Positions 1 to 64,000 of a stretch of 64,000 nucleotides of DNA are shown here, in pieces (the first letter of the stretch is position 1; each line of letters opens with the position of its first letter). This stretch comes from Bacteroidota bacterium. Its GTDB lineage: Bacteria; Bacteroidota; Bacteroidia; Chitinophagales; JADIYW01. The position numbers and the translations under genes are program-made. The stretch lies in the NCBI GenBank assembly GCA_963169645.1, contig CAUJCO010000010.1:1-64000 (forward strand), given 5' to 3'. The notes below the pieces were generated by a model. It searched no databases and was not told the DNA's origin. It saw nothing but the letters and a program-made list of their open reading frames with translations.

Positions 1-852
1 CTTATTTCTCACTACTCAAAAAGTGCCGACCGCAGAAGAGTTCGTCTTTTTGAAATACACAGCAATAGCTTTAAGATCAACGAAGTAAAGCCATCAGCAT
101 TTGCGTTGATTTTAGAAGCGGTTGATGTTGAGGAACGAAACATCAAATTGCCTTGTAGTTCAAAAAAAGCTTTTGTTACTTTTGGCTTCAAAAGTAAGAT
201 AATGAAATAATGTAGTAATGAAATAATGTAGTAATGTCATTCCCTTGAAAAAGGGAATCTTATCTTTTAAACCGCAAAGCGCACAAAGTTTTTACTCAAA
301 GTACACAAAGATTTTTTGATTAAATGTCATTTCCTTGAAAAAGTGAAGCTCATTTTTGTATTATGAGATTCCCACTTTCGTGGGAATGACTATCTACTCA
401 ATACTTATTTCTCACTACTCAAAAAGTGCCGACCGCAGAAGAGTTCGTCTTTTTGAAATACACAGCAATAGCTTTAAGATCAACGAAGTAAAGCCATCAG
501 CATTTGCGTTGATTTTAGAAGCGGTTGATGTGAGGAACGAAACATCAAATTGCCTTGTAGTTCAAAAAAAGCTTTTGTTACTTTTGGCTTCAAAAGTAAG
601 ATAATGAAATAATGAAGTAATGAAATAATGAAGTAATGAAATAATGAAATAATGAAATAATGAAATAATGTAGTAATGTAGTAATGTCATTCCCTTGAAA
701 AAGGGAATCTTATCTTTTATACCGCAAAGCGCACAAAGTATTACACAAAGTGCTCAAAGATTTTTTGATTAATTGTCATTCACTTGAAGAAGGGAAGCTC
801 ATTTTTGTATTATGAGATTCCCACTTTCGTGGGAATGACATGCTACTCAATA
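1..852. repeat. Two tandem copies of a ~400-450 bp non-coding repeat unit
   Basis: Copy 1 runs from base 1 to 403 and copy 2 from 404 to 852; a third copy appears to begin at 853 (CTTATTTC) but is lost after a few bases. Each unit holds a conserved ~190-base block (GTGCCGACCGCAGAAGAG... to ...GGCTTCAAAAGTAAGA), an 8-bp microsatellite, and two perfect 8-bp-stem REP-like hairpins: 239-258 and 368-387 in copy 1, 689-708 and 817-836 in copy 2. Copy 1 has one extra T near 128 relative to copy 2 (GATGTTGAGG versus GATGTGAGG). The short ORF at 356-604 lies inside the repeat, and the single-base difference breaks its frame in copy 1, so I treat it as non-coding. The left end may continue beyond the window. 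Confidence 0.85.
602..689. repeat. 8-bp microsatellite (TAATGAAA/TAATGTAG), expanded copy
   Basis: Ten consecutive 8-base units of the type TAATGAAA, TAATGAAG or TAATGTAG, followed by TAATGTCA. The equivalent place in the first tandem copy (200-239) has only four units before TAATGTCA. The difference accounts for most of the length difference between the two large repeats. Such a tract is likely to vary in length by slippage between strains. Confidence 0.85.
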
Positions 853-891
853 CTTATTTCTTATTACTAATAAAAGTTATACTAATAAAAG

Positions 892-1539
892 TTATAGTTT
901 TTGCACTTTTACATTGAAGAAATACGCTTCTTTTCCATCTTCAAATTTGATATTTCCAGAAAAATATTCTCCGGTTTGCAATGTTAATCCATCCGTTACA
1001 ACACCTGTTTTTCGCACATATTTATTGCTATCGCTAAAATAGCTATCATCTTCACCGATACTGAGCACTTTTACTTTGGTGCCTTTCGGTATGTTTTGGG
1101 AATTATCAGTATGATTTGTTACGTCACGAGGCTCATCCAAAAAATCACCTAAGTTAAATTCCTCCTCCTCCTCATTTTTTATTGGGTCATCCGAAAAATC
1201 TATATTATTAACATCGATTGGCTCTTTGGAAAGTTTCACCTTAAAGAAGTAATTTTTCTCGCCATTTTCAAATTCCAGTTCCGTAGTATAAAAACCGGCA
1301 TCGTCAGGGATAGCATCCTCTTCACTTATAGTACATTTCTTTCCAAGTAAAATTCTTCTATCGCTATAGAATGCATCTTCTTGGCTTATTTCCACAATAT
1401 AGACTTTAGTTCCAACGGAGAATACCAAATTATCAGAATTTTTACTAATTCTAGTCGAACCTCCGGCTACTGTTGATTGTGCTTGAATCAAACTAACACT
1501 ACAACCAATAAACAGAATTAAACTCAAAAATTTTTTCAT
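892..1539 (-). CDS. Secreted protein with two tandem copies of an unrecognised ~65-residue module
   Basis: A 215-residue protein with a clear signal peptide (hydrophobic residues 5-20, cleavage near AQS), so it is probably exported. Two homologous modules of about 65 residues each start with GTKVY/GTKVK and share a D-x-x-F/Y-S-D core, a G-x-x-x-x-x-x-EFENG/KFEDG turn, and a closing aromatic strand (NYFFKVKL and AYFFNVKV). They are joined by an acidic linker containing five consecutive Glu residues near residue 125. I do not recognise the family. The strand/turn pattern resembles small beta-barrel (SH3-like) folds, but that is a guess. Its 5' end faces nusB, and its 3' end lies against the tandem repeat region. 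Confidence 0.75.
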   Translation of the reverse strand: MKKFLSLILFIGCSVSLIQAQSTVAGGSTRISKNSDNLVFSVGTKVYIVEISQEDAFYSDRRILLGKKCTISEEDAIPDDAGFYTTELEFENGEKNYFFKVKLSKEPIDVNNIDFSDDPIKNEEEEEFNLGDFLDEPRDVTNHTDNSQNIPKGTKVKVLSIGEDDSYFSDSNKYVRKTGVVTDGLTLQTGEYFSGNIKFEDGKEAYFFNVKVQKL

Positions 1540-1621
1540 CTTTTATATTTTGTAACATAAAGATGCAAATTTTAAGCCAAATAATGATTTGATTAAAACA
1601 TTTTATTTAAAAAAGAGTGCA

Positions 1622-2569
1622 TTATAACAAACCTCGTCCAACTTTCTGTATCTGGTCGTTTTTCTTTAAATCTTTCATGATAGCATCTAAAACGCCGTTA
1701 ATGAAATCTTTACTTTTTGCGGTGCTATATTCTTTTGCAATATCCAAATATTCGTTGATGGTAACTTTTACCGGAATGCTTGGGAAATGAAGAAATTCAG
1801 CCACAGCCATACGAATTAATATTACATCAATAACGGCTAATCGGTCGGCTTCCCAGTTTTTTAGTTTGGGTGTAATAATGCTTGCATGTGCTTCTTTTTG
1901 TTGCGATACTTCAGAAAATAAATCAATACCAAACTGTGTAAGCTCTTTAAATTTATCCCGGATACTGCCTTTTTCTAAGTGTAATTTAAGCTCATTTTTA
2001 CTTTTATTGATTACTTCTTGTACCGCTTCTACAACATATTCGGCATCATCAATCCAATTGGTGAAATTTTCTTCCATTAAGGAATTAAATATTTCATCTT
2101 CTAATAAAATAGAATTTAAAAGATAACAGAGTATTTTTTTGTCGGCTTCTACATTAAATTCCAAACCGTTGTTTAAATATTCTATATACGGTTCCGAGGT
2201 AAACAATATTTTATAAAATCTGCGAATAGCATCTTCATCTATCAATGAATGCATGTTTGCTTTTTTTATTTCTTGGTCAAATTCCTTGTCGTTATTCAGG
2301 TATTGAATAATAACATTACTAAGTAATTTGGTATTGAAATTTTTATCTTTTTCTGATTTTATATGTTTAGATGCTTTTACTTTAGCATCTTGTTCTACAA
2401 AATTGGCAATTTCTCGAATGATAAGAAGTACATTTAAATACTGTTCTTTAACAGACAGGATAGATTTTTCTAAATGAGTTATAAAATGGGAAGCCGGTAA
2501 TTGTTGGGTAGTTTCGTAGGCATACAAATATTGCATGGTTTTAATACGGACGCTTCTTCTGGTAATCAT
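1622..2569 (-). CDS. nusB: Transcription antitermination protein NusB (long Bacteroidota form)
   Basis: NusB joins NusE (S10) on boxA RNA in the antitermination complex that keeps RNA polymerase moving through rRNA operons. The C-terminal ~110 residues hold the diagnostic part of the fold, with W-E-x-D-R-x-A-x-x-D, then I-x-x-x-V-x-I-N-E-Y-L-D-I-A-K-E and the K-x-F-I-N-G-V-L-D motif. The protein is 315 residues, about twice the length of the enterobacterial protein. The extra N-terminal half is lysine- and glutamate-rich and helical, as is usual in this phylum. The start ATG is followed by ITRRSVRIKTMQYLYAYE, a good match to NusB N-termini. Its 5' end faces the ABC exporter gene across 187 bases. 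Confidence 0.93.
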   Translation of the reverse strand: MITRRSVRIKTMQYLYAYETTQQLPASHFITHLEKSILSVKEQYLNVLLIIREIANFVEQDAKVKASKHIKSEKDKNFNTKLLSNVIIQYLNNDKEFDQEIKKANMHSLIDEDAIRRFYKILFTSEPYIEYLNNGLEFNVEADKKILCYLLNSILLEDEIFNSLMEENFTNWIDDAEYVVEAVQEVINKSKNELKLHLEKGSIRDKFKELTQFGIDLFSEVSQQKEAHASIITPKLKNWEADRLAVIDVILIRMAVAEFLHFPSIPVKVTINEYLDIAKEYSTAKSKDFINGVLDAIMKDLKKNDQIQKVGRGLL

Positions 2570-2756
2570 ATAGTGAGAATGAACTTTTTTTGCTTTACAA
2601 AGATAATTGATATTTGCGGAATGATAAATTAGAAATTCTTAAAATGACATTAATTAATTAATAAGGTATGTGGAACTATTTTTTTGCATACGAAACAAAT
2701 AGTACGAACCTTGTGTTTAGCATATTATTTAATACAATTTTCCTAATTTCGCATAG

Positions 2757-4541
2757 ATGAAAGAGTTAAAAGCTGTCAATAAATATTTTATAAAATATAA
2801 ACATTTATTGATTTTAGGCGTGTTTTTTGTAATTACTTCCAATATATTTGGTTTGTATACACCCGAATATATTCGCTATTCCATTGATATTTTAGTGGAA
2901 AATCTTTCTATCTATCATTTAACGGATGGTTTTAACCAACAAGCTTTTTTAAAACACAATATTGCCTTACTAATTCTTTTTTTTGCAAGTGTAATTTTAT
3001 TAACTTCTTTAATAAAAGGTTTGTTGATGTTTTTTATGCGACAAACATTAATTGTGATGTCAAGAAAAGTAGAATACGATCAGAAAAATGAAATGTATCT
3101 GCAATATCAAAAATTAAATACTACGTTTTATAAGAGAAACAATACGGGCGACTTAATGAGCAGAATCAGTGAAGATGTTTCCAGAGTTCGTATGTATGTT
3201 GGGCCGGCAGTCATGTATCTTATAAATACAGCAGCCTTATTTGCGATGGTTATTTATGTCATGTTTGACATCAACTTTTATTTGAGTATTTTGGTGCTAT
3301 TACCTTTGCCTATTTTAGTATATGCCATTTATAAGGTAAGTAGTATCATCAATATAAAAAGTGAAAATATTTCCATTGCATTGTCGGCATTAACCACCAG
3401 AGCACAAGAAGTTTTTTCCGGTATTCGAGTAGTACAATCTTTTGCTATTGATAAGTTGGTTCAAGATGAATTTTATGAAGCAAGTAACCATTATAAAAAT
3501 CAAAATATTTCATTAGCCAAAGTAGATTCCTTTTTTATGCCGTTAATGGTGTTACTCATCGGATTAAGTATGTTGTTGGTGGTGTATGTTGGTGGCATCG
3601 AAATAACGAAAGGAAGTTTTACTGCCGGAAATATTGCTGAATTTGTTTTTTATATTAATATGCTCACTTGGCCGGTCGCTTCGTTAGGTTGGTGTGTTTC
3701 ATTAATACAACGTGCTGAAGCATCGCAAAAACGTATCAATCATTTCTTAGAAGATAAAAATGAAATCAGAAATGATGCAACAACATCCATAGATGAAATT
3801 AAAGCAATTGCATTTAAAGATGTAACATTCACTTATCCGGATACCGGTATTCAAGCACTAACCAATATCAATCTGGAAATAAAAAAAGGCGAGAAAGTAG
3901 CCATAATTGGTAAAACCGGAAGCGGAAAATCTACCATTGCTGAATTAATTTTACGGACGTATGATATCCAACAAGGTGCTATCAATATCAATCAATTTAA
4001 TATACAAGACATAGATTTAGTTGGTTACAGAGATAAGATAGGCTATACACCTCAAGATATTTTTTTATTTTCAGACACCATTAAAAATAATATCATCTTT
4101 GGGCAAGATGTTTTATCGGATGAAACAATAGAACAATACGCCAAAGTTGCCCATGTTCATAACGATATCCATCAATTACCAAAGCAATACGACACCATTG
4201 TTGGCGAACGCGGTGTCATGCTTTCCGGCGGACAAAAACAACGAATTTCCATTGCGCGTTCTTTGGTGAAAAATCCTGAATTAATTTTATTAGATGATTG
4301 CTTATCTGCTGTTGATGCTCATACCGAAAAAACAATCTTGAATAATTTACAAGAAACGTTACGAAATAAAACAGTGGTATTTATTACGCATCGTATTTTT
4401 GCTATTATGAATTTTAATAAGATTTTAGTGTTGGAAGATGGCAAAATCATCGAACAGGGAAACCATGCTCAATTAATGGATTTAAAAGGAACGTATTACG
4501 ATTATTATCAGTTGCAACAAGCAGAAGTTGCCGAGGTTTAG
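2757..4541 (+). CDS. ABC-type exporter, fused permease and ATPase (MsbA/multidrug type)
   Basis: A half-transporter of 594 residues that should homodimerise in the inner membrane and export a lipid, drug or peptide. Residues ~1-320 hold about six membrane helices, including the conserved stretch NTGDLMSRISEDVSRVR. The nucleotide-binding domain follows, with Walker A GKTGSGKST near 385, the Q-loop in YTPQDIFLF, the signature LSGGQKQRIS near 488, Walker B LILLDDCLSAVD near 511, and the switch His in ITHR near 544. All catalytic residues are present. The substrate cannot be told from sequence. MsbA-like lipid A flipping is possible but not shown, because no lipid A gene is next to it. A TAATTTCG -7-like box lies just upstream. 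Confidence 0.92.
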   Translation: MKELKAVNKYFIKYKHLLILGVFFVITSNIFGLYTPEYIRYSIDILVENLSIYHLTDGFNQQAFLKHNIALLILFFASVILLTSLIKGLLMFFMRQTLIVMSRKVEYDQKNEMYLQYQKLNTTFYKRNNTGDLMSRISEDVSRVRMYVGPAVMYLINTAALFAMVIYVMFDINFYLSILVLLPLPILVYAIYKVSSIINIKSENISIALSALTTRAQEVFSGIRVVQSFAIDKLVQDEFYEASNHYKNQNISLAKVDSFFMPLMVLLIGLSMLLVVYVGGIEITKGSFTAGNIAEFVFYINMLTWPVASLGWCVSLIQRAEASQKRINHFLEDKNEIRNDATTSIDEIKAIAFKDVTFTYPDTGIQALTNINLEIKKGEKVAIIGKTGSGKSTIAELILRTYDIQQGAININQFNIQDIDLVGYRDKIGYTPQDIFLFSDTIKNNIIFGQDVLSDETIEQYAKVAHVHNDIHQLPKQYDTIVGERGVMLSGGQKQRISIARSLVKNPELILLDDCLSAVDAHTEKTILNNLQETLRNKTVVFITHRIFAIMNFNKILVLEDGKIIEQGNHAQLMDLKGTYYDYYQLQQAEVAEV

Positions 4542-4644
4542 TAGCTATTTTATAGGTTATTAACATCCTTTTTTTATTGTTGACTACTTCTTTACAAAAG
4601 AAAAAAAAATTAAAATATTTTGTGTCCAATAAAATTAGAAAAAA

Positions 4645-5043
4645 GTGGAGAACGAAAAAAACTTTGACAAGAATGGCGTGTACTCAAAACGCGTAAGAGC
4701 CGGAAAAAGAAGAACCTATTTTTTTGATGTACGTACAACGCGTGGAAACGATTATTACTTAACCATTACTGAAAGTAAAAAACGAGCAGAAGATGACAAT
4801 TACGAACGTCATAAAATTTTTATTTACAAAGAAGATTTTGTGAAATTTGTAAATGCTATGCAAGAAACTGTTGATTACATAAAAACAGAATTATTGCCGG
4901 ATTACGATTTCGAAGCACACAACCACGATAATTACGACGATAATTATAGAAACGAAGAAACAAACCAAACAGAAGTGGAAACTAAAACTTCTACTTCATC
5001 CATTGCACCATCTACTTCCGAAGATGCTGAAAAATGGGATTAA
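4645..5043 (+). CDS. PUR family (DUF3276) nucleic-acid-binding protein
   Basis: A 132-residue protein of the bacterial PUR-alpha-like family (DUF3276), small single-strand nucleic-acid binders that are almost ubiquitous in Bacteroidota. The PUR core occupies about residues 10-95, with the strand pattern VYSKRVRAGKRRTYFFDV, then DYYLTITESKKR and HKIFIYKEDFVKFVNAM. The tail after residue 95 is acidic and low in complexity (Asp, Asn, Glu, Thr, Ser). Translation starts at GTG: no ATG is available in frame, and family members start at this point. A strong hairpin terminator follows at 5067. Its cellular role is not established. Confidence 0.88.
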   Translation: MENEKNFDKNGVYSKRVRAGKRRTYFFDVRTTRGNDYYLTITESKKRAEDDNYERHKIFIYKEDFVKFVNAMQETVDYIKTELLPDYDFEAHNHDNYDDNYRNEETNQTEVETKTSTSSIAPSTSEDAEKWD

Positions 5044-5066
5044 CGCAACCTATAATATAAATTAAT

Positions 5067-5094
5067 AAGTCCACTTTTTAGTGGACTTTATTAT
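5067..5094 (+). terminator. Intrinsic terminator after the PUR gene
   Basis: A perfect 8-bp stem AAGTCCAC/GTGGACTT (5067-5074 with 5081-5088) with a six-base loop and a T-rich 3' side. It sits 23 bases after the PUR-family stop codon. Confidence 0.8.
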
Positions 5095-5152
5095 TTAATA
5101 ACAGATTTAAGTTTAACGAAATCATTTCTGTATATATTTTGTCTATTTTCAC

Positions 5153-5160
5153 TACTTTTG
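5153..5160 (+). promoter_or_regulatory. Bacteroidota -7 box (TACTTTTG) for mgtE
   Basis: TACTTTTG matches the TAnnTTTG -7 consensus, 7 bases upstream of the mgtE ATG. No TTG at the expected distance is clear, and so short a leader would be unusual. Confidence 0.4.
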
Positions 5161-5167
5161 TTTTTAT

Positions 5168-6526
5168 ATGGAAATAGCTAAAAACGAATTAATTTCTGAT
5201 GTTTTAAAACATGAAAATCCGGATTTTCATGATTTTAGCACTACGGAATTAGTCGAATTTTTAGATGAATTTCCCGAATATGCACAGAAAATCATCTTGC
5301 ATTTGGAACCACATCGAGCGGTTAAAACATTAAAATTCCTTGATTTAAAACTTCAAAAAAAACTAATTCACACGTTGCCATCTAACAATGTAGCAATTTT
5401 AATTCAAAACATGCATTTTGATGATAGAACTGCATTGTTGAGTGAGTTAACGAGTGAATCGGTGAAAAAATTAGTCTTATTTTTACCACACGAAGATAGA
5501 ATAGAAACGTTAGCATTGTTAGGCTATGCTGAAGATAGTGTTGGACGATTAATGAATCCGGATTATATTGAAGTAAAAAGCCATTACACCGTACAAAATG
5601 CATTGGATAAAATCCGAAGATTAGGCAGAAATATTGAAAATATCAACTTCATTTATATCATTGATGAACATGAAAAACTCATTGATGATGTCAACTTGAA
5701 AGAACTACTCATCGCTTCGCCCGAAACTAAAATCAGTGAGTTGATGGATACTAAATATTTAGCATTGCATGTAAATGACGACCAAGAAACGGCAACTTCA
5801 GTTTTTAGAAAAAGTAACAGAGCTGTTTTACCGGTAATAGATGATAACAACATATTATTAGGTATCGTTACAATTGACGATATTTTACGTGTCGAAAGTG
5901 AAGAAGCAACCGAAGATATTCATAAAATTGGTGGAACGGAAGCATTGGATGAACCTTACATGAATACTCCTTTTTTTGAATTGATAAAAAAACGTGCCGG
6001 TTGGTTGGTGATTTTATTTTTAGGTGAAATGCTCACAGCATCGGCAATGGCATTTTTTGAAGATGAAATTGCAAAAGCAGTTGTGTTAGTGTTATTTATT
6101 CCATTAATAATTTCCAGCGGTGGAAACTCAGGTTCGCAAGCATCCACTTTAATCATTCGAGCAATGGCATTAGGTGAAATTAGTTTTGAAGATTGGTGGC
6201 GAGTAATGAAACGAGAAATATTAAGCGGATTAGCATTAGGCAGTTTATTAGGTTTTATTGGTTTTATGCGTATTCTTATTTGGAATTCCGTAAGTCCAAT
6301 TTATGGAGAACACTATGTTTTAATCGGTATTACAGTTTGGTTAACACTATTGTTAATCGTGCTTTGGGGCACATTGTGTGGTTCCATGTTGCCAATCGTA
6401 CTGAAACGGTTGGGCTTCGACCCGGCAACTTCATCAGCGCCATTTGTTGCTACTTTAGTAGATGTAACCGGACTCGTTATTTATTTTGTGGTAGCTTCCT
6501 TAATTTTAAGTGGAACATTGTTGTAA
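5168..6526 (+). CDS. mgtE: Magnesium transporter MgtE
   Basis: MgtE is a homodimeric Mg2+ channel in the inner membrane, gated by cytosolic Mg2+. The architecture is complete in 452 residues. Residues ~1-125 are the N-terminal helical superfamily domain (FLDEFPEYAQKIILHLEP, then SELTSESVKKLVLFLPHEDR). A CBS pair follows (~130-255), starting SVGRLMNPDYIEV and ending with VTIDDILRVESEEATEDIHKI. Residues ~273-452 form five membrane helices with the signature SSGGNSGSQASTLIIRAMALGE near 318-340. The CBS domain carries the acidic residues that bind regulatory Mg2+ in this family. The next gene, a CDF metal transporter, starts 41 bases later on the same strand, so the two may be co-transcribed. Confidence 0.95.
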   Translation: MEIAKNELISDVLKHENPDFHDFSTTELVEFLDEFPEYAQKIILHLEPHRAVKTLKFLDLKLQKKLIHTLPSNNVAILIQNMHFDDRTALLSELTSESVKKLVLFLPHEDRIETLALLGYAEDSVGRLMNPDYIEVKSHYTVQNALDKIRRLGRNIENINFIYIIDEHEKLIDDVNLKELLIASPETKISELMDTKYLALHVNDDQETATSVFRKSNRAVLPVIDDNNILLGIVTIDDILRVESEEATEDIHKIGGTEALDEPYMNTPFFELIKKRAGWLVILFLGEMLTASAMAFFEDEIAKAVVLVLFIPLIISSGGNSGSQASTLIIRAMALGEISFEDWWRVMKREILSGLALGSLLGFIGFMRILIWNSVSPIYGEHYVLIGITVWLTLLLIVLWGTLCGSMLPIVLKRLGFDPATSSAPFVATLVDVTGLVIYFVVASLILSGTLL

Positions 6527-6567
6527 ACCAATTCCATTTATTGGCAAATAATTTATAAACTGCATTT

Positions 6568-7476
6568 ATGGCACACGAACATCACCAGCATCAACCTATA
6601 GAATTGACTCATGTAAGTAAAGCATTCATAATTGGAATTGTGCTTAATATGTTGTTTGTTGTGGTGCAAGCCGGTGTAGGTTTTTCTATTAATTCACTTT
6701 CATTATTATCGGATGCCGGTCATAATTTCGCCGATGTAGCAAGTTTAATTTTATCGTTAATTGCATTCAAAATGCAAAAAATAAAAGCCACTCGAAAATA
6801 CACCTATGGTTATCGAAAAACATCTATTTTAGTAGCTTTAACAAATGGAGTAATCTTATTATTTTCCATTGGAATTATATGTTATGAAGCTATTTTTAGA
6901 TTATTTACGCCGGTTGCTTTGCCCGGAAAAACAATTGCCATCGTTGCTTTAGTTGGAACATTGATAAATGGCATATCTGCATTTTTCTTTTTTAGAGATA
7001 AAGAAAAAGATTTAAATATAAAAAGTGCTTTTTTACACTTAGCTGCCGATGCTTTAATATCATTAGGCATTGTGATAGGTGGAATACTTATTTATTACAC
7101 ACAACTTTATTGGATAGATCCTGTTTTAAGTATTTTAATTTCTATCGTTATTTTAATTGGAACATGGAATTTATTAAAAGATAGCTTGACTTTATCTTTA
7201 GATGGTGTTCCTAAAAATGTAGATATTGATAAAATAAATGCAATTATTTCCACCAATAAAGAAATTAAAAATGTGCACCATGTACATATTTGGGCAATCA
7301 GCACTACTGAAAATGCAATGACGGCTCATTTAATATTACAAAATGACATATCTTCAGAACAAGCTCATCATATTAAACAACATCTAAAAGCAACTCTTTT
7401 GCAACACAATATTCATCATATCACTTTAGAAACGGAAACAGATAGTTATGGTTGCGAAGAAGAAAATTGCAAATAA
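6568..7476 (+). CDS. Cation diffusion facilitator (CDF) metal efflux transporter, CzcD/ZnT-like
   Basis: A 302-residue inner-membrane antiporter that probably exports Zn2+ (or Co2+/Cd2+) in exchange for protons. The N-terminus is His-rich (MAHEHHQHQ), six membrane helices follow, and the metal site motifs are visible: S-D-A-G-H-N-F-A-D near residue 50 and H-L-A-A-D-A near residue 157 (HxxxD types of Zn transporters). The cytoplasmic C-terminal domain has NVHHVHIWAIS near 230 and ends in an acidic, Cys-containing tail. It lies just after mgtE in the same direction, which suggests a small metal-transport unit. Zn specificity is inferred from the HD-HD motif set. Confidence 0.92.
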   Translation: MAHEHHQHQPIELTHVSKAFIIGIVLNMLFVVVQAGVGFSINSLSLLSDAGHNFADVASLILSLIAFKMQKIKATRKYTYGYRKTSILVALTNGVILLFSIGIICYEAIFRLFTPVALPGKTIAIVALVGTLINGISAFFFFRDKEKDLNIKSAFLHLAADALISLGIVIGGILIYYTQLYWIDPVLSILISIVILIGTWNLLKDSLTLSLDGVPKNVDIDKINAIISTNKEIKNVHHVHIWAISTTENAMTAHLILQNDISSEQAHHIKQHLKATLLQHNIHHITLETETDSYGCEEENCK

Positions 7477-7560
7477 TACGTTCAACACAAAATCTATATG
7501 ATATTGTGGTTAATATTCGATAGCGACCACCTAAGCAATAGGTAATCAAGTACAATTTTG

Positions 7561-7568
7561 TATCTTTG
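7561..7568 (+). promoter_or_regulatory. -7 promoter box (TATCTTTG) upstream of ychF
   Basis: An exact match to the Bacteroidota TAnnTTTG -7 box, about 55 bases upstream of the ATG at 7623. It shows that the upstream in-frame extension of the ychF reading frame (from 7566) cannot be translated from this transcript. Confidence 0.7.
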
Positions 7569-7622
7569 CACTTCAAATTTTATTCAAAATATTTATTTTT
7601 TTTATTTAATATCTTTATAAAA

Positions 7623-8723
7623 ATGGGATTACAATGTGGCATCGTTGGTTTACCAAATGTTGGAAAATCTACTTTATTTAACGCAGTTTCAAACAATGCA
7701 AAAGCACAAGCCAGTAATTATAGATTTTGTACCATCGAACCGAATGTGGGTTTGGTTGATGTGCCGGATGAACGCTTAAAAGCATTAGCAGAAATCGTTA
7801 TTCCAAACAGAACTGTACCTACAACTATTGAGTTTGTGGACATTGCCGGATTAGTTAAAGGAGCATCCAAAGGAGAAGGATTAGGCAATAAATTCTTGGC
7901 AAATATTAGAGAAGTTGATGCCATTATACATGTGATTCGCTGCTTTGAAGATGATAATATTTTAAGAGAAGAAGGTGCCATCAATCCGATTGGTGATAAG
8001 AATATTATTGATACAGAATTACAGTTAAAAGACTTAGAAAGTGTCGAGAAGAAAATAGCTAAAATACAAAAACAGGCTAAAGTTGGCGGCGATCCAAAAG
8101 CCAAACACGAATACGACGTATTGATGCAATGCCAACAATGCTTGAGCGATGGAAAAAATATACGTTCCTTAAATTTTTCTAAAGAAGATAAATTATTGTT
8201 TGCCGATTTATGTTTCTTAACAGATAAACCTGTTTTATATGTAGCAAATGTCGATGAAGCATCTATTTTAACAGGAAATACTTACTCTGAAGCTTTAATA
8301 AAAATGGCAGCGGAAGAAAACGCACAAGTTATCGTATTAAACAATTCTGTTGAAGCTCAAATTTCAGAAATGGAAGAAGAAGACAAAGCCTTATTTCAAT
8401 CAGAATATGGATTAACAGAACCGGGTTTAAATCGACTAATTCGGTCAGCATATAAATTATTGAATTTAATTACCTATTTCACAGCAGGTGTACAAGAAGT
8501 TCGTGCATGGACAATTCACGAAGGTTGGAAAGCACCACAAGCCGCCAGTGTTATTCATACCGATTTTGAAAAAGGATTTATCAAAGCGGAAGTAATTGCG
8601 TATGATGATTTTATTCAATTCAAATCGGAAGCAGCCTGCCGCGATAACGGAAAATTGAGAATAGAAGGTAAAGAATATCTTGTAAAAGATGGTGATATCA
8701 TGCATTTCCGATTCAATGTTTAA
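7623..8723 (+). CDS. ychF: Redox-regulated ATPase YchF (Obg-like, OLA1 family)
   Basis: YchF is a ribosome-associated TRAFAC-class P-loop enzyme that hydrolyses ATP in preference to GTP and has been linked to translation and the oxidative stress response. The frame gives a 366-residue protein of normal family length when started at the ATG before GLQCGIVGLPNVGKSTLF. Walker A GLPNVGKST is at residues 9-17, a DIAGLVKGAS switch II follows near 72, and NVDEAS replaces the usual NKxD specificity motif, as in other YchF proteins. The C-terminal ~85 residues form the TGS domain ending in DGDIMHFRFNV. The open frame extends 19 codons upstream, but the -7 promoter box at 7561 makes that extension unlikely. 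Confidence 0.95.
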   Translation: MGLQCGIVGLPNVGKSTLFNAVSNNAKAQASNYRFCTIEPNVGLVDVPDERLKALAEIVIPNRTVPTTIEFVDIAGLVKGASKGEGLGNKFLANIREVDAIIHVIRCFEDDNILREEGAINPIGDKNIIDTELQLKDLESVEKKIAKIQKQAKVGGDPKAKHEYDVLMQCQQCLSDGKNIRSLNFSKEDKLLFADLCFLTDKPVLYVANVDEASILTGNTYSEALIKMAAEENAQVIVLNNSVEAQISEMEEEDKALFQSEYGLTEPGLNRLIRSAYKLLNLITYFTAGVQEVRAWTIHEGWKAPQAASVIHTDFEKGFIKAEVIAYDDFIQFKSEAACRDNGKLRIEGKEYLVKDGDIMHFRFNV

Positions 8724-8733
8724 CAGCTAAACA

Positions 8734-8763
8734 TTGCAACTATAAAATAAAATAGTATCTTTG
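8734..8763 (+). promoter_or_regulatory. Promoter of the THX gene (TTG - 19 nt - TATCTTTG)
   Basis: TTG at 8734-8736, a 19-base spacer, and TATCTTTG at 8756-8763 form a textbook Bacteroidota sigma-70-type promoter. It begins 11 bases after the ychF stop codon and drives the small ribosomal protein gene at 8809. Confidence 0.75.
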
Positions 8764-8808
8764 TAAATCAATAATTTAATCATTTAAAACGCATTAATTT
8801 TAAAACAC

Positions 8809-8976
8809 ATGGGACGCGGTGATAAAAAAACTAGAAAAGGAAAAATTTTCGCAGGCTCTTTCGGAAAATCAAGACCTCACAAAGTAGCAGCAAAAGCAAC
8901 ACCTAAAAAAGAAAAAGTAGAAGTAAAACCTAAAAAAGGACCTGCTAAAAAAGCAAAAGCAGCTGCAGCAGAATAA
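8809..8976 (+). CDS. 30S ribosomal protein THX
   Basis: A 55-residue, very basic protein beginning MGRGDKKTRKGKIFAGSFGK. This is the signature of bacterial ribosomal protein THX, which sits in the head of the 30S subunit (first seen in Thermus) and is widespread in Bacteroidota. The first ~25 residues are the conserved core. The rest is a Lys/Ala/Pro tail of low complexity. It has its own promoter at 8734-8763 and a strong terminator at 9001, so it is probably a monocistronic, highly expressed gene. The assignment rests on the N-terminal motif and size. Confidence 0.85.
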   Translation: MGRGDKKTRKGKIFAGSFGKSRPHKVAAKATPKKEKVEVKPKKGPAKKAKAAAAE

Positions 8977-9000
8977 TTTATACCAATGTTATTTGGACTA

Positions 9001-9029
9001 GAAGCCTCCTTGTGAGGCTTCTTTTTTTT
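9001..9029. terminator. Terminator after THX, shared with the convergent methyltransferase gene
   Basis: A perfect stem GAAGCCTC/GAGGCTTC (9001-9008 with 9014-9021) followed by a run of eight or nine T on the plus strand. The last T residues overlap the 3' end of the minus-strand gene that ends at 9028. Confidence 0.85.
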
Positions 9030-9561
9030 ATCTCAATTTCATTTTATAGGCAAAATCCCAAATAACTATGCCCGCGGAAACCGATACATTTAGCGAGTGT
9101 TTCATGCCAAACTGAGGTATCTCAATACATGCATTGCAATATTGTATAGCAAAGTCAGACACACCATCTACTTCATTACCAAATATAAAGGCATATTTTG
9201 TAGATTTATCGGGCAAAAACTCATGTAATAACACCGATTTATTTGATTGCTCAATTGTCATTATTTCGCATTGTTGTGTACGCAATTCAGCAATGCAATC
9301 TTTTATTGTTTCAAAATATTTCCAATCAACCGTTTCCGTAGCACCTAATGCTGATTTATGAATCTCACGATTCGGTGGTGTTGCACAAATACCAACTAAA
9401 TAAATAGCTTCAATCAAAAAAGCATCACAGGTTCTAAAAACAGAACCAATATTAGCCGCACTCCGCACATTGTCTAATACTATGATGAGTGGTAGTTTTT
9501 CCGCTTGTTTAAATTCTTCTGTGGATAATCTATTGAGTTCGTCTAATTTAAGTTTACGCAT
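9028..9561 (-). CDS. TrmH/SpoU-family RNA 2'-O-methyltransferase
   Basis: A SPOUT-class methyltransferase of 177 residues that uses S-adenosylmethionine to methylate a ribose 2'-OH in tRNA or rRNA. Motif 1 is LDNVRSAANIGSVFRTCDAF. Motif 2 is FIFGNEVDGVSD and motif 3 is IPQFGMKHSLNVSVSAGI; both form the knotted cofactor site. It lacks the N-terminal substrate-binding domain of RlmB, so the target RNA cannot be assigned. The open frame extends upstream to 9636, but a TATCTTTG -7 box at 9593-9600 on this strand places transcription after that extension and supports the ATG at 9561 (MRKLKLDELNRLS). Confidence 0.9.
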   Translation of the reverse strand: MRKLKLDELNRLSTEEFKQAEKLPLIIVLDNVRSAANIGSVFRTCDAFLIEAIYLVGICATPPNREIHKSALGATETVDWKYFETIKDCIAELRTQQCEIMTIEQSNKSVLLHEFLPDKSTKYAFIFGNEVDGVSDFAIQYCNACIEIPQFGMKHSLNVSVSAGIVIWDFAYKMKLR

Positions 9562-9592
9562 AAATTGTATTTTTGTATGGAACAGCAAAGAG

Positions 9593-9600
9593 CAAAGATA
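9593..9600 (-). promoter_or_regulatory. -7 promoter box (TATCTTTG) for the TrmH-family gene
   Basis: On the minus strand TATCTTTG matches the Bacteroidota -7 consensus exactly and lies about 30 bases upstream of the chosen ATG. Confidence 0.65.
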
Positions 9601-9689
9601 ACATGCAAAGAACGCTCTATATATTTTTCTTTGCAAATTTTGCGTAAAACTTCGTTTGCTTTGCAGTTAATAAAAAAAATGATGCAATC

Positions 9690-12302
9690 GTGGCAAAAGA
9701 AAAAGAAGTGAAAGAAACGCCTTTAATGGCACAATACAACAAGATAAAACAAAAATATCCGGATGCTATATTGTTGTTTCGTGTAGGCGATTTTTATGAA
9801 ACATTTGGTGCGGATGCCATAAAAGCTTCTCAAATTTTGGGTATTGTATTAACCAAACGTGCCAATGGTAGTCAAACCGATTTAGAATTAGCCGGATTTC
9901 CACATCATTCCGTTGAAACCTATCTTCCTAAATTGGTAAAAGCTGGTTATCGTGTAGCCATTTGTGAGCAATTGGAAGATCCTAAAATGGTGAAAGGCAT
10001 AGTAAAACGAGGCGTTACAGAGTTAATTACGCCGGGTGTTGCCATTAATGATAAAATATTAGATCATACTTCCAATAATTTTTTAGCATCTGTATTTTTT
10101 TCAGATACGACTATTGGAATTGCATTTATTGATATCTCAACCGGTGAATTTATATTGGCTGAAGGCGATGAAGCATATCTGGATAAACTATTACAAAGCT
10201 TCGCTCCTGCTGAAATTATTTTTCCAAAATATCAACAGAAAAAATTCACCCAACTTTATGGAAATAAATACTACACCTTTGCTATTGATGACTGGGTATA
10301 TCAAGATGATTTTTTAAAAAATAAAATTCATCAACATTTCCAAGTACAAACGTTAAAAGGTTTTGGTATTGATGCGTTAGAAATAGGTGTTAAAGCAGCA
10401 GGTGCCTGTTTACATTATTTATCGGAAACCGAACACAACCAACTACAACACATCACTACTTTATCTCGTATTGAACATGATAAATTTGTTTGGATAGATA
10501 GATTTACTGCACGTAATTTAGAGTTGGTGCAAAGCACACATGAAAAAGGCGTTCCGTTAATACAAGTGTTAGACAAAACTATTTCGCCCATGGGCAGTCG
10601 TTTGTTGAAACGGTGGATGGTATTGCCTTTAAAAGATATACATCAAATAAACGAACGATTAGATGCTGTTGAGTTTATAATAAAAGAATCCGATATTCAT
10701 ACAACTATTATACAACACATCAAACAAATTGGAGATTTAGAACGATTGATATCTAAAGTACCTTTAGGTAAAATAAATCCAAGAGAAGTTATCCAATTAA
10801 AAAGAGCGTTGCAAGCCATCCAACCAATAAAAGAAATTTGCCAAACCTCACAAAATAATGGATTACAAAAAATTGGAGAGCAATTGCAATTGTGCCAATT
10901 AATAAAAGATAAGATAGAACGCACACTTAATGAAGATGCACCTGTTGCCGTACAAAAAGGAAATACAATAAAACAAGGTGTTTCTACAGCGTTAGATGAA
11001 TTAAGAAATTTATCATCATCCGGAAAAAATTATTTATTAGAAATTCAAAATCGTGAAAGTGAACGTACACAAATTCCAAGCTTAAAAATTGGATTTAATA
11101 ACGTATTTGGATATTTTTTAGAAGTACGCAATACGCATAAAGATAAAGTACCAAACGATTGGATTCGAAAGCAAACACTCACCGGAGCAGAACGATACAT
11201 CACACCTGAACTGAAAGAATACGAAGAAAAAATTTTGGGTGCTGACGAAAAAATCTTGGCGTTAGAAATAAAATTATTTGAAGCGCTTATTAGCGAATTG
11301 CTTGATTTTATTCAGCCAATTCAAGTCAACGCACATTTAATAGCTCGATTAGATATTTTACAATCGTTTGCAACAATAGCACTCAAACAGCATTATCGTC
11401 GTCCAACTTTATCAGAAGATACTATTTTGAAAATAAAAGATGGCCGACATCCTGTTATTGAAATGCAACTACCATTGGGTGAGCAATACATTCCAAACGA
11501 TGTGTATTTGCATCCAAATGAACAACAAATAATAATTATCACCGGACCGAATATGTCCGGTAAATCGGCCATTTTAAGACAAACTGCCTTAATTGTTTTG
11601 ATGGCGCAAATGGGCTGTTTTGTTCCGGCACAAGAGGCACAAATTGGTATTGTCGATAAAATTTTTACACGTGTTGGTGCCAGCGATAATTTAAGTTTAG
11701 GCGAATCTACTTTTATGGTGGAAATGATAGAAACAGCAAGTATTGTAAACAATATATCAGAAAAAAGCTTGGTGTTGTTAGATGAAATTGGACGTGGCAC
11801 TAGCACGTATGATGGTATTTCAATAGCTTGGAGTTTGGTGGAATTTTTGCATAATAATAAAGACGCCAAACCCAAAACGATGTTTGCAACACACTATCAC
11901 GAATTGAATGAATTGGCTGATAAATTTCCACGAATAAAAAACTACAATGTAGCTGTAAAAGAAAGTGGCAATAAAGTATTGTTTATGCGTAAATTGGTAG
12001 AAGGTGGTTCGCAACATAGTTTTGGTATTCATGTTGCAAAAATGGCGGGTATGCCAAATGAAATTATTAAACGTGCCAATGAAATTTTACAAGAGTTAGA
12101 ATCACAACGAAAGTTAGCTACTGACATCTCTTCTACCCTAAAAAACTTACCTGCAAAAACTGAAGATATACAATTAAATATGTTTGCAATGGACGATCCT
12201 CGTCTATTAAAATTAAAAGATGTATTAGAGAAAGTAAACATCAACACCATGACACCTGTAGAAGCTATGATGAAACTAGATGAGTTGAGAAAATTATTAT
12301 AA
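9690..12302 (+). CDS. mutS: DNA mismatch repair protein MutS
   Basis: MutS recognises mismatches and small loops in DNA and, with MutL and ATP, starts strand-specific repair. The protein is full length (870 residues). The mismatch-reading Phe-x-Glu motif is F35-Y-E37 in FRVGDFYETFG. The connector, lever and clamp domains follow. The ATPase carries Walker A GPNMSGKS near 619-626, LVLLDEIGRGTSTYDG as Walker B, and FATHYHEL as the switch His region. A C-terminal helix-turn-helix dimer region (GMPNEIIKRANEILQELE) is also present. The start is GTG at 9690: the two ATGs just upstream are out of frame, and MAKEKEVKETPLMAQY fits MutS N-termini of this phylum. Confidence 0.97.
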   Translation: MAKEKEVKETPLMAQYNKIKQKYPDAILLFRVGDFYETFGADAIKASQILGIVLTKRANGSQTDLELAGFPHHSVETYLPKLVKAGYRVAICEQLEDPKMVKGIVKRGVTELITPGVAINDKILDHTSNNFLASVFFSDTTIGIAFIDISTGEFILAEGDEAYLDKLLQSFAPAEIIFPKYQQKKFTQLYGNKYYTFAIDDWVYQDDFLKNKIHQHFQVQTLKGFGIDALEIGVKAAGACLHYLSETEHNQLQHITTLSRIEHDKFVWIDRFTARNLELVQSTHEKGVPLIQVLDKTISPMGSRLLKRWMVLPLKDIHQINERLDAVEFIIKESDIHTTIIQHIKQIGDLERLISKVPLGKINPREVIQLKRALQAIQPIKEICQTSQNNGLQKIGEQLQLCQLIKDKIERTLNEDAPVAVQKGNTIKQGVSTALDELRNLSSSGKNYLLEIQNRESERTQIPSLKIGFNNVFGYFLEVRNTHKDKVPNDWIRKQTLTGAERYITPELKEYEEKILGADEKILALEIKLFEALISELLDFIQPIQVNAHLIARLDILQSFATIALKQHYRRPTLSEDTILKIKDGRHPVIEMQLPLGEQYIPNDVYLHPNEQQIIIITGPNMSGKSAILRQTALIVLMAQMGCFVPAQEAQIGIVDKIFTRVGASDNLSLGESTFMVEMIETASIVNNISEKSLVLLDEIGRGTSTYDGISIAWSLVEFLHNNKDAKPKTMFATHYHELNELADKFPRIKNYNVAVKESGNKVLFMRKLVEGGSQHSFGIHVAKMAGMPNEIIKRANEILQELESQRKLATDISSTLKNLPAKTEDIQLNMFAMDDPRLLKLKDVLEKVNINTMTPVEAMMKLDELRKLL

Positions 12303-12424
12303 TTGATGAAAGCTTTTTCACTTAATGAATTAAAATGTATTACCATCTTTCTACTACATCAAAAAAATGTTACATAGTGTTGTTTAAGGAAATTGTTATC
12401 AATGAAAAAAAAATTAGTTAGGTA

Positions 12425-12454
12425 TTGACAAAAATAAAAAGATTACTATCTTTG
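12425..12454 (+). promoter_or_regulatory. Promoter of the tRNA genes (TTG - 19 nt - TATCTTTG)
   Basis: TTG at 12425-12427, then exactly 19 bases, then TATCTTTG at 12447-12454. This is an ideal Bacteroidota promoter about 40 bases upstream of tRNA-Gly. Confidence 0.85.
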
Positions 12455-12493
12455 CAATCCGTTAACGAAAGGTAACAACGTTCTTTAAAATAT

Positions 12494-12569
12494 GCGAAAG
12501 TAGCTCAGTTGGTAGAGCATCACCTTGCCAAGGTGAGGGTCGCGGGTTCGAGCCTCGTCTTTCGCTCCA
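12494..12569 (+). tRNA. tRNA-Gly (anticodon GCC)
   Basis: A 76-nt cloverleaf with acceptor GCGAAAG/CTTTCGC, D-arm GCTCAGTTGGTAGAGC, anticodon loop TTGCCAA (GCC), T-arm with GGGTTCGAGCC, discriminator T and an encoded CCA. Confidence 0.95.
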
Positions 12570-12571
12570 TG

Positions 12572-12597
12572 AGGAGTTTTTATAAAGCTCCTTTTTT
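12572..12597 (+). terminator. Weak terminator-like hairpin between the two tRNA genes
   Basis: AGGAG (12572-12576) can pair with CTCCT (12588-12592), followed by six T. The stem is short and partly interrupted, so termination would be partial and the downstream tRNA may be co-transcribed. Confidence 0.4.
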
Positions 12598-12610
12598 CAT
12601 TTAAAGTTGC

Positions 12611-12694
12611 GCCCGGGTGGTGGAATGGTAGACACGCAGGACTTAAAATCCTGTGGCCATCGCGGCTGTGCGGGTTCGAGTCCCGCCCCGGGTA
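12611..12694 (+). tRNA. tRNA-Leu (anticodon TAA)
   Basis: An 84-nt class II tRNA with a long variable arm (GGCCATCGCGGCTG). Acceptor GCCCGGG pairs with CCCGGGT (G-U closing pair), anticodon loop CTTAAAA gives TAA, T-arm has GCGGGTTCGAGTCCCGC, and the discriminator is A. CCA is not encoded (the genomic sequence reads CAC). Confidence 0.93.
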
Positions 12695-12887
12695 CACTTT
12701 TATTTTTTCTCTCTAAATCTATTTTTTTCTCCCTATTTATTGGTATTTATTGTTTTTATCCTTGATGAATGTCAAGAAGTTAAATTTTTAATGATTAAAC
12801 ACTTGATAAGTTGGAAATATTTCCTTAATATTAACATATAATTAATTAAGGACATTAAAAAAGCAACAATTTGAAGAATTATTACCC

Positions 12888-12944
12888 GATGACTCATCAA
12901 GGATAGTAAATCATAAAAACCCTCATCAGAAACATTTGAAACCC
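12888..12944 (-). ncRNA. Degenerate relative of the 5'-GGGTTTTTATGTTTC small-RNA family
   Basis: This lies in the 399-base gene-free stretch between tRNA-Leu and the OmpA-like gene. On the minus strand there are two imperfect copies of the family's 5' motif: GGGTTTCAAATGTTTCT (12928-12944) and GGGTTTTTATGA (12911-12922). A small hairpin GATGA-G-TCATC follows (12888-12898). Unlike the copies at 20.9-22.5 kb, it has no T-tract after the last hairpin and no clear promoter, so it may be a relic. I see nothing else in 12695-13093 apart from the plus-strand terminator at 12939. Confidence 0.4.
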
Positions 12945-12965
12945 CTTTATTAAGGGGTTTTTTTT
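12939..12965 (+). terminator. Strong intrinsic terminator without an obvious gene upstream
   Basis: The stem AAACCCCTT/AAGGGGTTT with loop TATT is followed by a run of T. It may end the tRNA transcript or an unrecognised short RNA from 12700-12940. Confidence 0.75.
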
Positions 12966-13093
12966 ATACACAATTAATTTCTTCAATTACTTTATAAATA
13001 ACGAAAATACACATGAAAAATTGTGTATCATGCATTTGATTTCATTAAAATAAGTTAGAGAAAGTTAGCTTGTAGAAATAACTATTTTACTTA

Positions 13094-13591
13094 TTAATTC
13101 TCACATGGATTAAATGTCTTTACGGCAAAACCATCTACCGCTTTTCCATATATTGCCATGTTGTTGATTTCTGCATTATAAAAGGATAATCGTGTATTAT
13201 TATTGATATTACACTCGTCAGTTGGAGCCACGGGTTTTGTATCACCAAATGCCACCGGAACCAATCTATCACAAGTAATGCCTCTTTCTGTAAGGTAATA
13301 GCTAATCATTGCTGCTCGTTGTAGGCTCAGTTTCATATTTTCTTCAGGAGTTTTCTCCGTATATACGTGTCCTTCAATTCTAAACTTAGTAATATATTTT
13401 CTGTCGTTCAGATAATCAGCAATTAAATCTAACATCGGATCATTTTCATCTTTTACATCATAATCGTGTAAATCATATTGAATAGAGTTAGGTAATATCA
13501 ATGCATCATTTTGAATGTTGAAAGCACTTTCTGCCCATACATTCATCGAAAAAATACTAAAAGTGGCAAGTAGGATGTTTCTTAAGGTCAT
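13094..13591 (-). CDS. Secreted OmpA-like domain protein
   Basis: A 165-residue exported protein with a signal peptide (residues 1-20, cleavage after VWA). The remainder is a compact OmpA-C-like domain of the kind that binds peptidoglycan. The fold markers are FRIEGHVYTEKTPEEN, LSLQRAAMISYYLTERGI, and CDRLVPVAFGDTKPV. The usual NRRVEF end is replaced by NNTRLSFYNAEINN. There is no beta-barrel, so it is probably periplasmic. Peptidoglycan binding is inferred. The Asp/Arg pair that contacts diaminopimelate is not conserved clearly enough to confirm it. Confidence 0.75.
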   Translation of the reverse strand: MTLRNILLATFSIFSMNVWAESAFNIQNDALILPNSIQYDLHDYDVKDENDPMLDLIADYLNDRKYITKFRIEGHVYTEKTPEENMKLSLQRAAMISYYLTERGITCDRLVPVAFGDTKPVAPTDECNINNNTRLSFYNAEINNMAIYGKAVDGFAVKTFNPCEN

Positions 13592-13770
13592 ATTTGCTTC
13601 ATTTTTAGTAAATATCGGTACTTATATTAGATTAGAAAAGGTAAAAATTGTTAGAAATATGTGAAAAAATAGTGAAAGTATGCCACCGGAATAGAATGTA
13701 AGTCTAAAACTTGCTTTTTAATGCTATTCTCAGTCGAACATAAGTAAATTTAATTTTGTTTGATTTAAAT

Positions 13771-15441
13771 TTATTGCTGGTTCAATTTACTTTTCTTTAT
13801 TCCATAAACGAAATAAATAATCAGACCTAAAACCATCCAAGCTAAAAAACGTAACCAATTGGTATATCCTAATGTAGAAACTAAATAGCTACAACTAAGA
13901 AATCCTAAAACAGGAATTAATGACCAATTTTTTGTAAACGATTTATATGCCATAAAAACAGCAATGATTAAAAAAATCCAAAAAGGAATTTGATGTTTCC
14001 ATGCATCGTATCCTTTATCAAAAGGAAATGTTTCTTCTACATTTATCGGATTTTTAAAATAAATAACGGCAACAGTTATACATAAAATTGGCACAATCCA
14101 TTTTCCATTGATATATGGCGTTTTAAATTTTGAAGTAACACTAGTATCTGCTTGTTGTTTATCTTTTTGCTGTAAAATAAGTACACCACCACAAACTAAA
14201 ATAAATGCAAATAAAGTACCAATACTACACATATCTGTTACCAAAGCTGCGTCTAAAAATAATGCCGGAACGCCTACTATTATTCCGGTTACAATAGTCG
14301 CAAACGAAGGTGTTTTATACTTTGGATGCACCTTTGCAAATTTTTCCGGTAACAAACCATCTCTACTCATACTCATCCAAATACGTGGTTGTCCAATTTG
14401 AAAAACCAACATGACGCTGGCGGTTGCTATTAATGCACTAAAGGCAATTAATCCACCTATCCAATTCAACCCAATTTTTTTAAAAGCCTCTGCTAAAAAT
14501 GCTTCTGTATTTAATTGCGTATAATGCACCATGCCTGTCAATATTAAGGCTGTTGCGATGTATAATAATGTAGATATTACCAACGAATAAATCATGCCGC
14601 GCGGCAAATCTCTTTGTGGATTTTTACATTCTTCTGCCGTAGTAGAAATGGCATCAAATCCGATATACGCAAAAAAGACAGCTGACACACCTTTGAGCAC
14701 GCCACTAATGCCATTAGGTGCAAATGGCGACCAATTTCCGGGCACTACATAAAATGCACCAATAGCAATAATAATAAGAATAACCGCAACTTTAAAAACC
14801 ACCATTCCATTGGCAAATCGTTTGGATTCTTTGATACCGATATAAACTAATAATGTAATAAATAAATTGATGAAAAAAGCCGGAAGATTAATAATGAATG
14901 GCACTCCCATTATTTTAGGTGCTGAATGCCACAACTCGGGAATATTATGTTTGGCTTCCAGAAAGCTGGTCGTTAAATACTTTGGTAATGCAATACCAAA
15001 ACCTTGCAAAAAGCTGGTAAAATTGCCACTCCATGAAATAGCAACCGTGATGTTTCCGATGGCATACTCCAACAATAAATCCCATCCAATTATCCAGGCT
15101 ATTAACTCTCCAAAAACAGCGTAAGAATAGGTATATGCACTACCTGCTACCGGAATCCGAGAAGCAAATTCTGCATAGCACAATGCCGAAAATCCACATG
15201 CAATGGAAATGCCTACAAACAATAAAGAAACAGCCGGACCGCCATCAAAACAAGCTCTTCCAATGGTAGAAAAAATACCGGCTCCAATTAATGCTGCAAT
15301 ACCTAATGCGGTTAAATCTCTTACGGATAAATCTCGTTTTAAACTATCTGAATGTTTGTTTGTGTTTTCGGATGTAGTTTGTTCTACTTCTTTTAAAATG
15401 ACATCAATCGATTTTGTTCTAAATAGATTTTTCCAGTTCAT
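13771..15441 (-). CDS. APC-superfamily amino-acid permease (cationic amino-acid transporter type)
   Basis: A 556-residue inner-membrane amino-acid transporter with about 14 predicted helices. The first helix has the APC signature G-I-A-A-L-I-G-A-G-I-F, and a second signature lies in VFFAYIGFDAISTTAEECKNPQRDLPRG near 255-285. The overall pattern, with an extra C-terminal helix pair after residue 450, fits the CAT family (YfnA-like) of basic or neutral amino-acid transporters. The open frame begins with TTG six bases upstream, and the ATG at 15441 is preferred. The substrate is not known. Neighbouring genes do not suggest a pathway. Confidence 0.9.
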   Translation of the reverse strand: MNWKNLFRTKSIDVILKEVEQTTSENTNKHSDSLKRDLSVRDLTALGIAALIGAGIFSTIGRACFDGGPAVSLLFVGISIACGFSALCYAEFASRIPVAGSAYTYSYAVFGELIAWIIGWDLLLEYAIGNITVAISWSGNFTSFLQGFGIALPKYLTTSFLEAKHNIPELWHSAPKIMGVPFIINLPAFFINLFITLLVYIGIKESKRFANGMVVFKVAVILIIIAIGAFYVVPGNWSPFAPNGISGVLKGVSAVFFAYIGFDAISTTAEECKNPQRDLPRGMIYSLVISTLLYIATALILTGMVHYTQLNTEAFLAEAFKKIGLNWIGGLIAFSALIATASVMLVFQIGQPRIWMSMSRDGLLPEKFAKVHPKYKTPSFATIVTGIIVGVPALFLDAALVTDMCSIGTLFAFILVCGGVLILQQKDKQQADTSVTSKFKTPYINGKWIVPILCITVAVIYFKNPINVEETFPFDKGYDAWKHQIPFWIFLIIAVFMAYKSFTKNWSLIPVLGFLSCSYLVSTLGYTNWLRFLAWMVLGLIIYFVYGIKKSKLNQQ

Positions 15442-15492
15442 CAGCAATTGTTATAGATGATAAAGGTAAAAAAATATTTATGGAATAATCTA

Positions 15493-17352
15493 TTAAAAAT
15501 CCGGCTTCAATTTATAGATACCACTTGTATCGGTTAATGATTTCATGAAAGAAACTAAATCGGATTTCTCTTGTTTGGTAAGATGCAAACGTTTGTCTTG
15601 CAATGTTTGATTTGGTATGTCTAATTTCATGCCGGCACCACCGCCTTGTTCATAAAATTCTACTACTTCTTCCAACGTTTTAAAACCACCGTGATGCATG
15701 TAAGGTGCTGTTATTGCAGCATTTCGTACGGTAGATGTTTTGATGGAAAATTTAAAATCCGGAATTTCAAAAATAGAAAATCTACCGATGTCATCATCCA
15801 GAATGGGATGAATAGTATCAAACGTTTTGGTAAGTCCTAACACTTCTGATTCTGTAACGCCATAAAATGGTGGAACAGTACCAAAAAATGTAGGTGCAAA
15901 ATGACATGAACCACATTGCGCTTTTCCCATAAATAAATTAAACCCACGTTTCACAGCTGCATCTATTTTGTTGGTTTGTCCACGCATATATTTATCAAAT
16001 GGTGCATTTAAGAAAATAAACTTGCGTTCAAAATCTGCTATACAAGTATTGATAGTGGTAATGGAAATTGCTTCTTCTTTATACGTTGGGAAAGCTTCAT
16101 TAAACAAGCGAACATACATCGTATCTTTTTTTAGATGTTGTATGATGTTGGTATAATCGTGGTTAAACTCTTCTTTATTAGTGATTACTTGGTCTACTTG
16201 TGTTTCCAACGTTACTGCGCGTAAATCATAAAAATAAGCTGCTTGAAAAGCCACATTTAATAAAGTGGGTGTATTTCTTTTTTGGAAAATATCCGGTTTA
16301 TTGGTGATAGAAGTAGGCAAACCATCAGTGAATGCTTTATCCGGTTGATGGCAAGTGGCACAGCTCATCTTGTTATCAGCAGAAAAACGTTTGTCGTAAA
16401 ATAATTTTTTTCCAATTTCTGATAACAATGGGTTGTTCGAATAATATCTATCTGCAGCAAAAAATTTAGTATTAATAAAATCGGCATTATAAATATTGTT
16501 TGCTTGGATATTTACAGCACGAAATACATTGCCGGTATTTTCTAAGTTTTTTACTTGGAGTAATTGTTGAAAATGGATTGTTTTTTGAGTAATCGGTTGT
16601 AGGTAATTTTTTATAAAATACAATCTATCTAAAGTTAGGAACGTCTTATTTTTCAGGTATTGCTGGCTGGAATTAAATAATTGATTAATAGAATTAAACG
16701 CAACATTGTTAGAGGAATTTTTATAATAAGATAAGATTGTTTGTAACGCAGAGAGGCTGGTTTTTATTTCATTTATATTTAAACGTAAATCCGGCGAATC
16801 AAACGAAACTAAACTCAATGTTTCAATGCGAATTAAGTGAAAACGGATGGCTTCAAAAATATAGGTGTCGTGTAATTCGGCACGTTGTAGTATTAAATAA
16901 AATGCTAACGTTCTATATTTTAATTGTCGGGTAAGTTGCGTTAAACGGGCAAAATCCAAATTGTCATTCATTAGCTCACTTTCTATCACTTGCAAGCCTT
17001 CTGGTTTTATATTTGGGTCATAGCCATATTCCATTTCTACGGCATTTGCACCATTAAAAAACGGATAGCGATTATTATCCAAATACTCTAAAATAAATTC
17101 AAACTTTTTAAAAATAATTCTGGATTGTATAAAACGATTTAAGAGCTGTTGTTGAGTGGCAGCACTATCTATTAAAAATTGAAAAGTATCTAATTGAGCA
17201 GAGAATGCTTTTACATTTTCTAAGCAATAATATTTGGCTTGCTCAACAGGTTTTGTTTTTTCTGTAAAGGCTACAGAACAAACAATTCCGCTTAATAACA
17301 CCAAACTTATAAGCAATGCTTTAAGCCTGAATTTTGTATGCGTTATCTTCAT
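15493..17352 (-). CDS. Dihaem cytochrome c peroxidase / MauG-like protein with long N-terminal helical domain
   Basis: A 619-residue exported protein. Residues ~10-30 form a signal peptide or membrane anchor. Residues ~300-619 are the dihaem peroxidase fold with two covalent haem sites, CATCH near 329 and CGSCH near 479. The downstream Met/His ligand regions include STVRNAAITAPYMHHGGF. The preceding ~270 residues are helical, unlike the compact cytochrome c peroxidases, and contain the motif ANAVEMEYGYDPNIKPEGLQ. They may correspond to an imelysin-like domain, which I cannot confirm. The expected role is periplasmic peroxide reduction or protein oxidation. No electron-donor cytochrome gene is adjacent. 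Confidence 0.87.
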   Translation of the reverse strand: MKITHTKFRLKALLISLVLLSGIVCSVAFTEKTKPVEQAKYYCLENVKAFSAQLDTFQFLIDSAATQQQLLNRFIQSRIIFKKFEFILEYLDNNRYPFFNGANAVEMEYGYDPNIKPEGLQVIESELMNDNLDFARLTQLTRQLKYRTLAFYLILQRAELHDTYIFEAIRFHLIRIETLSLVSFDSPDLRLNINEIKTSLSALQTILSYYKNSSNNVAFNSINQLFNSSQQYLKNKTFLTLDRLYFIKNYLQPITQKTIHFQQLLQVKNLENTGNVFRAVNIQANNIYNADFINTKFFAADRYYSNNPLLSEIGKKLFYDKRFSADNKMSCATCHQPDKAFTDGLPTSITNKPDIFQKRNTPTLLNVAFQAAYFYDLRAVTLETQVDQVITNKEEFNHDYTNIIQHLKKDTMYVRLFNEAFPTYKEEAISITTINTCIADFERKFIFLNAPFDKYMRGQTNKIDAAVKRGFNLFMGKAQCGSCHFAPTFFGTVPPFYGVTESEVLGLTKTFDTIHPILDDDIGRFSIFEIPDFKFSIKTSTVRNAAITAPYMHHGGFKTLEEVVEFYEQGGGAGMKLDIPNQTLQDKRLHLTKQEKSDLVSFMKSLTDTSGIYKLKPDF

Positions 17353-17535
17353 TTCTTAGTGTGTGTACTAAGTTAGAAATATTAACAAGATTTACTGCTA
17401 AAAACATGTTAATTACACGAAATAAACAAGATTTTGAAACAAAGTTGGTTTAGATTTGTTGGATAAACATTAAACGATTGGATAGACTTTTTTTTAACAG
17501 AAGAACCTATCAACTACACCAACTACAAAACAAAC

Positions 17536-18795
17536 ATGAGAAATAAATTTGGAACATTTTGGATGCTTTTGCCTGCTATTGTACTCATCCTTATTGATAT
17601 CTATGTTTTCCAAGCCATCAAAAGCATTTATTCTGATTCTAAAACAAGCACTCAACGCATTGCTTATATTATATATTGGTCCTTATCCTCTATTACCTAT
17701 TTGGCTTTAATTCTTATTTTAATAAAAGGAAACAGCAATTGGCACGGATGGAGCAAAATATTAATTGTTGGAACCGCACAAACCATTTTCTTTGCAAAAG
17801 TATTAATACTTCCATTTGTTTTGATAGATGATATTATCCGATTATTTAGATGGATTTTTAGTTTTTTTCAAACTACAGAAGATGTGTTGCAGCCTGCCGG
17901 AATTTCACGTTTGCAATTTTTAAGTAAACTTGGTTTAGCATTGGGTTCAATGATGTCGATCGGATTAGTTTATGGTATTTTCAGAGGTGCGTATAATTAT
18001 CAAGTTAGAAAAGTAAATTTAAAAATTGCCAATTTACCTGAAGTATGGAAAGGCTTGAAAATAGTACAGTTTTCGGATATGCATTTAGGTAGCTTTGCCG
18101 ATGCAAAACCCGTGCAAACCATAGTCGATTTAATCAATGAACAAGAGGCGGATATTGTATTTTTTACAGGCGATTTAGTGAATTATGCTTCCGAAGAAGT
18201 AGAGCCATATATTCCAATTTTACAGCAAATCAAAGCAAAAACAAAAGTGTATTCAATTTTAGGAAATCACGATTATGGTTTGTATAAAGCTTGGAATTCG
18301 GATGAAGCAATGCATCAAAATTTGAATCGATTAAAAGAAATTCAAAGAAATGAATTAGGTTGGGATTTATTGTTAGATGAACATCGCATTATAGAACGAA
18401 ACGGAAGTACTTTAGCACTAATTGGTGTGCAATACATCGGACATTCCATGCGTTTCGGAAAGTTTGGTGATTTGAAGAAAGCTTATTCGGGTGCAGAAAA
18501 TGCCGATGTGCAATTATTACTTTCACACGATCCATCACATTGGGATCACGAAGTATCCGTTGTTGAAAATTATCGTGGCATACATGCTACATTTGCCGGG
18601 CATACACATGGCTTTCAATTTGGCATTGAAATTCCGGGCATAAAATGGAGTCCATCTAAGTATGTATATCCACACTGGGCCGGCTTGTATGCCAATGTAA
18701 ATCAAAAATTATATGTCAACCGAGGCATTGGATTTTTAGGATATCCGGGCAGATTGGGCATTTCTCCGGAAGTTACCGTATTTCAATTAACATAA
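17536..18795 (+). CDS. Membrane-anchored metallophosphoesterase (YkuE/YaeI-like)
   Basis: A 419-residue calcineurin-like phosphoesterase. Residues ~1-160 contain about four or five hydrophobic helices. The catalytic domain then carries all the metal-site motifs: DMHLG near 181, GDLVNYASEE near 213, GNHDYGLY near 243, LLLSHDPSHW near 330, and GHTHGFQFG near 355. Relatives hydrolyse UDP-diacylglucosamine or other phosphodiesters at the membrane, but the substrate here is inferred only loosely. A terminator hairpin at 18797 begins within two bases of the stop codon. Confidence 0.9.
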   Translation: MRNKFGTFWMLLPAIVLILIDIYVFQAIKSIYSDSKTSTQRIAYIIYWSLSSITYLALILILIKGNSNWHGWSKILIVGTAQTIFFAKVLILPFVLIDDIIRLFRWIFSFFQTTEDVLQPAGISRLQFLSKLGLALGSMMSIGLVYGIFRGAYNYQVRKVNLKIANLPEVWKGLKIVQFSDMHLGSFADAKPVQTIVDLINEQEADIVFFTGDLVNYASEEVEPYIPILQQIKAKTKVYSILGNHDYGLYKAWNSDEAMHQNLNRLKEIQRNELGWDLLLDEHRIIERNGSTLALIGVQYIGHSMRFGKFGDLKKAYSGAENADVQLLLSHDPSHWDHEVSVVENYRGIHATFAGHTHGFQFGIEIPGIKWSPSKYVYPHWAGLYANVNQKLYVNRGIGFLGYPGRLGISPEVTVFQLT

Positions 18796-18796
18796 A

Positions 18797-18830
18797 AAAA
18801 AGCCAACTATACAAAATAGCTGGCTTTTAA
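18797..18830 (+). terminator. Terminator after the metallophosphoesterase gene
   Basis: AAAAGCCA (18797-18804) pairs with TGGCTTTT (18821-18828), extended inward by CTA/TAG across one A-C mismatch. It is preceded by an A-run, so it could work in both directions. Confidence 0.7.
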
Positions 18831-18840
18831 ATCGAACATT

Positions 18841-18990
18841 AGGTTTTTACGTTTCTAACTGCAAATGTGTGGGTTTTTATGCTTTTAGAACGTGTCAGTC
18901 GGGTTTTTACGTTTCTAAATTTGGGTCTGCGGGTTTTTACGTTCGAGAATTTTTATGTTTCTACTTTTAGGGTTGGGTTTTTATGTTTCT
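18841..18990 (+). repeat. Array of six GGGTTTTTAYGTTTCT units, mostly at an exact 30-base period
   Basis: Six copies of a 16-base motif start at 18841, 18871, 18901, 18931, 18947 and 18975. The first four are spaced exactly 30 bases apart, with 14-base variable parts between them. The unit starting at 18931 is truncated and abuts the next. The same 16 bases form the 5' end of the three small-RNA candidates at 20.9-22.5 kb. Unit 3 (18901-18930) also resembles the hairpin part that follows in those RNAs (TTTGGGTCTGC compared with TTTAGGGTCTGA). No terminator hairpin or promoter is visible for the array. It lies between the terminator at 18797 and the stop codon of the small minus-strand ORF. 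Confidence 0.85.
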
Positions 18991-18994
18991 GAAC

Positions 18995-19204
18995 TTAGAT
19001 ATTTCGTCCAATTCCATCTTCTGTAATTATCAGTTGTTGGTAGGTAAATTTTCGAATGTAATTTTTGTTCGATTTATTTTTTGACTTGTTGACAAATTCA
19101 ATTTGTTGTCGCACAATGTCTTTAATAATTCTTTTCATTTTATTCATTGGTTGGGATTTTTGAATTAATGAATTTTTTAATGTTGCGTTTATTTTAAATT
19201 TCAA
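18995..19204 (-). CDS. Small basic hypothetical protein
   Basis: An open frame of up to 69 residues, rich in Lys, Asn and Ile, with no recognisable domain. A shorter version starting at the ATG at 19147 (MNKMKRIIKDIVRQQIEF) would give 50 residues. The C-terminal part reads as alternating helix and strand (KFTYQQLIITEDGIGRNI). Its stop codon lies five bases from the end of the 30-base-period array. It is divergent from the 508-residue gene, with about 150 bases between the two starts. It could be a real small gene tied to this locus or a chance frame. I lean slightly to real because of the length in an otherwise non-coding gap and the position. Confidence 0.4.
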   Translation of the reverse strand: MKFKINATLKNSLIQKSQPMNKMKRIIKDIVRQQIEFVNKSKNKSNKNYIRKFTYQQLIITEDGIGRNI

Positions 19205-19358
19205 TTTGATAATGTAAAGTTAGAGCCACTTTTCTGACTTGTAAAGGATACGTAATATAAAATTGTGACATCCTTATTTAAACAATTGTGGATATGTAGA
19301 TTGCTGTTTTATTGGTGTTTTTATATTAATATTATAATACATACAAATACAAAAAGAG

Positions 19359-20885
19359 ATGGAGCAACTAAAAGAATTAGTTAGTATAGTAAATAAACGC
19401 AAGCTAAGTCAGGTAGAAATTCTCGATAAATCACTAATAAGTAGAAAAGATACTTTGTTTTCCAAGCTATATAATGGAATTGCAGATGGCATTGTACATA
19501 CTGATGATGATGCCATAGATTATTTATACAACCAAACTGAACAGGCACAAAAAGAACGCGTTAATTATAGAAAATTAAAATCTAGATTTAAAACGCGGTT
19601 ACTCAATACCTTATATTTTATTGATATCAACAATCAATCAGAAGCAGATGCAAGTAAGCGTGCTTATTTTGAATGTGTAAACCGATTGTATTTAAGTAAT
19701 ATTTTATTGCGATATACCGATAATAGAAATGCATCAATACAATTAATAATGGAAGTGTACACAACAGCTAAAAAATATAATTTCTTCGATTTATTAAAAG
19801 AATATGCTTATAAACTGCTAGTGCATTACGGCATGACCGGCAATGAAAAGAAATACAATGAAGAATATCAGGCTTATCAAATCTATGCCAATGAATATGA
19901 ATGGGAACAGCAAGCACAGATTGTTTACACCAAAGTGATGATGACCGTACACTATGTAAAAAAATCACATGCAGAAAAAATTAAAACTATTGAAGTTTGC
20001 TCTAAAGAATTAGATTCGATTACTACAAAATCAAAATCGTTAGTAGTCTATTTTATTTCTATACGCACACAATTATTCTATAACGAAATCATTGGCGATC
20101 ATTTAGCAATTAATAAAACCTGTGATGCATATCTAAAAAATCATAAAAAGTACTACACTTCTATCCTATCGGAAACCTACTTAAATACCATTTATATTTA
20201 CAAACTTAAATCGCTTTTCGATTTACGAAAAATGGAAGATGCTTTAAATATCATCCAAGAATATGAACCAACAGCAAAGGGTGCTAGTTATTTGGCCATC
20301 AAAGAATTTGAAATAAAAATTTTACTTTCTGACAAACAATATGCTACTGCAAAAAATTTAATACAGCAACTGCAACAGTCTAGCTATTTTAAAAATGCCA
20401 ACCAATTATTAAAAGAAAGATGGTTTGTGTATAATGCATACGTTGAATTTTTAGAACATTTTATGAATGATAGTTCATTTAAATTCAGTTTGTCAAAATT
20501 TTCAAATGATATTCCAACGGTTTCACAAGATAAATCCGGATTTAATTTAGCGGCACGTATTGCACACATCTTATTTTATATTGGTAGAAATGACTTAGAC
20601 AATGCGATGCAACAGATTGAATCATTACGTGTATATCAATCCAGACATTTAAAAGATGAAAATATAGATAGAGAAAATTTATTTGTGAAGTTATTATCCA
20701 ATTTAGAGAAGAAAAGTTTTAACTATAAAAACATGCATCAAGCAGAAGAATATAGTACTTTGAAAAAGCATTATGAGCATCAAATCATTTCAGAAAGTGA
20801 AATTATTTTTTACGATATACTTTGGGAGATGATTTTGGAAATTCTTAAACGCAATGATGCTAAGATTATTCAAAACTTGAGATAA
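19359..20885 (+). CDS. Uncharacterised all-helical protein (TPR-like), 508 residues
   Basis: A cytoplasmic protein: no signal peptide and no membrane segment. It is almost entirely predicted alpha-helix, with repeated amphipathic pairs rich in Tyr, Lys and Glu. The segments YNEEYQAYQIYANEYEWE, FEIKILLSDKQYATAKNLI and DLDNAMQQIESLRVY are reminiscent of TPR or similar solenoids. The N-terminus (MEQLKELVSIVNKRKLSQVEIL) followed by KLKSRFKTRLLNTLYFIDI looks like a family I have met in other Bacteroidota, but I cannot verify that or name a function. The start ATG follows an A-rich leader. The stop codon is three bases before the T-tract of the convergent small-RNA candidate at 20889-20952. Confidence 0.8.
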   Translation: MEQLKELVSIVNKRKLSQVEILDKSLISRKDTLFSKLYNGIADGIVHTDDDAIDYLYNQTEQAQKERVNYRKLKSRFKTRLLNTLYFIDINNQSEADASKRAYFECVNRLYLSNILLRYTDNRNASIQLIMEVYTTAKKYNFFDLLKEYAYKLLVHYGMTGNEKKYNEEYQAYQIYANEYEWEQQAQIVYTKVMMTVHYVKKSHAEKIKTIEVCSKELDSITTKSKSLVVYFISIRTQLFYNEIIGDHLAINKTCDAYLKNHKKYYTSILSETYLNTIYIYKLKSLFDLRKMEDALNIIQEYEPTAKGASYLAIKEFEIKILLSDKQYATAKNLIQQLQQSSYFKNANQLLKERWFVYNAYVEFLEHFMNDSSFKFSLSKFSNDIPTVSQDKSGFNLAARIAHILFYIGRNDLDNAMQQIESLRVYQSRHLKDENIDRENLFVKLLSNLEKKSFNYKNMHQAEEYSTLKKHYEHQIISESEIIFYDILWEMILEILKRNDAKIIQNLR

Positions 20886-20888
20886 GAC

Positions 20889-20952
20889 AAAAAAAAACGG
20901 GTAAGCTTTGCACTCACCCGTCAGACCCTAAAGTCTAGAAACATAAAAACCC
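20889..20952 (-). ncRNA. Candidate small RNA, copy A (complete: promoter, two hairpins, terminator)
   Basis: Read on the minus strand. It starts GGGTTTTTATGTTTCT (20952-20937). Then come a small hairpin AGAC-TTTAGG-GTCT (20936-20923) and a terminator hairpin CGGGTGAG/CTTACCCG (20920-20898), followed by nine T (20897-20889). The promoter at 20958-20988 is ideal and places the start of transcription at or next to the GGG. The total is about 60 nt. Stem positions that differ from copies B and C remain paired only if G-U pairs are allowed on this strand; on the plus strand they become A-C mismatches. The function is unknown. It ends just short of the convergent 508-residue gene. Confidence 0.7.
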
Positions 20953-20957
20953 TATTA

Positions 20958-20988
20958 CAAAGGTAATAACCATTTTCCATTATCCAAA
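20958..20988 (-). promoter_or_regulatory. Promoter of small-RNA copy A (TTTG - 19 nt - TACCTTTG)
   Basis: On the minus strand TTTG (20988-20985) is followed by exactly 19 bases and then TACCTTTG (20965-20958). Both boxes match the Bacteroidota consensus. The -7 box ends five bases before the GGG that begins the conserved RNA sequence. Confidence 0.75.
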
Positions 20989-21182
20989 CTTTTTCTTTTG
21001 TTTTTCAAAAACTTAACATTCGTTTTTTCTTAAGATATGTGGATAAATAGTTGTAATTACAACTATTTAAGTCACACTTTAATAGAAAATATCACAATAT
21101 AATATTGAATTTCAGACTAATATATCTGAAATAACCTAAGAAATTACAAAAATAAAAATGCAGTAAATGGTGTAGAAGATAT

Positions 21183-22112
21183 TTAATGAAATGCAAACTG
21201 ATTCATCATTTGAAACAAATCTTCTTTGAAATTTGTGTCTTGTTTGGGTAAAAACTTGTAAATCTTACAATCTTCATCTACAGAAATATTTCTTAATTGT
21301 AAATGTTGATTGATAAATTGCATCTCTAATTCAGGAATTAAATCTTTAAACGTAAGGGCAATATCCATGATGGATTTATTAAAATCCGAAAGATTATATA
21401 TTCCGGATGGCACCTGAAGAAATGGAATTTGAGTAATATATTGAGCTGCTTTATCTACATTAATGAAAGAACGAATTTGCTGTCCGTCTCCATGGATAGA
21501 AATCTTTTTCAAAAAATTAGCCTCAAAAGCAAATTGATTAATTACAGCATCAAAACGCATAGTTTGATTGAATCCATAAACGTTTCCCAAACGAATAATG
21601 TAGGTATCCAATTGCTCGTTTTTCATTAATCGTTCCACAAAACCTTCGCCACGCATTTTGGAAATACCATAATGTGTACGTGGATTTAATTTGGTGTGCT
21701 CTGTAATTTGTTTTCCTTTAGTAGATGCACCATACACGGATAAACTACTAATATGAATCAGTTTTTGTACATTGCTTTCTTCTATTGCATACGTAAGTTC
21801 TGCGGTTCCCCAATGGTTTACTTGTTCATATAAATGAGGATCGGCATCTGCATACGGCGATGTAATTTTTGCCGCTAAATTTATAACCACATCTACACCT
21901 TGTAACGACTTTTTTAATTTACGCGTATCTAAAATATCGCCATGAATAAAACGAATGTTATCACCTCCAATACAAGTACATAAAAAGAAGTTATAAGCAC
22001 CTTTATTTAAATTATCGTACACGATAATTTCTTTAACTTTTGGAATTTTTACCAATTTTTTCACCAATTCTGTACCGATATAACCGGCTCCGCCTGTAAT
22101 TAATACCTTCAT
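21183..22112 (-). CDS. NAD-dependent epimerase/dehydratase (extended SDR)
   Basis: A 309-residue cytoplasmic short-chain dehydrogenase of the extended (sugar-nucleotide epimerase) class. The Rossmann motif GGAGYIG is at residues 7-13, NLAAKI near 79, and the catalytic Tyr-x3-Lys is Y-G-I-S-K with the upstream Ser in SSLSVYG. RLGNVYG marks the substrate-side region. It is shorter than GalE, and the exact sugar substrate cannot be told. Small-RNA-like copies B and C lie upstream on the same strand (their T-tracts end 229 and 370 bases before the ATG) and copy A lies downstream. Whether they affect it is unknown. Confidence 0.88.
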   Translation of the reverse strand: MKVLITGGAGYIGTELVKKLVKIPKVKEIIVYDNLNKGAYNFFLCTCIGGDNIRFIHGDILDTRKLKKSLQGVDVVINLAAKITSPYADADPHLYEQVNHWGTAELTYAIEESNVQKLIHISSLSVYGASTKGKQITEHTKLNPRTHYGISKMRGEGFVERLMKNEQLDTYIIRLGNVYGFNQTMRFDAVINQFAFEANFLKKISIHGDGQQIRSFINVDKAAQYITQIPFLQVPSGIYNLSDFNKSIMDIALTFKDLIPELEMQFINQHLQLRNISVDEDCKIYKFLPKQDTNFKEDLFQMMNQFAFH

Positions 22113-22340
22113 TTTAATAAATTTCTATTGTCTATTGGAGCAATGAAATAAGCAATTGCTTTTATGTAATAAAAATACTGTATTTGTTACTTAATCAGTG
22201 TTACATCAAAAAGATTTAATTATTTGTTTTTGTTAGGAAAAAATGGTGCGTATCTGTTTAAAATAGGATAAAGTGAAATAATAATGTTGGAGATTTCTGC
22301 CGTGCAACCTACTATACATTCAATTTTCAGTGAAAAAAAT

Positions 22341-22400
22341 AAAAAAAGGTAAGCTTATCACCTACCTTTTTTCAGGCAAAGCCTGGAAACATAAAAACCC
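22341..22400 (-). ncRNA. Candidate small RNA, copy B
   Basis: Minus strand. The 5' motif is GGGTTTTTATGTTTCC (22400-22385), then hairpin CAGGC-TTT-GCCTG (22385-22373). The terminator hairpin AGGTAGG-TGATAAG-CTTACCT follows (about 22368-22348), flanked by extra A/T pairs and a run of seven T. The first hairpin has a different sequence from copies A and C but still pairs perfectly, which supports structure conservation. Its promoter is less clear than that of copy A: TAGTTTCA lies about ten bases upstream of GGG. The T-tract ends 229 bases before the start of the epimerase gene, so a leader or attenuator role is also possible. Confidence 0.6.
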
Positions 22401-22481
22401 TTTTATTTTTGAAACTAAATTGACTTCTACATATAAGACTTATCTAATTGATAAATGGTTGCATGGTATATAATTTTTTTC

Positions 22482-22546
22482 AAAAAAAAAATGGGGTAAG
22501 CATTGCACTTACCCACAGACCTGAAAGTCTAGAAACATAGAAACCC
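22482..22546 (-). ncRNA. Candidate small RNA, copy C
   Basis: Minus strand. The 5' motif is GGGTTTCTATGTTTCT (22546-22531), followed by hairpin AGAC-TTTCAG-GTCT (22530-22517). The perfect terminator hairpin GGGTAAG-TGCAATG-CTTACCC (22514-22494) is followed by ten T. TTTG and TATACTTC with a 19-base spacer lie directly upstream, a weaker promoter than that of copy A. Copies B and C occupy the 625-base stretch between the epimerase and hemerythrin genes. I see no coding frame there. Confidence 0.6.
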
Positions 22547-22737
22547 GAAGTATAGATTGTTGTAAAATTATTACAAACCATTAGAGACGCTGAACAACCA
22601 AAAGGTTACAAGATTTTATATTTTTTTTCAAAAAAATGCAACTTATTTATAATCAATAAGAAATAAAATAAACAAATTCTATTTTTTTTGATATTTAAAT
22701 AATATTCCTACATTTAGAAAACCTAATTAAGATACAA

Positions 22738-23247
22738 ATGGATAATCCTATTTATGATTTTTTCACAAAAGACCATCGTCGGTTAGAATCCATATTAGAA
22801 AATGCCATTGTTGATATAAATAACATCAACTTAGAATTATATCATGATTTCCGAGTTGGTATATTGACACATATTAAAATGGAAGAAAAAATTCTGTTTG
22901 TGGCAGCACAACGAGCTAACAACAATGTTCCTTTGCCAATGGCAGCACAATTACGTTTAGAACATGGTTGCATTACTTCCTTTATGGTATTAACGCCGAA
23001 TGCATCTATCCTAAAAATATTAAAACATGTGTTGACTATACACGATGAAATGGAAGAAAAAAATGGTGGCATGTACGAAGCATGTGAAGCATTAACCAAA
23101 GAACAAACCGCCGAAATATTAACTCAATTGCAAAATACAACGCTCGTTCCGGTGCATCCATTTAACGATTCCGATTTTGCATTAGAAGTAGCCAAGCGCT
23201 CACTAACGAGAGCCGGCTACAACTATGATACAATTTTGGCAGGTTAA
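22738..23247 (+). CDS. Hemerythrin-like (HHE) domain protein
   Basis: A 169-residue cytoplasmic four-helix protein with the spacing of metal-binding residues seen in bacterial hemerythrins. Asp-His in TKDHRRLE is near residue 13. HIKMEEKILF (H-x3-E) is near 44, RLEHGCI near 69, and HDEMEEKNGG near 93. Such proteins bind a di-iron centre and sense or store oxygen or nitric oxide, or protect iron-sulphur proteins. The last ~40 residues have no clear match to the domain. It is divergent from the epimerase across the region holding small-RNA candidates B and C, and it converges with the beta-barrel gene one base beyond its stop. Confidence 0.82.
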   Translation: MDNPIYDFFTKDHRRLESILENAIVDINNINLELYHDFRVGILTHIKMEEKILFVAAQRANNNVPLPMAAQLRLEHGCITSFMVLTPNASILKILKHVLTIHDEMEEKNGGMYEACEALTKEQTAEILTQLQNTTLVPVHPFNDSDFALEVAKRSLTRAGYNYDTILAG

Positions 23248-23248
23248 A

Positions 23249-24964
23249 TTAGAAACTCAATTTTACACCGGCAATAACTTGAAAATTATAGGTTGGATAT
23301 CGATAAAAACGATTCCACTTTTGGAAAGCAATATTATTGATATCGCAGAAAATACCAATGTTTTTATGCACGTAATACGTTGCTGATAAATTTACGTCCA
23401 CCAAACCTTTAATTGGAATCAGTGTTTGCGTGCGTGCCAATGTATCATCATAGGTATTTTGAACTGCATTTACTTTTCCTTGTCCCGTTACATCTAAACT
23501 CACATACAATTTATCGTTCCAATTATAGAAGGCAGAAAATCCTACTTTGAATTTTGGCAGATACGATAATTCAGTAGCTAAGTTTTTGTTATAAATGAAA
23601 TAATCAAACCACGTTTTTGCTCCAAATTGATTGCCTCTTGTATAAGATAAACCAACATGCGGATTCCAAGATTTAATAGTATTTACATTTTGTACATTAA
23701 AATAAACTTGCGGTAAAGTATCTGTGGCGGTTTGGAAAATTTCATTTACAAACTGTGCATTATTTTGAGATACCAATTGACTAAAACGCACATCGTAGCC
23801 AAAGCCTTTAATGCTACCACGCAAACCGGCAATAGTGCGAATTTCATCCACCGAATTATTATAATTATCGGTTACAACAAACGGATTTTCTTTTGATAAA
23901 TTATTCAAACTATTAATCTTTACTTGTGTTTTCCACTCGTTATACAGCACTAAATAATCTTTGTATATCTGTAGTTGATTGATAATTTCCGGTCTTGGAT
24001 AAAATTTTCGGTTGGTTACAATCAAATTTGCTCCAACACTCAACTGCCATATTTTATATTTAATTTTAAAATAAGGAATGGCTTGTACCGTAAGGTGATT
24101 TTGATTATTTAAGAAAGCGAAAAATGAGGTATCTTGATAGTTATCTTTATACGATACATTGGTAACATTTAGCTTCGCTCCTGCCCAATAATTCTTTTTA
24201 AAATTATAACCGGCCTCGCCTTGAACACCAACTGTTAACTCTTTTGGTTTGTGATATACATTTTTATTCAAAACAGAGGAAACATTTACCTCGCCATTAA
24301 AATAATAAGCTGCTTCTTCAATGCCACGCAATTTAATGGCACCACCTACTCGATTGAAATTTGTTTTCAATGAATCTTTATCAAAAATTACATCGTTCGC
24401 ATATCCATAAAATTTATGTTGGTTTAGCTGATAAAAGATATCGCCACCCACAGCTACTTTCTTTTTCACATAGTATTCACCAAATCCGTTTATTTTAAAG
24501 TCGGTATAATTTTGATACGATTTTTTGTTTTTAAATGTCATAATAAAATCCACATCTAAACCGGCGCTGTATTTAGTTTTAATAGGATTGGTGATAACAA
24601 TTTTTGCCAACGGTGTAATCGGAAAACCGGCACCCAACTTGGCATAAAAAAATTGATTTTTAACCGGCTTTTTTCCGGCAGCTTTTATTGGTTTAATATC
24701 TTCCGGATTGTAATTAATTTTTCCTTTTACATCAATATATGCATACGTTTGCGGGTCCGGCTTAGTTTTGGTAATATTAGGTAAATTAGGACTAAATGGC
24801 ACTTTATTCGATGAAATTAAAACCGGCTCATATCCTTTTGTTACAATGATTTCATCCAATTGTGGCAAGGAATCAAAATCTTTTTGGGCACTCAAATTAC
24901 TGCTCCAAAAAATGGCACTTAAAACAAAACTATATTTTATAAATTGATTTCTCATACTTTTCAT
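23249..24964 (-). CDS. Outer-membrane beta-barrel protein paired with a TPR lipoprotein-type gene
   Basis: An exported protein (signal peptide ending SNLSAQ) of 571 residues. From about residue 90 on it is made of alternating amphipathic strands with many Tyr, Asn, Gly and Lys residues and ends in Phe (VIAGVKLSF), as expected for an outer-membrane barrel of TonB-receptor-like type. A full plug domain is not evident. The short conserved segment LPQLDEIIVTKGYEPVLI near the mature N-terminus resembles a TonB-box/plug start. Alternative starts exist at 24997 (overlapping the upstream gene) and 24955; 24964 gives a good signal peptide. The preceding 1035-residue TPR gene is 19 bases upstream, so the two are surely one operon. 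Confidence 0.8.
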   Translation of the reverse strand: MKSMRNQFIKYSFVLSAIFWSSNLSAQKDFDSLPQLDEIIVTKGYEPVLISSNKVPFSPNLPNITKTKPDPQTYAYIDVKGKINYNPEDIKPIKAAGKKPVKNQFFYAKLGAGFPITPLAKIVITNPIKTKYSAGLDVDFIMTFKNKKSYQNYTDFKINGFGEYYVKKKVAVGGDIFYQLNQHKFYGYANDVIFDKDSLKTNFNRVGGAIKLRGIEEAAYYFNGEVNVSSVLNKNVYHKPKELTVGVQGEAGYNFKKNYWAGAKLNVTNVSYKDNYQDTSFFAFLNNQNHLTVQAIPYFKIKYKIWQLSVGANLIVTNRKFYPRPEIINQLQIYKDYLVLYNEWKTQVKINSLNNLSKENPFVVTDNYNNSVDEIRTIAGLRGSIKGFGYDVRFSQLVSQNNAQFVNEIFQTATDTLPQVYFNVQNVNTIKSWNPHVGLSYTRGNQFGAKTWFDYFIYNKNLATELSYLPKFKVGFSAFYNWNDKLYVSLDVTGQGKVNAVQNTYDDTLARTQTLIPIKGLVDVNLSATYYVHKNIGIFCDINNIAFQKWNRFYRYPTYNFQVIAGVKLSF

Positions 24965-24983
24965 TTTTCTTTTTTTTGCAAGA

Positions 24984-27900
24984 TTATTTATCGCCATCAA
25001 ACTGCATAATAGTAGAATTATCTTGCAACTTTAATTTAGAATTACTTAATTCGGATGCTACAATGGCATCTAATTTTTGTTGCGCTTCAGCACGTACTTC
25101 ATCTTCTTGTGAATAGTTATCCAACAAACCTTGTAACGTAGCTTTTGCTTGTAGCATTTTGTTATCATCTTTATAAATATCACTCAACAAAATGTACGTT
25201 TTTGCCATATAATATTCATACGACGGAAATTTATCTAAATAATCATTGCATTCTTTTTCTGCTTGTTTTTTATTGCCTTTCAAATAATACATTTTTGCCA
25301 AAGTATATTTTGATTCAGCAGCTTGTTCGTTGTTGGCATTTTTGATTACGTAATCCAATTCTTTAATCGCCTTATCCAAATTATTTAATTTAAATTGACT
25401 CATACCTTTGTAATACGAAACTTCATTTTTATAAAAATCTGCCAACGATGGTAAGGCGGCAACTTTAACGGCATTATCGTATGATTCTTGATATTTATTC
25501 ATAAAATAAGAAGTACGCATCAAACCAATTAAATACTCTCGTTTATTTTCATCTAAGGTTGCAATACTTTGTAATTTCGTATAGAGTTCATACGAGCGAA
25601 CATAATTTTTTAAATCGTAATAATTAATATTCGCAGCACGTGCTACAGCTCTTTCGGTAAAGCGGTTTTGAGATTGGTTGATGATATAATTATATCCGGT
25701 TAAAGCAGCATTAAAGTCTTGTTTGGTAAATAAGCATTCTGCATAATAGAAGTTGGCTTGCAAAGCAAAATATCCATTTGGAAATTGTGATAAATAATTT
25801 TTAAAACCTTGTAATGCTTTATCTACGTTTCCGGCAAAAAATTGTTTTTCGGCTGCCAAATAAGTAATTGAATCTTGCTCGGAGAAAGAAACATTTTGTC
25901 CGGGATATTTATTGGCAAATGCAATATAACTATTCGGTTCACCTTTTGCAATATAGATTTCTTTTATAGCCAACATTGCTTCATTGGATTCCGGTGTAGA
26001 TGGATAATTTTGAACTACTTTTTGATACCATTTTAAAGACTCATCAAAATTATCTTGATTGAAATAAATCAATCCTAATTTTAAATACGATTCCGGTACT
26101 AAATCCGAATTAGCATATTTAGATAAGATAGATTTATATGCATCAATAGCATTCACATCTTTTTCCAATGCCATATAAGTATTTCCCACTTGCATTAATG
26201 CATCATCCGCAAATGCTGAATTAGGGAAACGAGCTACTAAGGCATTCATACCAGAAATTTTCTCATTGTATTTTCCACCGATACCTTCAATTAAAGATTT
26301 CTGATATAAAGCGTAATCGGCACCTTGTGCATTTGATTTTATAACAATATCATACGATACCGCAGCTGATGGATATTGTTTTTGCATAAAATTACAATCT
26401 GCCAAACGCAATAAGGCATCCGGATAAATTTGTTGCTGATTGGAAGCATTTGCATCGGTTTTTAATGCGCTGACAGCTTTAGAAAAATAGTTAGAAGCAC
26501 TATTATAATCTTTCTTTTTAAAATAATTGTAGCCCATTAAATAATTGGCTGTTCCAGCATTTACTTTATCAGAGTGTTCTGTACTTACAGCACTCGCAAT
26601 GGGCAAAAATTTATTTAATAAGGCAATAGAATTCGTGAAATCCGATTTTTGATAAGCCATATCCGCTTTCCAATAATAGCACAACGCTTCAATACTTTTA
26701 GATTTTGGATAAGCCAATGATTTATTGAAGAATTGTTCTGCTGCATCAAACTTGTAATCGTTATAATTTTCTACCGCTCGATAGTATGCCATTTTTTGAT
26801 ATGCTTCTTTTAATTTTTCTGATTTTGTTGGCAATTTATCTATGATAGACATGGCTTCTTCGTAATTGCGTGTCATCAAAAATAAATCGGCTAAAAGTTC
26901 GTTGGCTTCTAAATTATATTTAGAATTTGGAAAAGTTTGTACAAAGTTTTTCAAGGCTACCAACGCATCATTTGTATAGGATAATTCGTACGATAATTTG
27001 GCATAACTAAACCACGCATCTTCTTGAATATTTTTGTCAAAATTCATTCGGGCGGCTTGCAAAAATGCGGTACGAGCATCGTTTTTTTTGCCGTTTTTTT
27101 CATAGCACTGTCCTAATAAATACATAGCATTTTGTCCTAATGCCGTTTCTAATGGTGATAAGTGTTCTAAGTTAGATATGGCTTTTTCACACTGGTTGTT
27201 TTGCACTTGTACATAACCTAAAATATAGTAATCTTCCGGTGTTACTTTTGCCGAATTTTGAGTGTATTGCTCTAAATAAAATAAGGCTTTCTCGTAGTTT
27301 TTTAATTCATAAAACGATGTTCCTAATAAATGTTTTATTTCATTTTGATAGCTTACATTTTCTTTCAATTTAGGTTCGGCATATTTTGTTACACCTTCAT
27401 AATCTTTATTAATAAATTTAATAGAGGTTAGGTAATACGGTACAATTTTCCCATATTTTTTGGATGTTTCCAACGCTTGAAAACTCTTATATGCATTGTT
27501 GTAGTTTTTTAAATAATAACTACTCAAACCGGAATAATAAAAACCTTCTTCTTGATACGGATGTTTTTTATTGTTAGAAATTTCATTGAAATAAGTTCGT
27601 GCTTGTGCAAATTGTTTCAATGCGAAATAGGAAAATGCGCGTTTATATTGAAATTCATACAAATCTTTTCCGGTTAGTGTTTTTTCATCTACTTTATCAA
27701 AAAAAGCTAAAGCATCGTTGTAGTTCGCTTTTCCGAATGCAATATCACCTAAATGAAAATAGGCATTGTTGGTTTTGGGATGTCCTTTAAAATTATCCGC
27801 AAAATATTGTAAATCTTTTTCAGCCTCCGGTGATGCGGTTTCTTTTTTACACAAGGCATTCATATACAAGGCATCCGCATAGATATAATTAGATTTATCG

Positions 27901-28091
27901 AGCGTTTTGTTTTCGTAATTTTGAATAAAAGTTGTTAAGAAAGGCTGTGCAACGGCATACTTTCCAATATTTACTAACTCTTCTGCTTCTTTGTATGATT
28001 TTAAGATGTCTTTCTGTTTATACGTAGCTTGTGCTATGGAAATAAAAGAAGAAAGTAAAAACACGTAAAACAGTGTCACATTTTTCTGCAT
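24984..28091 (-). CDS. Large exported tetratricopeptide-repeat protein
   Basis: A 1035-residue protein with a signal peptide (residues 1-20, cleaved near AQA). Nearly the whole mature chain is TPR and TPR-like repeats, for example NNAYFHLGDIAFGKANYNDA, SYYLKNYNNAYKSF and DALMQVGNTYMALEKDVNAI, which fits a periplasmic or surface scaffold. The last residues (SNSKLKLQDNSTIMQFDGDK) are non-repetitive. Pairing of a ~1000-residue TPR protein with a beta-barrel gene is a recurring arrangement in Bacteroidota. The function is not established; assembly or import at the outer membrane is a reasonable guess. Transcription runs through to the barrel gene, and the gene is divergent from the thioredoxin-like gene. 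Confidence 0.88.
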   Translation of the reverse strand: MQKNVTLFYVFLLSSFISIAQATYKQKDILKSYKEAEELVNIGKYAVAQPFLTTFIQNYENKTLDKSNYIYADALYMNALCKKETASPEAEKDLQYFADNFKGHPKTNNAYFHLGDIAFGKANYNDALAFFDKVDEKTLTGKDLYEFQYKRAFSYFALKQFAQARTYFNEISNNKKHPYQEEGFYYSGLSSYYLKNYNNAYKSFQALETSKKYGKIVPYYLTSIKFINKDYEGVTKYAEPKLKENVSYQNEIKHLLGTSFYELKNYEKALFYLEQYTQNSAKVTPEDYYILGYVQVQNNQCEKAISNLEHLSPLETALGQNAMYLLGQCYEKNGKKNDARTAFLQAARMNFDKNIQEDAWFSYAKLSYELSYTNDALVALKNFVQTFPNSKYNLEANELLADLFLMTRNYEEAMSIIDKLPTKSEKLKEAYQKMAYYRAVENYNDYKFDAAEQFFNKSLAYPKSKSIEALCYYWKADMAYQKSDFTNSIALLNKFLPIASAVSTEHSDKVNAGTANYLMGYNYFKKKDYNSASNYFSKAVSALKTDANASNQQQIYPDALLRLADCNFMQKQYPSAAVSYDIVIKSNAQGADYALYQKSLIEGIGGKYNEKISGMNALVARFPNSAFADDALMQVGNTYMALEKDVNAIDAYKSILSKYANSDLVPESYLKLGLIYFNQDNFDESLKWYQKVVQNYPSTPESNEAMLAIKEIYIAKGEPNSYIAFANKYPGQNVSFSEQDSITYLAAEKQFFAGNVDKALQGFKNYLSQFPNGYFALQANFYYAECLFTKQDFNAALTGYNYIINQSQNRFTERAVARAANINYYDLKNYVRSYELYTKLQSIATLDENKREYLIGLMRTSYFMNKYQESYDNAVKVAALPSLADFYKNEVSYYKGMSQFKLNNLDKAIKELDYVIKNANNEQAAESKYTLAKMYYLKGNKKQAEKECNDYLDKFPSYEYYMAKTYILLSDIYKDDNKMLQAKATLQGLLDNYSQEDEVRAEAQQKLDAIVASELSNSKLKLQDNSTIMQFDGDK

Positions 28092-28323
28092 AAAATAAAT
28101 TTTAGTTTTGAATAGTAACGTAAATAATCAAATATTATTCCAATGTAAAGTTGATTTATTTTTTTCGACCTCAAAAACAGACTTTATACACGTTTGTGAG
28201 GAAAAATCATACGCTTATCGTTAGATTTATCTTTTATAAACTTATTAACAAACATTTTCACCACATTTTATAGTTGAATCCTTAATTTCGGAACAAAATT
28301 TGCAACACCTCTATAAATTTTAT

Positions 28324-29754
28324 ATGAAATCATTTTTTACGGTATTCTTTCTATCCTTATTTTCCATTTCTGCATTTTCTTTAGAAAAAGATTATAACGT
28401 AACTATCAAAGTAAAAGGCATGGAAAACCAAATGGGAATTCTGGCTTATTATTATGGGGACAAACGATTTGTAAAAGATACCTTATATTTTAATGAAAAA
28501 GGAACCGCTTTAATTAAAGGCAAAAAAGATATTGCAAAAGGAGTTTATTTAATTGCATTTCCATCCATCGGATATAGAACTTTTGATTTGATAATAAATG
28601 AGACAAATTTTACTATTTCTACAGATACCATTGATTTTATTACAAACGGACTGGTAAAAAATTCCATTGAAAACGAACAGTTATTTAATGATATGAAATA
28701 TATGCAACCATTAGGTGTTGAAAATGACAGGTTGCAAAAATTATTAAGAACATTGAAACCATCAGATAGTTTGTATGCTATAACTGAAAAAGCATTGGAT
28801 AGTATCTCTAATAAAATAACGGTTCATCGCAAAGAAATGTTGAAAAAAAATCCGAATACATTTTATTCTAAATTAATTAAAATAATGATGGATACGGATA
28901 TTCCGGAAGGCGAACGCAAATCGGATGGTAGTTTAGTTGATTCTTTTTATGCATTTCATTATTTACAACAACATTATTTTGATGGCATTGACTTCAGCGA
29001 TTCCGGTTATATCCGAAGTCCGGTTTTTCAAGGCAAACTCTTGCGATATTTTGATGCGTATGTGCATCCGCAACCGGATTCTATCAATAAAGCAATAGAT
29101 GCATTAATGAATAAAGCAGCAGCAAATAATGAGATGTATCAATATTGTTTAAATGAGCTATTTACAAAATATGCTAAAAGTGAAATAATGGGTTATGATG
29201 CAATCTATGTTCACATAGCCGATAATTATTACTTAAATGGCAAAGTTTGGTGGTCGTCCGAAAAAGGAATTACGGAACTTAAAGACCGTGTTGATGCCTT
29301 GCGTCCAACCTTAATCGGAAAAATTGCACCTAATTTTGTAGTACAAGATTCTACCGGGAAAAACCAATTTATACACGATTATATACCCAAACACGACTTC
29401 ACCGTATTGGTATTTTGGAACTCCGATTGCAGCCATTGCCAACACGAAATTCCGGAACTAAAAAGAATTTACAACGATTCATTGAAGAATTTCAACGTGG
29501 GCGTAATGGCAGTTTCTACGGAGCAAACAGATAGTTCTTTCAGATCATTTGCCGCTAAAAACTGTGCAAATGATTGGTTGACTTGTGCCGATATGCGTGG
29601 CGTGAGTGCCTTTAGAAGAGGCTATGATGTAATAGCAACGCCCAAAGTGTTTTTAATTTCTAAAGATTATAAAATAGTGGCTAAAAATTTGCCGGTAAAT
29701 AAAATTGTAGATGTTGTTCAATTTGAACGAAACAAACGAAAAGAAGAACATTAA
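28324..29754 (+). CDS. Exported TlpA-like thioredoxin with DUF4369 and DUF5106-type regions
   Basis: A 476-residue protein with a signal peptide (MKSFFTVFFLSLFSISAFS). Residues ~20-110 resemble DUF4369 (VTIKVKGMENQMGILAYYYG), a beta domain often found in front of thioredoxins in this phylum. The middle is helical and matches the DUF5106 pattern (FDGIDFSDSGYIRSPVFQGKL). The C-terminal ~140 residues are a TlpA/AhpC-type thioredoxin with the redox motif C-S-H-C in FWNSDCSHCQHE and the cis-Pro in ATPKVFLI. It should act as a periplasmic disulphide reductase. The open frame starts with TTG at 28300; the ATG at 28324 gives the proper signal peptide. It converges with fbp across five bases. Confidence 0.87.
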   Translation: MKSFFTVFFLSLFSISAFSLEKDYNVTIKVKGMENQMGILAYYYGDKRFVKDTLYFNEKGTALIKGKKDIAKGVYLIAFPSIGYRTFDLIINETNFTISTDTIDFITNGLVKNSIENEQLFNDMKYMQPLGVENDRLQKLLRTLKPSDSLYAITEKALDSISNKITVHRKEMLKKNPNTFYSKLIKIMMDTDIPEGERKSDGSLVDSFYAFHYLQQHYFDGIDFSDSGYIRSPVFQGKLLRYFDAYVHPQPDSINKAIDALMNKAAANNEMYQYCLNELFTKYAKSEIMGYDAIYVHIADNYYLNGKVWWSSEKGITELKDRVDALRPTLIGKIAPNFVVQDSTGKNQFIHDYIPKHDFTVLVFWNSDCSHCQHEIPELKRIYNDSLKNFNVGVMAVSTEQTDSSFRSFAAKNCANDWLTCADMRGVSAFRRGYDVIATPKVFLISKDYKIVAKNLPVNKIVDVVQFERNKRKEEH

Positions 29755-29759
29755 AATCG

Positions 29760-30737
29760 TTATTCTTCTAACATATCTACTAATTTAGTAGAACCAATAT
29801 ACACCGTAGTTCGTTGATGTAATTCTGTTGGAATAATATCTAAAATACGCTCTTTACCATTCGTAGCTTTTCCGCCGGCTTGTTCTTGAATAAATGCCAT
29901 CGGATTACATTCATACATCAACCTTAATTTTCCTTTTGGAGCATCTTTAGTAGATGGATAAATATAAATTCCACCTTTTAATAAATCTCTATGAAAATCT
30001 GCTACCATAGAACCGATATAGCGTAGCGAAAATGCCTTTTTATCGGTATTATCTTGGCAATAATCCACAAAATTTTTCACCTTATCCGAAAATGAATTAT
30101 AATTTCCTTGATTCATGGAATAGGTTTTTGCCATTTCAGGTGTTTTAATAGCTGGATGAGACAAACAAAATTCTCCTATAGAAGGTTCTAACGTAAAACC
30201 GTTCACGCCGTCACCGGTGGTATATACTAACATTGTAGAGGAACCGTAAATAACATATCCGGCAGCCGCTTGCTTATAACCGGGTTGTAAGAAATCATCT
30301 ATTGTGCATAATTCACCAATGGGTGAAACGCGTTTAAATACGGAAAAAATAGTACCAACCGGTGCAATGACATCAATATTACTAGAACCATCTAACGGGT
30401 CGAATAAAACAACATATTTGGCATTTTTTCTATTCTCAAAAGCAACAAAATCCGGTTCTTCTTCACTGGCAATACCACAACATTCACCACTATTTTGTAA
30501 GCATTTTTTTAAGACATTATTGGCAATGATATCTAATTTTTTCACATCCTCACCTTGTACATTTATTTCATTTGCTTCACCTAAAATAGCATCTACCAAA
30601 CCGGCTTTACTTAAATCTCGATTTACAATTTTTGATGCCAAACCAATATCTCTCAACAAACCTGAAAGTTCGCCCGTAGCATCGGGTAAATCATGTTCAG
30701 TTCTAGCAATAAACTCGTCTAACGTAATCAGGTTCAT
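29760..30737 (-). CDS. fbp: Fructose-1,6-bisphosphatase, class I
   Basis: This enzyme removes the 1-phosphate of fructose-1,6-bisphosphate in gluconeogenesis, in the cytoplasm. The 325-residue length is normal. The metal site shows as ASEEEPDF near 90 and [10 protein letters not shown] near 113-122, the signature of class I enzymes. The substrate region [23 protein letters not shown] and the C-terminal [17 protein letters not shown] complete the family pattern. The gene is monocistronic and faces away from the aspartate kinase gene. Confidence 0.96.
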
Positions 30738-30917
30738 ATTTCAATATTTGAATGCAAAGATATAAATTGAAATGAGAAAAAATGGATTAAAATAGCTTAG
30801 AAATTTGGCGTATCATTAATCATTACTTAATAAATACAAACTATTGAATTAGCTATCTTAGCTGTTCGAAATTTAACAGTATTTACGCAATCAACTATTC
30901 AAAATTTAAATAAAAAC

Positions 30918-32171
30918 ATGCGAGTATTCAAATTTGGCGGTGCATCTGTAAAAGACGCTGCAGGAATAAAAAATGTTGCCTCAATCATTCAACAATACGG
31001 AGAAAAAAACTTAGTAGTAGTTGTATCTGCTACCGGAAAAACAACAAATGCATTAGAAGTAGTTATAAAGGATTATTTTGACAACAAAGATGCTAAAGCT
31101 GCTTTTGATGTAGTTAAACAAAATCACCATCAAATATGTGTCGATTTATTTGGAACAGACGCACATGCTGTTTTTGATAAATTGCAAAATATTTATGCTG
31201 AAGTAGATTGGCAATTGGAAGAAGATAGAAAAGAAAGTTACAATTATGTGTACGATCAAATCGTGTCTCAAGGCGAATTAATTTCATCTGTAATTTTAAG
31301 TGCATACTTGAACGAAGTTGGTGCAAGTAATTCATGGTTAGATGTTCGTGATGTAATGAAAACAGATGATACATATCGCGAAGCAGTGGTGGATTGGACC
31401 AAAACACAATCTTTGATGGATAGCATAGTGAAACCGATGGCTACCGACAGCATAGTAGTAACACAAGGATTTATTGGATGCACACCGGAAAACTGCACTA
31501 CTACTTTAGGTAGAGAAGGCTCTGACTATACGGCGGCAATTTTTGCAAACATGTTAGATGCCGAAAATCAAACTATTTGGAAAGATGTTCCGGGCGTAAT
31601 GAATGGCGATCCACGTGTATTTGAAGATGCTGTTTTTATTGATGAAATTTCATTTAACGAAGCGGTAGAAATGACATTTTATGGCGCAACGGTTATTCAT
31701 CCTAAAACCATTAAACCATTACAAAACAAAAATATTCCATTATTAGTAAAATCATTTATTAATCCGGAAGGAAAAGGCACTAAAGTGGGCGGAAATGACA
31801 ACAACTTGCCTCCTATCCGAATTGTAAAAAACAACCAAGCCCTGATTACTTTGCACACCAAAGATTTTTCATTTGTGGAAGATGAAGTAGTAGCAGAAAT
31901 TTTTACGGCGTTTTCAGCAGCCAATCTCAAATTGAATATGATGCAACAAGGTGCAATTTCATTCGAAGCTGTAGTAGATAACATTCCAGAAAAAATCACT
32001 AAAGTAAAAGCAGCTTTAGAAAACAAATTCAATTTTGTAATTGAAGAGCATCTTACTATTCTTACCATTCGTCATTACACCAACTTGGATTACATTGAGA
32101 AATTCAAAGCCGGTAAAAAAACAATATTGGAACAAAGAAGACCAAGTACCTACCAAGGTTTATTGCAATAA
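30918..32171 (+). CDS. Aspartate kinase
   Basis: Phosphorylates L-aspartate as the first step to lysine, threonine and methionine. The 417-residue protein starts with the kinase signature MRVFKFGGASVKDAAGI. It then shows VVVVSATGKTTNALE, TLGREGSDYTAAIFA near 195 and the DPRVF nucleotide-site motif. A pair of ACT regulatory regions begins near residue 300 (TLHTKDFSFVEDEVVAEIF), which implies feedback inhibition, probably by lysine or threonine. It is the monofunctional form, not fused to homoserine dehydrogenase. A strong terminator follows at 32191. No other genes of the pathway are near. Confidence 0.94.
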   Translation: MRVFKFGGASVKDAAGIKNVASIIQQYGEKNLVVVVSATGKTTNALEVVIKDYFDNKDAKAAFDVVKQNHHQICVDLFGTDAHAVFDKLQNIYAEVDWQLEEDRKESYNYVYDQIVSQGELISSVILSAYLNEVGASNSWLDVRDVMKTDDTYREAVVDWTKTQSLMDSIVKPMATDSIVVTQGFIGCTPENCTTTLGREGSDYTAAIFANMLDAENQTIWKDVPGVMNGDPRVFEDAVFIDEISFNEAVEMTFYGATVIHPKTIKPLQNKNIPLLVKSFINPEGKGTKVGGNDNNLPPIRIVKNNQALITLHTKDFSFVEDEVVAEIFTAFSAANLKLNMMQQGAISFEAVVDNIPEKITKVKAALENKFNFVIEEHLTILTIRHYTNLDYIEKFKAGKKTILEQRRPSTYQGLLQ

Positions 32172-32190
32172 TTTAGGTTGCTTAAAATAT

Positions 32191-32225
32191 AAAATGCAGG
32201 TTTTTACTAACCTGCATTTTTTGTT
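32191..32225 (+). terminator. Terminator after aspartate kinase
   Basis: A perfect 10-bp stem AAAATGCAGG/CCTGCATTTT (32191-32200 with 32211-32220), a ten-base loop and a T-rich tail. Confidence 0.88.
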
Positions 32226-32269
32226 TTAGATAGAAAATTCTGTTTTATATTCATTAATTTAGATGCAAT

Positions 32270-33232
32270 ATGTTTACCACATCTGATGCAATTATAGAAT
32301 GTGTTCCCAATTTTTCCGAAGGAAGAAATCAATCTATTATTGATGCTATTGCTAATGCTATTTCTTCTATTAAAGAAGTAAAATTATTACATATTGATAT
32401 AGGCAAAGATGCGAACAGAACCGTTTATACTTTTGCCGGAAAACCCGAAGCCGTGATAGAAGCTGCATATCAAGCCATTAAAATAGCACAAGAAAAGATA
32501 GATATGCGTATGCACCAAGGTGCTCATCCACGCATGGGTGCCTGCGATGTGTGTCCATTAATACCATTACAAAATATTTCTATGCATGAAGTAAAAATGT
32601 ATGCTACTAAATTAGGACAACGTTTGGGTGATTTAGGAATTCCTGTTTATTTATACGAACAATCTGCAACCATTCCATATAGAAAAAGATTAGAAAATAT
32701 TCGGAAAGGAGAATATGAAGCGATTCCTGAAAAATTAAAAAATATAAATTGGAAACCGGATTTTGGAACCACAAATTTTAATGAAGAATTTGGTATGATG
32801 GCATTAGGTGCACGAAATTTTCTTATCGCTTATAACATCAACCTTAAAACAGAAAATTTAGAAATAACGAAACAAATTGCACACAACATTCGAGCTATCC
32901 GTAAGCAAAACGATAGCAGTTATTTAAGCAATTTATTTCAACATGTAAAAGCCATTGGTTGGTATATGCCGCAATATCATTGCACCCAAATTTCTACTAA
33001 TATTGTTGATATAGATGCTAGTCCGATTATCGAAGTTTTTGATGCAATCAAACAAATTTCTGCTGATTTTGGAATTGAAACCAACGGCAGTGAGTTGATT
33101 GGATTAATTCCGGAACGTGCCTTTAAACATGCTTCTATGAATTTAGATGATGCGATAGAACATCTTGGATTAAACGTTGTAAAACCTTTTGATAAACATA
33201 AGAATATCATAGAGTATCGTTTATTTAGTTAA
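32270..33232 (+). CDS. ftcD: Glutamate formimidoyltransferase (FtcD N-terminal type)
   Basis: Transfers the formimino group from N-formimino-glutamate to tetrahydrofolate, the last step of one histidine-degradation route, in the cytoplasm. The 320 residues cover the transferase only, with no cyclodeaminase domain. Family marks are IIECVPNFSEGRN at the N-terminus, DANRTVYTFAGKP near 47, MHQGAHPRMGACDVCPL near 80-97, including the catalytic His, and FGMMALGARNFLIAYNINL near 170. The other hut genes are not in this window, so the gene is separated from the rest of its pathway here. The AEC transporter gene follows closely. Confidence 0.92.
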   Translation: MFTTSDAIIECVPNFSEGRNQSIIDAIANAISSIKEVKLLHIDIGKDANRTVYTFAGKPEAVIEAAYQAIKIAQEKIDMRMHQGAHPRMGACDVCPLIPLQNISMHEVKMYATKLGQRLGDLGIPVYLYEQSATIPYRKRLENIRKGEYEAIPEKLKNINWKPDFGTTNFNEEFGMMALGARNFLIAYNINLKTENLEITKQIAHNIRAIRKQNDSSYLSNLFQHVKAIGWYMPQYHCTQISTNIVDIDASPIIEVFDAIKQISADFGIETNGSELIGLIPERAFKHASMNLDDAIEHLGLNVVKPFDKHKNIIEYRLFS

Positions 33233-33270
33233 TTTTGTTGGCTATTTTTTTGCAGCTGCAATTGTATTTC

Positions 33271-34179
33271 ATGATGGAATTTATAAATCAACCTACTGTT
33301 TTGTTTATTTTATTTTTAGTAGGTATTATACTTAAATTTTTCCCGTTCACATCCAAAGATTTACACAGTAAAATCAATCATTTTATATTGTATGTTCCAT
33401 TACCGGCAATTGTATTGGTAAAAATTCCTCAATTAAAAATCACCTACGAGGTGCTATTTCCAATCGCATCTGCATGGATTATTTTTTTCTTGAGTGCTGT
33501 ATTCGCTTATTTATTTTGTAAGATATTTAAGTATGATAACCGTACAATGGCTTGTTTAATTTTGTGTTGCGGATTAGGCAATACCTCATTTGTTGGTTTT
33601 CCATTTATTAAACACTTTTATGGAGAACAAAATTTACAATTTGCTATTTTTGTCGATCAGCCCGGTAGTTTTCTTATATTATCAACGTTTGGAATTTTAA
33701 TTGCCACTTCATTTGGTCATGGTTCTTTTCAAATATCTTCCGTTATAATGCGGTTGGTGAAATTTCCGCCATTTTTAATATTTATAATTGCATTGTTTTT
33801 ACCGGAGAATTGGTTGCCTCAAAATGGGATTTCATTTTTAGATTTCTTGGGCAAATGGATGGTGCCATTAGCGATGCTATCCTTAGGTCTGCAATTTAAT
33901 TTTTCTCTAAAAAATATAGATTGGAAAACGTTGAGTGCCGGATTGGTATATAAACTCATACTTGCACCTTTTATTATCTACATTATATTCTTTTTTATTT
34001 TGAAAAAAGAAGGTGTATTATACGACATTTCCGTTTTGGAATGTGCCATGCCACCAATGATTACTTCATCTATCTTGGCGATGAAATATAAATTGGACGA
34101 AGAATTAGCTACCTATTTACCTACTATTGGAATTATTGTTTCCGGAGTAACATTAATGGTTTGGAAGTGGATTTTATAA
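33271..34179 (+). CDS. AEC-family (auxin efflux carrier type) transporter
   Basis: A 302-residue inner-membrane protein with about ten hydrophobic helices in the two-fold repeated pattern of the AEC/BASS-like fold. Conserved points are FVGFPFIKHFYG near 110, the Gln-Pro-Gly in FVDQPGSFLIL, and KWMVPLAMLSLGLQF near 200. Bacterial relatives export or import small carboxylates such as malate or malonate; the substrate here is not known. The open frame starts with TTG at 33235. The ATG at 33271 (or 33274) is more likely. It may be co-transcribed with ftcD 38 bases upstream, and its 3' end overlaps the convergent Nudix gene by six bases. Confidence 0.85.
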   Translation: MMEFINQPTVLFILFLVGIILKFFPFTSKDLHSKINHFILYVPLPAIVLVKIPQLKITYEVLFPIASAWIIFFLSAVFAYLFCKIFKYDNRTMACLILCCGLGNTSFVGFPFIKHFYGEQNLQFAIFVDQPGSFLILSTFGILIATSFGHGSFQISSVIMRLVKFPPFLIFIIALFLPENWLPQNGISFLDFLGKWMVPLAMLSLGLQFNFSLKNIDWKTLSAGLVYKLILAPFIIYIIFFFILKKEGVLYDISVLECAMPPMITSSILAMKYKLDEELATYLPTIGIIVSGVTLMVWKWIL

Positions 34180-34809
34180 TACCGCTTTCAGTACATCTAT
34201 AATATTGGAATACATCGTATCAAAATAAGATGGAATAGCTGATTTGGCTACCCAAATAGCTTGTTCAATATCTTCTTCAGTTTGTGGAATTAAGTTGGCA
34301 TTACTCTTTGTTTTCATCTCAAACCAGTATGAAATTTTTAAACATGGTTTCCCATTTATTTCATAAGAATGATAAGTGGCTTTATTGGAATAAGTAGAGA
34401 AAACTATTGGTTGCACTATTTCTACTTGTGACAAACCGGTCTCCTCTTCTACTTCTCGTATGGCTGCTTCTTCTATGCTTTCTTTTTTTTCAATTTTTCC
34501 TTTTGGTAAATCCCAAGAACCTCTTCTAAAAATTAATAATATTTCATTTTTATCATTTACAACAACGCCTCCTGCTGCTTCAATACATTTAAAAAAACTA
34601 CAAAAATCAGTAAAAAGAGCATCTACATCTTTATGAAATAAAATAAGATTATTGGAGTTGGAATTACCCAATAAAATCTGAATAGTTGTTTCTAAATTCG
34701 CTCTATTGGTATATGGTTCAATGATAAAATCTCCATACATTATATTTTGAACATGAGCCGGATTTTGACACAGAAAAACTATCTTATTATTGATAAAAAG
34801 TTTATACAT
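34174..34809 (-). CDS. Nudix hydrolase with N-terminal extension
   Basis: A 211-residue cytoplasmic pyrophosphohydrolase. The Nudix box GKIEKKESIEEAAIREVEEE-TGL is at residues 104-126 with all catalytic Glu residues, preceded by GGVVVNDKNEILLIFRRG. The N-terminal ~70 residues (MYKLFINNKIVFL...) are a separate small domain seen in Bacteroidota relatives. Such proteins clear nucleoside-diphosphate derivatives; the substrate is not known. It is divergent from pyrE across 85 bases, an arrangement that recurs in this phylum. Confidence 0.9.
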   Translation of the reverse strand: MYKLFINNKIVFLCQNPAHVQNIMYGDFIIEPYTNRANLETTIQILLGNSNSNNLILFHKDVDALFTDFCSFFKCIEAAGGVVVNDKNEILLIFRRGSWDLPKGKIEKKESIEEAAIREVEEETGLSQVEIVQPIVFSTYSNKATYHSYEINGKPCLKISYWFEMKTKSNANLIPQTEEDIEQAIWVAKSAIPSYFDTMYSNIIDVLKAVL

Positions 34810-34894
34810 TTACGATATTGAATATTTATTAAAAAAGGAAGCAAAACATTGGCTGAAATTAGATAAAATTCATCACACTTAATACAATTAAAAA

Positions 34895-35533
34895 ATGGAA
34901 AATAATACATACAAAGAAAAATTAGCCGAACAACTTTTACAAATTAAAGCTATTCAATTAAATACTACAGAGCCATTTACATGGGCAAGTGGCATCAAGT
35001 CGCCTGTATATTGCGATAACCGAAAATTATTATCCTATCCTGAAATACGAAATATGGTAAAAAATGGATTGGTGAGTTTATTGAATGAATATTTTCCTCA
35101 AACTGAATGTATTGCCGGTGTCGCAACTGCAGGCATTCCGCATGGTGCGCTAATTGCTGATGCACTCAACTTGCCGTTTGTTTATGTACGTTCAAAACCA
35201 AAAGAACACGGATTAACCAATATGATTGAAGGCGATTTAAAACATGGACAACGTGTATTAGTTGTAGAAGATACAATTTCTACCGGTGGAAGTTCCTTAA
35301 AAGCAGCCAACGATTTGCGTGCAGCCGGTGCTGAAGTAATCGGTATGATTGCCATTTATAAATATGGATTTGAAAGTGCAAAAAAACGTTTTGAAGATGA
35401 AGGCGTTATATTAAAAACATTGACAAATTACGATTTTCTTATTCGAGTGGCACAAGAAAAAAAATATATAAACGCAGAAGAAATCGCTACACTACAACAA
35501 TGGCGACAAAATCCGACAACATGGAAACCATAA
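34895..35533 (+). CDS. pyrE: Orotate phosphoribosyltransferase
   Basis: Joins orotate with PRPP to form orotidine monophosphate in pyrimidine synthesis. The 212-residue protein has FTWASGIKSPVYCDNR near 30-44, the loop containing FVYVRSKPKEHG, and the PRPP-binding motif VLVVEDTISTGGSS near 122-135. All are characteristic of PyrE. It converges with the giant secreted-protein gene. Confidence 0.96.
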   Translation: MENNTYKEKLAEQLLQIKAIQLNTTEPFTWASGIKSPVYCDNRKLLSYPEIRNMVKNGLVSLLNEYFPQTECIAGVATAGIPHGALIADALNLPFVYVRSKPKEHGLTNMIEGDLKHGQRVLVVEDTISTGGSSLKAANDLRAAGAEVIGMIAIYKYGFESAKKRFEDEGVILKTLTNYDFLIRVAQEKKYINAEEIATLQQWRQNPTTWKP

Positions 35534-35552
35534 TATTTTCATTGTAATCTAT

Positions 35553-38500
35553 TTATCTCAGTAAAGTTACAGCTCCTTTTTTGGAAACTGATTTGCCATT
35601 ACTGCAAATAAAACTAACTGCATAAATGTATGAATCAGCAGATACATCTGTGTTTTTAAAATGACCTTCCCAACATTCATTTTTGTCACTTGTTTCAAAA
35701 ACACGTTCGCCCCAACGATTAAAAATCACCATTTTATAATTGCTTAAATCCGGCGGCGAAACAATTCCAAAACAATCATTCGTGCCATCGTTATTTGGTG
35801 AAAATGCGGATGGAAAAAAGATGTAATCTGCTGCACAAACATCAATCACATTTACAGATACTGTATCAATATTTTCACACGTATTTTTATCGGTTACCAC
35901 AACAGAAAAAGTTGTTGGTTGTGTTACTACACTAGTTGGATTTTTAATCGTATTATCTAAAAACGCACTTGCCGGTTGCCAAATATAAGATAGTATATTA
36001 TTTCCAACAACATCTAATTGAACCGTCGTATTTGGACGAACCAAGGTTCTATCTACTATTGCATCTATAATTGGTAATGGAAATACTTTTATGGGAACAA
36101 TATCCGTGAAAGTACAAAATGTATTATACTTTACCGTAAATTGAATTGTACTATTTGCTGTATTGGATACAGTAAACGTATCCGTGTTATTTCTAGTAAC
36201 TGTATCATTTACATTTTTCCAAAGGATGCTATACAATGGAATAGTCAAGCCTATATCTATCAACCCACTTTTACCATAACAATATTCTATTTTTGGGATG
36301 GTATATGATGGTTTCGTTACATGAATTATTATACTATTACTTGTATCTATATTTGATGATAAACACGTACTGTTTGTAATTGTAATAACGGCAGATACTT
36401 TATCGTTATCTTTTAATTGTGTCGAGGTGAATTGTGCAGAATTAGTACCAACTTGCTGACCATTCACAAACCATTTATATACAATTGTTCCATTGGTATT
36501 TTGTGTGCTGGCATTAAATTGTACCGGTTCACCAATGCAAATATTGTTTTTATCAGCAGTTATACTCACAGATGGTGTAATTATTGGAATAATAGATAAA
36601 TCTAAAATAACAGTACTATCACAATTTTTGGATGATTGTAAAACAACGGTATGTGTTCCGCTGGTATTAAATGTTTGTGTTCCAACAGTAATACTTTGAT
36701 TACTACAAATAGATTTTGAAATATTCGTTATTTTATTTGGATGCACTATGACAGTAGCTTGTTTAGAAGCTGAACATCCATTCATTGTTCCTGTTACAGT
36801 ATAGGTTGTGTTATTTATCAGAACAGGTGTTATTGGATTCGGTACAGATGGTAATCCATCAGACCAAATATACGAGTTAGCACCACTTGCTATCAATGTT
36901 GCAGAATGCCCACTACACGTTTCAGGTGTGTTTACCGTTATAGTCGGTCTTGGTTTTACAGTAACGGTTGATGTTGCTGAGTTGGAGCATCCATTCGTAG
37001 TTCCTGTTACAGTATACGTTGTCGTAGTTGTTAATGCTGGAGTAGTTGGATTGGATATAGGTTGTAAGCCACCTGTCCAAGTATAGCTTGTTGCACCACT
37101 CGCTAATAAAGTAGCTTGTTCTCCACTGCATATTGAAGGATTTGTTGCCGTTACTGTTGGTTTGGGTTTTACGGTTACGGTAGCCAATACAATATCTGAA
37201 TTACAACCATTCGTTGTTCCGGTTACGGTATATGTGGTGTTATTAGTTAAGATTGGCGTTGTCGGATTAGAGATAGATGGCAATCCTCCATTCCAAGAAT
37301 ACGTTGTTGCTCCACTCGCTTGTAATGTAGCTGTTTGTCCGGTACAAATAGAAGGAGCATTTACAGTTACTACTGGTTTAGGTTTTACTGTTACTGTTGA
37401 AGTTGCTGTGTTGGAACATCCATTCGTAGTTCCTGTTACGGTATACGTTGTAGTGGATGTTAAAATAGGTGTGGTTGGATTCGCTACAGAAGCTAAACCG
37501 CCACTCCAAGTGTAGGTTGATGCACCACTCGCCAACAAGGTTGCTTGTTCTCCATTACAAATTGCTACACTTGTTGTGGTAACATTTGGCTTAGGTTTTA
37601 CAGTAACGGTTGATGTTGCTGTGTTGGAACATCCATTCGTAGTTCCTGTTACGGTATACGTTGTGTTAGTAGATAATGCAGGTGTGGTTGGATTGGATAT
37701 AGGTTGTAAGCCGCCAGTCCAAGTATAGCTTGTTGCACCACTTGCTAATAAAGTAGCTTGGTCACCACTGCATATTGAAGGATTTGTTGCCGTTACTGTT
37801 GGTTTGGGTTTTACCATCATCGGAAAATTTGAACTCAATGTAGGATTATTGGTAATGCAAGATGCATTGCTTGTTAATCTAACTGTTACTATTTCTCCGG
37901 AAATGGTGGATGAATATAAATAATTATTGCCATTTGTTCCTACCGGATTTCCATTTACAAACCATTGATACACCGGATTCGCGCCTCCATTCGTAGGTGT
38001 TGCAGTTAAGGTGGTTGCCTCTCCACTACAAATTGAGGATTGACCGGAAATAGCCACTGCTACTATTTTAGGTGCATTAACCGTCATGGTAATTATGGAA
38101 CTGGTTACTTGCAATCCAGCATTACACAATGCATTACTTGTTACTTGTACTTTTATCTGATCACCTTGTACTGAACTTGTGTTAGTATATGTATTACTAT
38201 TAGTTCCAACCGGAATATTATTCAAATACCATTGATATGTTGGGTTCGCTCCTGCATTGTTTGGAGTTGCCGTAAACGTTACGCTTTCACCTTGGCAAAT
38301 TGGATTTTTTGATGCACTAATATTTACAGTTGGTGGTGTGGAAGCAACTGTAATATTCTTGGTAATTGTATATAAACAACCTTGATTACTCTCCACCGTT
38401 AATGAAATAGTTTTAACACCATTTCCTATATAACTTACAGCAGGTGGTGTTGGTCCATTATGTATGGCAGGTGTTGCACCAACCCCAAAATTCCATTTCC

Positions 38501-39623
38501 ACGAAATTAAAGAACCCGTAGGTGGTGGTGCAGAGGTTTGCGAAAATGTAATGGACTCTCCGGGACAAATTATATCATCAGCATCGCTATCATTGATTGT
38601 AGCAGTTGGACCTTGAAACATTGCTGTACCACCAAACGAAATACTAAATCCATTTCCCGTTGAGGTAAAGTTATTAATTGCCAACGCATAAGTTTGACCT
38701 GCAGTAACATTAACTTGACTTACATAATTATCACTAGGCCAACTACAGCCGGGTGGCTCACTTATATCTGAAGAGCTTGCTCTAATTCCTGTAGCTCCAA
38801 AACAAGAAGCTGCTTCACATCGTACTGTTTGTTTACCTGAACAGTTTCCAACTCCATTGGGCAATCTATATAAAGCAAAATCAATATCATCATTAATATT
38901 AGAAGGCACTATATTAAAATTAAAAGTACCTGAAGTAGCAAATGAGAAAACATACCAAGTTGAATTGGATTCAATATTGCCAGTACTCGGATCATAATCA
39001 AAACAAACGGCATCATTCATTTCTGTTGCTATGGAACCGACGCCGGAAACTGCCGGAACAGTGAAGCTACTGTTATCACACAAAACAACAGCCGATGGAC
39101 AATCACCTTCCGGTGATGGAACTGGATTATAATTATTTATACAATATTGAAAAGTACCTTTAAATGCATTATAACCATCTACTCTAATTAAATAGGTTTG
39201 TCCAATCGTTAATCCCGCTTTATATATTTGAATAATATTTTGACCTGCAGGTGCCGAACCACATGCCATTTCAGAAATACTGGAACTGCAACTACCACCA
39301 TACAGCGCTACTTGCGGTCTATTTAAAGTACCGCTAGCAGGAACGCCTTCATTTCCAATAATAGTAATGGAAACGTCGGATGCTATGGCTATAAATTTAT
39401 ACCAAACATCATTTATTGCACCACTTCCCCAACAAGAGGCTGCTCCATATCCGCCGCTAGTAGAAGCATCATCTGTTGCTGCTAATATTGAACCTGCATT
39501 ATTGGAAGAACAAAAATTTGATACATTAGGTATTAATGTTGCATTTATACATGCATCATTTGCAGGTTGAGCCAACAGAAAATTCCCACAAAAAATAATT
39601 AATAGTAAAAATAAAAATCTCAT
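35553..39623 (-). CDS. Giant secreted protein with PKD/Ig-like repeats and gliding-type C-terminal sorting domain
   Basis: A 1356-residue secreted protein. It has a signal peptide (residues 1-18), then two ~150-residue modules starting with PANDACINATLI and EGDCPSAVVLCDN, of a kind common in surface proteins of this phylum. A PKD-like domain (near 345-430) and two Ig-like domains (ICQGESVTFTATP, ICSGEATTLTATP) follow. Next come five tandem ~71-residue Ig-like repeats (about 605-960) and further strand-rich regions. The last ~95 residues (FFPSAFSPNNDGTND, then YKMVIFNRWGERVFET) are the gliding-motility-associated C-terminal domain, the type B sorting signal of the type IX secretion system. The protein is therefore a probable cell-surface adhesin or structural protein exported under PorX control. 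Confidence 0.93.
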   Translation of the reverse strand: MRFLFLLLIIFCGNFLLAQPANDACINATLIPNVSNFCSSNNAGSILAATDDASTSGGYGAASCWGSGAINDVWYKFIAIASDVSITIIGNEGVPASGTLNRPQVALYGGSCSSSISEMACGSAPAGQNIIQIYKAGLTIGQTYLIRVDGYNAFKGTFQYCINNYNPVPSPEGDCPSAVVLCDNSSFTVPAVSGVGSIATEMNDAVCFDYDPSTGNIESNSTWYVFSFATSGTFNFNIVPSNINDDIDFALYRLPNGVGNCSGKQTVRCEAASCFGATGIRASSSDISEPPGCSWPSDNYVSQVNVTAGQTYALAINNFTSTGNGFSISFGGTAMFQGPTATINDSDADDIICPGESITFSQTSAPPPTGSLISWKWNFGVGATPAIHNGPTPPAVSYIGNGVKTISLTVESNQGCLYTITKNITVASTPPTVNISASKNPICQGESVTFTATPNNAGANPTYQWYLNNIPVGTNSNTYTNTSSVQGDQIKVQVTSNALCNAGLQVTSSIITMTVNAPKIVAVAISGQSSICSGEATTLTATPTNGGANPVYQWFVNGNPVGTNGNNYLYSSTISGEIVTVRLTSNASCITNNPTLSSNFPMMVKPKPTVTATNPSICSGDQATLLASGATSYTWTGGLQPISNPTTPALSTNTTYTVTGTTNGCSNTATSTVTVKPKPNVTTTSVAICNGEQATLLASGASTYTWSGGLASVANPTTPILTSTTTYTVTGTTNGCSNTATSTVTVKPKPVVTVNAPSICTGQTATLQASGATTYSWNGGLPSISNPTTPILTNNTTYTVTGTTNGCNSDIVLATVTVKPKPTVTATNPSICSGEQATLLASGATSYTWTGGLQPISNPTTPALTTTTTYTVTGTTNGCSNSATSTVTVKPRPTITVNTPETCSGHSATLIASGANSYIWSDGLPSVPNPITPVLINNTTYTVTGTMNGCSASKQATVIVHPNKITNISKSICSNQSITVGTQTFNTSGTHTVVLQSSKNCDSTVILDLSIIPIITPSVSITADKNNICIGEPVQFNASTQNTNGTIVYKWFVNGQQVGTNSAQFTSTQLKDNDKVSAVITITNSTCLSSNIDTSNSIIIHVTKPSYTIPKIEYCYGKSGLIDIGLTIPLYSILWKNVNDTVTRNNTDTFTVSNTANSTIQFTVKYNTFCTFTDIVPIKVFPLPIIDAIVDRTLVRPNTTVQLDVVGNNILSYIWQPASAFLDNTIKNPTSVVTQPTTFSVVVTDKNTCENIDTVSVNVIDVCAADYIFFPSAFSPNNDGTNDCFGIVSPPDLSNYKMVIFNRWGERVFETSDKNECWEGHFKNTDVSADSYIYAVSFICSNGKSVSKKGAVTLLR
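36745..37815 (-). repeat. Five tandem ~213-bp coding repeats (Ig-like domains)
   Basis: Each unit encodes about 71 residues with the pattern PKPTVT...ICSG-x-x-ATLLASGA...TYTVTGTTNGCS...TVTVK. Units 1 and 4 are nearly identical in protein (both TNPSIC, SYTWTGGLQPISNPTTPAL) and very similar in DNA, while units 3 and 5 have diverged. This pattern points to recombination between units rather than simple stepwise duplication. Confidence 0.85.
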
Positions 39624-39762
39624 CTGACTTACTAAAATAGATAAAAATCAAGAAATAAATCAGATTATTGTGATGAGATAACGAATTTAATGCAATAGTA
39701 AATAATTGTAAAAAATGAAATACAAGGGTAAAATGATAAAAATGCTTCTAAAATATTAAAGT

Positions 39763-41343
39763 TTATAACTCATCTAACATAGACCACCAAGTTGGTTCAT
39801 AGGCAGTTTTGAATGATTGTATTCCTAATTCATTTAATTTATTGGCTGTTGAACTTCCAATTGCAATAACTCGTTGATTGATATCTAGGCTATGTATTTC
39901 AAAATATGCTGTTGCATTCAGCGGACTTGTGAAAATCAATACTTCTTCATTGCGTTTTTCAATAGGTGATTTGGGTTTGTTTTTATATGCAATCACCGTA
40001 TCAAAGTCGGTATTTTTTTGCATATTTTTTTGAATACTACGCAATGATTGTTGTGCTTGAACGAATAATATTTTCTCGGATGCTATGGTATCAAATGCGA
40101 TTGAAATTGCTTTTAAATCGTTGCCATTTCCAACAAAATCAACTTTAACACCTCGCTCTAACAATGCTTGTGCAGTTCCTTGATTTACTGCTGCAATTTT
40201 TATCTTATTTATACTTTTATAATCGACCTTTTCAAAAAAGAATTTCACACCATTTTTACTGCTAAAGAATATCCAATCTATTGCATCCGGTAGTTTAAAA
40301 TCAACTGCGGAAAATTCGATGAAAGTATGATAACTGATGTTGGAATGATGTTCTTCTAAAGTACGAACTAATAAATTGGAAGCATCTATATCTGATGAAA
40401 CAAACACACTTTTGATGGTATTCATTTTAAAAGATGACACCAAAGATGCACTTAAGTTTTTAATTGCTTCTTCATTTTGAATGGAAGTAGAATCCAAAAC
40501 AATATGCTTCCGCCAAGGTAAGGTATTCCAAGCTTTTGCTTGAGCAATCCAGATATGAAAATCTTGATTAATTTTCTCCGCATACACACCCAATGGCATT
40601 TGGCAACCGCCATCAAAGTCGTGCAAAATTTGACGTTCGATAGTGGCAATTTCAGCACTATTTTTGTCGTTAAGTACAGCACAAATATCTTTCAAACGGG
40701 TATCATTTGCACGTATTTGAAATGCCAACACACCTTGTGCCGGAGCAGGAACAAACATGGGTGCTTGCAAGGGAACTTGAATAAAATCGTTCAAATCTAT
40801 ATTCAATCGTTCCACACCGGCAGAAGCCAACGTAATGGCATCGTATTGTTCTTCTTTCAATTTTTTAATACGAGAAGGAACATTGCCTCTTAAATCGTTT
40901 AATTGAATATCCGGACGAAGTGCCAACAATTGCGATTTTCGTCTTGCTGATGAAGTGCCCACTATTGCATTTTTTTTCAATTTTAAAAAGGCGGTTTCAT
41001 CGGCACATTCTTTTCTGATTAATAAAATATCAAACGGGTTGGCTCTTTTAGAATAGGCTGTAATGGTTAATCCTTCGGGTGATGTTGTAGGTAAATCTTT
41101 ACAAGAATGAACTGCTAAATCGATTTCATTATTCAGTAATGCTTCTTCTAATTCTTTCGTAAAAAAACCTTTTCCTTCTAATTTATCAAAACTTAAGTTC
41201 CATTGTTGTGTGGCATCACCTTTGGTTTTTATAATTTTTAATTCGGAATGTATGCCATGTTTTGCCAGTTCATTTTTGGTAAAATTGGCTTGCCAAAGTG
41301 CTAATTCGCTTCCACGAGTTCCAATAATTATAGGTGATTTCAT
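39763..41343 (-). CDS. hemC-hemD: Hydroxymethylbilane synthase fused to uroporphyrinogen-III synthase
   Basis: Two consecutive haem-pathway enzymes in one 526-residue chain. Residues 1-~300 are porphobilinogen deaminase (HemC): IIGTRGSELALWQA, LAVHSCKDLPT near 80, GTSSARRKSQLLALRPD, and DFDGGCQMPLG with the Cys near 247 that carries the dipyrromethane cofactor. From about residue 308 a HemD-type domain follows (KSVFVSSDIDASNLLVRTLEE, DWIFFSSKNGVKFFFEKV, VLIFTSPLNATAYFE). There is no stop codon or frame break between them, so the fusion is real at sequence level. It lies 63 bases after hemA in the same direction; the two should be co-transcribed. Confidence 0.92.
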   Translation of the reverse strand: MKSPIIIGTRGSELALWQANFTKNELAKHGIHSELKIIKTKGDATQQWNLSFDKLEGKGFFTKELEEALLNNEIDLAVHSCKDLPTTSPEGLTITAYSKRANPFDILLIRKECADETAFLKLKKNAIVGTSSARRKSQLLALRPDIQLNDLRGNVPSRIKKLKEEQYDAITLASAGVERLNIDLNDFIQVPLQAPMFVPAPAQGVLAFQIRANDTRLKDICAVLNDKNSAEIATIERQILHDFDGGCQMPLGVYAEKINQDFHIWIAQAKAWNTLPWRKHIVLDSTSIQNEEAIKNLSASLVSSFKMNTIKSVFVSSDIDASNLLVRTLEEHHSNISYHTFIEFSAVDFKLPDAIDWIFFSSKNGVKFFFEKVDYKSINKIKIAAVNQGTAQALLERGVKVDFVGNGNDLKAISIAFDTIASEKILFVQAQQSLRSIQKNMQKNTDFDTVIAYKNKPKSPIEKRNEEVLIFTSPLNATAYFEIHSLDINQRVIAIGSSTANKLNELGIQSFKTAYEPTWWSMLDEL

Positions 41344-41406
41344 TTTGTAGGATGTTAACTAAAACGATGCAAAGATATTCAAATCCATAGGAAAAAAGAC
41401 AATAAA

Positions 41407-42654
41407 TTATGGTCTGAATTTTTTATTAAGCAAGGATTTTTTAGATGCTTTAAAGGGCAATGCAATATATTTTTCTTCCATGTATTGGATTACTTTTTCC
41501 AATACTTCTTTGGAATTCTCATCTAATTTTTCAATATCTTTTTTAAAGGTTTGTGTTATGGCACGACGGCGAATATCTTTCACAGCAATTGGAATATCTG
41601 CCAATGCCAATTCCAATCGGCGTTCTTTATGCAATTCTGCATAAGCTTTGATAAATTCATCTAATAGGGCTTCTGCTTTATACAATTCACTTTTTCTGAA
41701 TTGCATATTTTCATGTGCTTTTTTTTCTAAGGATGAAATGTCGATATAATCCACATTTTTCATAGCTATCACTTCATCATCAACATCTTGTGGAACCGCT
41801 AAATCGACTATCGTTACTTTTCTATTTTTCGGAACTAATTTATCGAAGATTGCTTTGGTTAAAACCGGAAAATTTGCTCCGGTACACGTTAAAATTACAT
41901 CTACATCTTCTTTATGATGTGCTAATTTTTCTAATGAAAAAGCTTTTGCATTTTTAAAACGAGCCGCTAAATCCATCGCTTTTATTGAAGTTCTATTGTA
42001 GATAACTACATTTTTTGTTTCATGCTTCGTCAATAAATTAGCCATTAAATTATTGGTTTGTCCGGCACCAATTATTAATAAATTAGCATAATGAAAAAAG
42101 TTTCTTTCTGCCAAGGTTCGATATGCCAATGAAACCACTGAAACCGGCTTCTCGCCTATTCGTGTTTCGCAATGAATTTTTTTGGCAAAAACGATTGCTT
42201 GTTGATACGCTAAACGAATGTCATCGCCACAAAGATTGTATTTTTTAGAATTTAAGTAGGCAGTCTTTAATTGACCTAATATTTCGCGTTCGCCCAATAC
42301 TAATGAATCCATGGAAGCAGCAACTCCGAATAAATGTTTAATAGCATCTGAGCCTTCGAAAACCAAAGCTTTGGAAATATGTAAATTAACGAGTTCTTTA
42401 TTAAAATTCGGATTTACGAATTGAAATAAATCTTTCAAAAACTTTTGGTCGATGGATTTATTGTAAGTAAAAAAGAAAGTTACGCGATTGCATGTATTCA
42501 AATACAATAACTCATCCAATTTAAAAGCTTCTTTTAATGCATGCAATCGTAAGTGCGGATAATCTGAAGTATCTTCATCACTCACTAAGTAATCTTTCAG
42601 ACTACTTACTTTTGCCGTTTTGTGAGTTATGGTTACTATTTTATAGCGTTGCAC
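41407..42654 (-). CDS. hemA: Glutamyl-tRNA reductase
   Basis: Reduces glutamyl-tRNA to glutamate-1-semialdehyde with NADPH, the first committed step of C5-pathway haem synthesis. The 415-residue protein has the catalytic Cys at residue 55 in LLYLNTCNRV. It also has SMDSLVLGEREILGQLK near 105, and the NADPH domain with LLIIGAGQTNNLMANLL near 190. The C-terminal dimerisation helix is VLEKVIQYMEEKYIALPF. Translation probably starts at GTG, because no ATG lies in frame near the expected N-terminus. The next gene, the hemC-hemD fusion, continues the pathway. Confidence 0.93.
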   Translation of the reverse strand: MQRYKIVTITHKTAKVSSLKDYLVSDEDTSDYPHLRLHALKEAFKLDELLYLNTCNRVTFFFTYNKSIDQKFLKDLFQFVNPNFNKELVNLHISKALVFEGSDAIKHLFGVAASMDSLVLGEREILGQLKTAYLNSKKYNLCGDDIRLAYQQAIVFAKKIHCETRIGEKPVSVVSLAYRTLAERNFFHYANLLIIGAGQTNNLMANLLTKHETKNVVIYNRTSIKAMDLAARFKNAKAFSLEKLAHHKEDVDVILTCTGANFPVLTKAIFDKLVPKNRKVTIVDLAVPQDVDDEVIAMKNVDYIDISSLEKKAHENMQFRKSELYKAEALLDEFIKAYAELHKERRLELALADIPIAVKDIRRRAITQTFKKDIEKLDENSKEVLEKVIQYMEEKYIALPFKASKKSLLNKKFRP

Positions 42655-42743
42655 AATTTCAATTTTCTATACAAAGATGATAATATATCAATACAAAAAA
42701 AATGATTTTACTCATATTTTACCTCGACTAACAATAAGATAAA

Positions 42744-44057
42744 CTATTGAGGATATTCGATTTGCAGATAACATTTTCCATTTTGCAGTTTCAATACTTT
42801 TTTGACGCCCAATGAATACCGAATAATTACATGTTGATTTTCGTCAATATCCGGCAATTTACCAATAATCTTTGCATATACAATTTTATTATTTACGGGA
42901 TTTTTTACTTTCACTACAGTGCCAATTGGTAACGTTTTGTGCATAGCAAAATATACACTTTCCATTACACCTAAAGTAGTGGTCATGGGTGCTCCGGTGC
43001 CACGCACTGTACTTATTTTTTTGTTCTGTGTTTGAGTTTTAAAAAGCTTTATTAATTCTGATTGGGTTTCGTTTTCTATGGCTTGTACTTCTTCTTCTTT
43101 TTCAATGGTATCAACCATCGGTGACGTTTCCGTTTTAATAATTGGCTCTTCTTTAGATGTATTTTTAGGTGTTTCTTTTGGAGTGGTTGGAATTGTAATA
43201 GCATCTACTTTTACTGATTTCTCTACCGTTGTTGTATTTTTTTGTTCAATAGATTTCGAATTTAAAGATGGGTCCGAAAGTAGGATTTGTTGACCTAATT
43301 GAATATTATTGTCGCTTAGTTTATTCCATTTTTTTAAATCATCAACAGAAACATTATGTAGTTTAGAAATGGCATATAAGGATTGTCCCTTTTCTACTAT
43401 GTGATATTTGTTGATGGATGTTTTCGAGCTATTTTTTTGAGGCTTATTTTGTAGTAAAGAATCAGATTTCATTAATAAAGCTTCTTTATCTTGAATTTTA
43501 TTTTTCACTATTTTTTCATCACGTTCATCCACTGTTGGAATGGATTGGTAATCATTTTTATTCGGTTTAAATGCAGGGTTGGTAACCGCTATTTGTTGAC
43601 CTAATTTTAGATTATTATCCGATAATTGATTCCATTTTTGAATATCTTCCACTTTTACATGATACATCTTGGCAATAGCATACATCGTTTGTCCTTTTTC
43701 AACTGTATGATACTTCACGCCTTTTAATGGCAAATTAGATGATGAATTGTTCTTTTCTTTCAGTGATGTATTTTCATTCTTTAAGGCAACAGCTGGTAAT
43801 TTACCCGAAGTATTTGGAATACGAATTACTTGTTCCGGCATTAATTTATCTTCTACTAAAGACGGATTTATATTTAAAATGGACGCAACCGTAACGTCAT
43901 ATTTTTTGGCAATTTTACCCAATGTTTCACTTGCTTTCACAATATGCATAATGTACTTTGGAGCTTTATTGGAAGTTGAAGTTTTATTACTCGATTGAGC
44001 AAAACTCACAATAAAGTTCATCATACAAAATAATGCTACTAAAATCCTAACCTTCAT
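42744..44057 (-). CDS. Exported LysM protein with C-terminal RlpA-like domain
   Basis: A 437-residue cell-envelope protein with a signal peptide (cleaved near FAQS). Three LysM motifs for peptidoglycan binding lie at roughly residues 36-82, 115-160 and 218-262. The first begins YIMHIVKASETLGKIAKKYD; the other two share the pattern KYHxVEKGQ. A low-complexity Thr/Lys/Glu linker follows. The last ~90 residues (GAPMTTTLGVMESVYFAMHKTLPIG, VVKVKNPVNNKIVYAKIIGKLP) resemble the double-psi beta-barrel of RlpA. It may bind or process denuded glycan strands. The catalytic Asp and His of lytic RlpA are not evident, so a binding role is more likely. It is divergent from kdsB. Confidence 0.85.
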   Translation of the reverse strand: MKVRILVALFCMMNFIVSFAQSSNKTSTSNKAPKYIMHIVKASETLGKIAKKYDVTVASILNINPSLVEDKLMPEQVIRIPNTSGKLPAVALKNENTSLKEKNNSSSNLPLKGVKYHTVEKGQTMYAIAKMYHVKVEDIQKWNQLSDNNLKLGQQIAVTNPAFKPNKNDYQSIPTVDERDEKIVKNKIQDKEALLMKSDSLLQNKPQKNSSKTSINKYHIVEKGQSLYAISKLHNVSVDDLKKWNKLSDNNIQLGQQILLSDPSLNSKSIEQKNTTTVEKSVKVDAITIPTTPKETPKNTSKEEPIIKTETSPMVDTIEKEEEVQAIENETQSELIKLFKTQTQNKKISTVRGTGAPMTTTLGVMESVYFAMHKTLPIGTVVKVKNPVNNKIVYAKIIGKLPDIDENQHVIIRYSLGVKKVLKLQNGKCYLQIEYPQ

Positions 44058-44133
44058 ACCTTAATTTTTCTACCAACAAAAATCGACACTAAAGAGTTTA
44101 TAACTTTCTCTTTTTTTCAACATGCGTTTAAAT

Positions 44134-44141
44134 TACATTTG
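44134..44141 (+). promoter_or_regulatory. -7 promoter box (TACATTTG) for kdsB
   Basis: An exact TAnnTTTG match 21 bases upstream of the TTG start at 44163. It overlaps the alternative TTG at 44139, which therefore cannot be the start codon if this box is used. Confidence 0.6.
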
Positions 44142-44162
44142 CAAAACAAACATTTTTTAACA

Positions 44163-44894
44163 TTGAAAATAATAGGCATTATACCTGCACGTTACGAATC
44201 TTCCCGTTTTCCGGGTAAACCATTGGCAAACATTCATGGAAAAACAATGATACAACGCGTGTACGAACAATGCCAAAAATCCGAATTATTAAGTGCTGTT
44301 TACGTTGCTACAGATTCTGAACGAATTATGGAAAATATACAAGCATTCCAAGGAAATGTAATTTTAACATCCAAACATCATGAAAATGGAACAAGTAGAT
44401 GCTCTGAAGCAATACATCAACTTAAATCAAATAACACATTTGATTATGAATATGTTATAAACATACAAGGTGATGAGCCATTTATTCAACCACAACAAAT
44501 TGACGAATTATGCACATTACTATTATCGAATAAATGCGAAATAGCATCTCAAGTAAAAATAGCATATCAATTAGCATTATTAGCCAATCCAAATATTGTA
44601 AAAGCCATTTTAGACGATGAAAGTTTTGCTATTAATTTTAAAAGAGAAATAGATAATACAACCTATACTTTACCTTATTTCTACAAACATATCGGATTAT
44701 ATGGTTTTAGAACGGATATTTTGGAAAAGCTGGTTGCTTTAAAACCAACCGAAAATGAACAGAAATACAAGTTGGAGCAATTGCGATGGCTTGATCATCA
44801 TTATAAAATAAAAATAGGAACTACAACACATGAAAGTATCAGTATTGATACCCAAGACGATTTGGAAAAAGCGCTTGAAAATTTTGTAGAATAA
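44163..44894 (+). CDS. kdsB: 3-deoxy-manno-octulosonate cytidylyltransferase (CMP-KDO synthetase)
   Basis: Activates KDO with CTP for attachment to lipid A, in the cytoplasm. The 243-residue protein starts with KIIGIIPARYESSRFPGKPL, the nucleotide-binding signature of the family, and continues with ATDSERI, the motif NIQGDEPFI (Mg2+ site) near 105, and HIGLYGFRTDIL. No ATG is in frame near the start. TTG at 44163 aligns with the usual first residue of KdsB proteins and lies downstream of the -7 box at 44134. It converges with the cysH-type gene across three bases. Confidence 0.93.
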   Translation: MKIIGIIPARYESSRFPGKPLANIHGKTMIQRVYEQCQKSELLSAVYVATDSERIMENIQAFQGNVILTSKHHENGTSRCSEAIHQLKSNNTFDYEYVINIQGDEPFIQPQQIDELCTLLLSNKCEIASQVKIAYQLALLANPNIVKAILDDESFAINFKREIDNTTYTLPYFYKHIGLYGFRTDILEKLVALKPTENEQKYKLEQLRWLDHHYKIKIGTTTHESISIDTQDDLEKALENFVE

Positions 44895-44897
44895 ATC

Positions 44898-45569
44898 TTA
44901 CTTGATTAATTCTGTGTGTAATCCACACTCCGTTTTATTTAATCCAAACCAACGAGCCATACGCTCATCTCCCATTTGAGAAGCATCAATTTTTCGTGTG
45001 CACGGTTCACAACCAATGCTGGTATATCCTTCTGCATCTAATGGATGATGTGGAATCGAATAGTGTTTAATATAAGCCCAAATCATTTGTTTAGTCCACT
45101 TTAACATTGGATGATAGCGCATTGCACCTTGCGGCGTTGCTTGTTCTTCTTTCATTTGTGCACGGTTCGCATTTTGGTCGGCACGTACACCGTTTATCCA
45201 AATATCATAACTATGCAAAATAGGTTCCATCGGTGCAACTTTATTTAAATGGCAGCAAAAATCAGGATCAGAAGTAAACAACAAACGGCCATTGCTGTCT
45301 TTTTGCATATTTCTGGGTGTGGAAGATTTTTGGTCTATCACATTTAAACCGTATAATTTGGCTAACTCGTCTTTATATTCGATGGTTTGTGGAAATAAAT
45401 AGCCTGTATTTAAAAAATAAATAGGAATAGATGCATCTATCTGCGAAATAATATGCAACATCGGAATAGAATGCGTTTGAAAAGAAGAACTGGCAAACAA
45501 CGATTTACCTTCTTTTTTGTATTGTTCAATTTTTAAACGTATTACTTCTATTTCATTTTCAAAAGTCAT
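44898..45569 (-). CDS. cysH: Phosphoadenylyl/adenylyl-sulfate reductase family protein (CysH-like, Fe-S type)
   Basis: Reduces activated sulphate to sulphite using thioredoxin, in assimilatory sulphate reduction. Within 223 residues it has SSSFQTHSIPMLHIISQID (PP-loop equivalent), YFLNTGYLFPQTIEY, the Cys pair in DFCCHLNK, and a second Cys pair in GCEPCTRK near 190. The catalytic Cys is near the C-terminus in ECGLH. Four Cys in CC...CxxC arrangement indicate a 4Fe-4S cluster and therefore preference for adenylyl sulphate (APS). The other sulphate assimilation genes are not in this window. Confidence 0.9.
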   Translation of the reverse strand: MTFENEIEVIRLKIEQYKKEGKSLFASSSFQTHSIPMLHIISQIDASIPIYFLNTGYLFPQTIEYKDELAKLYGLNVIDQKSSTPRNMQKDSNGRLLFTSDPDFCCHLNKVAPMEPILHSYDIWINGVRADQNANRAQMKEEQATPQGAMRYHPMLKWTKQMIWAYIKHYSIPHHPLDAEGYTSIGCEPCTRKIDASQMGDERMARWFGLNKTECGLHTELIK

Positions 45570-45673
45570 AGAATAAAATTAAAATCTATTCCAAGATTAT
45601 TCAGAAGAAATACATTAAAAAATCATTAGGCTTCATAAAACCCGATAAAATAGAAAGAATGGAGAAAGAAACA

Positions 45674-46573
45674 TTAAAAATATTCCAAGAAATTGGTGTC
45701 TTTTCCGGACACAATGCGTTTATATCGGTTGTGTAGCAAATGTCCGATTGTATCTTCCCAATGAAGCTTTAGTTTATGTCCATTAATGCTTTCAATTCCG
45801 GCAACTTCGGAAGCAGTTCCGGTAAAAAATGCACCATCTGCTTCAATAACTTCTTCTACGCCAAATTGTTTTTCTACTACATCGATGCCCATTTGAACAG
45901 CGATATCAATTAACACGGCACGTGTAATACTTGGGAAAATATTGGTGATAGGCGGAACGATTAATTTTCCATTTTTTTCCATAAAAAAAGAAGCACCTGG
46001 TCCGGTGGCAATATAACCTTCAACATCTAACAGCAAAGCATCGTCATAGCCTTGTTGATGTGCTTCGCGCGTTGCTAAAATGGAATTCATGTAATTACCG
46101 GTAACTTTCGTATCAACCGGCATAGTGCGAGGATGTGGTCGTCGCCAAGATGAAACCAAAATTTTCAAGTGGTTATTGGGATAATAGCGATTCCATTTCC
46201 AGCACGTCATTAAAATATTGGGTTTGTCCGCATCAGTCGCACGAAGTGTCATATTTTTATCCATGAATACCAGTGGTCGGATGTACGCCTCATTCATATG
46301 ATTTTGCTCTAATAATTCATACGCAAAATTGATCATCTCTTGCACTGAATAAGGCATTTGAATATTTATTTTTTCAGCAGATTTTTGCAATCTATCAAAA
46401 TGTCTTTTCACTTTAAATATTTGAGGTGCTTGATGCGCATTATAAGCTCGCAACCCATCAAATACGCCGTAACCGTAATGTAAAGTTTGGTTAAATGGGC
46501 TGATTCTAAAATCTTTTACATTTTTAAATTCGCCATTAAAAAACAAAATCGACTTATCGTTGTGATATAACAT
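45674..46573 (-). CDS. ilvE: Branched-chain amino-acid aminotransferase (class IV)
   Basis: A PLP enzyme that makes or degrades leucine, isoleucine and valine. The 299-residue protein has HYGYGVFDGLRAYN near 30 and the PLP Lys in DTKVTGNYMNSILA near 150. The class IV pattern EGYIATGPGASFFMEKNGKLIVP and GTASEVAGIESINGH near the end are also present. The open frame extends 21 codons upstream as an unlikely hydrophobic stretch, so the ATG at 46573 (MLYHNDKSILFFNGEF) is preferred. D-amino-acid transaminases share the fold, but length and motifs favour IlvE. Confidence 0.9.
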   Translation of the reverse strand: MLYHNDKSILFFNGEFKNVKDFRISPFNQTLHYGYGVFDGLRAYNAHQAPQIFKVKRHFDRLQKSAEKINIQMPYSVQEMINFAYELLEQNHMNEAYIRPLVFMDKNMTLRATDADKPNILMTCWKWNRYYPNNHLKILVSSWRRPHPRTMPVDTKVTGNYMNSILATREAHQQGYDDALLLDVEGYIATGPGASFFMEKNGKLIVPPITNIFPSITRAVLIDIAVQMGIDVVEKQFGVEEVIEADGAFFTGTASEVAGIESINGHKLKLHWEDTIGHLLHNRYKRIVSGKDTNFLEYF

Positions 46574-46707
46574 GCTGAAATTTAGAAAAATAAAATCAAA
46601 AATGAAAATATGAAATGAAAAAACATAAAATAACAAATAACAAAAAAATGATAAACCATTCTTACTTTAAAACGTTTTTGGAGCAGAACATTTAGTACAT
46701 TTACCAC

Positions 46708-47964
46708 ATGCTTACACAAGGAATTTCTATTTTAACGATTGTCATAATTGCTTTTATTCTATTTGATTTTATCTTAGAATATATCTTGGATACTTGGAAT
46801 GCTAAAAGTTGGGATTTACCCATTCCATTGGAATTATCCGGAATTTACGACGAAGAAAAATATGAAAAAGCAAGAAAATACCATCAAGCTAAAGAACGTT
46901 TATCCAACATAGCAACAATTTTCAGTACGTTACTAACTATTGTTTTTTTATGGTTTAAAGGATTTGCATTGGTACATTTATATGTTTCCACTCTCACCGA
47001 TTCAGTTATTTTGCAAGCACTCATTTTTTTTGCTGCATTTGCCGTACTATCAGATATTATTGGGTTGCCATTTGAAATTTATGGCATATTTAAAATAGAA
47101 GAACAATTTGGTTTTAATAAAATGACATGGAAAACCTATCTATCTGACAAGATAAAAGGCTATATTTTAGGTGCCATAATTGGTGGCATTTTATTGAGTT
47201 TATTTGTTTGGTTTTATACCATTGCCGGTAAACTATTTTGGTTGTACGCTTGGATTTTATTTACAGCATTCACGCTGTTTTTTACGATGTTTTATACAAC
47301 ACTCATCGTCCCTATTTTTAATAAATTAGAACCATTGGAAGCCGGATCGCTACGTGATAAAATTGAAGCTTTTGCTAAGAATGTAAATTTTCCACTCACT
47401 AATATTTTTGTCATTGATGGCTCCAAAAGAAGCTCTAAAGCCAATGCGTATTTTAGCGGAATTGGCAGTAAAAAAACAATAGTATTATTTGATACATTAA
47501 TTAAAGATCATACGGAAGAAGAGTTAGTAAGTGTATTAGCACATGAAGTAGGACATTATAAATTAAAGCACATTCAAAAAGGAATGATTATTGGCATTCT
47601 GCAAATGGGCATTTTATTGTACATCTTGCAAATTTTTATTAACAAACCTGAATTATCACAAGCATTAGGTTTTCAAAGTGATGTTCCGGTTTTTCATCTT
47701 GGATTAATTGCATTTAGTTTACTATACAGTCCAATATCAACCATTACGGGCATTTTCATGAATATGTTTTCAAGAAAAAATGAGTTTGAAGCGGATTCGT
47801 ATGCCAAAGAAAATGTAGGTACCGGAACGTATCTTATTAGTGCATTAAAGAAATTATCATCCAGTAGTTTATCCAATTTAAACCCCAATAAATGGTACGT
47901 ATTTTTTCATTATTCGCATCCACCTTTATTAGAAAGAATACAAAATTTGATGAATCAAAAATGA
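46708..47964 (+). CDS. M48 family (Ste24/CAAX-protease-like) membrane metallopeptidase
   Basis: A 418-residue integral-membrane zinc protease. The N-terminal half has several membrane helices in the Ste24 pattern (KYEKARKYHQAKERL, SDIIGLPFEIYGIFKIEEQFGFNKM). The zinc motif HEVGH is near 279-283 and a downstream Glu ligand lies in NEFEADSYAKE. KRSSKANAYFSGIGSKKTIVLFD precedes the zinc site, as in the family. Bacteria lack CAAX prenylation, so it probably degrades misfolded membrane proteins. The stop codon overlaps the start of the next gene (ATGA), so the two are translationally coupled. Confidence 0.92.
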   Translation: MLTQGISILTIVIIAFILFDFILEYILDTWNAKSWDLPIPLELSGIYDEEKYEKARKYHQAKERLSNIATIFSTLLTIVFLWFKGFALVHLYVSTLTDSVILQALIFFAAFAVLSDIIGLPFEIYGIFKIEEQFGFNKMTWKTYLSDKIKGYILGAIIGGILLSLFVWFYTIAGKLFWLYAWILFTAFTLFFTMFYTTLIVPIFNKLEPLEAGSLRDKIEAFAKNVNFPLTNIFVIDGSKRSSKANAYFSGIGSKKTIVLFDTLIKDHTEEELVSVLAHEVGHYKLKHIQKGMIIGILQMGILLYILQIFINKPELSQALGFQSDVPVFHLGLIAFSLLYSPISTITGIFMNMFSRKNEFEADSYAKENVGTGTYLISALKKLSSSSLSNLNPNKWYVFFHYSHPPLLERIQNLMNQK

Positions 47965-49241
47965 ACATAATTTCCATTTTTAAAAATTTGATTTGGATGC
48001 TTTGCATGGCATTGACTTTTTCAGCACAGGCACAAAAGCTGGTTTCTAAGCCATTTGTCGGACATAAATCATCCAATGAAATTCATATTTGGGCGATGTT
48101 TCAAAAAGCAGATTCTGTTTTTATTCAAATTAATGACACATCGAAAACAACACACTTATTTACGAAGCATGTGAAAATTTTTAAGTCGTATTTTCCCATT
48201 CAAATTGCATATAGCAATTTAAAAGCAAATACAGAATATCAAATTCAATATTCGTTTGACGGCATTCAGTATTTTCCACTTATTCAAACATCAACTAACA
48301 TCGATTCGAGCGTTTATGATGTGCAATTTTTAGCCGGTTCGTGTGCATTTATTCCAACCGGCATCAATTGGTTAGCAAAGCCATTTACATCACTAAAGAT
48401 ATTTAATAAAATGCAACAAGACTCATCCGATTTTATGCTTTGGTTGGGCGATAATTTGTATTATATTTTTAATGCACATTCTTACAAAGGACAATTAAAA
48501 CAAAATATAAAAGCAAGAAATAAAAAGAAATTAAGTGTCTTTTTACACTCAACACAACAATATGCCATTTGGGACGACCATGATTATGGCAGCAACAACA
48601 GCGATGGAAATTTTCCGAATAAAACAGCTTCTTTGTCTGTTTTTAAGCAATTTTGGCCAAATCCAAAAAATGATTCTTTAAATTATTATGCATTTCATCG
48701 GTCCGACTGTAGTTTTTTCATGTTGGATGATAGATATAACAATTACCAACCAACCAGTATTGTAGGTACAACACAATTAAATTGGTTAAAACAGGAATTA
48801 TTACAAACAAAAGCAACATTTAAATTTGTTGCTATGGGAATGCAAGCAATAAATCCCAAAAGCACTAAAGAATGTTTTTATAAGGCAACAGCAGAGTACG
48901 ACAGCTTACTTTCTTTTATACGAAAAAATAAAATTAAGGGCGTTTTATTTTTAACGGGCGACAGACATCATGCCGAATTACTAAAAGTGGATAATGAAGA
49001 TTTATATCCGTTGTATGATTTTACTACTTCGCCATTAACCATGTATCCTATTAAAATACGTAAGAAAAATAGCGAATACGATAATCCTTACAGAGTAGAA
49101 AACACCTATTTTGCATCGTACAATTATGCTAAAATATCTGTCATAGGAAATGAAGGAAATAGAAAATGTCGTTTAGAATTAAAAAATAAAGCCGGAAAAA
49201 CTATTTGGAACTATGAAATTTCGGAACAAGAATTAAGATAA
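47961..49241 (+). CDS. PhoD-type alkaline phosphatase / phosphodiesterase, exported
   Basis: A 426-residue exported metallophosphatase. The signal peptide ends AQAQK near residue 25. A short beta-rich N-terminal domain follows (HIWAMFQKADSVFIQI). The PhoD catalytic motifs are DFMLWLGDNLYYIFN, IWDDHDYGSNNSDGNF, CSFFMLDDRYNN and LTGDRHHAELLK. It should hydrolyse phosphomono- or diesters outside the cytoplasm to obtain phosphate. The open frame extends upstream into the previous gene, but the ATG at 47961 gives the signal peptide and shares the sequence ATGA with the M48 stop codon. Confidence 0.9.
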   Translation: MNIISIFKNLIWMLCMALTFSAQAQKLVSKPFVGHKSSNEIHIWAMFQKADSVFIQINDTSKTTHLFTKHVKIFKSYFPIQIAYSNLKANTEYQIQYSFDGIQYFPLIQTSTNIDSSVYDVQFLAGSCAFIPTGINWLAKPFTSLKIFNKMQQDSSDFMLWLGDNLYYIFNAHSYKGQLKQNIKARNKKKLSVFLHSTQQYAIWDDHDYGSNNSDGNFPNKTASLSVFKQFWPNPKNDSLNYYAFHRSDCSFFMLDDRYNNYQPTSIVGTTQLNWLKQELLQTKATFKFVAMGMQAINPKSTKECFYKATAEYDSLLSFIRKNKIKGVLFLTGDRHHAELLKVDNEDLYPLYDFTTSPLTMYPIKIRKKNSEYDNPYRVENTYFASYNYAKISVIGNEGNRKCRLELKNKAGKTIWNYEISEQELR

Positions 49242-49347
49242 AACACACATTATCAAATGAATACAAAATAAAGAATTGCAAATGTGGATAAAATGTGGAC
49301 TTAATAAAAAATCAACATACACTATAAAAAATACAGAAAAAAATAAC

Positions 49348-49355
49348 TATCTTTG
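49348..49355 (+). promoter_or_regulatory. -7 promoter box (TATCTTTG) for rplU-rpmA
   Basis: An exact -7 consensus 20 bases upstream of the rplU ATG. No -33 TTG is clear. Confidence 0.6.
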
Positions 49356-49375
49356 CAACTCCAAAAAATATCAAC

Positions 49376-49684
49376 ATGAATGCAATTGTAGAAATAGGCG
49401 GACACCAATATAACGTAAACGAAGCACAAGAATTGTTTGTTTTGAAATTAGAAGGCAATGCCGGCGATAAAGTAACTTTAGACAAAGTTTTATTGATTAA
49501 CACCGATGCCGGAACAAAAGTAGGTACACCTACGGTAAGTGGTGCATCTGTTTCAGCTACAATTGTTGAACATTTAAAAGGTGATAAAGTAATCGTTTTC
49601 AAGAAAAAACGTAGAAAAGGTTATAAAGTAAAAAATGGCTTTAGACAATCTTACACAAAATTGAAAATTGATAAAATCGCTTAA
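49376..49684 (+). CDS. rplU: 50S ribosomal protein L21
   Basis: A 102-residue 23S rRNA-binding protein of the large subunit. It has the family pattern AIVEIGGHQYNVNEAQELFV at the start and the basic RRKGYKVKNGFRQSYTKLKI near the C-terminus. It is followed by rpmA after 31 bases, the usual gene pair. Confidence 0.97.
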   Translation: MNAIVEIGGHQYNVNEAQELFVLKLEGNAGDKVTLDKVLLINTDAGTKVGTPTVSGASVSATIVEHLKGDKVIVFKKKRRKGYKVKNGFRQSYTKLKIDKIA

Positions 49685-49715
49685 TTCATTTATAAACGCT
49701 TAAAATTAGAATAAA

Positions 49716-49967
49716 ATGGCTCACAAGAAAGGTGTCGGTAGTTCCAAAAACGGTAGAGAATCGCACAGCAAACGATTAGGTGTTAAATTATATGGTGGTC
49801 AAGCTGCAATTGCAGGAAATATTATCATTCGTCAACGTGGTACTAAATTCCATCCGGGTGAAGGTGTTGGCTTAGGTAAAGACCATACTATTTTCGCTTT
49901 AACAGACGGAAAAATTAGTTTTACAAAAGGATACAAAGACAGAACTTTTGTACACGTTATTGCATAA
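49716..49967 (+). CDS. rpmA: 50S ribosomal protein L27
   Basis: An 83-residue protein beginning [20 protein letters not shown], whose flexible N-terminus reaches the peptidyl-transferase centre. [20 protein letters not shown] is the family core. It starts directly with AHKKG; there is no N-terminal extension of the kind that is cleaved in Firmicutes. A strong terminator follows at 49991. Confidence 0.97.
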
Positions 49968-49990
49968 CGAACACAAATTTTACAGATAAA

Positions 49991-50034
49991 AACGGGAAAA
50001 CTGCATCTTTCGATGCAGTTTTCCCGTTTTTTCA
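49991..50034. terminator. Terminator after rpmA
   Basis: A perfect 17-bp stem from 49991-50007 pairing with 50012-50028 (AACGGGAAAACTGCATC and its complement), loop TTTC, and a T-tract. A-runs before the stem could also allow it to end minus-strand transcription. Confidence 0.93.
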
Positions 50035-50076
50035 TAGTGTGTTTATGGCTTTGTGTATAATGAAGTCTCTGACTAT

Positions 50077-50268
50077 TTATTTTTTAGTAATCACATATAT
50101 GGTTTTTCCCGTTTCAGCATCTACAATTTGTCGCACTTCTTTTACTTCATTATATGATTTATCTTCAGATGAAATAGTCTTTAATTCTTGACTATCTTCA
50201 TTGCAAGCACTTACAATTAATATTAAAAATAGGATGATTATGTTTCCAAGAGTAAATATCTTTGCCAT
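50077..50268 (-). CDS. Small predicted lipoprotein of unknown function
   Basis: A 63-residue protein with a hydrophobic N-terminus (residues 8-20) ending in a lipobox V-S-A-C, so the mature lipidated chain would be about 42 residues. The mature part is charged and ends in IYVITKK. I recognise no family. It lies alone between the rpmA terminator and rlmH. The lipobox and ordinary codon use make it likely to be real. Confidence 0.6.
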   Translation of the reverse strand: MAKIFTLGNIIILFLILIVSACNEDSQELKTISSEDKSYNEVKEVRQIVDAETGKTIYVITKK

Positions 50269-50343
50269 ACCTCTTAGAATTATGATTTAAATTAAAACTA
50301 TTTATAATATCTGTCAAGTGCAAGATTGTTAAAAAAAAGGAAC

Positions 50344-50811
50344 ATGAAAATAGAAATTTGGTGGATTGGAAAAACATTTCAAGATTTTACACAAAAAGGA
50401 TATACTGAATTTTTAAAACGTATTCAAAAATTCAATTCTGTAGAAATTGTAGAAATTCCGGAAATTAAAGGACAACAAACTGCTGTAAATAGTAAAAAAT
50501 TAGAAGCAGAAAAAATACTTGCCAAATTGAAACCAACAGATTATCTCATTTTATTAGATGAAAAGGGTAAGCAATTTTCATCTGTTGCTTTTGCAGATTA
50601 TATTCAGCAAAAAGAGAATCAATCCATCAAAAAAATTATTTTTTTAATTGGCGGTGCGTATGGTTTTGATGAAAAAGTGTATGAAAGATGTAATGATAAA
50701 ATTTCCCTATCTAAAATGACCTATTCGCACCAACTCATCCGTCTTATTTTTATGGAGCAATTGTATCGAGCCTATACCATAATCCATAATTTTCCTTACC
50801 ACAACGAGTAG
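50344..50811 (+). CDS. rlmH: 23S rRNA (pseudouridine-1915-N3)-methyltransferase
   Basis: A SPOUT methyltransferase that methylates pseudouridine 1915 in helix 69 of 23S rRNA. The 155-residue protein is of normal length and has the conserved DYLILLDEKGKQFSSVAFA, FLIGGAYGFDEKVY near 100-113, and the C-terminal SLSKMTYSHQLIRLIFMEQLYRA. All are diagnostic of RlmH. The open frame extends six codons upstream, but MKIEIWWIGK at 50344 fits the family N-terminus. Confidence 0.95.
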   Translation: MKIEIWWIGKTFQDFTQKGYTEFLKRIQKFNSVEIVEIPEIKGQQTAVNSKKLEAEKILAKLKPTDYLILLDEKGKQFSSVAFADYIQQKENQSIKKIIFLIGGAYGFDEKVYERCNDKISLSKMTYSHQLIRLIFMEQLYRAYTIIHNFPYHNE

Positions 50812-50830
50812 AAAAAATATATAGAACCTA

Positions 50831-51448
50831 TTATTTATATTGCATAATATCTATGGAAGAAGCACAAAAATCGTATTCATACGATTGATTGGAACCAATA
50901 ATAACAGTTTTATTATTCGTATAATTTTCTATCAAACCTAAATACCAATCTATTGCTTTTTTATCAAAATTAGAAGTCGGCTCATCCAACAATAACACAT
51001 CACATTTTGTTATAAAAGCCAACGATAATTTTAATCGTTGTTTCATGCCGGATGAAAAATTTTTGATGTATTTATTTTTATGTGCACCTAATTGTGAAAG
51101 CTCAAAGAATGCCTCTACCGTTTCAGTATGAACCGGTTTAAAGGAGGCATGAAAGCTGTACATTTCCGTCAATGTATAATCTTCTAATAAAGAAATATAT
51201 GGTGCTGCAAATGCGATATTTTTAGTGGAAACAAATTCATCCGCTATAATATTTCCATTTTTTTGATACTTAATTTTACCGGCTGTTGGCACTAAACCAC
51301 CGGAAATTATCTTTAATAAAGTAGATTTTCCACTTCCATTTGGGCCAACAATAGCGTACTTATTTTGAAACAAAAAATCAGCTTGTATATTTTTGAAAAT
51401 CCACTCAAAACCATAACGTTTACTGATATTTTGAAGATATATATCCAT
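50831..51448 (-). CDS. Orphan ABC-type ATPase subunit with altered switch motif
   Basis: A 205-residue stand-alone ABC ATPase. Walker A GPNGSGKST is near residues 35-43, the signature is FSSGMKQRL, and Walker B is VLLLDEPTSNFD near 150. The usual switch His after the D-loop is missing: the sequence there is VIIGSNQSYEYDFC instead of the typical S-H-D. No membrane subunit is encoded next to it. It lies immediately downstream of lpxA on the same strand with a gap of about 23 bases, so a link to envelope synthesis is possible but not shown. Confidence 0.87.
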   Translation of the reverse strand: MDIYLQNISKRYGFEWIFKNIQADFLFQNKYAIVGPNGSGKSTLLKIISGGLVPTAGKIKYQKNGNIIADEFVSTKNIAFAAPYISLLEDYTLTEMYSFHASFKPVHTETVEAFFELSQLGAHKNKYIKNFSSGMKQRLKLSLAFITKCDVLLLDEPTSNFDKKAIDWYLGLIENYTNNKTVIIGSNQSYEYDFCASSIDIMQYK

Positions 51449-51471
51449 AATAATTGTACAAAATTGATTCT

Positions 51472-52248
51472 CTAATCTAAACCTTTGATAATGCCTCTTT
51501 CCGAACTTTTAATAAAATCAACAATGTAGCTTTTCAACGAAGAATCCGGAATTTCTTCTTCAATTTTTTTTAATGCTTGAGTTGTATTTAATCCATTATT
51601 TCCAAAAACAAAACGATAAATATCTTGAATTAGATGAATCTCCTCTTTTGAAAATGGATGTCGTTTTAAACCAACCGAATTTATACCGGCAAACTGTGCC
51701 GGATTTCGCATCACCAAACAGAATGGTGGCACATCTTTTCCTATCATCGAACCACCGGAAATAAAACTATGTTTACCGATTCGTGTAAACTGATGTGCAC
51801 CGCTCATACCTCCAAAATAGGCGTAATCTTCAATGGTTACATGCCCAGCTAAATTGGTAGCGTTAGCCAAAATACAATGTTCTCCAATTACACAATCGTG
51901 TGCCACATGTACATACGCCATCAACAAAGAATTATTACCAATTCTTGTCGTTCCGGAAGCACTTGTGCCTCTGTTAATCGTAGAACATTCTCGAATAGAC
52001 ACTTTATCGCCTATTTCAACAGTGGAATATTCACCATCAAATTTTAAATCTTGTGGAATAGCACCAATTACTGCACCCGGAAAAATTTTGCAATCTTTTC
52101 CAATTTTGGTTCCCGGAAAAATAGTTACGTTAGGACCAATCCACGTGTTATCACCAATTTCAACATCTTCATATATCGCAGAAAAATGTTCAACTGTAAC
52201 TTGATTGCCAATGCGTGCTTGTGGATGTATAAAATGATTCAACAACAA
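51472..52248 (-). CDS. lpxA: UDP-N-acetylglucosamine O-acyltransferase
   Basis: Adds the first 3-OH acyl chain to UDP-GlcNAc in lipid A synthesis. The 258-residue protein shows the left-handed beta-helix hexapeptides from HPQARIGNQVTVEHFS on. The catalytic His is in AYVHVAHDCVIGEHC, and GMSGAHQFTRIGKHSFISGGSMIGKDVPPFCLV follows. The C-terminal helical domain is KRHPFSKEEIHLIQDIYRFVF. No ATG is available before the first hexapeptides: the frame starts with consecutive TTG codons, so TTG is the likely start. Upstream on the same strand is lpxC. Confidence 0.94.
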   Translation of the reverse strand: MLLNHFIHPQARIGNQVTVEHFSAIYEDVEIGDNTWIGPNVTIFPGTKIGKDCKIFPGAVIGAIPQDLKFDGEYSTVEIGDKVSIRECSTINRGTSASGTTRIGNNSLLMAYVHVAHDCVIGEHCILANATNLAGHVTIEDYAYFGGMSGAHQFTRIGKHSFISGGSMIGKDVPPFCLVMRNPAQFAGINSVGLKRHPFSKEEIHLIQDIYRFVFGNNGLNTTQALKKIEEEIPDSSLKSYIVDFIKSSERGIIKGLD

Positions 52249-52320
52249 AATTTTTGTAAAGATATAAAAAGAGATACAAAGTATATCGAAGTGTAAGAAC
52301 GAATACCTATAATTTGAAAA

Positions 52321-53277
52321 TTAAAAAGAATGTTCTGTCGTTGCGTTTACAAAATTTTTCACTAAATATTGTGCAAACTTACAATTAGAAGTATGCCCCG
52401 GTTTATAGGTGATTAATTTACCTTGAAAATAGGTTTGTGTCAATGCCAAATCACCAATTACATCGAGAAGTTTGTGGCGAGCTGCTTCATTGTCATACGT
52501 TTGATACAATGGATTTAAAATACCCATTTCAGGAATGGAATTTGCCGACTGATGAAACGTAGTGGAAAGCCAAGTTATTTTTTCTTTACTCAATGCACTT
52601 TCTGAAAATACAAGTGCATTGTTTAAATTACCACCACGTATTAAGCCGTTCTCGTATAAATATTCTATTTCATGTAAAAAGCAGAATGTTTTGGCTGCTG
52701 CAATTTCTTTTGGATATTCCTTCCAATTATTCAAAACAGCATATTGATGTTTTATCATTTTAGAAGGAAAATCTATCAAACATGTAACAGAAAAATGGTC
52801 GTGTGGTAAAAAAATATATTCTGCATCTGTTTGTTCATCTTTCCATTCTATCACATCTCGAATAATAAATTGTTTTTTAGGTTGATGTAATTCTATCGTA
52901 TTTTCATTCGAAATAGATTGGATATAAAACTTCGCACTGCCATCTAAAATCGGCACTTCCTTATTATCAATTTCAACTAATAAATTATCTATTCCACTCG
53001 CATAAAAAGCCGACAATAAATGCTCTACAGTAATGACTTCGACATCATTTTTTTGAAGGGTTGTACTTCGTATGGTTTTAGAAACATTTTCGCTGTTGGC
53101 AGCAATAAATAAAGTAGGTGCAATATCCGTTCGGCAAAATTGAATGCCAAAATTATCCGGTGCCGGTTTTAGTTGTACATTTGCATACAAGCCGGTATGC
53201 AAACCCACTCCGGAAAATTTGATAGGTCGTGTAATTGTTTTTTGCAAATGGATGTATTTATGAAAACAATAGTTCAA
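52321..53277 (-). CDS. lpxC: UDP-3-O-acyl-N-acetylglucosamine deacetylase (no FabZ fusion)
   Basis: A zinc deacetylase that commits the pathway to lipid A. Motifs are KFSGVGLHTG near the start, TVEHLLSAFYASGIDNLLVEI with a zinc His, VPILDGSAKFYI, and ARHKLLDVIGDLAL with the second metal site. The 318-residue frame starts with TTG at 53277, and a second TTG at 53247 (LQKTITRPIKFSG) aligns better with usual LpxC starts. In most Bacteroidota LpxC is fused to a C-terminal FabZ dehydratase in a ~460-residue chain; here the frame ends after LpxC. Confidence 0.93.
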   Translation of the reverse strand: MNYCFHKYIHLQKTITRPIKFSGVGLHTGLYANVQLKPAPDNFGIQFCRTDIAPTLFIAANSENVSKTIRSTTLQKNDVEVITVEHLLSAFYASGIDNLLVEIDNKEVPILDGSAKFYIQSISNENTIELHQPKKQFIIRDVIEWKDEQTDAEYIFLPHDHFSVTCLIDFPSKMIKHQYAVLNNWKEYPKEIAAAKTFCFLHEIEYLYENGLIRGGNLNNALVFSESALSKEKITWLSTTFHQSANSIPEMGILNPLYQTYDNEAARHKLLDVIGDLALTQTYFQGKLITYKPGHTSNCKFAQYLVKNFVNATTEHSF

Positions 53278-53310
53278 AAATAAGCTATAATATTCGGTTC
53301 TACAAGCAAT

Positions 53311-54504
53311 TTATTTTGGATAAGCTATATAGTGTTTCACCACAGGATTCGATAATGAACGAATATTCCATTGTTCACTAATTTCTGTAATTTCTTTGAT
53401 GCTGCCATCTTTAAATTTAATAAAGATATTGTCTTTATTAGCATTATATGCATTGTTTTGTGCTGTCCCAATTAATACAAAATAACGCATTTCATCTGCT
53501 GAATATTGCTTACTCAATTGTTCATATTTTTGGGCTGCTCGTTGTTCATCTACATATTCTATCTTAAATAAAGTTCGATGAATAATGGAAGATGATAATT
53601 TTCGAAGAATAGTATCTTCATGCATTGACCATTGTTTAAGTGCCTGCATGATATCATAATCATCTAAAAGTGCAAATTTTTGAATGTGCTGATAAAATGA
53701 ACTTTCATCAACAGTATGATGTAAAAAATAAGCTAAGTTAGATGAAATTCCGATAGACAAATCTTGTTTTTTTGCTAATTCTTTAGCACGTAAAATGGCA
53801 TTTTTCAACATCAAATCTGCTACTAAACTTGTTTTATGTAAATACACTTGCCAATACATTAAACGACGAGCAACAATAAATTTCTCTATAGAATAAACTG
53901 CTTTTTCTTCCACAACGATATGGTCGTTGTATAACTCCAACATATTAATAATTCTATCGTAGCCCACAACACCTTCACTCACACCACTGTAAAACGAATC
54001 TCTGTTAAGATAATCCAATCTATCCATATCTAATTGACCACTCACTAATTGATGTAAAAAATGCTTGTGATATTGATCTGTAAATATTTGAATGGCCAAT
54101 TCAATATCAGCACCAAAAGTTGTAATCAAATCTTGCATCAACAACATTGAAATATGTTCGTGGTGCGTTTGTTCAATCAACACGCCTTCCAACGCATGTG
54201 AAAATGGACCATGTCCTAAATCGTGCATTAAAATAGCCAATACAGCTGCTTTACATTCCGCATCTGTAATCGTATGTCCTTTTGATTTTAAAACTTCTAA
54301 ACTTTTATACATTAAGTGCATGGCTCCTAACGAGTGGTGAAATCGAGAATGCGTTGCACCGGGATACACCAACGAACTTAATCCTAATTGTTGAATTCTT
54401 CGCAAGCGTTGAAAATAAGGATGTTCAATTACATCAAACACTACATCATAAGGAATAGATATAAATCCGTACACCGGATCGTTAAATATTTTTCTTTTAT
54501 TCAT
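53311..54504 (-). CDS. HD-domain phosphohydrolase (dGTPase-like)
   Basis: A 397-residue cytoplasmic HD-superfamily enzyme. The N-terminal half holds the metal motifs: THSRFHHSLGAMHLMYKSLE, the HD pair in ILMHDLGHGPFSHALEG near 92-108, and a later Asp in SGQLDMDRLDYLNRDSFYSG near 163-182. The pattern matches YdhJ/SAMHD1-type HD proteins that act on (d)NTPs; the substrate is not shown. In other Bacteroidota this gene commonly precedes lpxD and lpxC. Here lpxC follows directly 33 bases away and no lpxD is present. Confidence 0.9.
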   Translation of the reverse strand: MNKRKIFNDPVYGFISIPYDVVFDVIEHPYFQRLRRIQQLGLSSLVYPGATHSRFHHSLGAMHLMYKSLEVLKSKGHTITDAECKAAVLAILMHDLGHGPFSHALEGVLIEQTHHEHISMLLMQDLITTFGADIELAIQIFTDQYHKHFLHQLVSGQLDMDRLDYLNRDSFYSGVSEGVVGYDRIINMLELYNDHIVVEEKAVYSIEKFIVARRLMYWQVYLHKTSLVADLMLKNAILRAKELAKKQDLSIGISSNLAYFLHHTVDESSFYQHIQKFALLDDYDIMQALKQWSMHEDTILRKLSSSIIHRTLFKIEYVDEQRAAQKYEQLSKQYSADEMRYFVLIGTAQNNAYNANKDNIFIKFKDGSIKEITEISEQWNIRSLSNPVVKHYIAYPK

Positions 54505-54632
54505 ATCAAAATTGAGTCGTACGTATTTTCACATTTTTTAATACAATATAATTGTTTAATTTGTGGTAATTAAGTTTTTTACAAGACAAAAATAATAAAC
54601 TTACTTCTTATTATAATTTCAACGATAAATAA

Positions 54633-56189
54633 ATGGCAGCAATAAAGATACTATGGGCAGATGATGAAATTGATTTACTAAAACCACAAATTCTATTTTT
54701 GGAACAAAAAGGCTATGTAGTAGATCCGGTGAGCAATGGTTTTGATGCATTAGACAAATGCAAAACCGAACATTTTGATATCATATTTTTAGATGAACAC
54801 ATGCCCGGCATTTCCGGTTTAGAAACTTTGTCTAGAATTAAAACAGACAACAAAGATATTCCGGTAGTAATGATTACCAAAAATGAAGAGGAAAATATTA
54901 TGGAAGAAGCAATTGGTGCTCAAATTGCTGACTATTTAATTAAGCCGGTAAAGCCCAATCAAATCTTACTATCCATCAAAAAATTAATTGATAATAAAAA
55001 ATTAGTTTCCGAAAAAACCAGTACGTCTTACCGACAAGAATTCCAAAATATCATGATGGAATTAAACAACGTAAACACACATCAAGAATGGGCAGATTTA
55101 TATCGAAAACTAATTTATTGGGAATTAGAATTAGAAAAGACAGACAGCATCGACATGAAGAATATTTTGGAGATGCAAAAAGCAGAAGCCAATAAAGAGT
55201 TTTTCAAATTTATTTCTAAAAATTATATCAAGTGGCTGAATAATGCCGGAAAAGAAAATACACCTACTTTGTCTTACACACTTTTTAAAGATAAAGTATT
55301 TCCTACATTAGCTGACTCTGTTCCAACATTCTTTTTATTAATTGATAACTTGCGTTACGACCATTATAAAATGATGGAAAGTTTAATAAAGGAAGACTTT
55401 AGGAAAATTAGTGAAGATTATTTTTACAGCATTTTACCAACCACAACGCAGTACTCACGCAATGCAATATTTTCCGGTTTAATGCCCAGCGAAATAGATA
55501 AAAAATATCCGGACAAATGGTTTTATGACGACGAAAATGCCGGAAAAAATTTACACGAAGGATTCTTTTTACAAGAACAATTTTCCCGAAATAAAATAAG
55601 CAAAAAAATAAGCTATACCAAAATCACCAACCACAAAAGCGGTAAAGATTTAGAGGATACTATCTTAAATTTGATGAACAATGATTTTAATGTCATCGTT
55701 TATAATTTTGTGGATATGCTTTCACATGCACGTACAGAAATGGAAGTATTAAAAGAATTAGCCAGTGACGAAGCGGCATATCGTTCTTTAACGATGTCGT
55801 GGTTTGACCATTCACCGCTTTTAAATGCTTTACAAAAATTAAAAGAAAAAAGAGTGCGTATTATCATCACATCCGACCATGGAACAGTGAGAGTCCAAAA
55901 TCCATCTAAAATAATTGGAGACAAAGCAACAACTACTAATTTGAGATATAAAACCGGAAAAAATTTAAACTTTAACGAGAAAGAAGTTTTCTATATCAAA
56001 AATCCGGAAGAAGCTTTTTTGCCTAAATCCAATTTAAGTTCTTCGTATGTTTTTGCCAAAGAAGATTATTATTTCTGTTATCCTAACAACTACAATCACT
56101 TTGCTAATTACTATCGAAATACTTTCCAACACGGCGGTGTCTCGATTGAAGAAGTAATTGTTCCTATAGCTATCTTTGAAAACAAATAA
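54633..56189 (+). CDS. porX: PorX: response regulator with PglZ (alkaline-phosphatase-like) output domain
   Basis: PorX is the regulator of the type IX secretion system in Bacteroidota. Residues 1-~120 form a receiver domain with the acidic pocket D10-D11-E12, the phospho-acceptor D54 in IIFLDEHMPG, T/S in VVMITKNEE, and K in LIKPVKPN. A helical linker (~125-200) leads to the PglZ-family domain, with FFLLIDNLRYDHYKMM near 230, TTTQYSRNAIFSGLMP, YNFVDMLSHARTEME and ITSDHGTVRVQ, which carry its zinc-site Asp/His. The partner histidine kinase is not in the window. tsaE and ald follow, an arrangement known from related genomes. Confidence 0.95.
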   Translation: MAAIKILWADDEIDLLKPQILFLEQKGYVVDPVSNGFDALDKCKTEHFDIIFLDEHMPGISGLETLSRIKTDNKDIPVVMITKNEEENIMEEAIGAQIADYLIKPVKPNQILLSIKKLIDNKKLVSEKTSTSYRQEFQNIMMELNNVNTHQEWADLYRKLIYWELELEKTDSIDMKNILEMQKAEANKEFFKFISKNYIKWLNNAGKENTPTLSYTLFKDKVFPTLADSVPTFFLLIDNLRYDHYKMMESLIKEDFRKISEDYFYSILPTTTQYSRNAIFSGLMPSEIDKKYPDKWFYDDENAGKNLHEGFFLQEQFSRNKISKKISYTKITNHKSGKDLEDTILNLMNNDFNVIVYNFVDMLSHARTEMEVLKELASDEAAYRSLTMSWFDHSPLLNALQKLKEKRVRIIITSDHGTVRVQNPSKIIGDKATTTNLRYKTGKNLNFNEKEVFYIKNPEEAFLPKSNLSSSYVFAKEDYYFCYPNNYNHFANYYRNTFQHGGVSIEEVIVPIAIFENK

Positions 56190-56202
56190 TCGTATTATAT
56201 AC

Positions 56203-56625
56203 ATGTTGTTTCAAATTGCCAGATTGGATGATTTAAAAGTTGTTGTAGATGCTATATTAACAAACTATACCCAAGACAAAATCTTTTGCTTCTATGGAAA
56301 TTTAGGTGCCGGTAAAACCACATTAATAAAAGAAATTTGCGAACGACTACAAGTAGTTGATGTAATAGCATCACCCACCTATCCTATCATCAACGAATAC
56401 AAAACCAACGACAATAAAGTTGTATATCATATTGATTTGTATAGATTAAAAAGCTTGGATGAAGCGATAAACATTGGCATTGAAGACTATTTATATGCCG
56501 ATAATTATTGTTTTATTGAATGGCCGGATAATTTTGAAAGTATCCTTCCGGATAAGCATATTAAAATAAAAATGACTAAATTAGAAGACGATATCAGAAA
56601 CATCGAAATAATAAAGAATAACTAA
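56203..56625 (+). CDS. tsaE: tRNA threonylcarbamoyladenosine biosynthesis ATPase TsaE
   Basis: A P-loop ATPase that drives the TsaD-TsaB complex making t6A at tRNA position 37. The 140-residue protein has Walker A YGNLGAGKTT at residues 31-40, VIASPTYPIINEY near 57, and the conserved VYHIDLYRLKSLDEA and FIEWPDNF. Upstream extension of the frame would overlap the porX 3' end from a TTG at 56176; the ATG at 56203 gives the normal N-terminus. It is probably co-transcribed with porX. Confidence 0.94.
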   Translation: MLFQIARLDDLKVVVDAILTNYTQDKIFCFYGNLGAGKTTLIKEICERLQVVDVIASPTYPIINEYKTNDNKVVYHIDLYRLKSLDEAINIGIEDYLYADNYCFIEWPDNFESILPDKHIKIKMTKLEDDIRNIEIIKNN

Positions 56626-56664
56626 TTTAGTTCGTTCACCGTTACGAGCAACAGAACAGCAAGT

Positions 56665-57876
56665 ATGGAATCCATTATCGGAAAATTAAAATCGGAATAT
56701 GCCTTATATCCAAAAGAAGTTTTGGCAGAAATTGGCAACAGTAAAAAATCGTTATTTTTAGGCATTCCCAAAGAAACCGAATTCCAAGAAAAACGAATAC
56801 CGCTCACTCCCAATTCGGTGGCGGCTTTGGTGAATTATGGATTTAAAATTTCGATAGAACAAGATGCCGGCATTAATGCCAATTTTAGTAATGAAGATTA
56901 CTTAAAAGCCGGTGCCAACATCGCACTAAATAAAGAAGATATTTTTAAAGCAGATGTCATTTTAAAATCAGCACCTATAAGTGCACCGGAAATTAGTTTA
57001 TTACAAAAAAATCAAATTGTAATTGCTCCTATCCTTTTGCCCACGCAAACAAAAACCATGATTAAAACCATGATGGAAAAAAGGATAACAGCTATTGCGT
57101 TTGAATATGTTCGCGGTGATTACAATACCTATCCGTTTATGCGTAGCATGAGCGAAATAGCCGGAAATTATGCCATTTTAACGGCATCAAAATATTTGAG
57201 CAACGAATATGGTTCCGGCATTTTATTGGGCGGAATTGCCGGACAGCCGCCTGCAAAAGTGTTGATATTAGGAGCAGGAACGGTTGGCGAAGCTGCTGCA
57301 AAAGCAGCCTTAGCATTAGGTGCTTCCGTACAAGTATTTGATGACAATATTTTTCGGTTATCGCGTTTACAAAGCGATTTAGGACATAAAATTTACACCT
57401 CTGTTATTGACCCAATAAATTTGGCGAAAAACATCGCACGAGCACATGTTGTAATTGGTGCATTGAAACCCAAAAATGGAAAAACACCCAAAGTAGTAAC
57501 AGAAGATATGGTTTGTGCTATGAAGAAAAATGCCGTCATCATTGATGTTTCCATTGATCACGGTGGTTGCTTCGAAACGTCGATGGTAACTAATCATAAC
57601 GAGCCAATTTACCGCAAACACGATGTATTACATTATTGCGTTCCAAATATTGCTTCAAATGTTTCTAAAACGGCAAGCTATGCTTTAAGCAATATCTTAT
57701 CACCAATATTAAAAAACGCCGCAGATTCCGGCGGAATTGAGTGTTTACTAAAATACGATGCCAACTTGCGACAAGGTGCTTTCTTGTACAAAGGTGCGTT
57801 AACTAAAGAATTTATCGCAACTAAGTTTGATTTAAAATTTACCGACTTAGACTTGTTGATGAGTGCCGACTTTTAA
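56665..57876 (+). CDS. ald: Alanine dehydrogenase
   Basis: An NAD-dependent enzyme that interconverts alanine with pyruvate and ammonia. The 403-residue protein has the family N-terminal pattern FLGIPKETEFQEKRIPLTPN, followed by a Rossmann domain with VLILGAGTVGEAAAKAALALG near 198-218, and IDVSIDHGGCFETS near 290. It carries ~30 extra N-terminal residues, as do relatives in this phylum. The transhydrogenase alpha subunit shares the fold, but no beta subunit follows. It follows porX-tsaE on the same strand. Confidence 0.92.
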   Translation: MESIIGKLKSEYALYPKEVLAEIGNSKKSLFLGIPKETEFQEKRIPLTPNSVAALVNYGFKISIEQDAGINANFSNEDYLKAGANIALNKEDIFKADVILKSAPISAPEISLLQKNQIVIAPILLPTQTKTMIKTMMEKRITAIAFEYVRGDYNTYPFMRSMSEIAGNYAILTASKYLSNEYGSGILLGGIAGQPPAKVLILGAGTVGEAAAKAALALGASVQVFDDNIFRLSRLQSDLGHKIYTSVIDPINLAKNIARAHVVIGALKPKNGKTPKVVTEDMVCAMKKNAVIIDVSIDHGGCFETSMVTNHNEPIYRKHDVLHYCVPNIASNVSKTASYALSNILSPILKNAADSGGIECLLKYDANLRQGAFLYKGALTKEFIATKFDLKFTDLDLLMSADF

Positions 57877-57877
57877 T

Positions 57878-59077
57878 TTATCCAAACAATCTTTTCTTAA
57901 AATCATTCTTAGTCGGTATTGGTAAAAATACCGATGTAAACAAAATAGAAATTAATAGTAATGGTATTACAGCAGCATGATAAGTTTGAGGATTTGCCCA
58001 CCATCCTATCAATAATACAATTAATAAAATGCGGTATATTTTCAAGAAAATAGCTGCAAAATTTGGAATATTTTTTTTCATCAAAAAATAAATAATCGGG
58101 ATGTTTAAAGGCATCGCCCATAAAATATTTAAATTCCATTTGGTGCATTCGTGTGCAGTGAAAAACCACATAAACAAAAACAAATAACCCAACAATCCTA
58201 AGATGGTGAAATATATTATCGGAATCCATTTGTATTTAGAAAACAAAGCAAACTTTACTTGCAATACCAAAATAAGCAACAATAAAAACCAAAATACAAT
58301 TCCGGGTGTGAACCAATTGCTTTCTGTATGTTCTGGAATTGTGTCTAATATTAATTGATTACTACTTACTAATTTTTTGCCATCCACAACAGCACCGTCA
58401 AAAGCTTGCATTAATTCATCCGGTAAAAATGTTCTACCAAATCCGGATTCTTTATCTGTTGGAACACCAATTAATAAATCCATTCCTAAATCTAACCACT
58501 CGTCTTTTACATTTCTATCTATTAATTGTCTGTAAGATGATTTATCATCTACATCCGGTGCAAACGAGGTTTTTTTAAAAAGTGATAATATAATATCACG
58601 TGGTCGAGTAGAACAATTATCAAACAAAAAATCATAGATATAATATTTGTTTTCTTCACGTGCATTGATGGTTAATCGTTCAAATAATAATTGTTTTTGT
58701 TCGTGTGTAAGGTTCAGTGTTTGTTCGTAAATACTTCTATTTTCTTCACGATACATCTCCTCAAAAGAATTAAAATTATCTATGGATTCGTAATACAACA
58801 AACTGCGTTTAATAAATTTTTCAATAAAACCGGGTTCTGAAAAATCAAACGTACCATAGTTGTAAACTAAGTCCCAACCTAAGATGGAATCTTTAATGCG
58901 GATGGCAGTATGGCCAAAATTTTGCCAAATTTCGGCATCAGCACTTCCTACTGTAAGTAAACTAATTTTTGCATGCGTTGTAAGTTCCGGTACTTGCACC
59001 TCTTTGTTGTTAGAGTATGCTAATTGCACAAACAACATTGTAGCAATAAAAAATCTGAATTGGATTTTTGTAAACAT
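57878..59077 (-). CDS. DUF4105 / Lnb-like membrane protein
   Basis: A 399-residue protein with a signal peptide (residues 1-22). A periplasmic domain (~35-240) is of the DUF4105 family, now named after the lipoprotein N-acyltransferase Lnb. Conserved points are LTVGSADAEIWQNFGHTAIRI with a likely catalytic His and YIYDFLFDNCSTRPRDII with a likely catalytic Cys. About five membrane helices occupy ~255-390. Lnb enzymes move an acyl chain onto the N-terminal Cys of lipoproteins, so this is a candidate lipoprotein-modifying enzyme; that function is inferred from family. lgt, which starts lipoprotein maturation, lies 0.6 kb beyond its start on the same strand, with msrB between. It converges with ald across one base. 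Confidence 0.85.
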   Translation of the reverse strand: MFTKIQFRFFIATMLFVQLAYSNNKEVQVPELTTHAKISLLTVGSADAEIWQNFGHTAIRIKDSILGWDLVYNYGTFDFSEPGFIEKFIKRSLLYYESIDNFNSFEEMYREENRSIYEQTLNLTHEQKQLLFERLTINAREENKYYIYDFLFDNCSTRPRDIILSLFKKTSFAPDVDDKSSYRQLIDRNVKDEWLDLGMDLLIGVPTDKESGFGRTFLPDELMQAFDGAVVDGKKLVSSNQLILDTIPEHTESNWFTPGIVFWFLLLLILVLQVKFALFSKYKWIPIIYFTILGLLGYLFLFMWFFTAHECTKWNLNILWAMPLNIPIIYFLMKKNIPNFAAIFLKIYRILLIVLLIGWWANPQTYHAAVIPLLLISILFTSVFLPIPTKNDFKKRLFG

Positions 59078-59186
59078 TATAGCACAATATAGAAATAAAA
59101 CTTTTTATTCTAAACAGCGTTAAATAAAGATAACATGTCAAAAAAAATTAGAACAATAGCAAATTAACATACAACAAATTGTAACT

Positions 59187-59705
59187 ATGTTTTACTATAA
59201 AAAATATGTATTTTTAATTATTACATCGATGTTATTGAGTTGCAATACACCATCTTCTAACAAGATTTCAAATCAACAATTAATTAAAAATAAAACGATG
59301 ACAACACCTAAAATACAAAAAACAGAGGCAGAATGGAAAGCTATTTTAAGTGATGAAGAATATCATGTGCTACGAGAAGCCGGAACCGAACGTGCATTTA
59401 CGGGAAAATATACGGACTTGGATGCTGATGGAAATTATTATTGTAAAGCTTGTGGTCATTTATTATTCACTTCAACTACCAAATATCATAGTGGTTGCGG
59501 ATGGCCGGCATTTTATGATATTGCCAATGATAGTGCTGTTATTACAAAAATGGATTATAAATTTGGAATGACAAGAATTGAGGTATTATGCAAAAACTGT
59601 CATTCTCATTTAGGCCATGTATTTGATGATGGACCACAAAATAAAACAGGATTGCGTTACTGCATTAATTCTATCAGTTTAGATTTTAAAGAGCAAGAAA
59701 AGTAA
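59187..59705 (+). CDS. msrB: Peptide-methionine (R)-S-oxide reductase, predicted lipoprotein
   Basis: Reduces methionine-R-sulfoxide in proteins. The 172-residue protein has a lipobox (L-L-S-C19), so it should be anchored on a membrane facing the periplasm. The MsrB domain spans ~45-168: zinc Cys pairs C86-x2-C89 and C135-x2-C138, the substrate region YHSGCGWPAFYD near 100-111, and the catalytic Cys159 in LRYCINS. It converges with lgt, whose coding frame ends one base after its stop codon. Confidence 0.93.
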   Translation: MFYYKKYVFLIITSMLLSCNTPSSNKISNQQLIKNKTMTTPKIQKTEAEWKAILSDEEYHVLREAGTERAFTGKYTDLDADGNYYCKACGHLLFTSTTKYHSGCGWPAFYDIANDSAVITKMDYKFGMTRIEVLCKNCHSHLGHVFDDGPQNKTGLRYCINSISLDFKEQEK

Positions 59706-60530
59706 TTAATTGGCAGTTTGCGTTTCTTTCTTATTTCGCATCGATAGATAATAAATAAAGAAAGAAATTGCAATAAACGGAAAACTTAACCATTGGCCAT
59801 GTGTTAATGTAACACCTAACATCGTGAGCGGATTTTCATCTACTTTCCAATATTCCAAAAAGAATCTTCCGGCAAACATCATAAACAAGAAAATTGCCAT
59901 TAAACTACCTTCTTGAGGTTTGTGTTTTTTATAAATGTAGATAGAAATTATTACGACAAAAATTGCCACATACAAGAAACCTTCAAATAATTGAATAGGA
60001 ACACGTGGCATGGTTTCACCTAATCTTTCAAACACAACTCCCCAACTTCCATCGGTATAATCACCTACAATTTCCGAATTGAAGAAATTTCCAAAACGAA
60101 TAAACGAACCACCAATCGCAGTTGGTATCGCTACTCTATCTATAATCCATAAAAATGTAAGTTCCGGATGTTTGCGTTTGTATAAAATTAAAGCGATTGT
60201 AATAGCGATTGCTGCTCCATGACTAGCTAAACCACCTTTCCAAATTTGGATAATTTCTAATAAATGTTGGCTGTAATAATCCCATTGATAAAAGAAAACA
60301 TGTCCTAAACGAGCACCCAAAATTACAGCAATAAACATATACATCAATAATTGGTCGGCTCCTTCCGTATCTTTATTTTCACTTTTAAATTCCCAAAATA
60401 AAATTTGATATCCTAAAAAGAAAGCAGCACCATATAACAAGCTATACCATCTGATTCCATACGATTCCGTAATCATAAAAATTTCAGGCTGCACATTCCA
60501 ATGAACAATAAATGAAAGCAAACTTTCCAT
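59706..60530 (-). CDS. lgt: Prolipoprotein diacylglyceryl transferase
   Basis: Transfers diacylglycerol to the lipobox Cys of prelipoproteins in the inner membrane. The 274-residue protein has about seven membrane helices. Conserved motifs are GARLGHVFFYQWDYY, GGLASHGAAIAI near 105-116, and the signature GGSFIRFGNFFNSEIVG near 148-164, with the essential Arg and Asn. GRFFLEYWKVDE is near the C-terminus. The N-terminal segment IRWYSLLYGAAFFLGY matches the family. The window contains its likely substrates: the lipobox proteins at 50077 and 59187. Confidence 0.95.
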   Translation of the reverse strand: MESLLSFIVHWNVQPEIFMITESYGIRWYSLLYGAAFFLGYQILFWEFKSENKDTEGADQLLMYMFIAVILGARLGHVFFYQWDYYSQHLLEIIQIWKGGLASHGAAIAITIALILYKRKHPELTFLWIIDRVAIPTAIGGSFIRFGNFFNSEIVGDYTDGSWGVVFERLGETMPRVPIQLFEGFLYVAIFVVIISIYIYKKHKPQEGSLMAIFLFMMFAGRFFLEYWKVDENPLTMLGVTLTHGQWLSFPFIAISFFIYYLSMRNKKETQTAN

Positions 60531-60778
60531 ACGTAGGTTAATTTTTAATGTGCCAAAGTTAGTATTTTATTTTATTTATATGGAAATGTATAAACATTTT
60601 GAATTGTAATCATCGTTAAATAAAAGCTAAAAACGATTTGTTTTGTTCGTATTGATAAACATACCTCCAATACGTTGCAAAAAATTTCATTTATTCTGAT
60701 AAAAAATAACATTCAATTTACAATTTGCTCTATATTTTTGTTAGGATAGATTTTACGCTTTTTAATCATTTATGTACC

Positions 60779-61480
60779 TTGAAAAAAACATCCGAAAAGT
60801 TTACTATTCAGATCGCAAAAATTGATCATCTTTCATTTGCAGAGGAACTGTGTAAAATGTATGAAGAATCTGCAAAAAAACGAGGTACAGGGATAGCTAA
60901 ACGCGATCCGGAATACATCAAAGAAAAAATAAAACAAGAAAAAGCTATTATAGCTCTAACGGCTACCAATCAGTTGGCAGGATTTTGTTATATAGAAACA
61001 TGGGAAGGCAAAAACTACGTTGCAAATTCCGGTTTAATTGTGAAAGAAATATATCGACATCACGGATTGGCAAAAAGAATTAAAAAATTTGTTTTTGAAC
61101 ATACGCGTAAAAAATTTCCAAACGCAAAAATATTTGGTATAACAACCAGCTTAGCAGTGATGAAGCTCAATTCCGATTTAGGTTATAAGCCGGTTACATT
61201 TTCGGAGTTAACACAAGACGATGCATTTTGGAGTGGCTGTAAAAGTTGCATCAATTACGATGTGCTAACACGCACAGATAGAAAAAATTGTTTGTGTACG
61301 GCTATGCTTTTTAATCCAAAAGATGAAAAGAAAAAAGAATTTGCCAAGATTAAAAAAGTAGAAAAGAAAATTCCGGCTAAATTAAAAACGCCGAAATCGC
61401 AACGTATAAGAGTGGTTAAAACAGCCGGAAAAAGTAAAGAAAATAAAAAATCAGAATCAACATCCAAAAAAGAAAAATAA
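60779..61480 (+). CDS. GNAT-family N-acetyltransferase upstream of argG
   Basis: A 233-residue acetyl-CoA-dependent acyltransferase. The acetyl-CoA loop is VKEIYRHHGLAKRIKKF, preceded by the beta-strand core NYVANSGLIV. FGITTSLAVMKLNSDLGYKPV completes the GNAT pattern. Two Cys clusters, WSGCKSCINY and RKNCLCTAM, follow, and the last ~45 residues are a very basic tail (Lys, Arg, Ser). It lies five bases before argG, so an arginine-pathway role is likely; N-acetylglutamate synthesis is the obvious guess but is not proven. No ATG is in frame near the start. A TATTTTTG -7-like box at 60733 supports the TTG at 60779 over 60725. Confidence 0.8.
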   Translation: MKKTSEKFTIQIAKIDHLSFAEELCKMYEESAKKRGTGIAKRDPEYIKEKIKQEKAIIALTATNQLAGFCYIETWEGKNYVANSGLIVKEIYRHHGLAKRIKKFVFEHTRKKFPNAKIFGITTSLAVMKLNSDLGYKPVTFSELTQDDAFWSGCKSCINYDVLTRTDRKNCLCTAMLFNPKDEKKKEFAKIKKVEKKIPAKLKTPKSQRIRVVKTAGKSKENKKSESTSKKEK

Positions 61481-61485
61481 AAGAC

Positions 61486-62688
61486 ATGAATAATAAAGTA
61501 GTATTGGCGTATAGTGGTGGTTTAGATACTTCGTATTGTGTAAAATATCTAACGGAAGAAAAAGGATTAGATGTGTATGCAATAACCGTAAATACAGGTG
61601 GTTTCACCGATGCACAATTGAAAGATATAGAAACAAGAGCCAAACAACTCGGTGTTAAAGAATTTGTGGTGAAAGATGTGGTAAAAGATTACTACGACCA
61701 ATGTATTCGTTACTTAATTTATGGTAATGTATTAAAAAATAACACGTATCCATTATCGGTATCTGCAGAACGTGTCTTTCAAGCTATTGCAGTTGCTGCG
61801 TATGCCAAAGAGATAAACGCATCGTACATTGCTCACGGCAGCACCGGTGCCGGCAACGACCAAGTTCGTTTTGATATGGTATTTAATATTGTGATGCCGC
61901 AAGCAACCATTATTACACCAATCCGAGATAATAAGCTTTCCAGAGAAGAAGAGATTGAGTATTTGAAAAAATATGGTGTAGAGATTGATGCTAAAAAAGC
62001 CGCTTATTCCATCAATCAAGGAATTTGGGGAACCAGTGTTGGCGGCAAAGAAACACTAACATCCAGACACACTTTACCGGAATCTGCTTATCCAACGCAG
62101 CTTAGCAATACGGAAAAAGAAACATCGGTAGAATTGGAATTTAAACAAGGAGAACTGATTGGTTTAAATGGAAAAAGATACCAACATCCAACAGAAATTA
62201 TTACCGCATTAAATCAACTTGCAAGTGCTTATGCCATTGGCAGAGATATACATGTTGGTGATACAATTATTGGCATCAAAGGCAGAGTGGGTTTTGAAGC
62301 AGCAGCTCCATTAATTATTTTAAAAGCACATCACCTTTTAGAAAAACACACGCTGACAAAACAACAACTTTTTTGGAAAGATCAACTCAGCAATGTGTAC
62401 GGTAGTAATTTACACGAAGGTTTATTTTATGAACCTTTGATGCGCGATTTAGAAGCCTTTTTAACAAGCACACAACAACAAGTAAGCGGTAAAGTATTTA
62501 TTACCTTGAAACCATATCATTTTGAATTGGAAGGTATTGAATCGCCGTTTGATTTAATGAGTAGCAAATTTGGTAGCTATGGCGAAATGAACAATGCTTG
62601 GACCGGCGATGATGTAAAAGGATTTGCTAAAATTTTCTCGAATCAAATAATGATTTGGAATAAAGTAAAAGAAGAAAACGAAAAATAA
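61486..62688 (+). CDS. argG: Argininosuccinate synthase
   Basis: Joins citrulline and aspartate with ATP to give argininosuccinate, the penultimate step of arginine synthesis. The protein is 400 residues, with the ATP PP-loop motif AYSGGLDTS at residues 6-14, AHGSTGAGNDQVRFD near 114, IWGTSVGGKE near 178, and GRVGFEAAAPLII in the second half. The gene follows the acetyltransferase by five bases and a terminator follows at 62807. Confidence 0.96.
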   Translation: MNNKVVLAYSGGLDTSYCVKYLTEEKGLDVYAITVNTGGFTDAQLKDIETRAKQLGVKEFVVKDVVKDYYDQCIRYLIYGNVLKNNTYPLSVSAERVFQAIAVAAYAKEINASYIAHGSTGAGNDQVRFDMVFNIVMPQATIITPIRDNKLSREEEIEYLKKYGVEIDAKKAAYSINQGIWGTSVGGKETLTSRHTLPESAYPTQLSNTEKETSVELEFKQGELIGLNGKRYQHPTEIITALNQLASAYAIGRDIHVGDTIIGIKGRVGFEAAAPLIILKAHHLLEKHTLTKQQLFWKDQLSNVYGSNLHEGLFYEPLMRDLEAFLTSTQQQVSGKVFITLKPYHFELEGIESPFDLMSSKFGSYGEMNNAWTGDDVKGFAKIFSNQIMIWNKVKEENEK

Positions 62689-62806
62689 ATTTCAGTTTAT
62701 TGGTTTTAACCAAAAGAATGGATTACCCAAAGTATGCGTATTTTTTAATACAAAAAAAGTGATAAATCCCAAATTGCAGATTATAACTCTTACTAATTAC
62801 AAAAAG

Positions 62807-62846
62807 AAAAGCGGCGAAAATGGAACATTTTCGTCGCTTTTCTTTT
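62807..62846. terminator. Terminator between argG and the convergent rny gene
   Basis: A 16-bp stem starting AAAAGCGGCGAAAATG (62807-62822), which pairs with its complement ending at 62841 with one G-T pair, loop GAA, then a T-rich tail. The A-run at its left side would make it work for rny too. Confidence 0.85.
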
Positions 62847-62870
62847 TATCTGTTTTTGCTGTATCAACAA

Positions 62871-64000
62871 TTATTTAGCTACTGCAACACTGCGTGTTTC
62901 TCGGATTACAGTAACTTTAATTTGTCCCGGATAGGTCATCTCATCTTGGATTTGTTGAGCAATTTTAAATGAGATTTCTTCTACTTGTTTATCATCTACT
63001 TTTTCTGCTTCGACTAAAACACGCAATTCTCTACCGGCTTGTATAGCATACGCTTTTTGTACACCTTGATATGAAACAGCTAATTTTTCTAACTCGTCTA
63101 TACGTTTCATATAGCTTTCCATTATCTCGCGTCGAGCACCCGGACGAGCACCGGAAATGGCATCACATGCTTGGATAATTGGAGAAATTACAAATAACAT
63201 TTCCATCTCATCGTGGTGCGCACCTACCGCATTCACAATAACAGGTGCTTCGCCATATTTTTCACACAACTTCGCTCCTAACAATGCGTGTGATAATTCC
63301 GGATCTTCATCCGAAACTTTTCCGATATCATGTAATAATCCGGCGCGTTTGGCTTGTTTAGAATTTAAACCCAATTCACTTGCCATGATAGCACATAAGT
63401 TGGCAACCTCACGAGAATGTTGTAACAAATTTTGGCCGTAAGATGAACGGAAACGCATTTTACCTACTAAGCGAATTAATTCCGGATGTAAGCCGTGAAT
63501 CCCTAAATCAATAACGGTTCGCTCACCTATTTCCATAATTTGTTGTTCCAATTGTTTTTCGGTTTTAGCTACCACTTCTTCAATACGTGCCGGATGAATA
63601 CGTCCATCTGTAACTAAACGTTGTAATGACAAGCGAGCAATCTCGCGCTTGTACGCATCATATCCCGAAATAACGATAGCTTCCGGTGTATCATCAACAA
63701 TAATTTCCACGCCGGTTGCTGCTTCCAACGCACGGATATTTCTGCCTTCTCTTCCAATAATTTGTCCTTTTTGTTCATCACTGGTAAGGTTAAAAACAGA
63801 AACCGTATTTTCAATCGCTGTTTCAGCTGCTGTACGTTGTATGGTTTGGATAACAATTTTCTTCGCTTCTTTATTTGCTTTTAATTTAGCTTCATCCGCT
63901 ACTTGTTTCACAAATGCCATCGCATCGGTTTGTGCTTTACTTTTCAATTGTTCTACCAATTGTTTGCGTGCTTCATCTGCCGATATTTTAGAAACTTCTT
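62871..64000 (-). CDS. rny: Ribonuclease Y (3' part, start beyond the window)
   Basis: RNase Y is a membrane-anchored endoribonuclease that starts mRNA decay. The visible C-terminal ~376 residues hold the end of the coiled-coil, the KH domain with [19 protein letters not shown], and the HD domain with [13 protein letters not shown] and [23 protein letters not shown]-type helices follow, and the chain ends [12 protein letters not shown]. The frame stays open to the right edge (residues [13 protein letters not shown] precede the first internal TTG), so the true start and N-terminal membrane anchor lie outside. The TTG at 63959 is internal. Confidence 0.95.

Follow-up and report, generated by a model that had tools for sequence, protein, structure and literature searches.

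A conserved small RNA family of Chitinophagales and candidate multi-site sponge RNAs predicted from complementary repeat arrays

Introduction

Several described systems resemble the locus analysed here. As presented in the cited sections of the report on Bacteroides thetaiotaomicron, the FopS sRNAs (Rfam RF04319) are multicopy RNAs of about 65–70 nt with canonical sigma promoters, a conserved unpaired 5′ seed and a 3′ terminator hairpin; they are antagonised by the protein RbpB, and antisense RNAs are not described in those sections (PMC11697453). In Vibrio cholerae, QrrX is a dedicated sponge of Qrr1–4 whose activator-driven promoter contains a conserved element at −36 to −74 (PMC9732341). 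Other sponges derive from 3′ UTRs and spacers, including the pairs SroC/GcvB, chb spacer/ChiX and 3′ETS-leuZ/RyhB (reviewed in PMC8383071). The cyanobacterial sRNA families Yfr1 and Yfr2, both conserved, contain conserved motifs that are almost complementary to each other, from which crosstalk is suggested in the cited part of that work (PMC6778093).

Here we analysed a 64,000-nt stretch of a Chitinophagales genome (the window) in which an initial annotation had proposed a transcription unit, copy A. Sequence and conservation together predict that 20952–20889 on the minus strand is an evolutionarily conserved gene for a 64-nt regulatory RNA. Beyond a transcription unit as such, copy A belongs to a family of paralogous sRNAs, and the repeats at 18841–18991 constitute a predicted, transcribed multi-site complement of its 5′ end.

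Results

Bacteroidota sigma-A promoters carry a −33 TTTG about 19 nt before the −7 motif. Copy A has precisely this layout (Table 1): its TTTG, the 19-nt spacer (20984–20966) and the −7 box lie base for base where the initial annotation had placed them, and the box conforms to the TAnnTTTG form of the Bacteroidota sigma-A −7 motif described in PMC9723704. TAATA (20957–20953) separates the box from GGG (20952–20950), and this five-base distance, which had also been pointed out, is exact and kept across the orthologues of copy A and of a second paralogue (type 2). Perfect matches to TTTG-N19-TANNTTTG occur at two sites in the 64 kb, counting both strands, compared with 0.4 expected from mononucleotide shuffles. 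TTTG-N19-TAnnTTTG-N5-GGG is retained in all seven copy-A orthologues, and TAnnTTTG-N5-GGG in all eight type-2 copies, with a −33 box matching at three or more of its four positions; the promoter lay outside the motif used in the pattern searches for family members. This retention bears out the earlier view that the site is a consensus Bacteroidota promoter, and shows that the match is not due to chance. Because the −7 box of Flavobacterium lies at −12 to −5 (PMC9723704), 20950 is less likely to be the +1 of copy A than either the almost invariant A at 20953 or the G at 20952 that opens the GGG.

Downstream, the minus strand runs into nine Ts (20897–20889), in agreement with the proposed T-tract about 60 bases past the GGG. 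The RNA folds at −20.6 kcal/mol (z −2.9), a value beaten by only 1 of 200 dinucleotide shuffles. An unpaired segment of 18 nt opens the folded stretch, followed by a small hairpin and then by the terminator hairpin. Promoter, conserved 5′ end and terminator had been taken to form a single unit with no room for a protein, and all three are indeed conserved jointly in related species. The unit is compact and noncoding: a protein gene was considered and rejected, as no ORF fits and the ATG of the seed is ACG in several motif copies. Copy A is convergent with a 508-aa gene (window 19359–20885, plus strand), and the end of this ORF at 20885 leaves the three bases between them that had been reported. 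The 508-aa protein has no Pfam match; it belongs to a large Chitinophagales family, with about 12 matches in genome G023. A scan of the whole window at the Rfam gathering thresholds returned only tRNAs and no match for copy A. Sub-threshold matches to DapZ, the L20 leader and suhB were discarded, as they reflect the terminator and U run.

Table 1. Features of copy A, its paralogues in the window and the candidate sponge transcript
Feature	Position	Strand	Remarks
Paralogue copy B (seed, hairpin 1, terminator)	22484..22546	−	80.8 bits; weak promoter, without TTTG-N19-TAnnTTTG
Paralogue copy C (seed, different hairpin 1, terminator)	22338..22400	−	64.9 bits; weak promoter
−33 element TTTG, copy A	20985..20988	−	TTTG in 7/7 copy-A orthologues
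−7 element TACCTTTG, copy A	20958..20965	−	TAnnTTTG in 7/7 copy-A orthologues and 8 second-paralogue copies
sRNA copy A, ~64 nt	20889..20952	−	R1 covariance model, 91.4 bits
Unpaired 5′ seed GGGUUUUUAUGUUUC, copy A	20952–20938	−	15 nt
Hairpin 1, copy A	about 20937–20922	−	Small; AGAC/GUCU
Terminator hairpin and U9, copy A	20921–20889	−	
Upstream box TAAGGATGTCACA, candidate sponge transcript	19264..19276	−	Exactly 41 nt before the −7 element; sole perfect box-N41-(−7) match in own genome
Core promoter, candidate sponge: TTTA (19245–19242), N19, TAACTTTA (19222–19215)	19215..19245	−	
47-aa ORF (MKRIIKDIVRQQ...IITEDGIGRNI), 5′ side of candidate sponge transcript	18995..19138	−	Proteins with 48–64% identity at the corresponding position in 4 other species
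Six anti-seed sites, starts 18991, 18963, 18947, 18917, 18887, 18857	18841..18991	−	Consensus UAGAAACRUAAAAACCC
Intrinsic terminator, candidate sponge: stem AAAAGCCAGCUA/UAGUUGGCUUUU, then U run	18794..18829	−	

The 15-nt 5′ end of copy A, GGGTTTTTATGTTTC, is found elsewhere in its own genome at copies B (22546) and C (22400) and at C7:56965 (type 2), and weaker forms of the seed that lack a clear promoter lie at C7:105196 and C13:185368. Counted by sequence, this Chitinophagales genome has about six loci with the seed, copy A included. Seed RNAs are present in all eight genomes of the genus, where the invariance of the seed is partly by construction because the pattern search selects for it. 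A covariance model, with E values no higher than 1e-13 for copies A and B and the type-2 copy in the own genome, matched in the same 8 of 8 genomes and in two further genera of the family (G008 and G009); it found no member in the family's fourth genus and, across 299 genomes of the order, only weak one-off matches outside the family. In this collection, which includes partly draft MAGs, the predicted sRNA family was thus found only in one Chitinophagales family. Its terminator stem is paired in 97% of cells, compared with 79% in shuffles, and all 35 two-sided (compensatory) changes fall within it; hairpin 1 draws its support from folding, with no covariation support on the A1 alignment. A literature search of open-access papers returned no described RNA with this seed or with the arrays described below.

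Three further observations concern this family. The type-2 promoters (L016, L017, L030 and L032) contain an inverted repeat, AAGTTAAACAAC...GTTGTTTAACTT, that flanks the −33 element on both sides and extends into the −7 box; it resembles a repressor site, and copy A has no such repeat. At 12922–12855 of the window (minus strand), just past a terminator-like hairpin, a weak match to the sRNA model (15.1 bits) with a 3-mismatch seed may be a decayed family member. At about 5750–6260 of G008:C33 (L101), each of two tandem sRNA copies faces a convergent transcript that carries the box and weak sites resembling anti-seed sites.

About 2 kb from copy A and on the same strand lies a candidate sponge unit (about 19210–18794), with a predicted transcript start near 19210. 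A repeat scan of the plus strand revealed degenerate seed copies 30 nt apart at 18840–18996, which on the minus strand read as anti-seed sites, mostly spaced by 28–30 nt. Up to six tandem antisense sites is the layout of engineered microRNA sponges. The unit has its own promoter with a predicted regulator site and its own terminator, both evident from sequence and conservation, as would be expected of a dedicated sponge. The order of sRNA, 508-aa gene and array transcript is retained in sister species. The motif KIIKDIVRQQ...IITEDGxGR of the 47-aa ORF occurs in five species, and two additional species have shorter versions that keep the C-terminal motif; the 47-aa protein has no Pfam match.

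Nucleotides 1–36 of the sRNA form a best duplex of −47.7 kcal/mol with the window array, compared with −21.6 ± 3.3 kcal/mol for shuffled arrays, the best of 200 of which reached −33.8. The sites pair with sRNA nt 1–17, extending to nt 1–36 in the best case. Five anti-seed sites fall within 180 nt, a clustering that only 1 of 300 shuffled seeds approaches by reaching four at the same threshold. Across the arrays of the genus (own genome and seven others), pairing with the sRNA ranges from −33 to −48 kcal/mol, and seed RNAs and arrays occur together in this genus. Complementarity to the shared seed thus exceeds chance, as is characteristic of a dedicated sponge of the QrrX type. The candidate arrays of genera g2 and g3 do not outperform good shuffles in pairing, and we treat the arrays in G008 and G009 as tentative.

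The array promoters share a box, TAAGVATGTCACA, which was defined without reference to anti-seed sites and searched with the pattern AAGNATGTCACA-N41-YANNTTTAC. The box alone (WAAGVATGTCACA) occurs at 22 places in 13 genomes, and its one occurrence in the own genome is the window array. Downstream of these 22 boxes lie 29 anti-seed sites (≤2 mismatches) in 13 loci, compared with 0.03 in shuffles, and no sense-strand seed sites. The distance from the end of the box to the −7 element is exactly 41 nt in most of the 22 loci; the exact box-N41-(−7) combination is present at 13 places in 8 genomes, each belonging to this genus, out of 299 from the order, and a reversed control of the pattern had no match in the 299 genomes. 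Twelve of the 13 places correspond to predicted anti-seed RNAs, often without an ORF (G003:C98, G005:C163, G007:C7, G007:C10 and three in G006:C119; L186, L198, L197, L200, L201, L203 and L204), which indicates that the shared part is the repeat array and not a small protein. An integron or transposon was ruled out as the source of the G006:C119 repeats, each of which has a box, promoter, site and terminator.

The thirteenth place, G003:C206:13306–13367 (L226), precedes a gene whose product appears by eye to be of the PorP/SprF type, and in G007:C13 (L202) the box stands 41 nt from a −7 element ahead of a gene for a secreted protein. As the box is also found ahead of protein genes, its regulon may extend beyond the sponge RNAs. 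Five species share, at a single conserved locus, a second class of anti-seed RNA that has one site, is preceded by a TAnnTTTG promoter of its own and ends in a terminator. At G000:C7:259724 (L136), as at L155, L156, L157 and L160, a conserved single-site anti-seed RNA has a TAACTTTG-type promoter, TAGAAACATAAAAATCC and a terminator, and lies downstream of a different 508-aa gene (MEEEIKNTSK...).

We scanned for mRNA targets in the window and 40 stretches of 20 kb, in total ~0.86 Mb with 730 ORFs, or about a third of the genome. Within these 730 ORFs, sRNA-pairing sites at start codons showed no enrichment over shuffles, and the best single seed match in the start-region scan was at C13:136530 (−17.4 kcal/mol). 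For FopS-type pairing with susC-type mRNA starts, the relevant observation is this general one, made on the starts of the 730 ORFs taken together. In a lipoprotein mRNA, G000:C4:105684 (L001), the start codon lies within a perfect 15-nt copy of the sRNA seed. This site scores −20.7 kcal/mol against the anti-seed, compared with −10.2 for the next best, and anti-seed RNAs could therefore pair with the lipoprotein mRNA; no near-perfect counterpart was found in the other genomes of the genus.

Discussion

On balance, we think it probable that a FopS-like sRNA family is titrated by dedicated, co-regulated, multi-site sponge RNAs, as Qrr1–4 are by Vibrio QrrX. Copy A would be a short regulatory RNA that acts in trans and is transcribed from a housekeeping sigma-A promoter, with the conserved unpaired 5′ end as its pairing region and with hairpin 1 and the terminator conferring stability and the 3′ end. 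The sponge transcript would arise from a regulated promoter in which the box, at about −60, is probably an activator site; it may encode the 47-aa protein, and it would present its six tandem sites in its 3′ part. When the box is active, the sponge would form duplexes with copies A, B, C and the other paralogues in the cell and titrate or destabilise them, and this is proposed to relieve whatever those sRNAs repress. A broader formulation, to which we give an even chance, is a two-sided Chitinophagales RNA circuit in which the one-seed sRNA family would stand under a multi-site sponge regulon controlled by one activator through the fixed-distance ATGTCACA box.

The sponge transcript holds a conserved ORF and could therefore be a regulated mRNA instead of a decoy, with the sRNA regulating the 47-aa protein mRNA (and other RNAs) by pairing in the 3′ UTR. 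Conservation of this ORF at the same place in five species is consistent with such a target, as is the location of the sites between its stop codon and the terminator. However, an ORF is missing from many array RNAs that have the same promoter, the common promoter box marks the array class and not one protein, and six near-perfect sites distant from the start codon would be excessive for a single target, so that we consider this reading unlikely. It is distinctly unlikely that the roles are reversed, such that the anti-seed RNAs regulate mRNAs and copy A and its paralogues, the seed RNAs, serve as their decoys. The predicted regulated promoter of the anti-seed class would fit such an arrangement, and so would the perfect seed over the lipoprotein start codon, but this site is confined to one genome of the genus among near-perfect matches, the many-site, A-rich arrays resemble sinks, and the seed RNAs are built compactly like known trans-acting sRNAs.

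Alternatively, copy A might be an ordinary paralogous sRNA and the array unrelated DNA, whether decayed sRNA copies, a repeat or a protein-binding DNA element; on the plus strand, the array does resemble degenerate tandem copies of the first 30 nt of the sRNA. Yet the array is kept across species whose neighbouring protein is only 59–68% identical, it always lies on the strand read from the conserved promoter, ahead of a terminator in the matching orientation, sense-strand sites are absent, and arrays recur at unlinked loci picked by the promoter box alone, which together make this explanation very unlikely. Least likely of all, and in our view highly improbable, is that copy A merely ends a longer transcript, or that it serves the 508-aa gene as a bidirectional terminator. 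Although copy A is convergent with that gene and abuts it, the T-run follows the hairpin on the minus strand only, the promoter is perfect and keeps a near-invariant spacing in 15 orthologous copies, and the type-2 paralogue has an equivalent unit at another locus.

The sponge model invites comparison with systems outside and within the Bacteroidota. As far as the cited part of the work on Yfr1 and Yfr2 goes, the likeness lies in paired RNA families with nearly complementary motifs, whereas the sequences and phylum are unrelated and tandem arrays are not mentioned there. SroC, the chb spacer and 3′ETS-leuZ similarly place a decoy site within a longer transcript, but they are products of other genes, whereas the arrays here have their own promoter signature and a repeated site. 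A close parallel in regulatory logic is QrrX, which like the predicted sponge has its own promoter and pairs with a seed common to a family of paralogous sRNAs. QrrX, however, is a Vibrio RNA that is Hfq-dependent and has one base-pairing region, whereas the present arrays, in another phylum, can have as many as six tandem sites and an optional small ORF, and some species encode several sponge loci in one genome. Sponge control of sRNAs is known mainly in Hfq-using proteobacteria, usually through one pairing region; here, a sponge regulon with tandem arrays and a defined promoter box is predicted in Bacteroidota from sequence alone. The box, sites and seed offer direct handles on how Bacteroidota sRNA families get switched off.

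On the sRNA side, the copy A family shares with FopS, as characterized in the cited sections, its size class, phylum, promoter type, unpaired 5′ seed and 3′ terminator, and it too has several paralogues per genome. The 5′ ends of copy A and FopS align over 29 columns from nt 1 (shuffle p about 0.001–0.003, in a comparison made post hoc after a weak cmscan match), and the own genome encodes two RRM proteins (RRM_1), the type of the FopS partner RbpB, which might play a corresponding role. Copy A differs from FopS in its extra hairpin 1 and in the lack of start-codon target enrichment in the 730-ORF scan. Its score against RF04319 (23.8 bits, E 0.17) is below the gathering cut-off of 56 bits, and it is therefore not filed as FopS; it resembles FopS in its build and perhaps in its first 29 nt. 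This FopS-like 5′ end raises the question of whether the FopS sRNAs of Bacteroides have RNA antagonists too.
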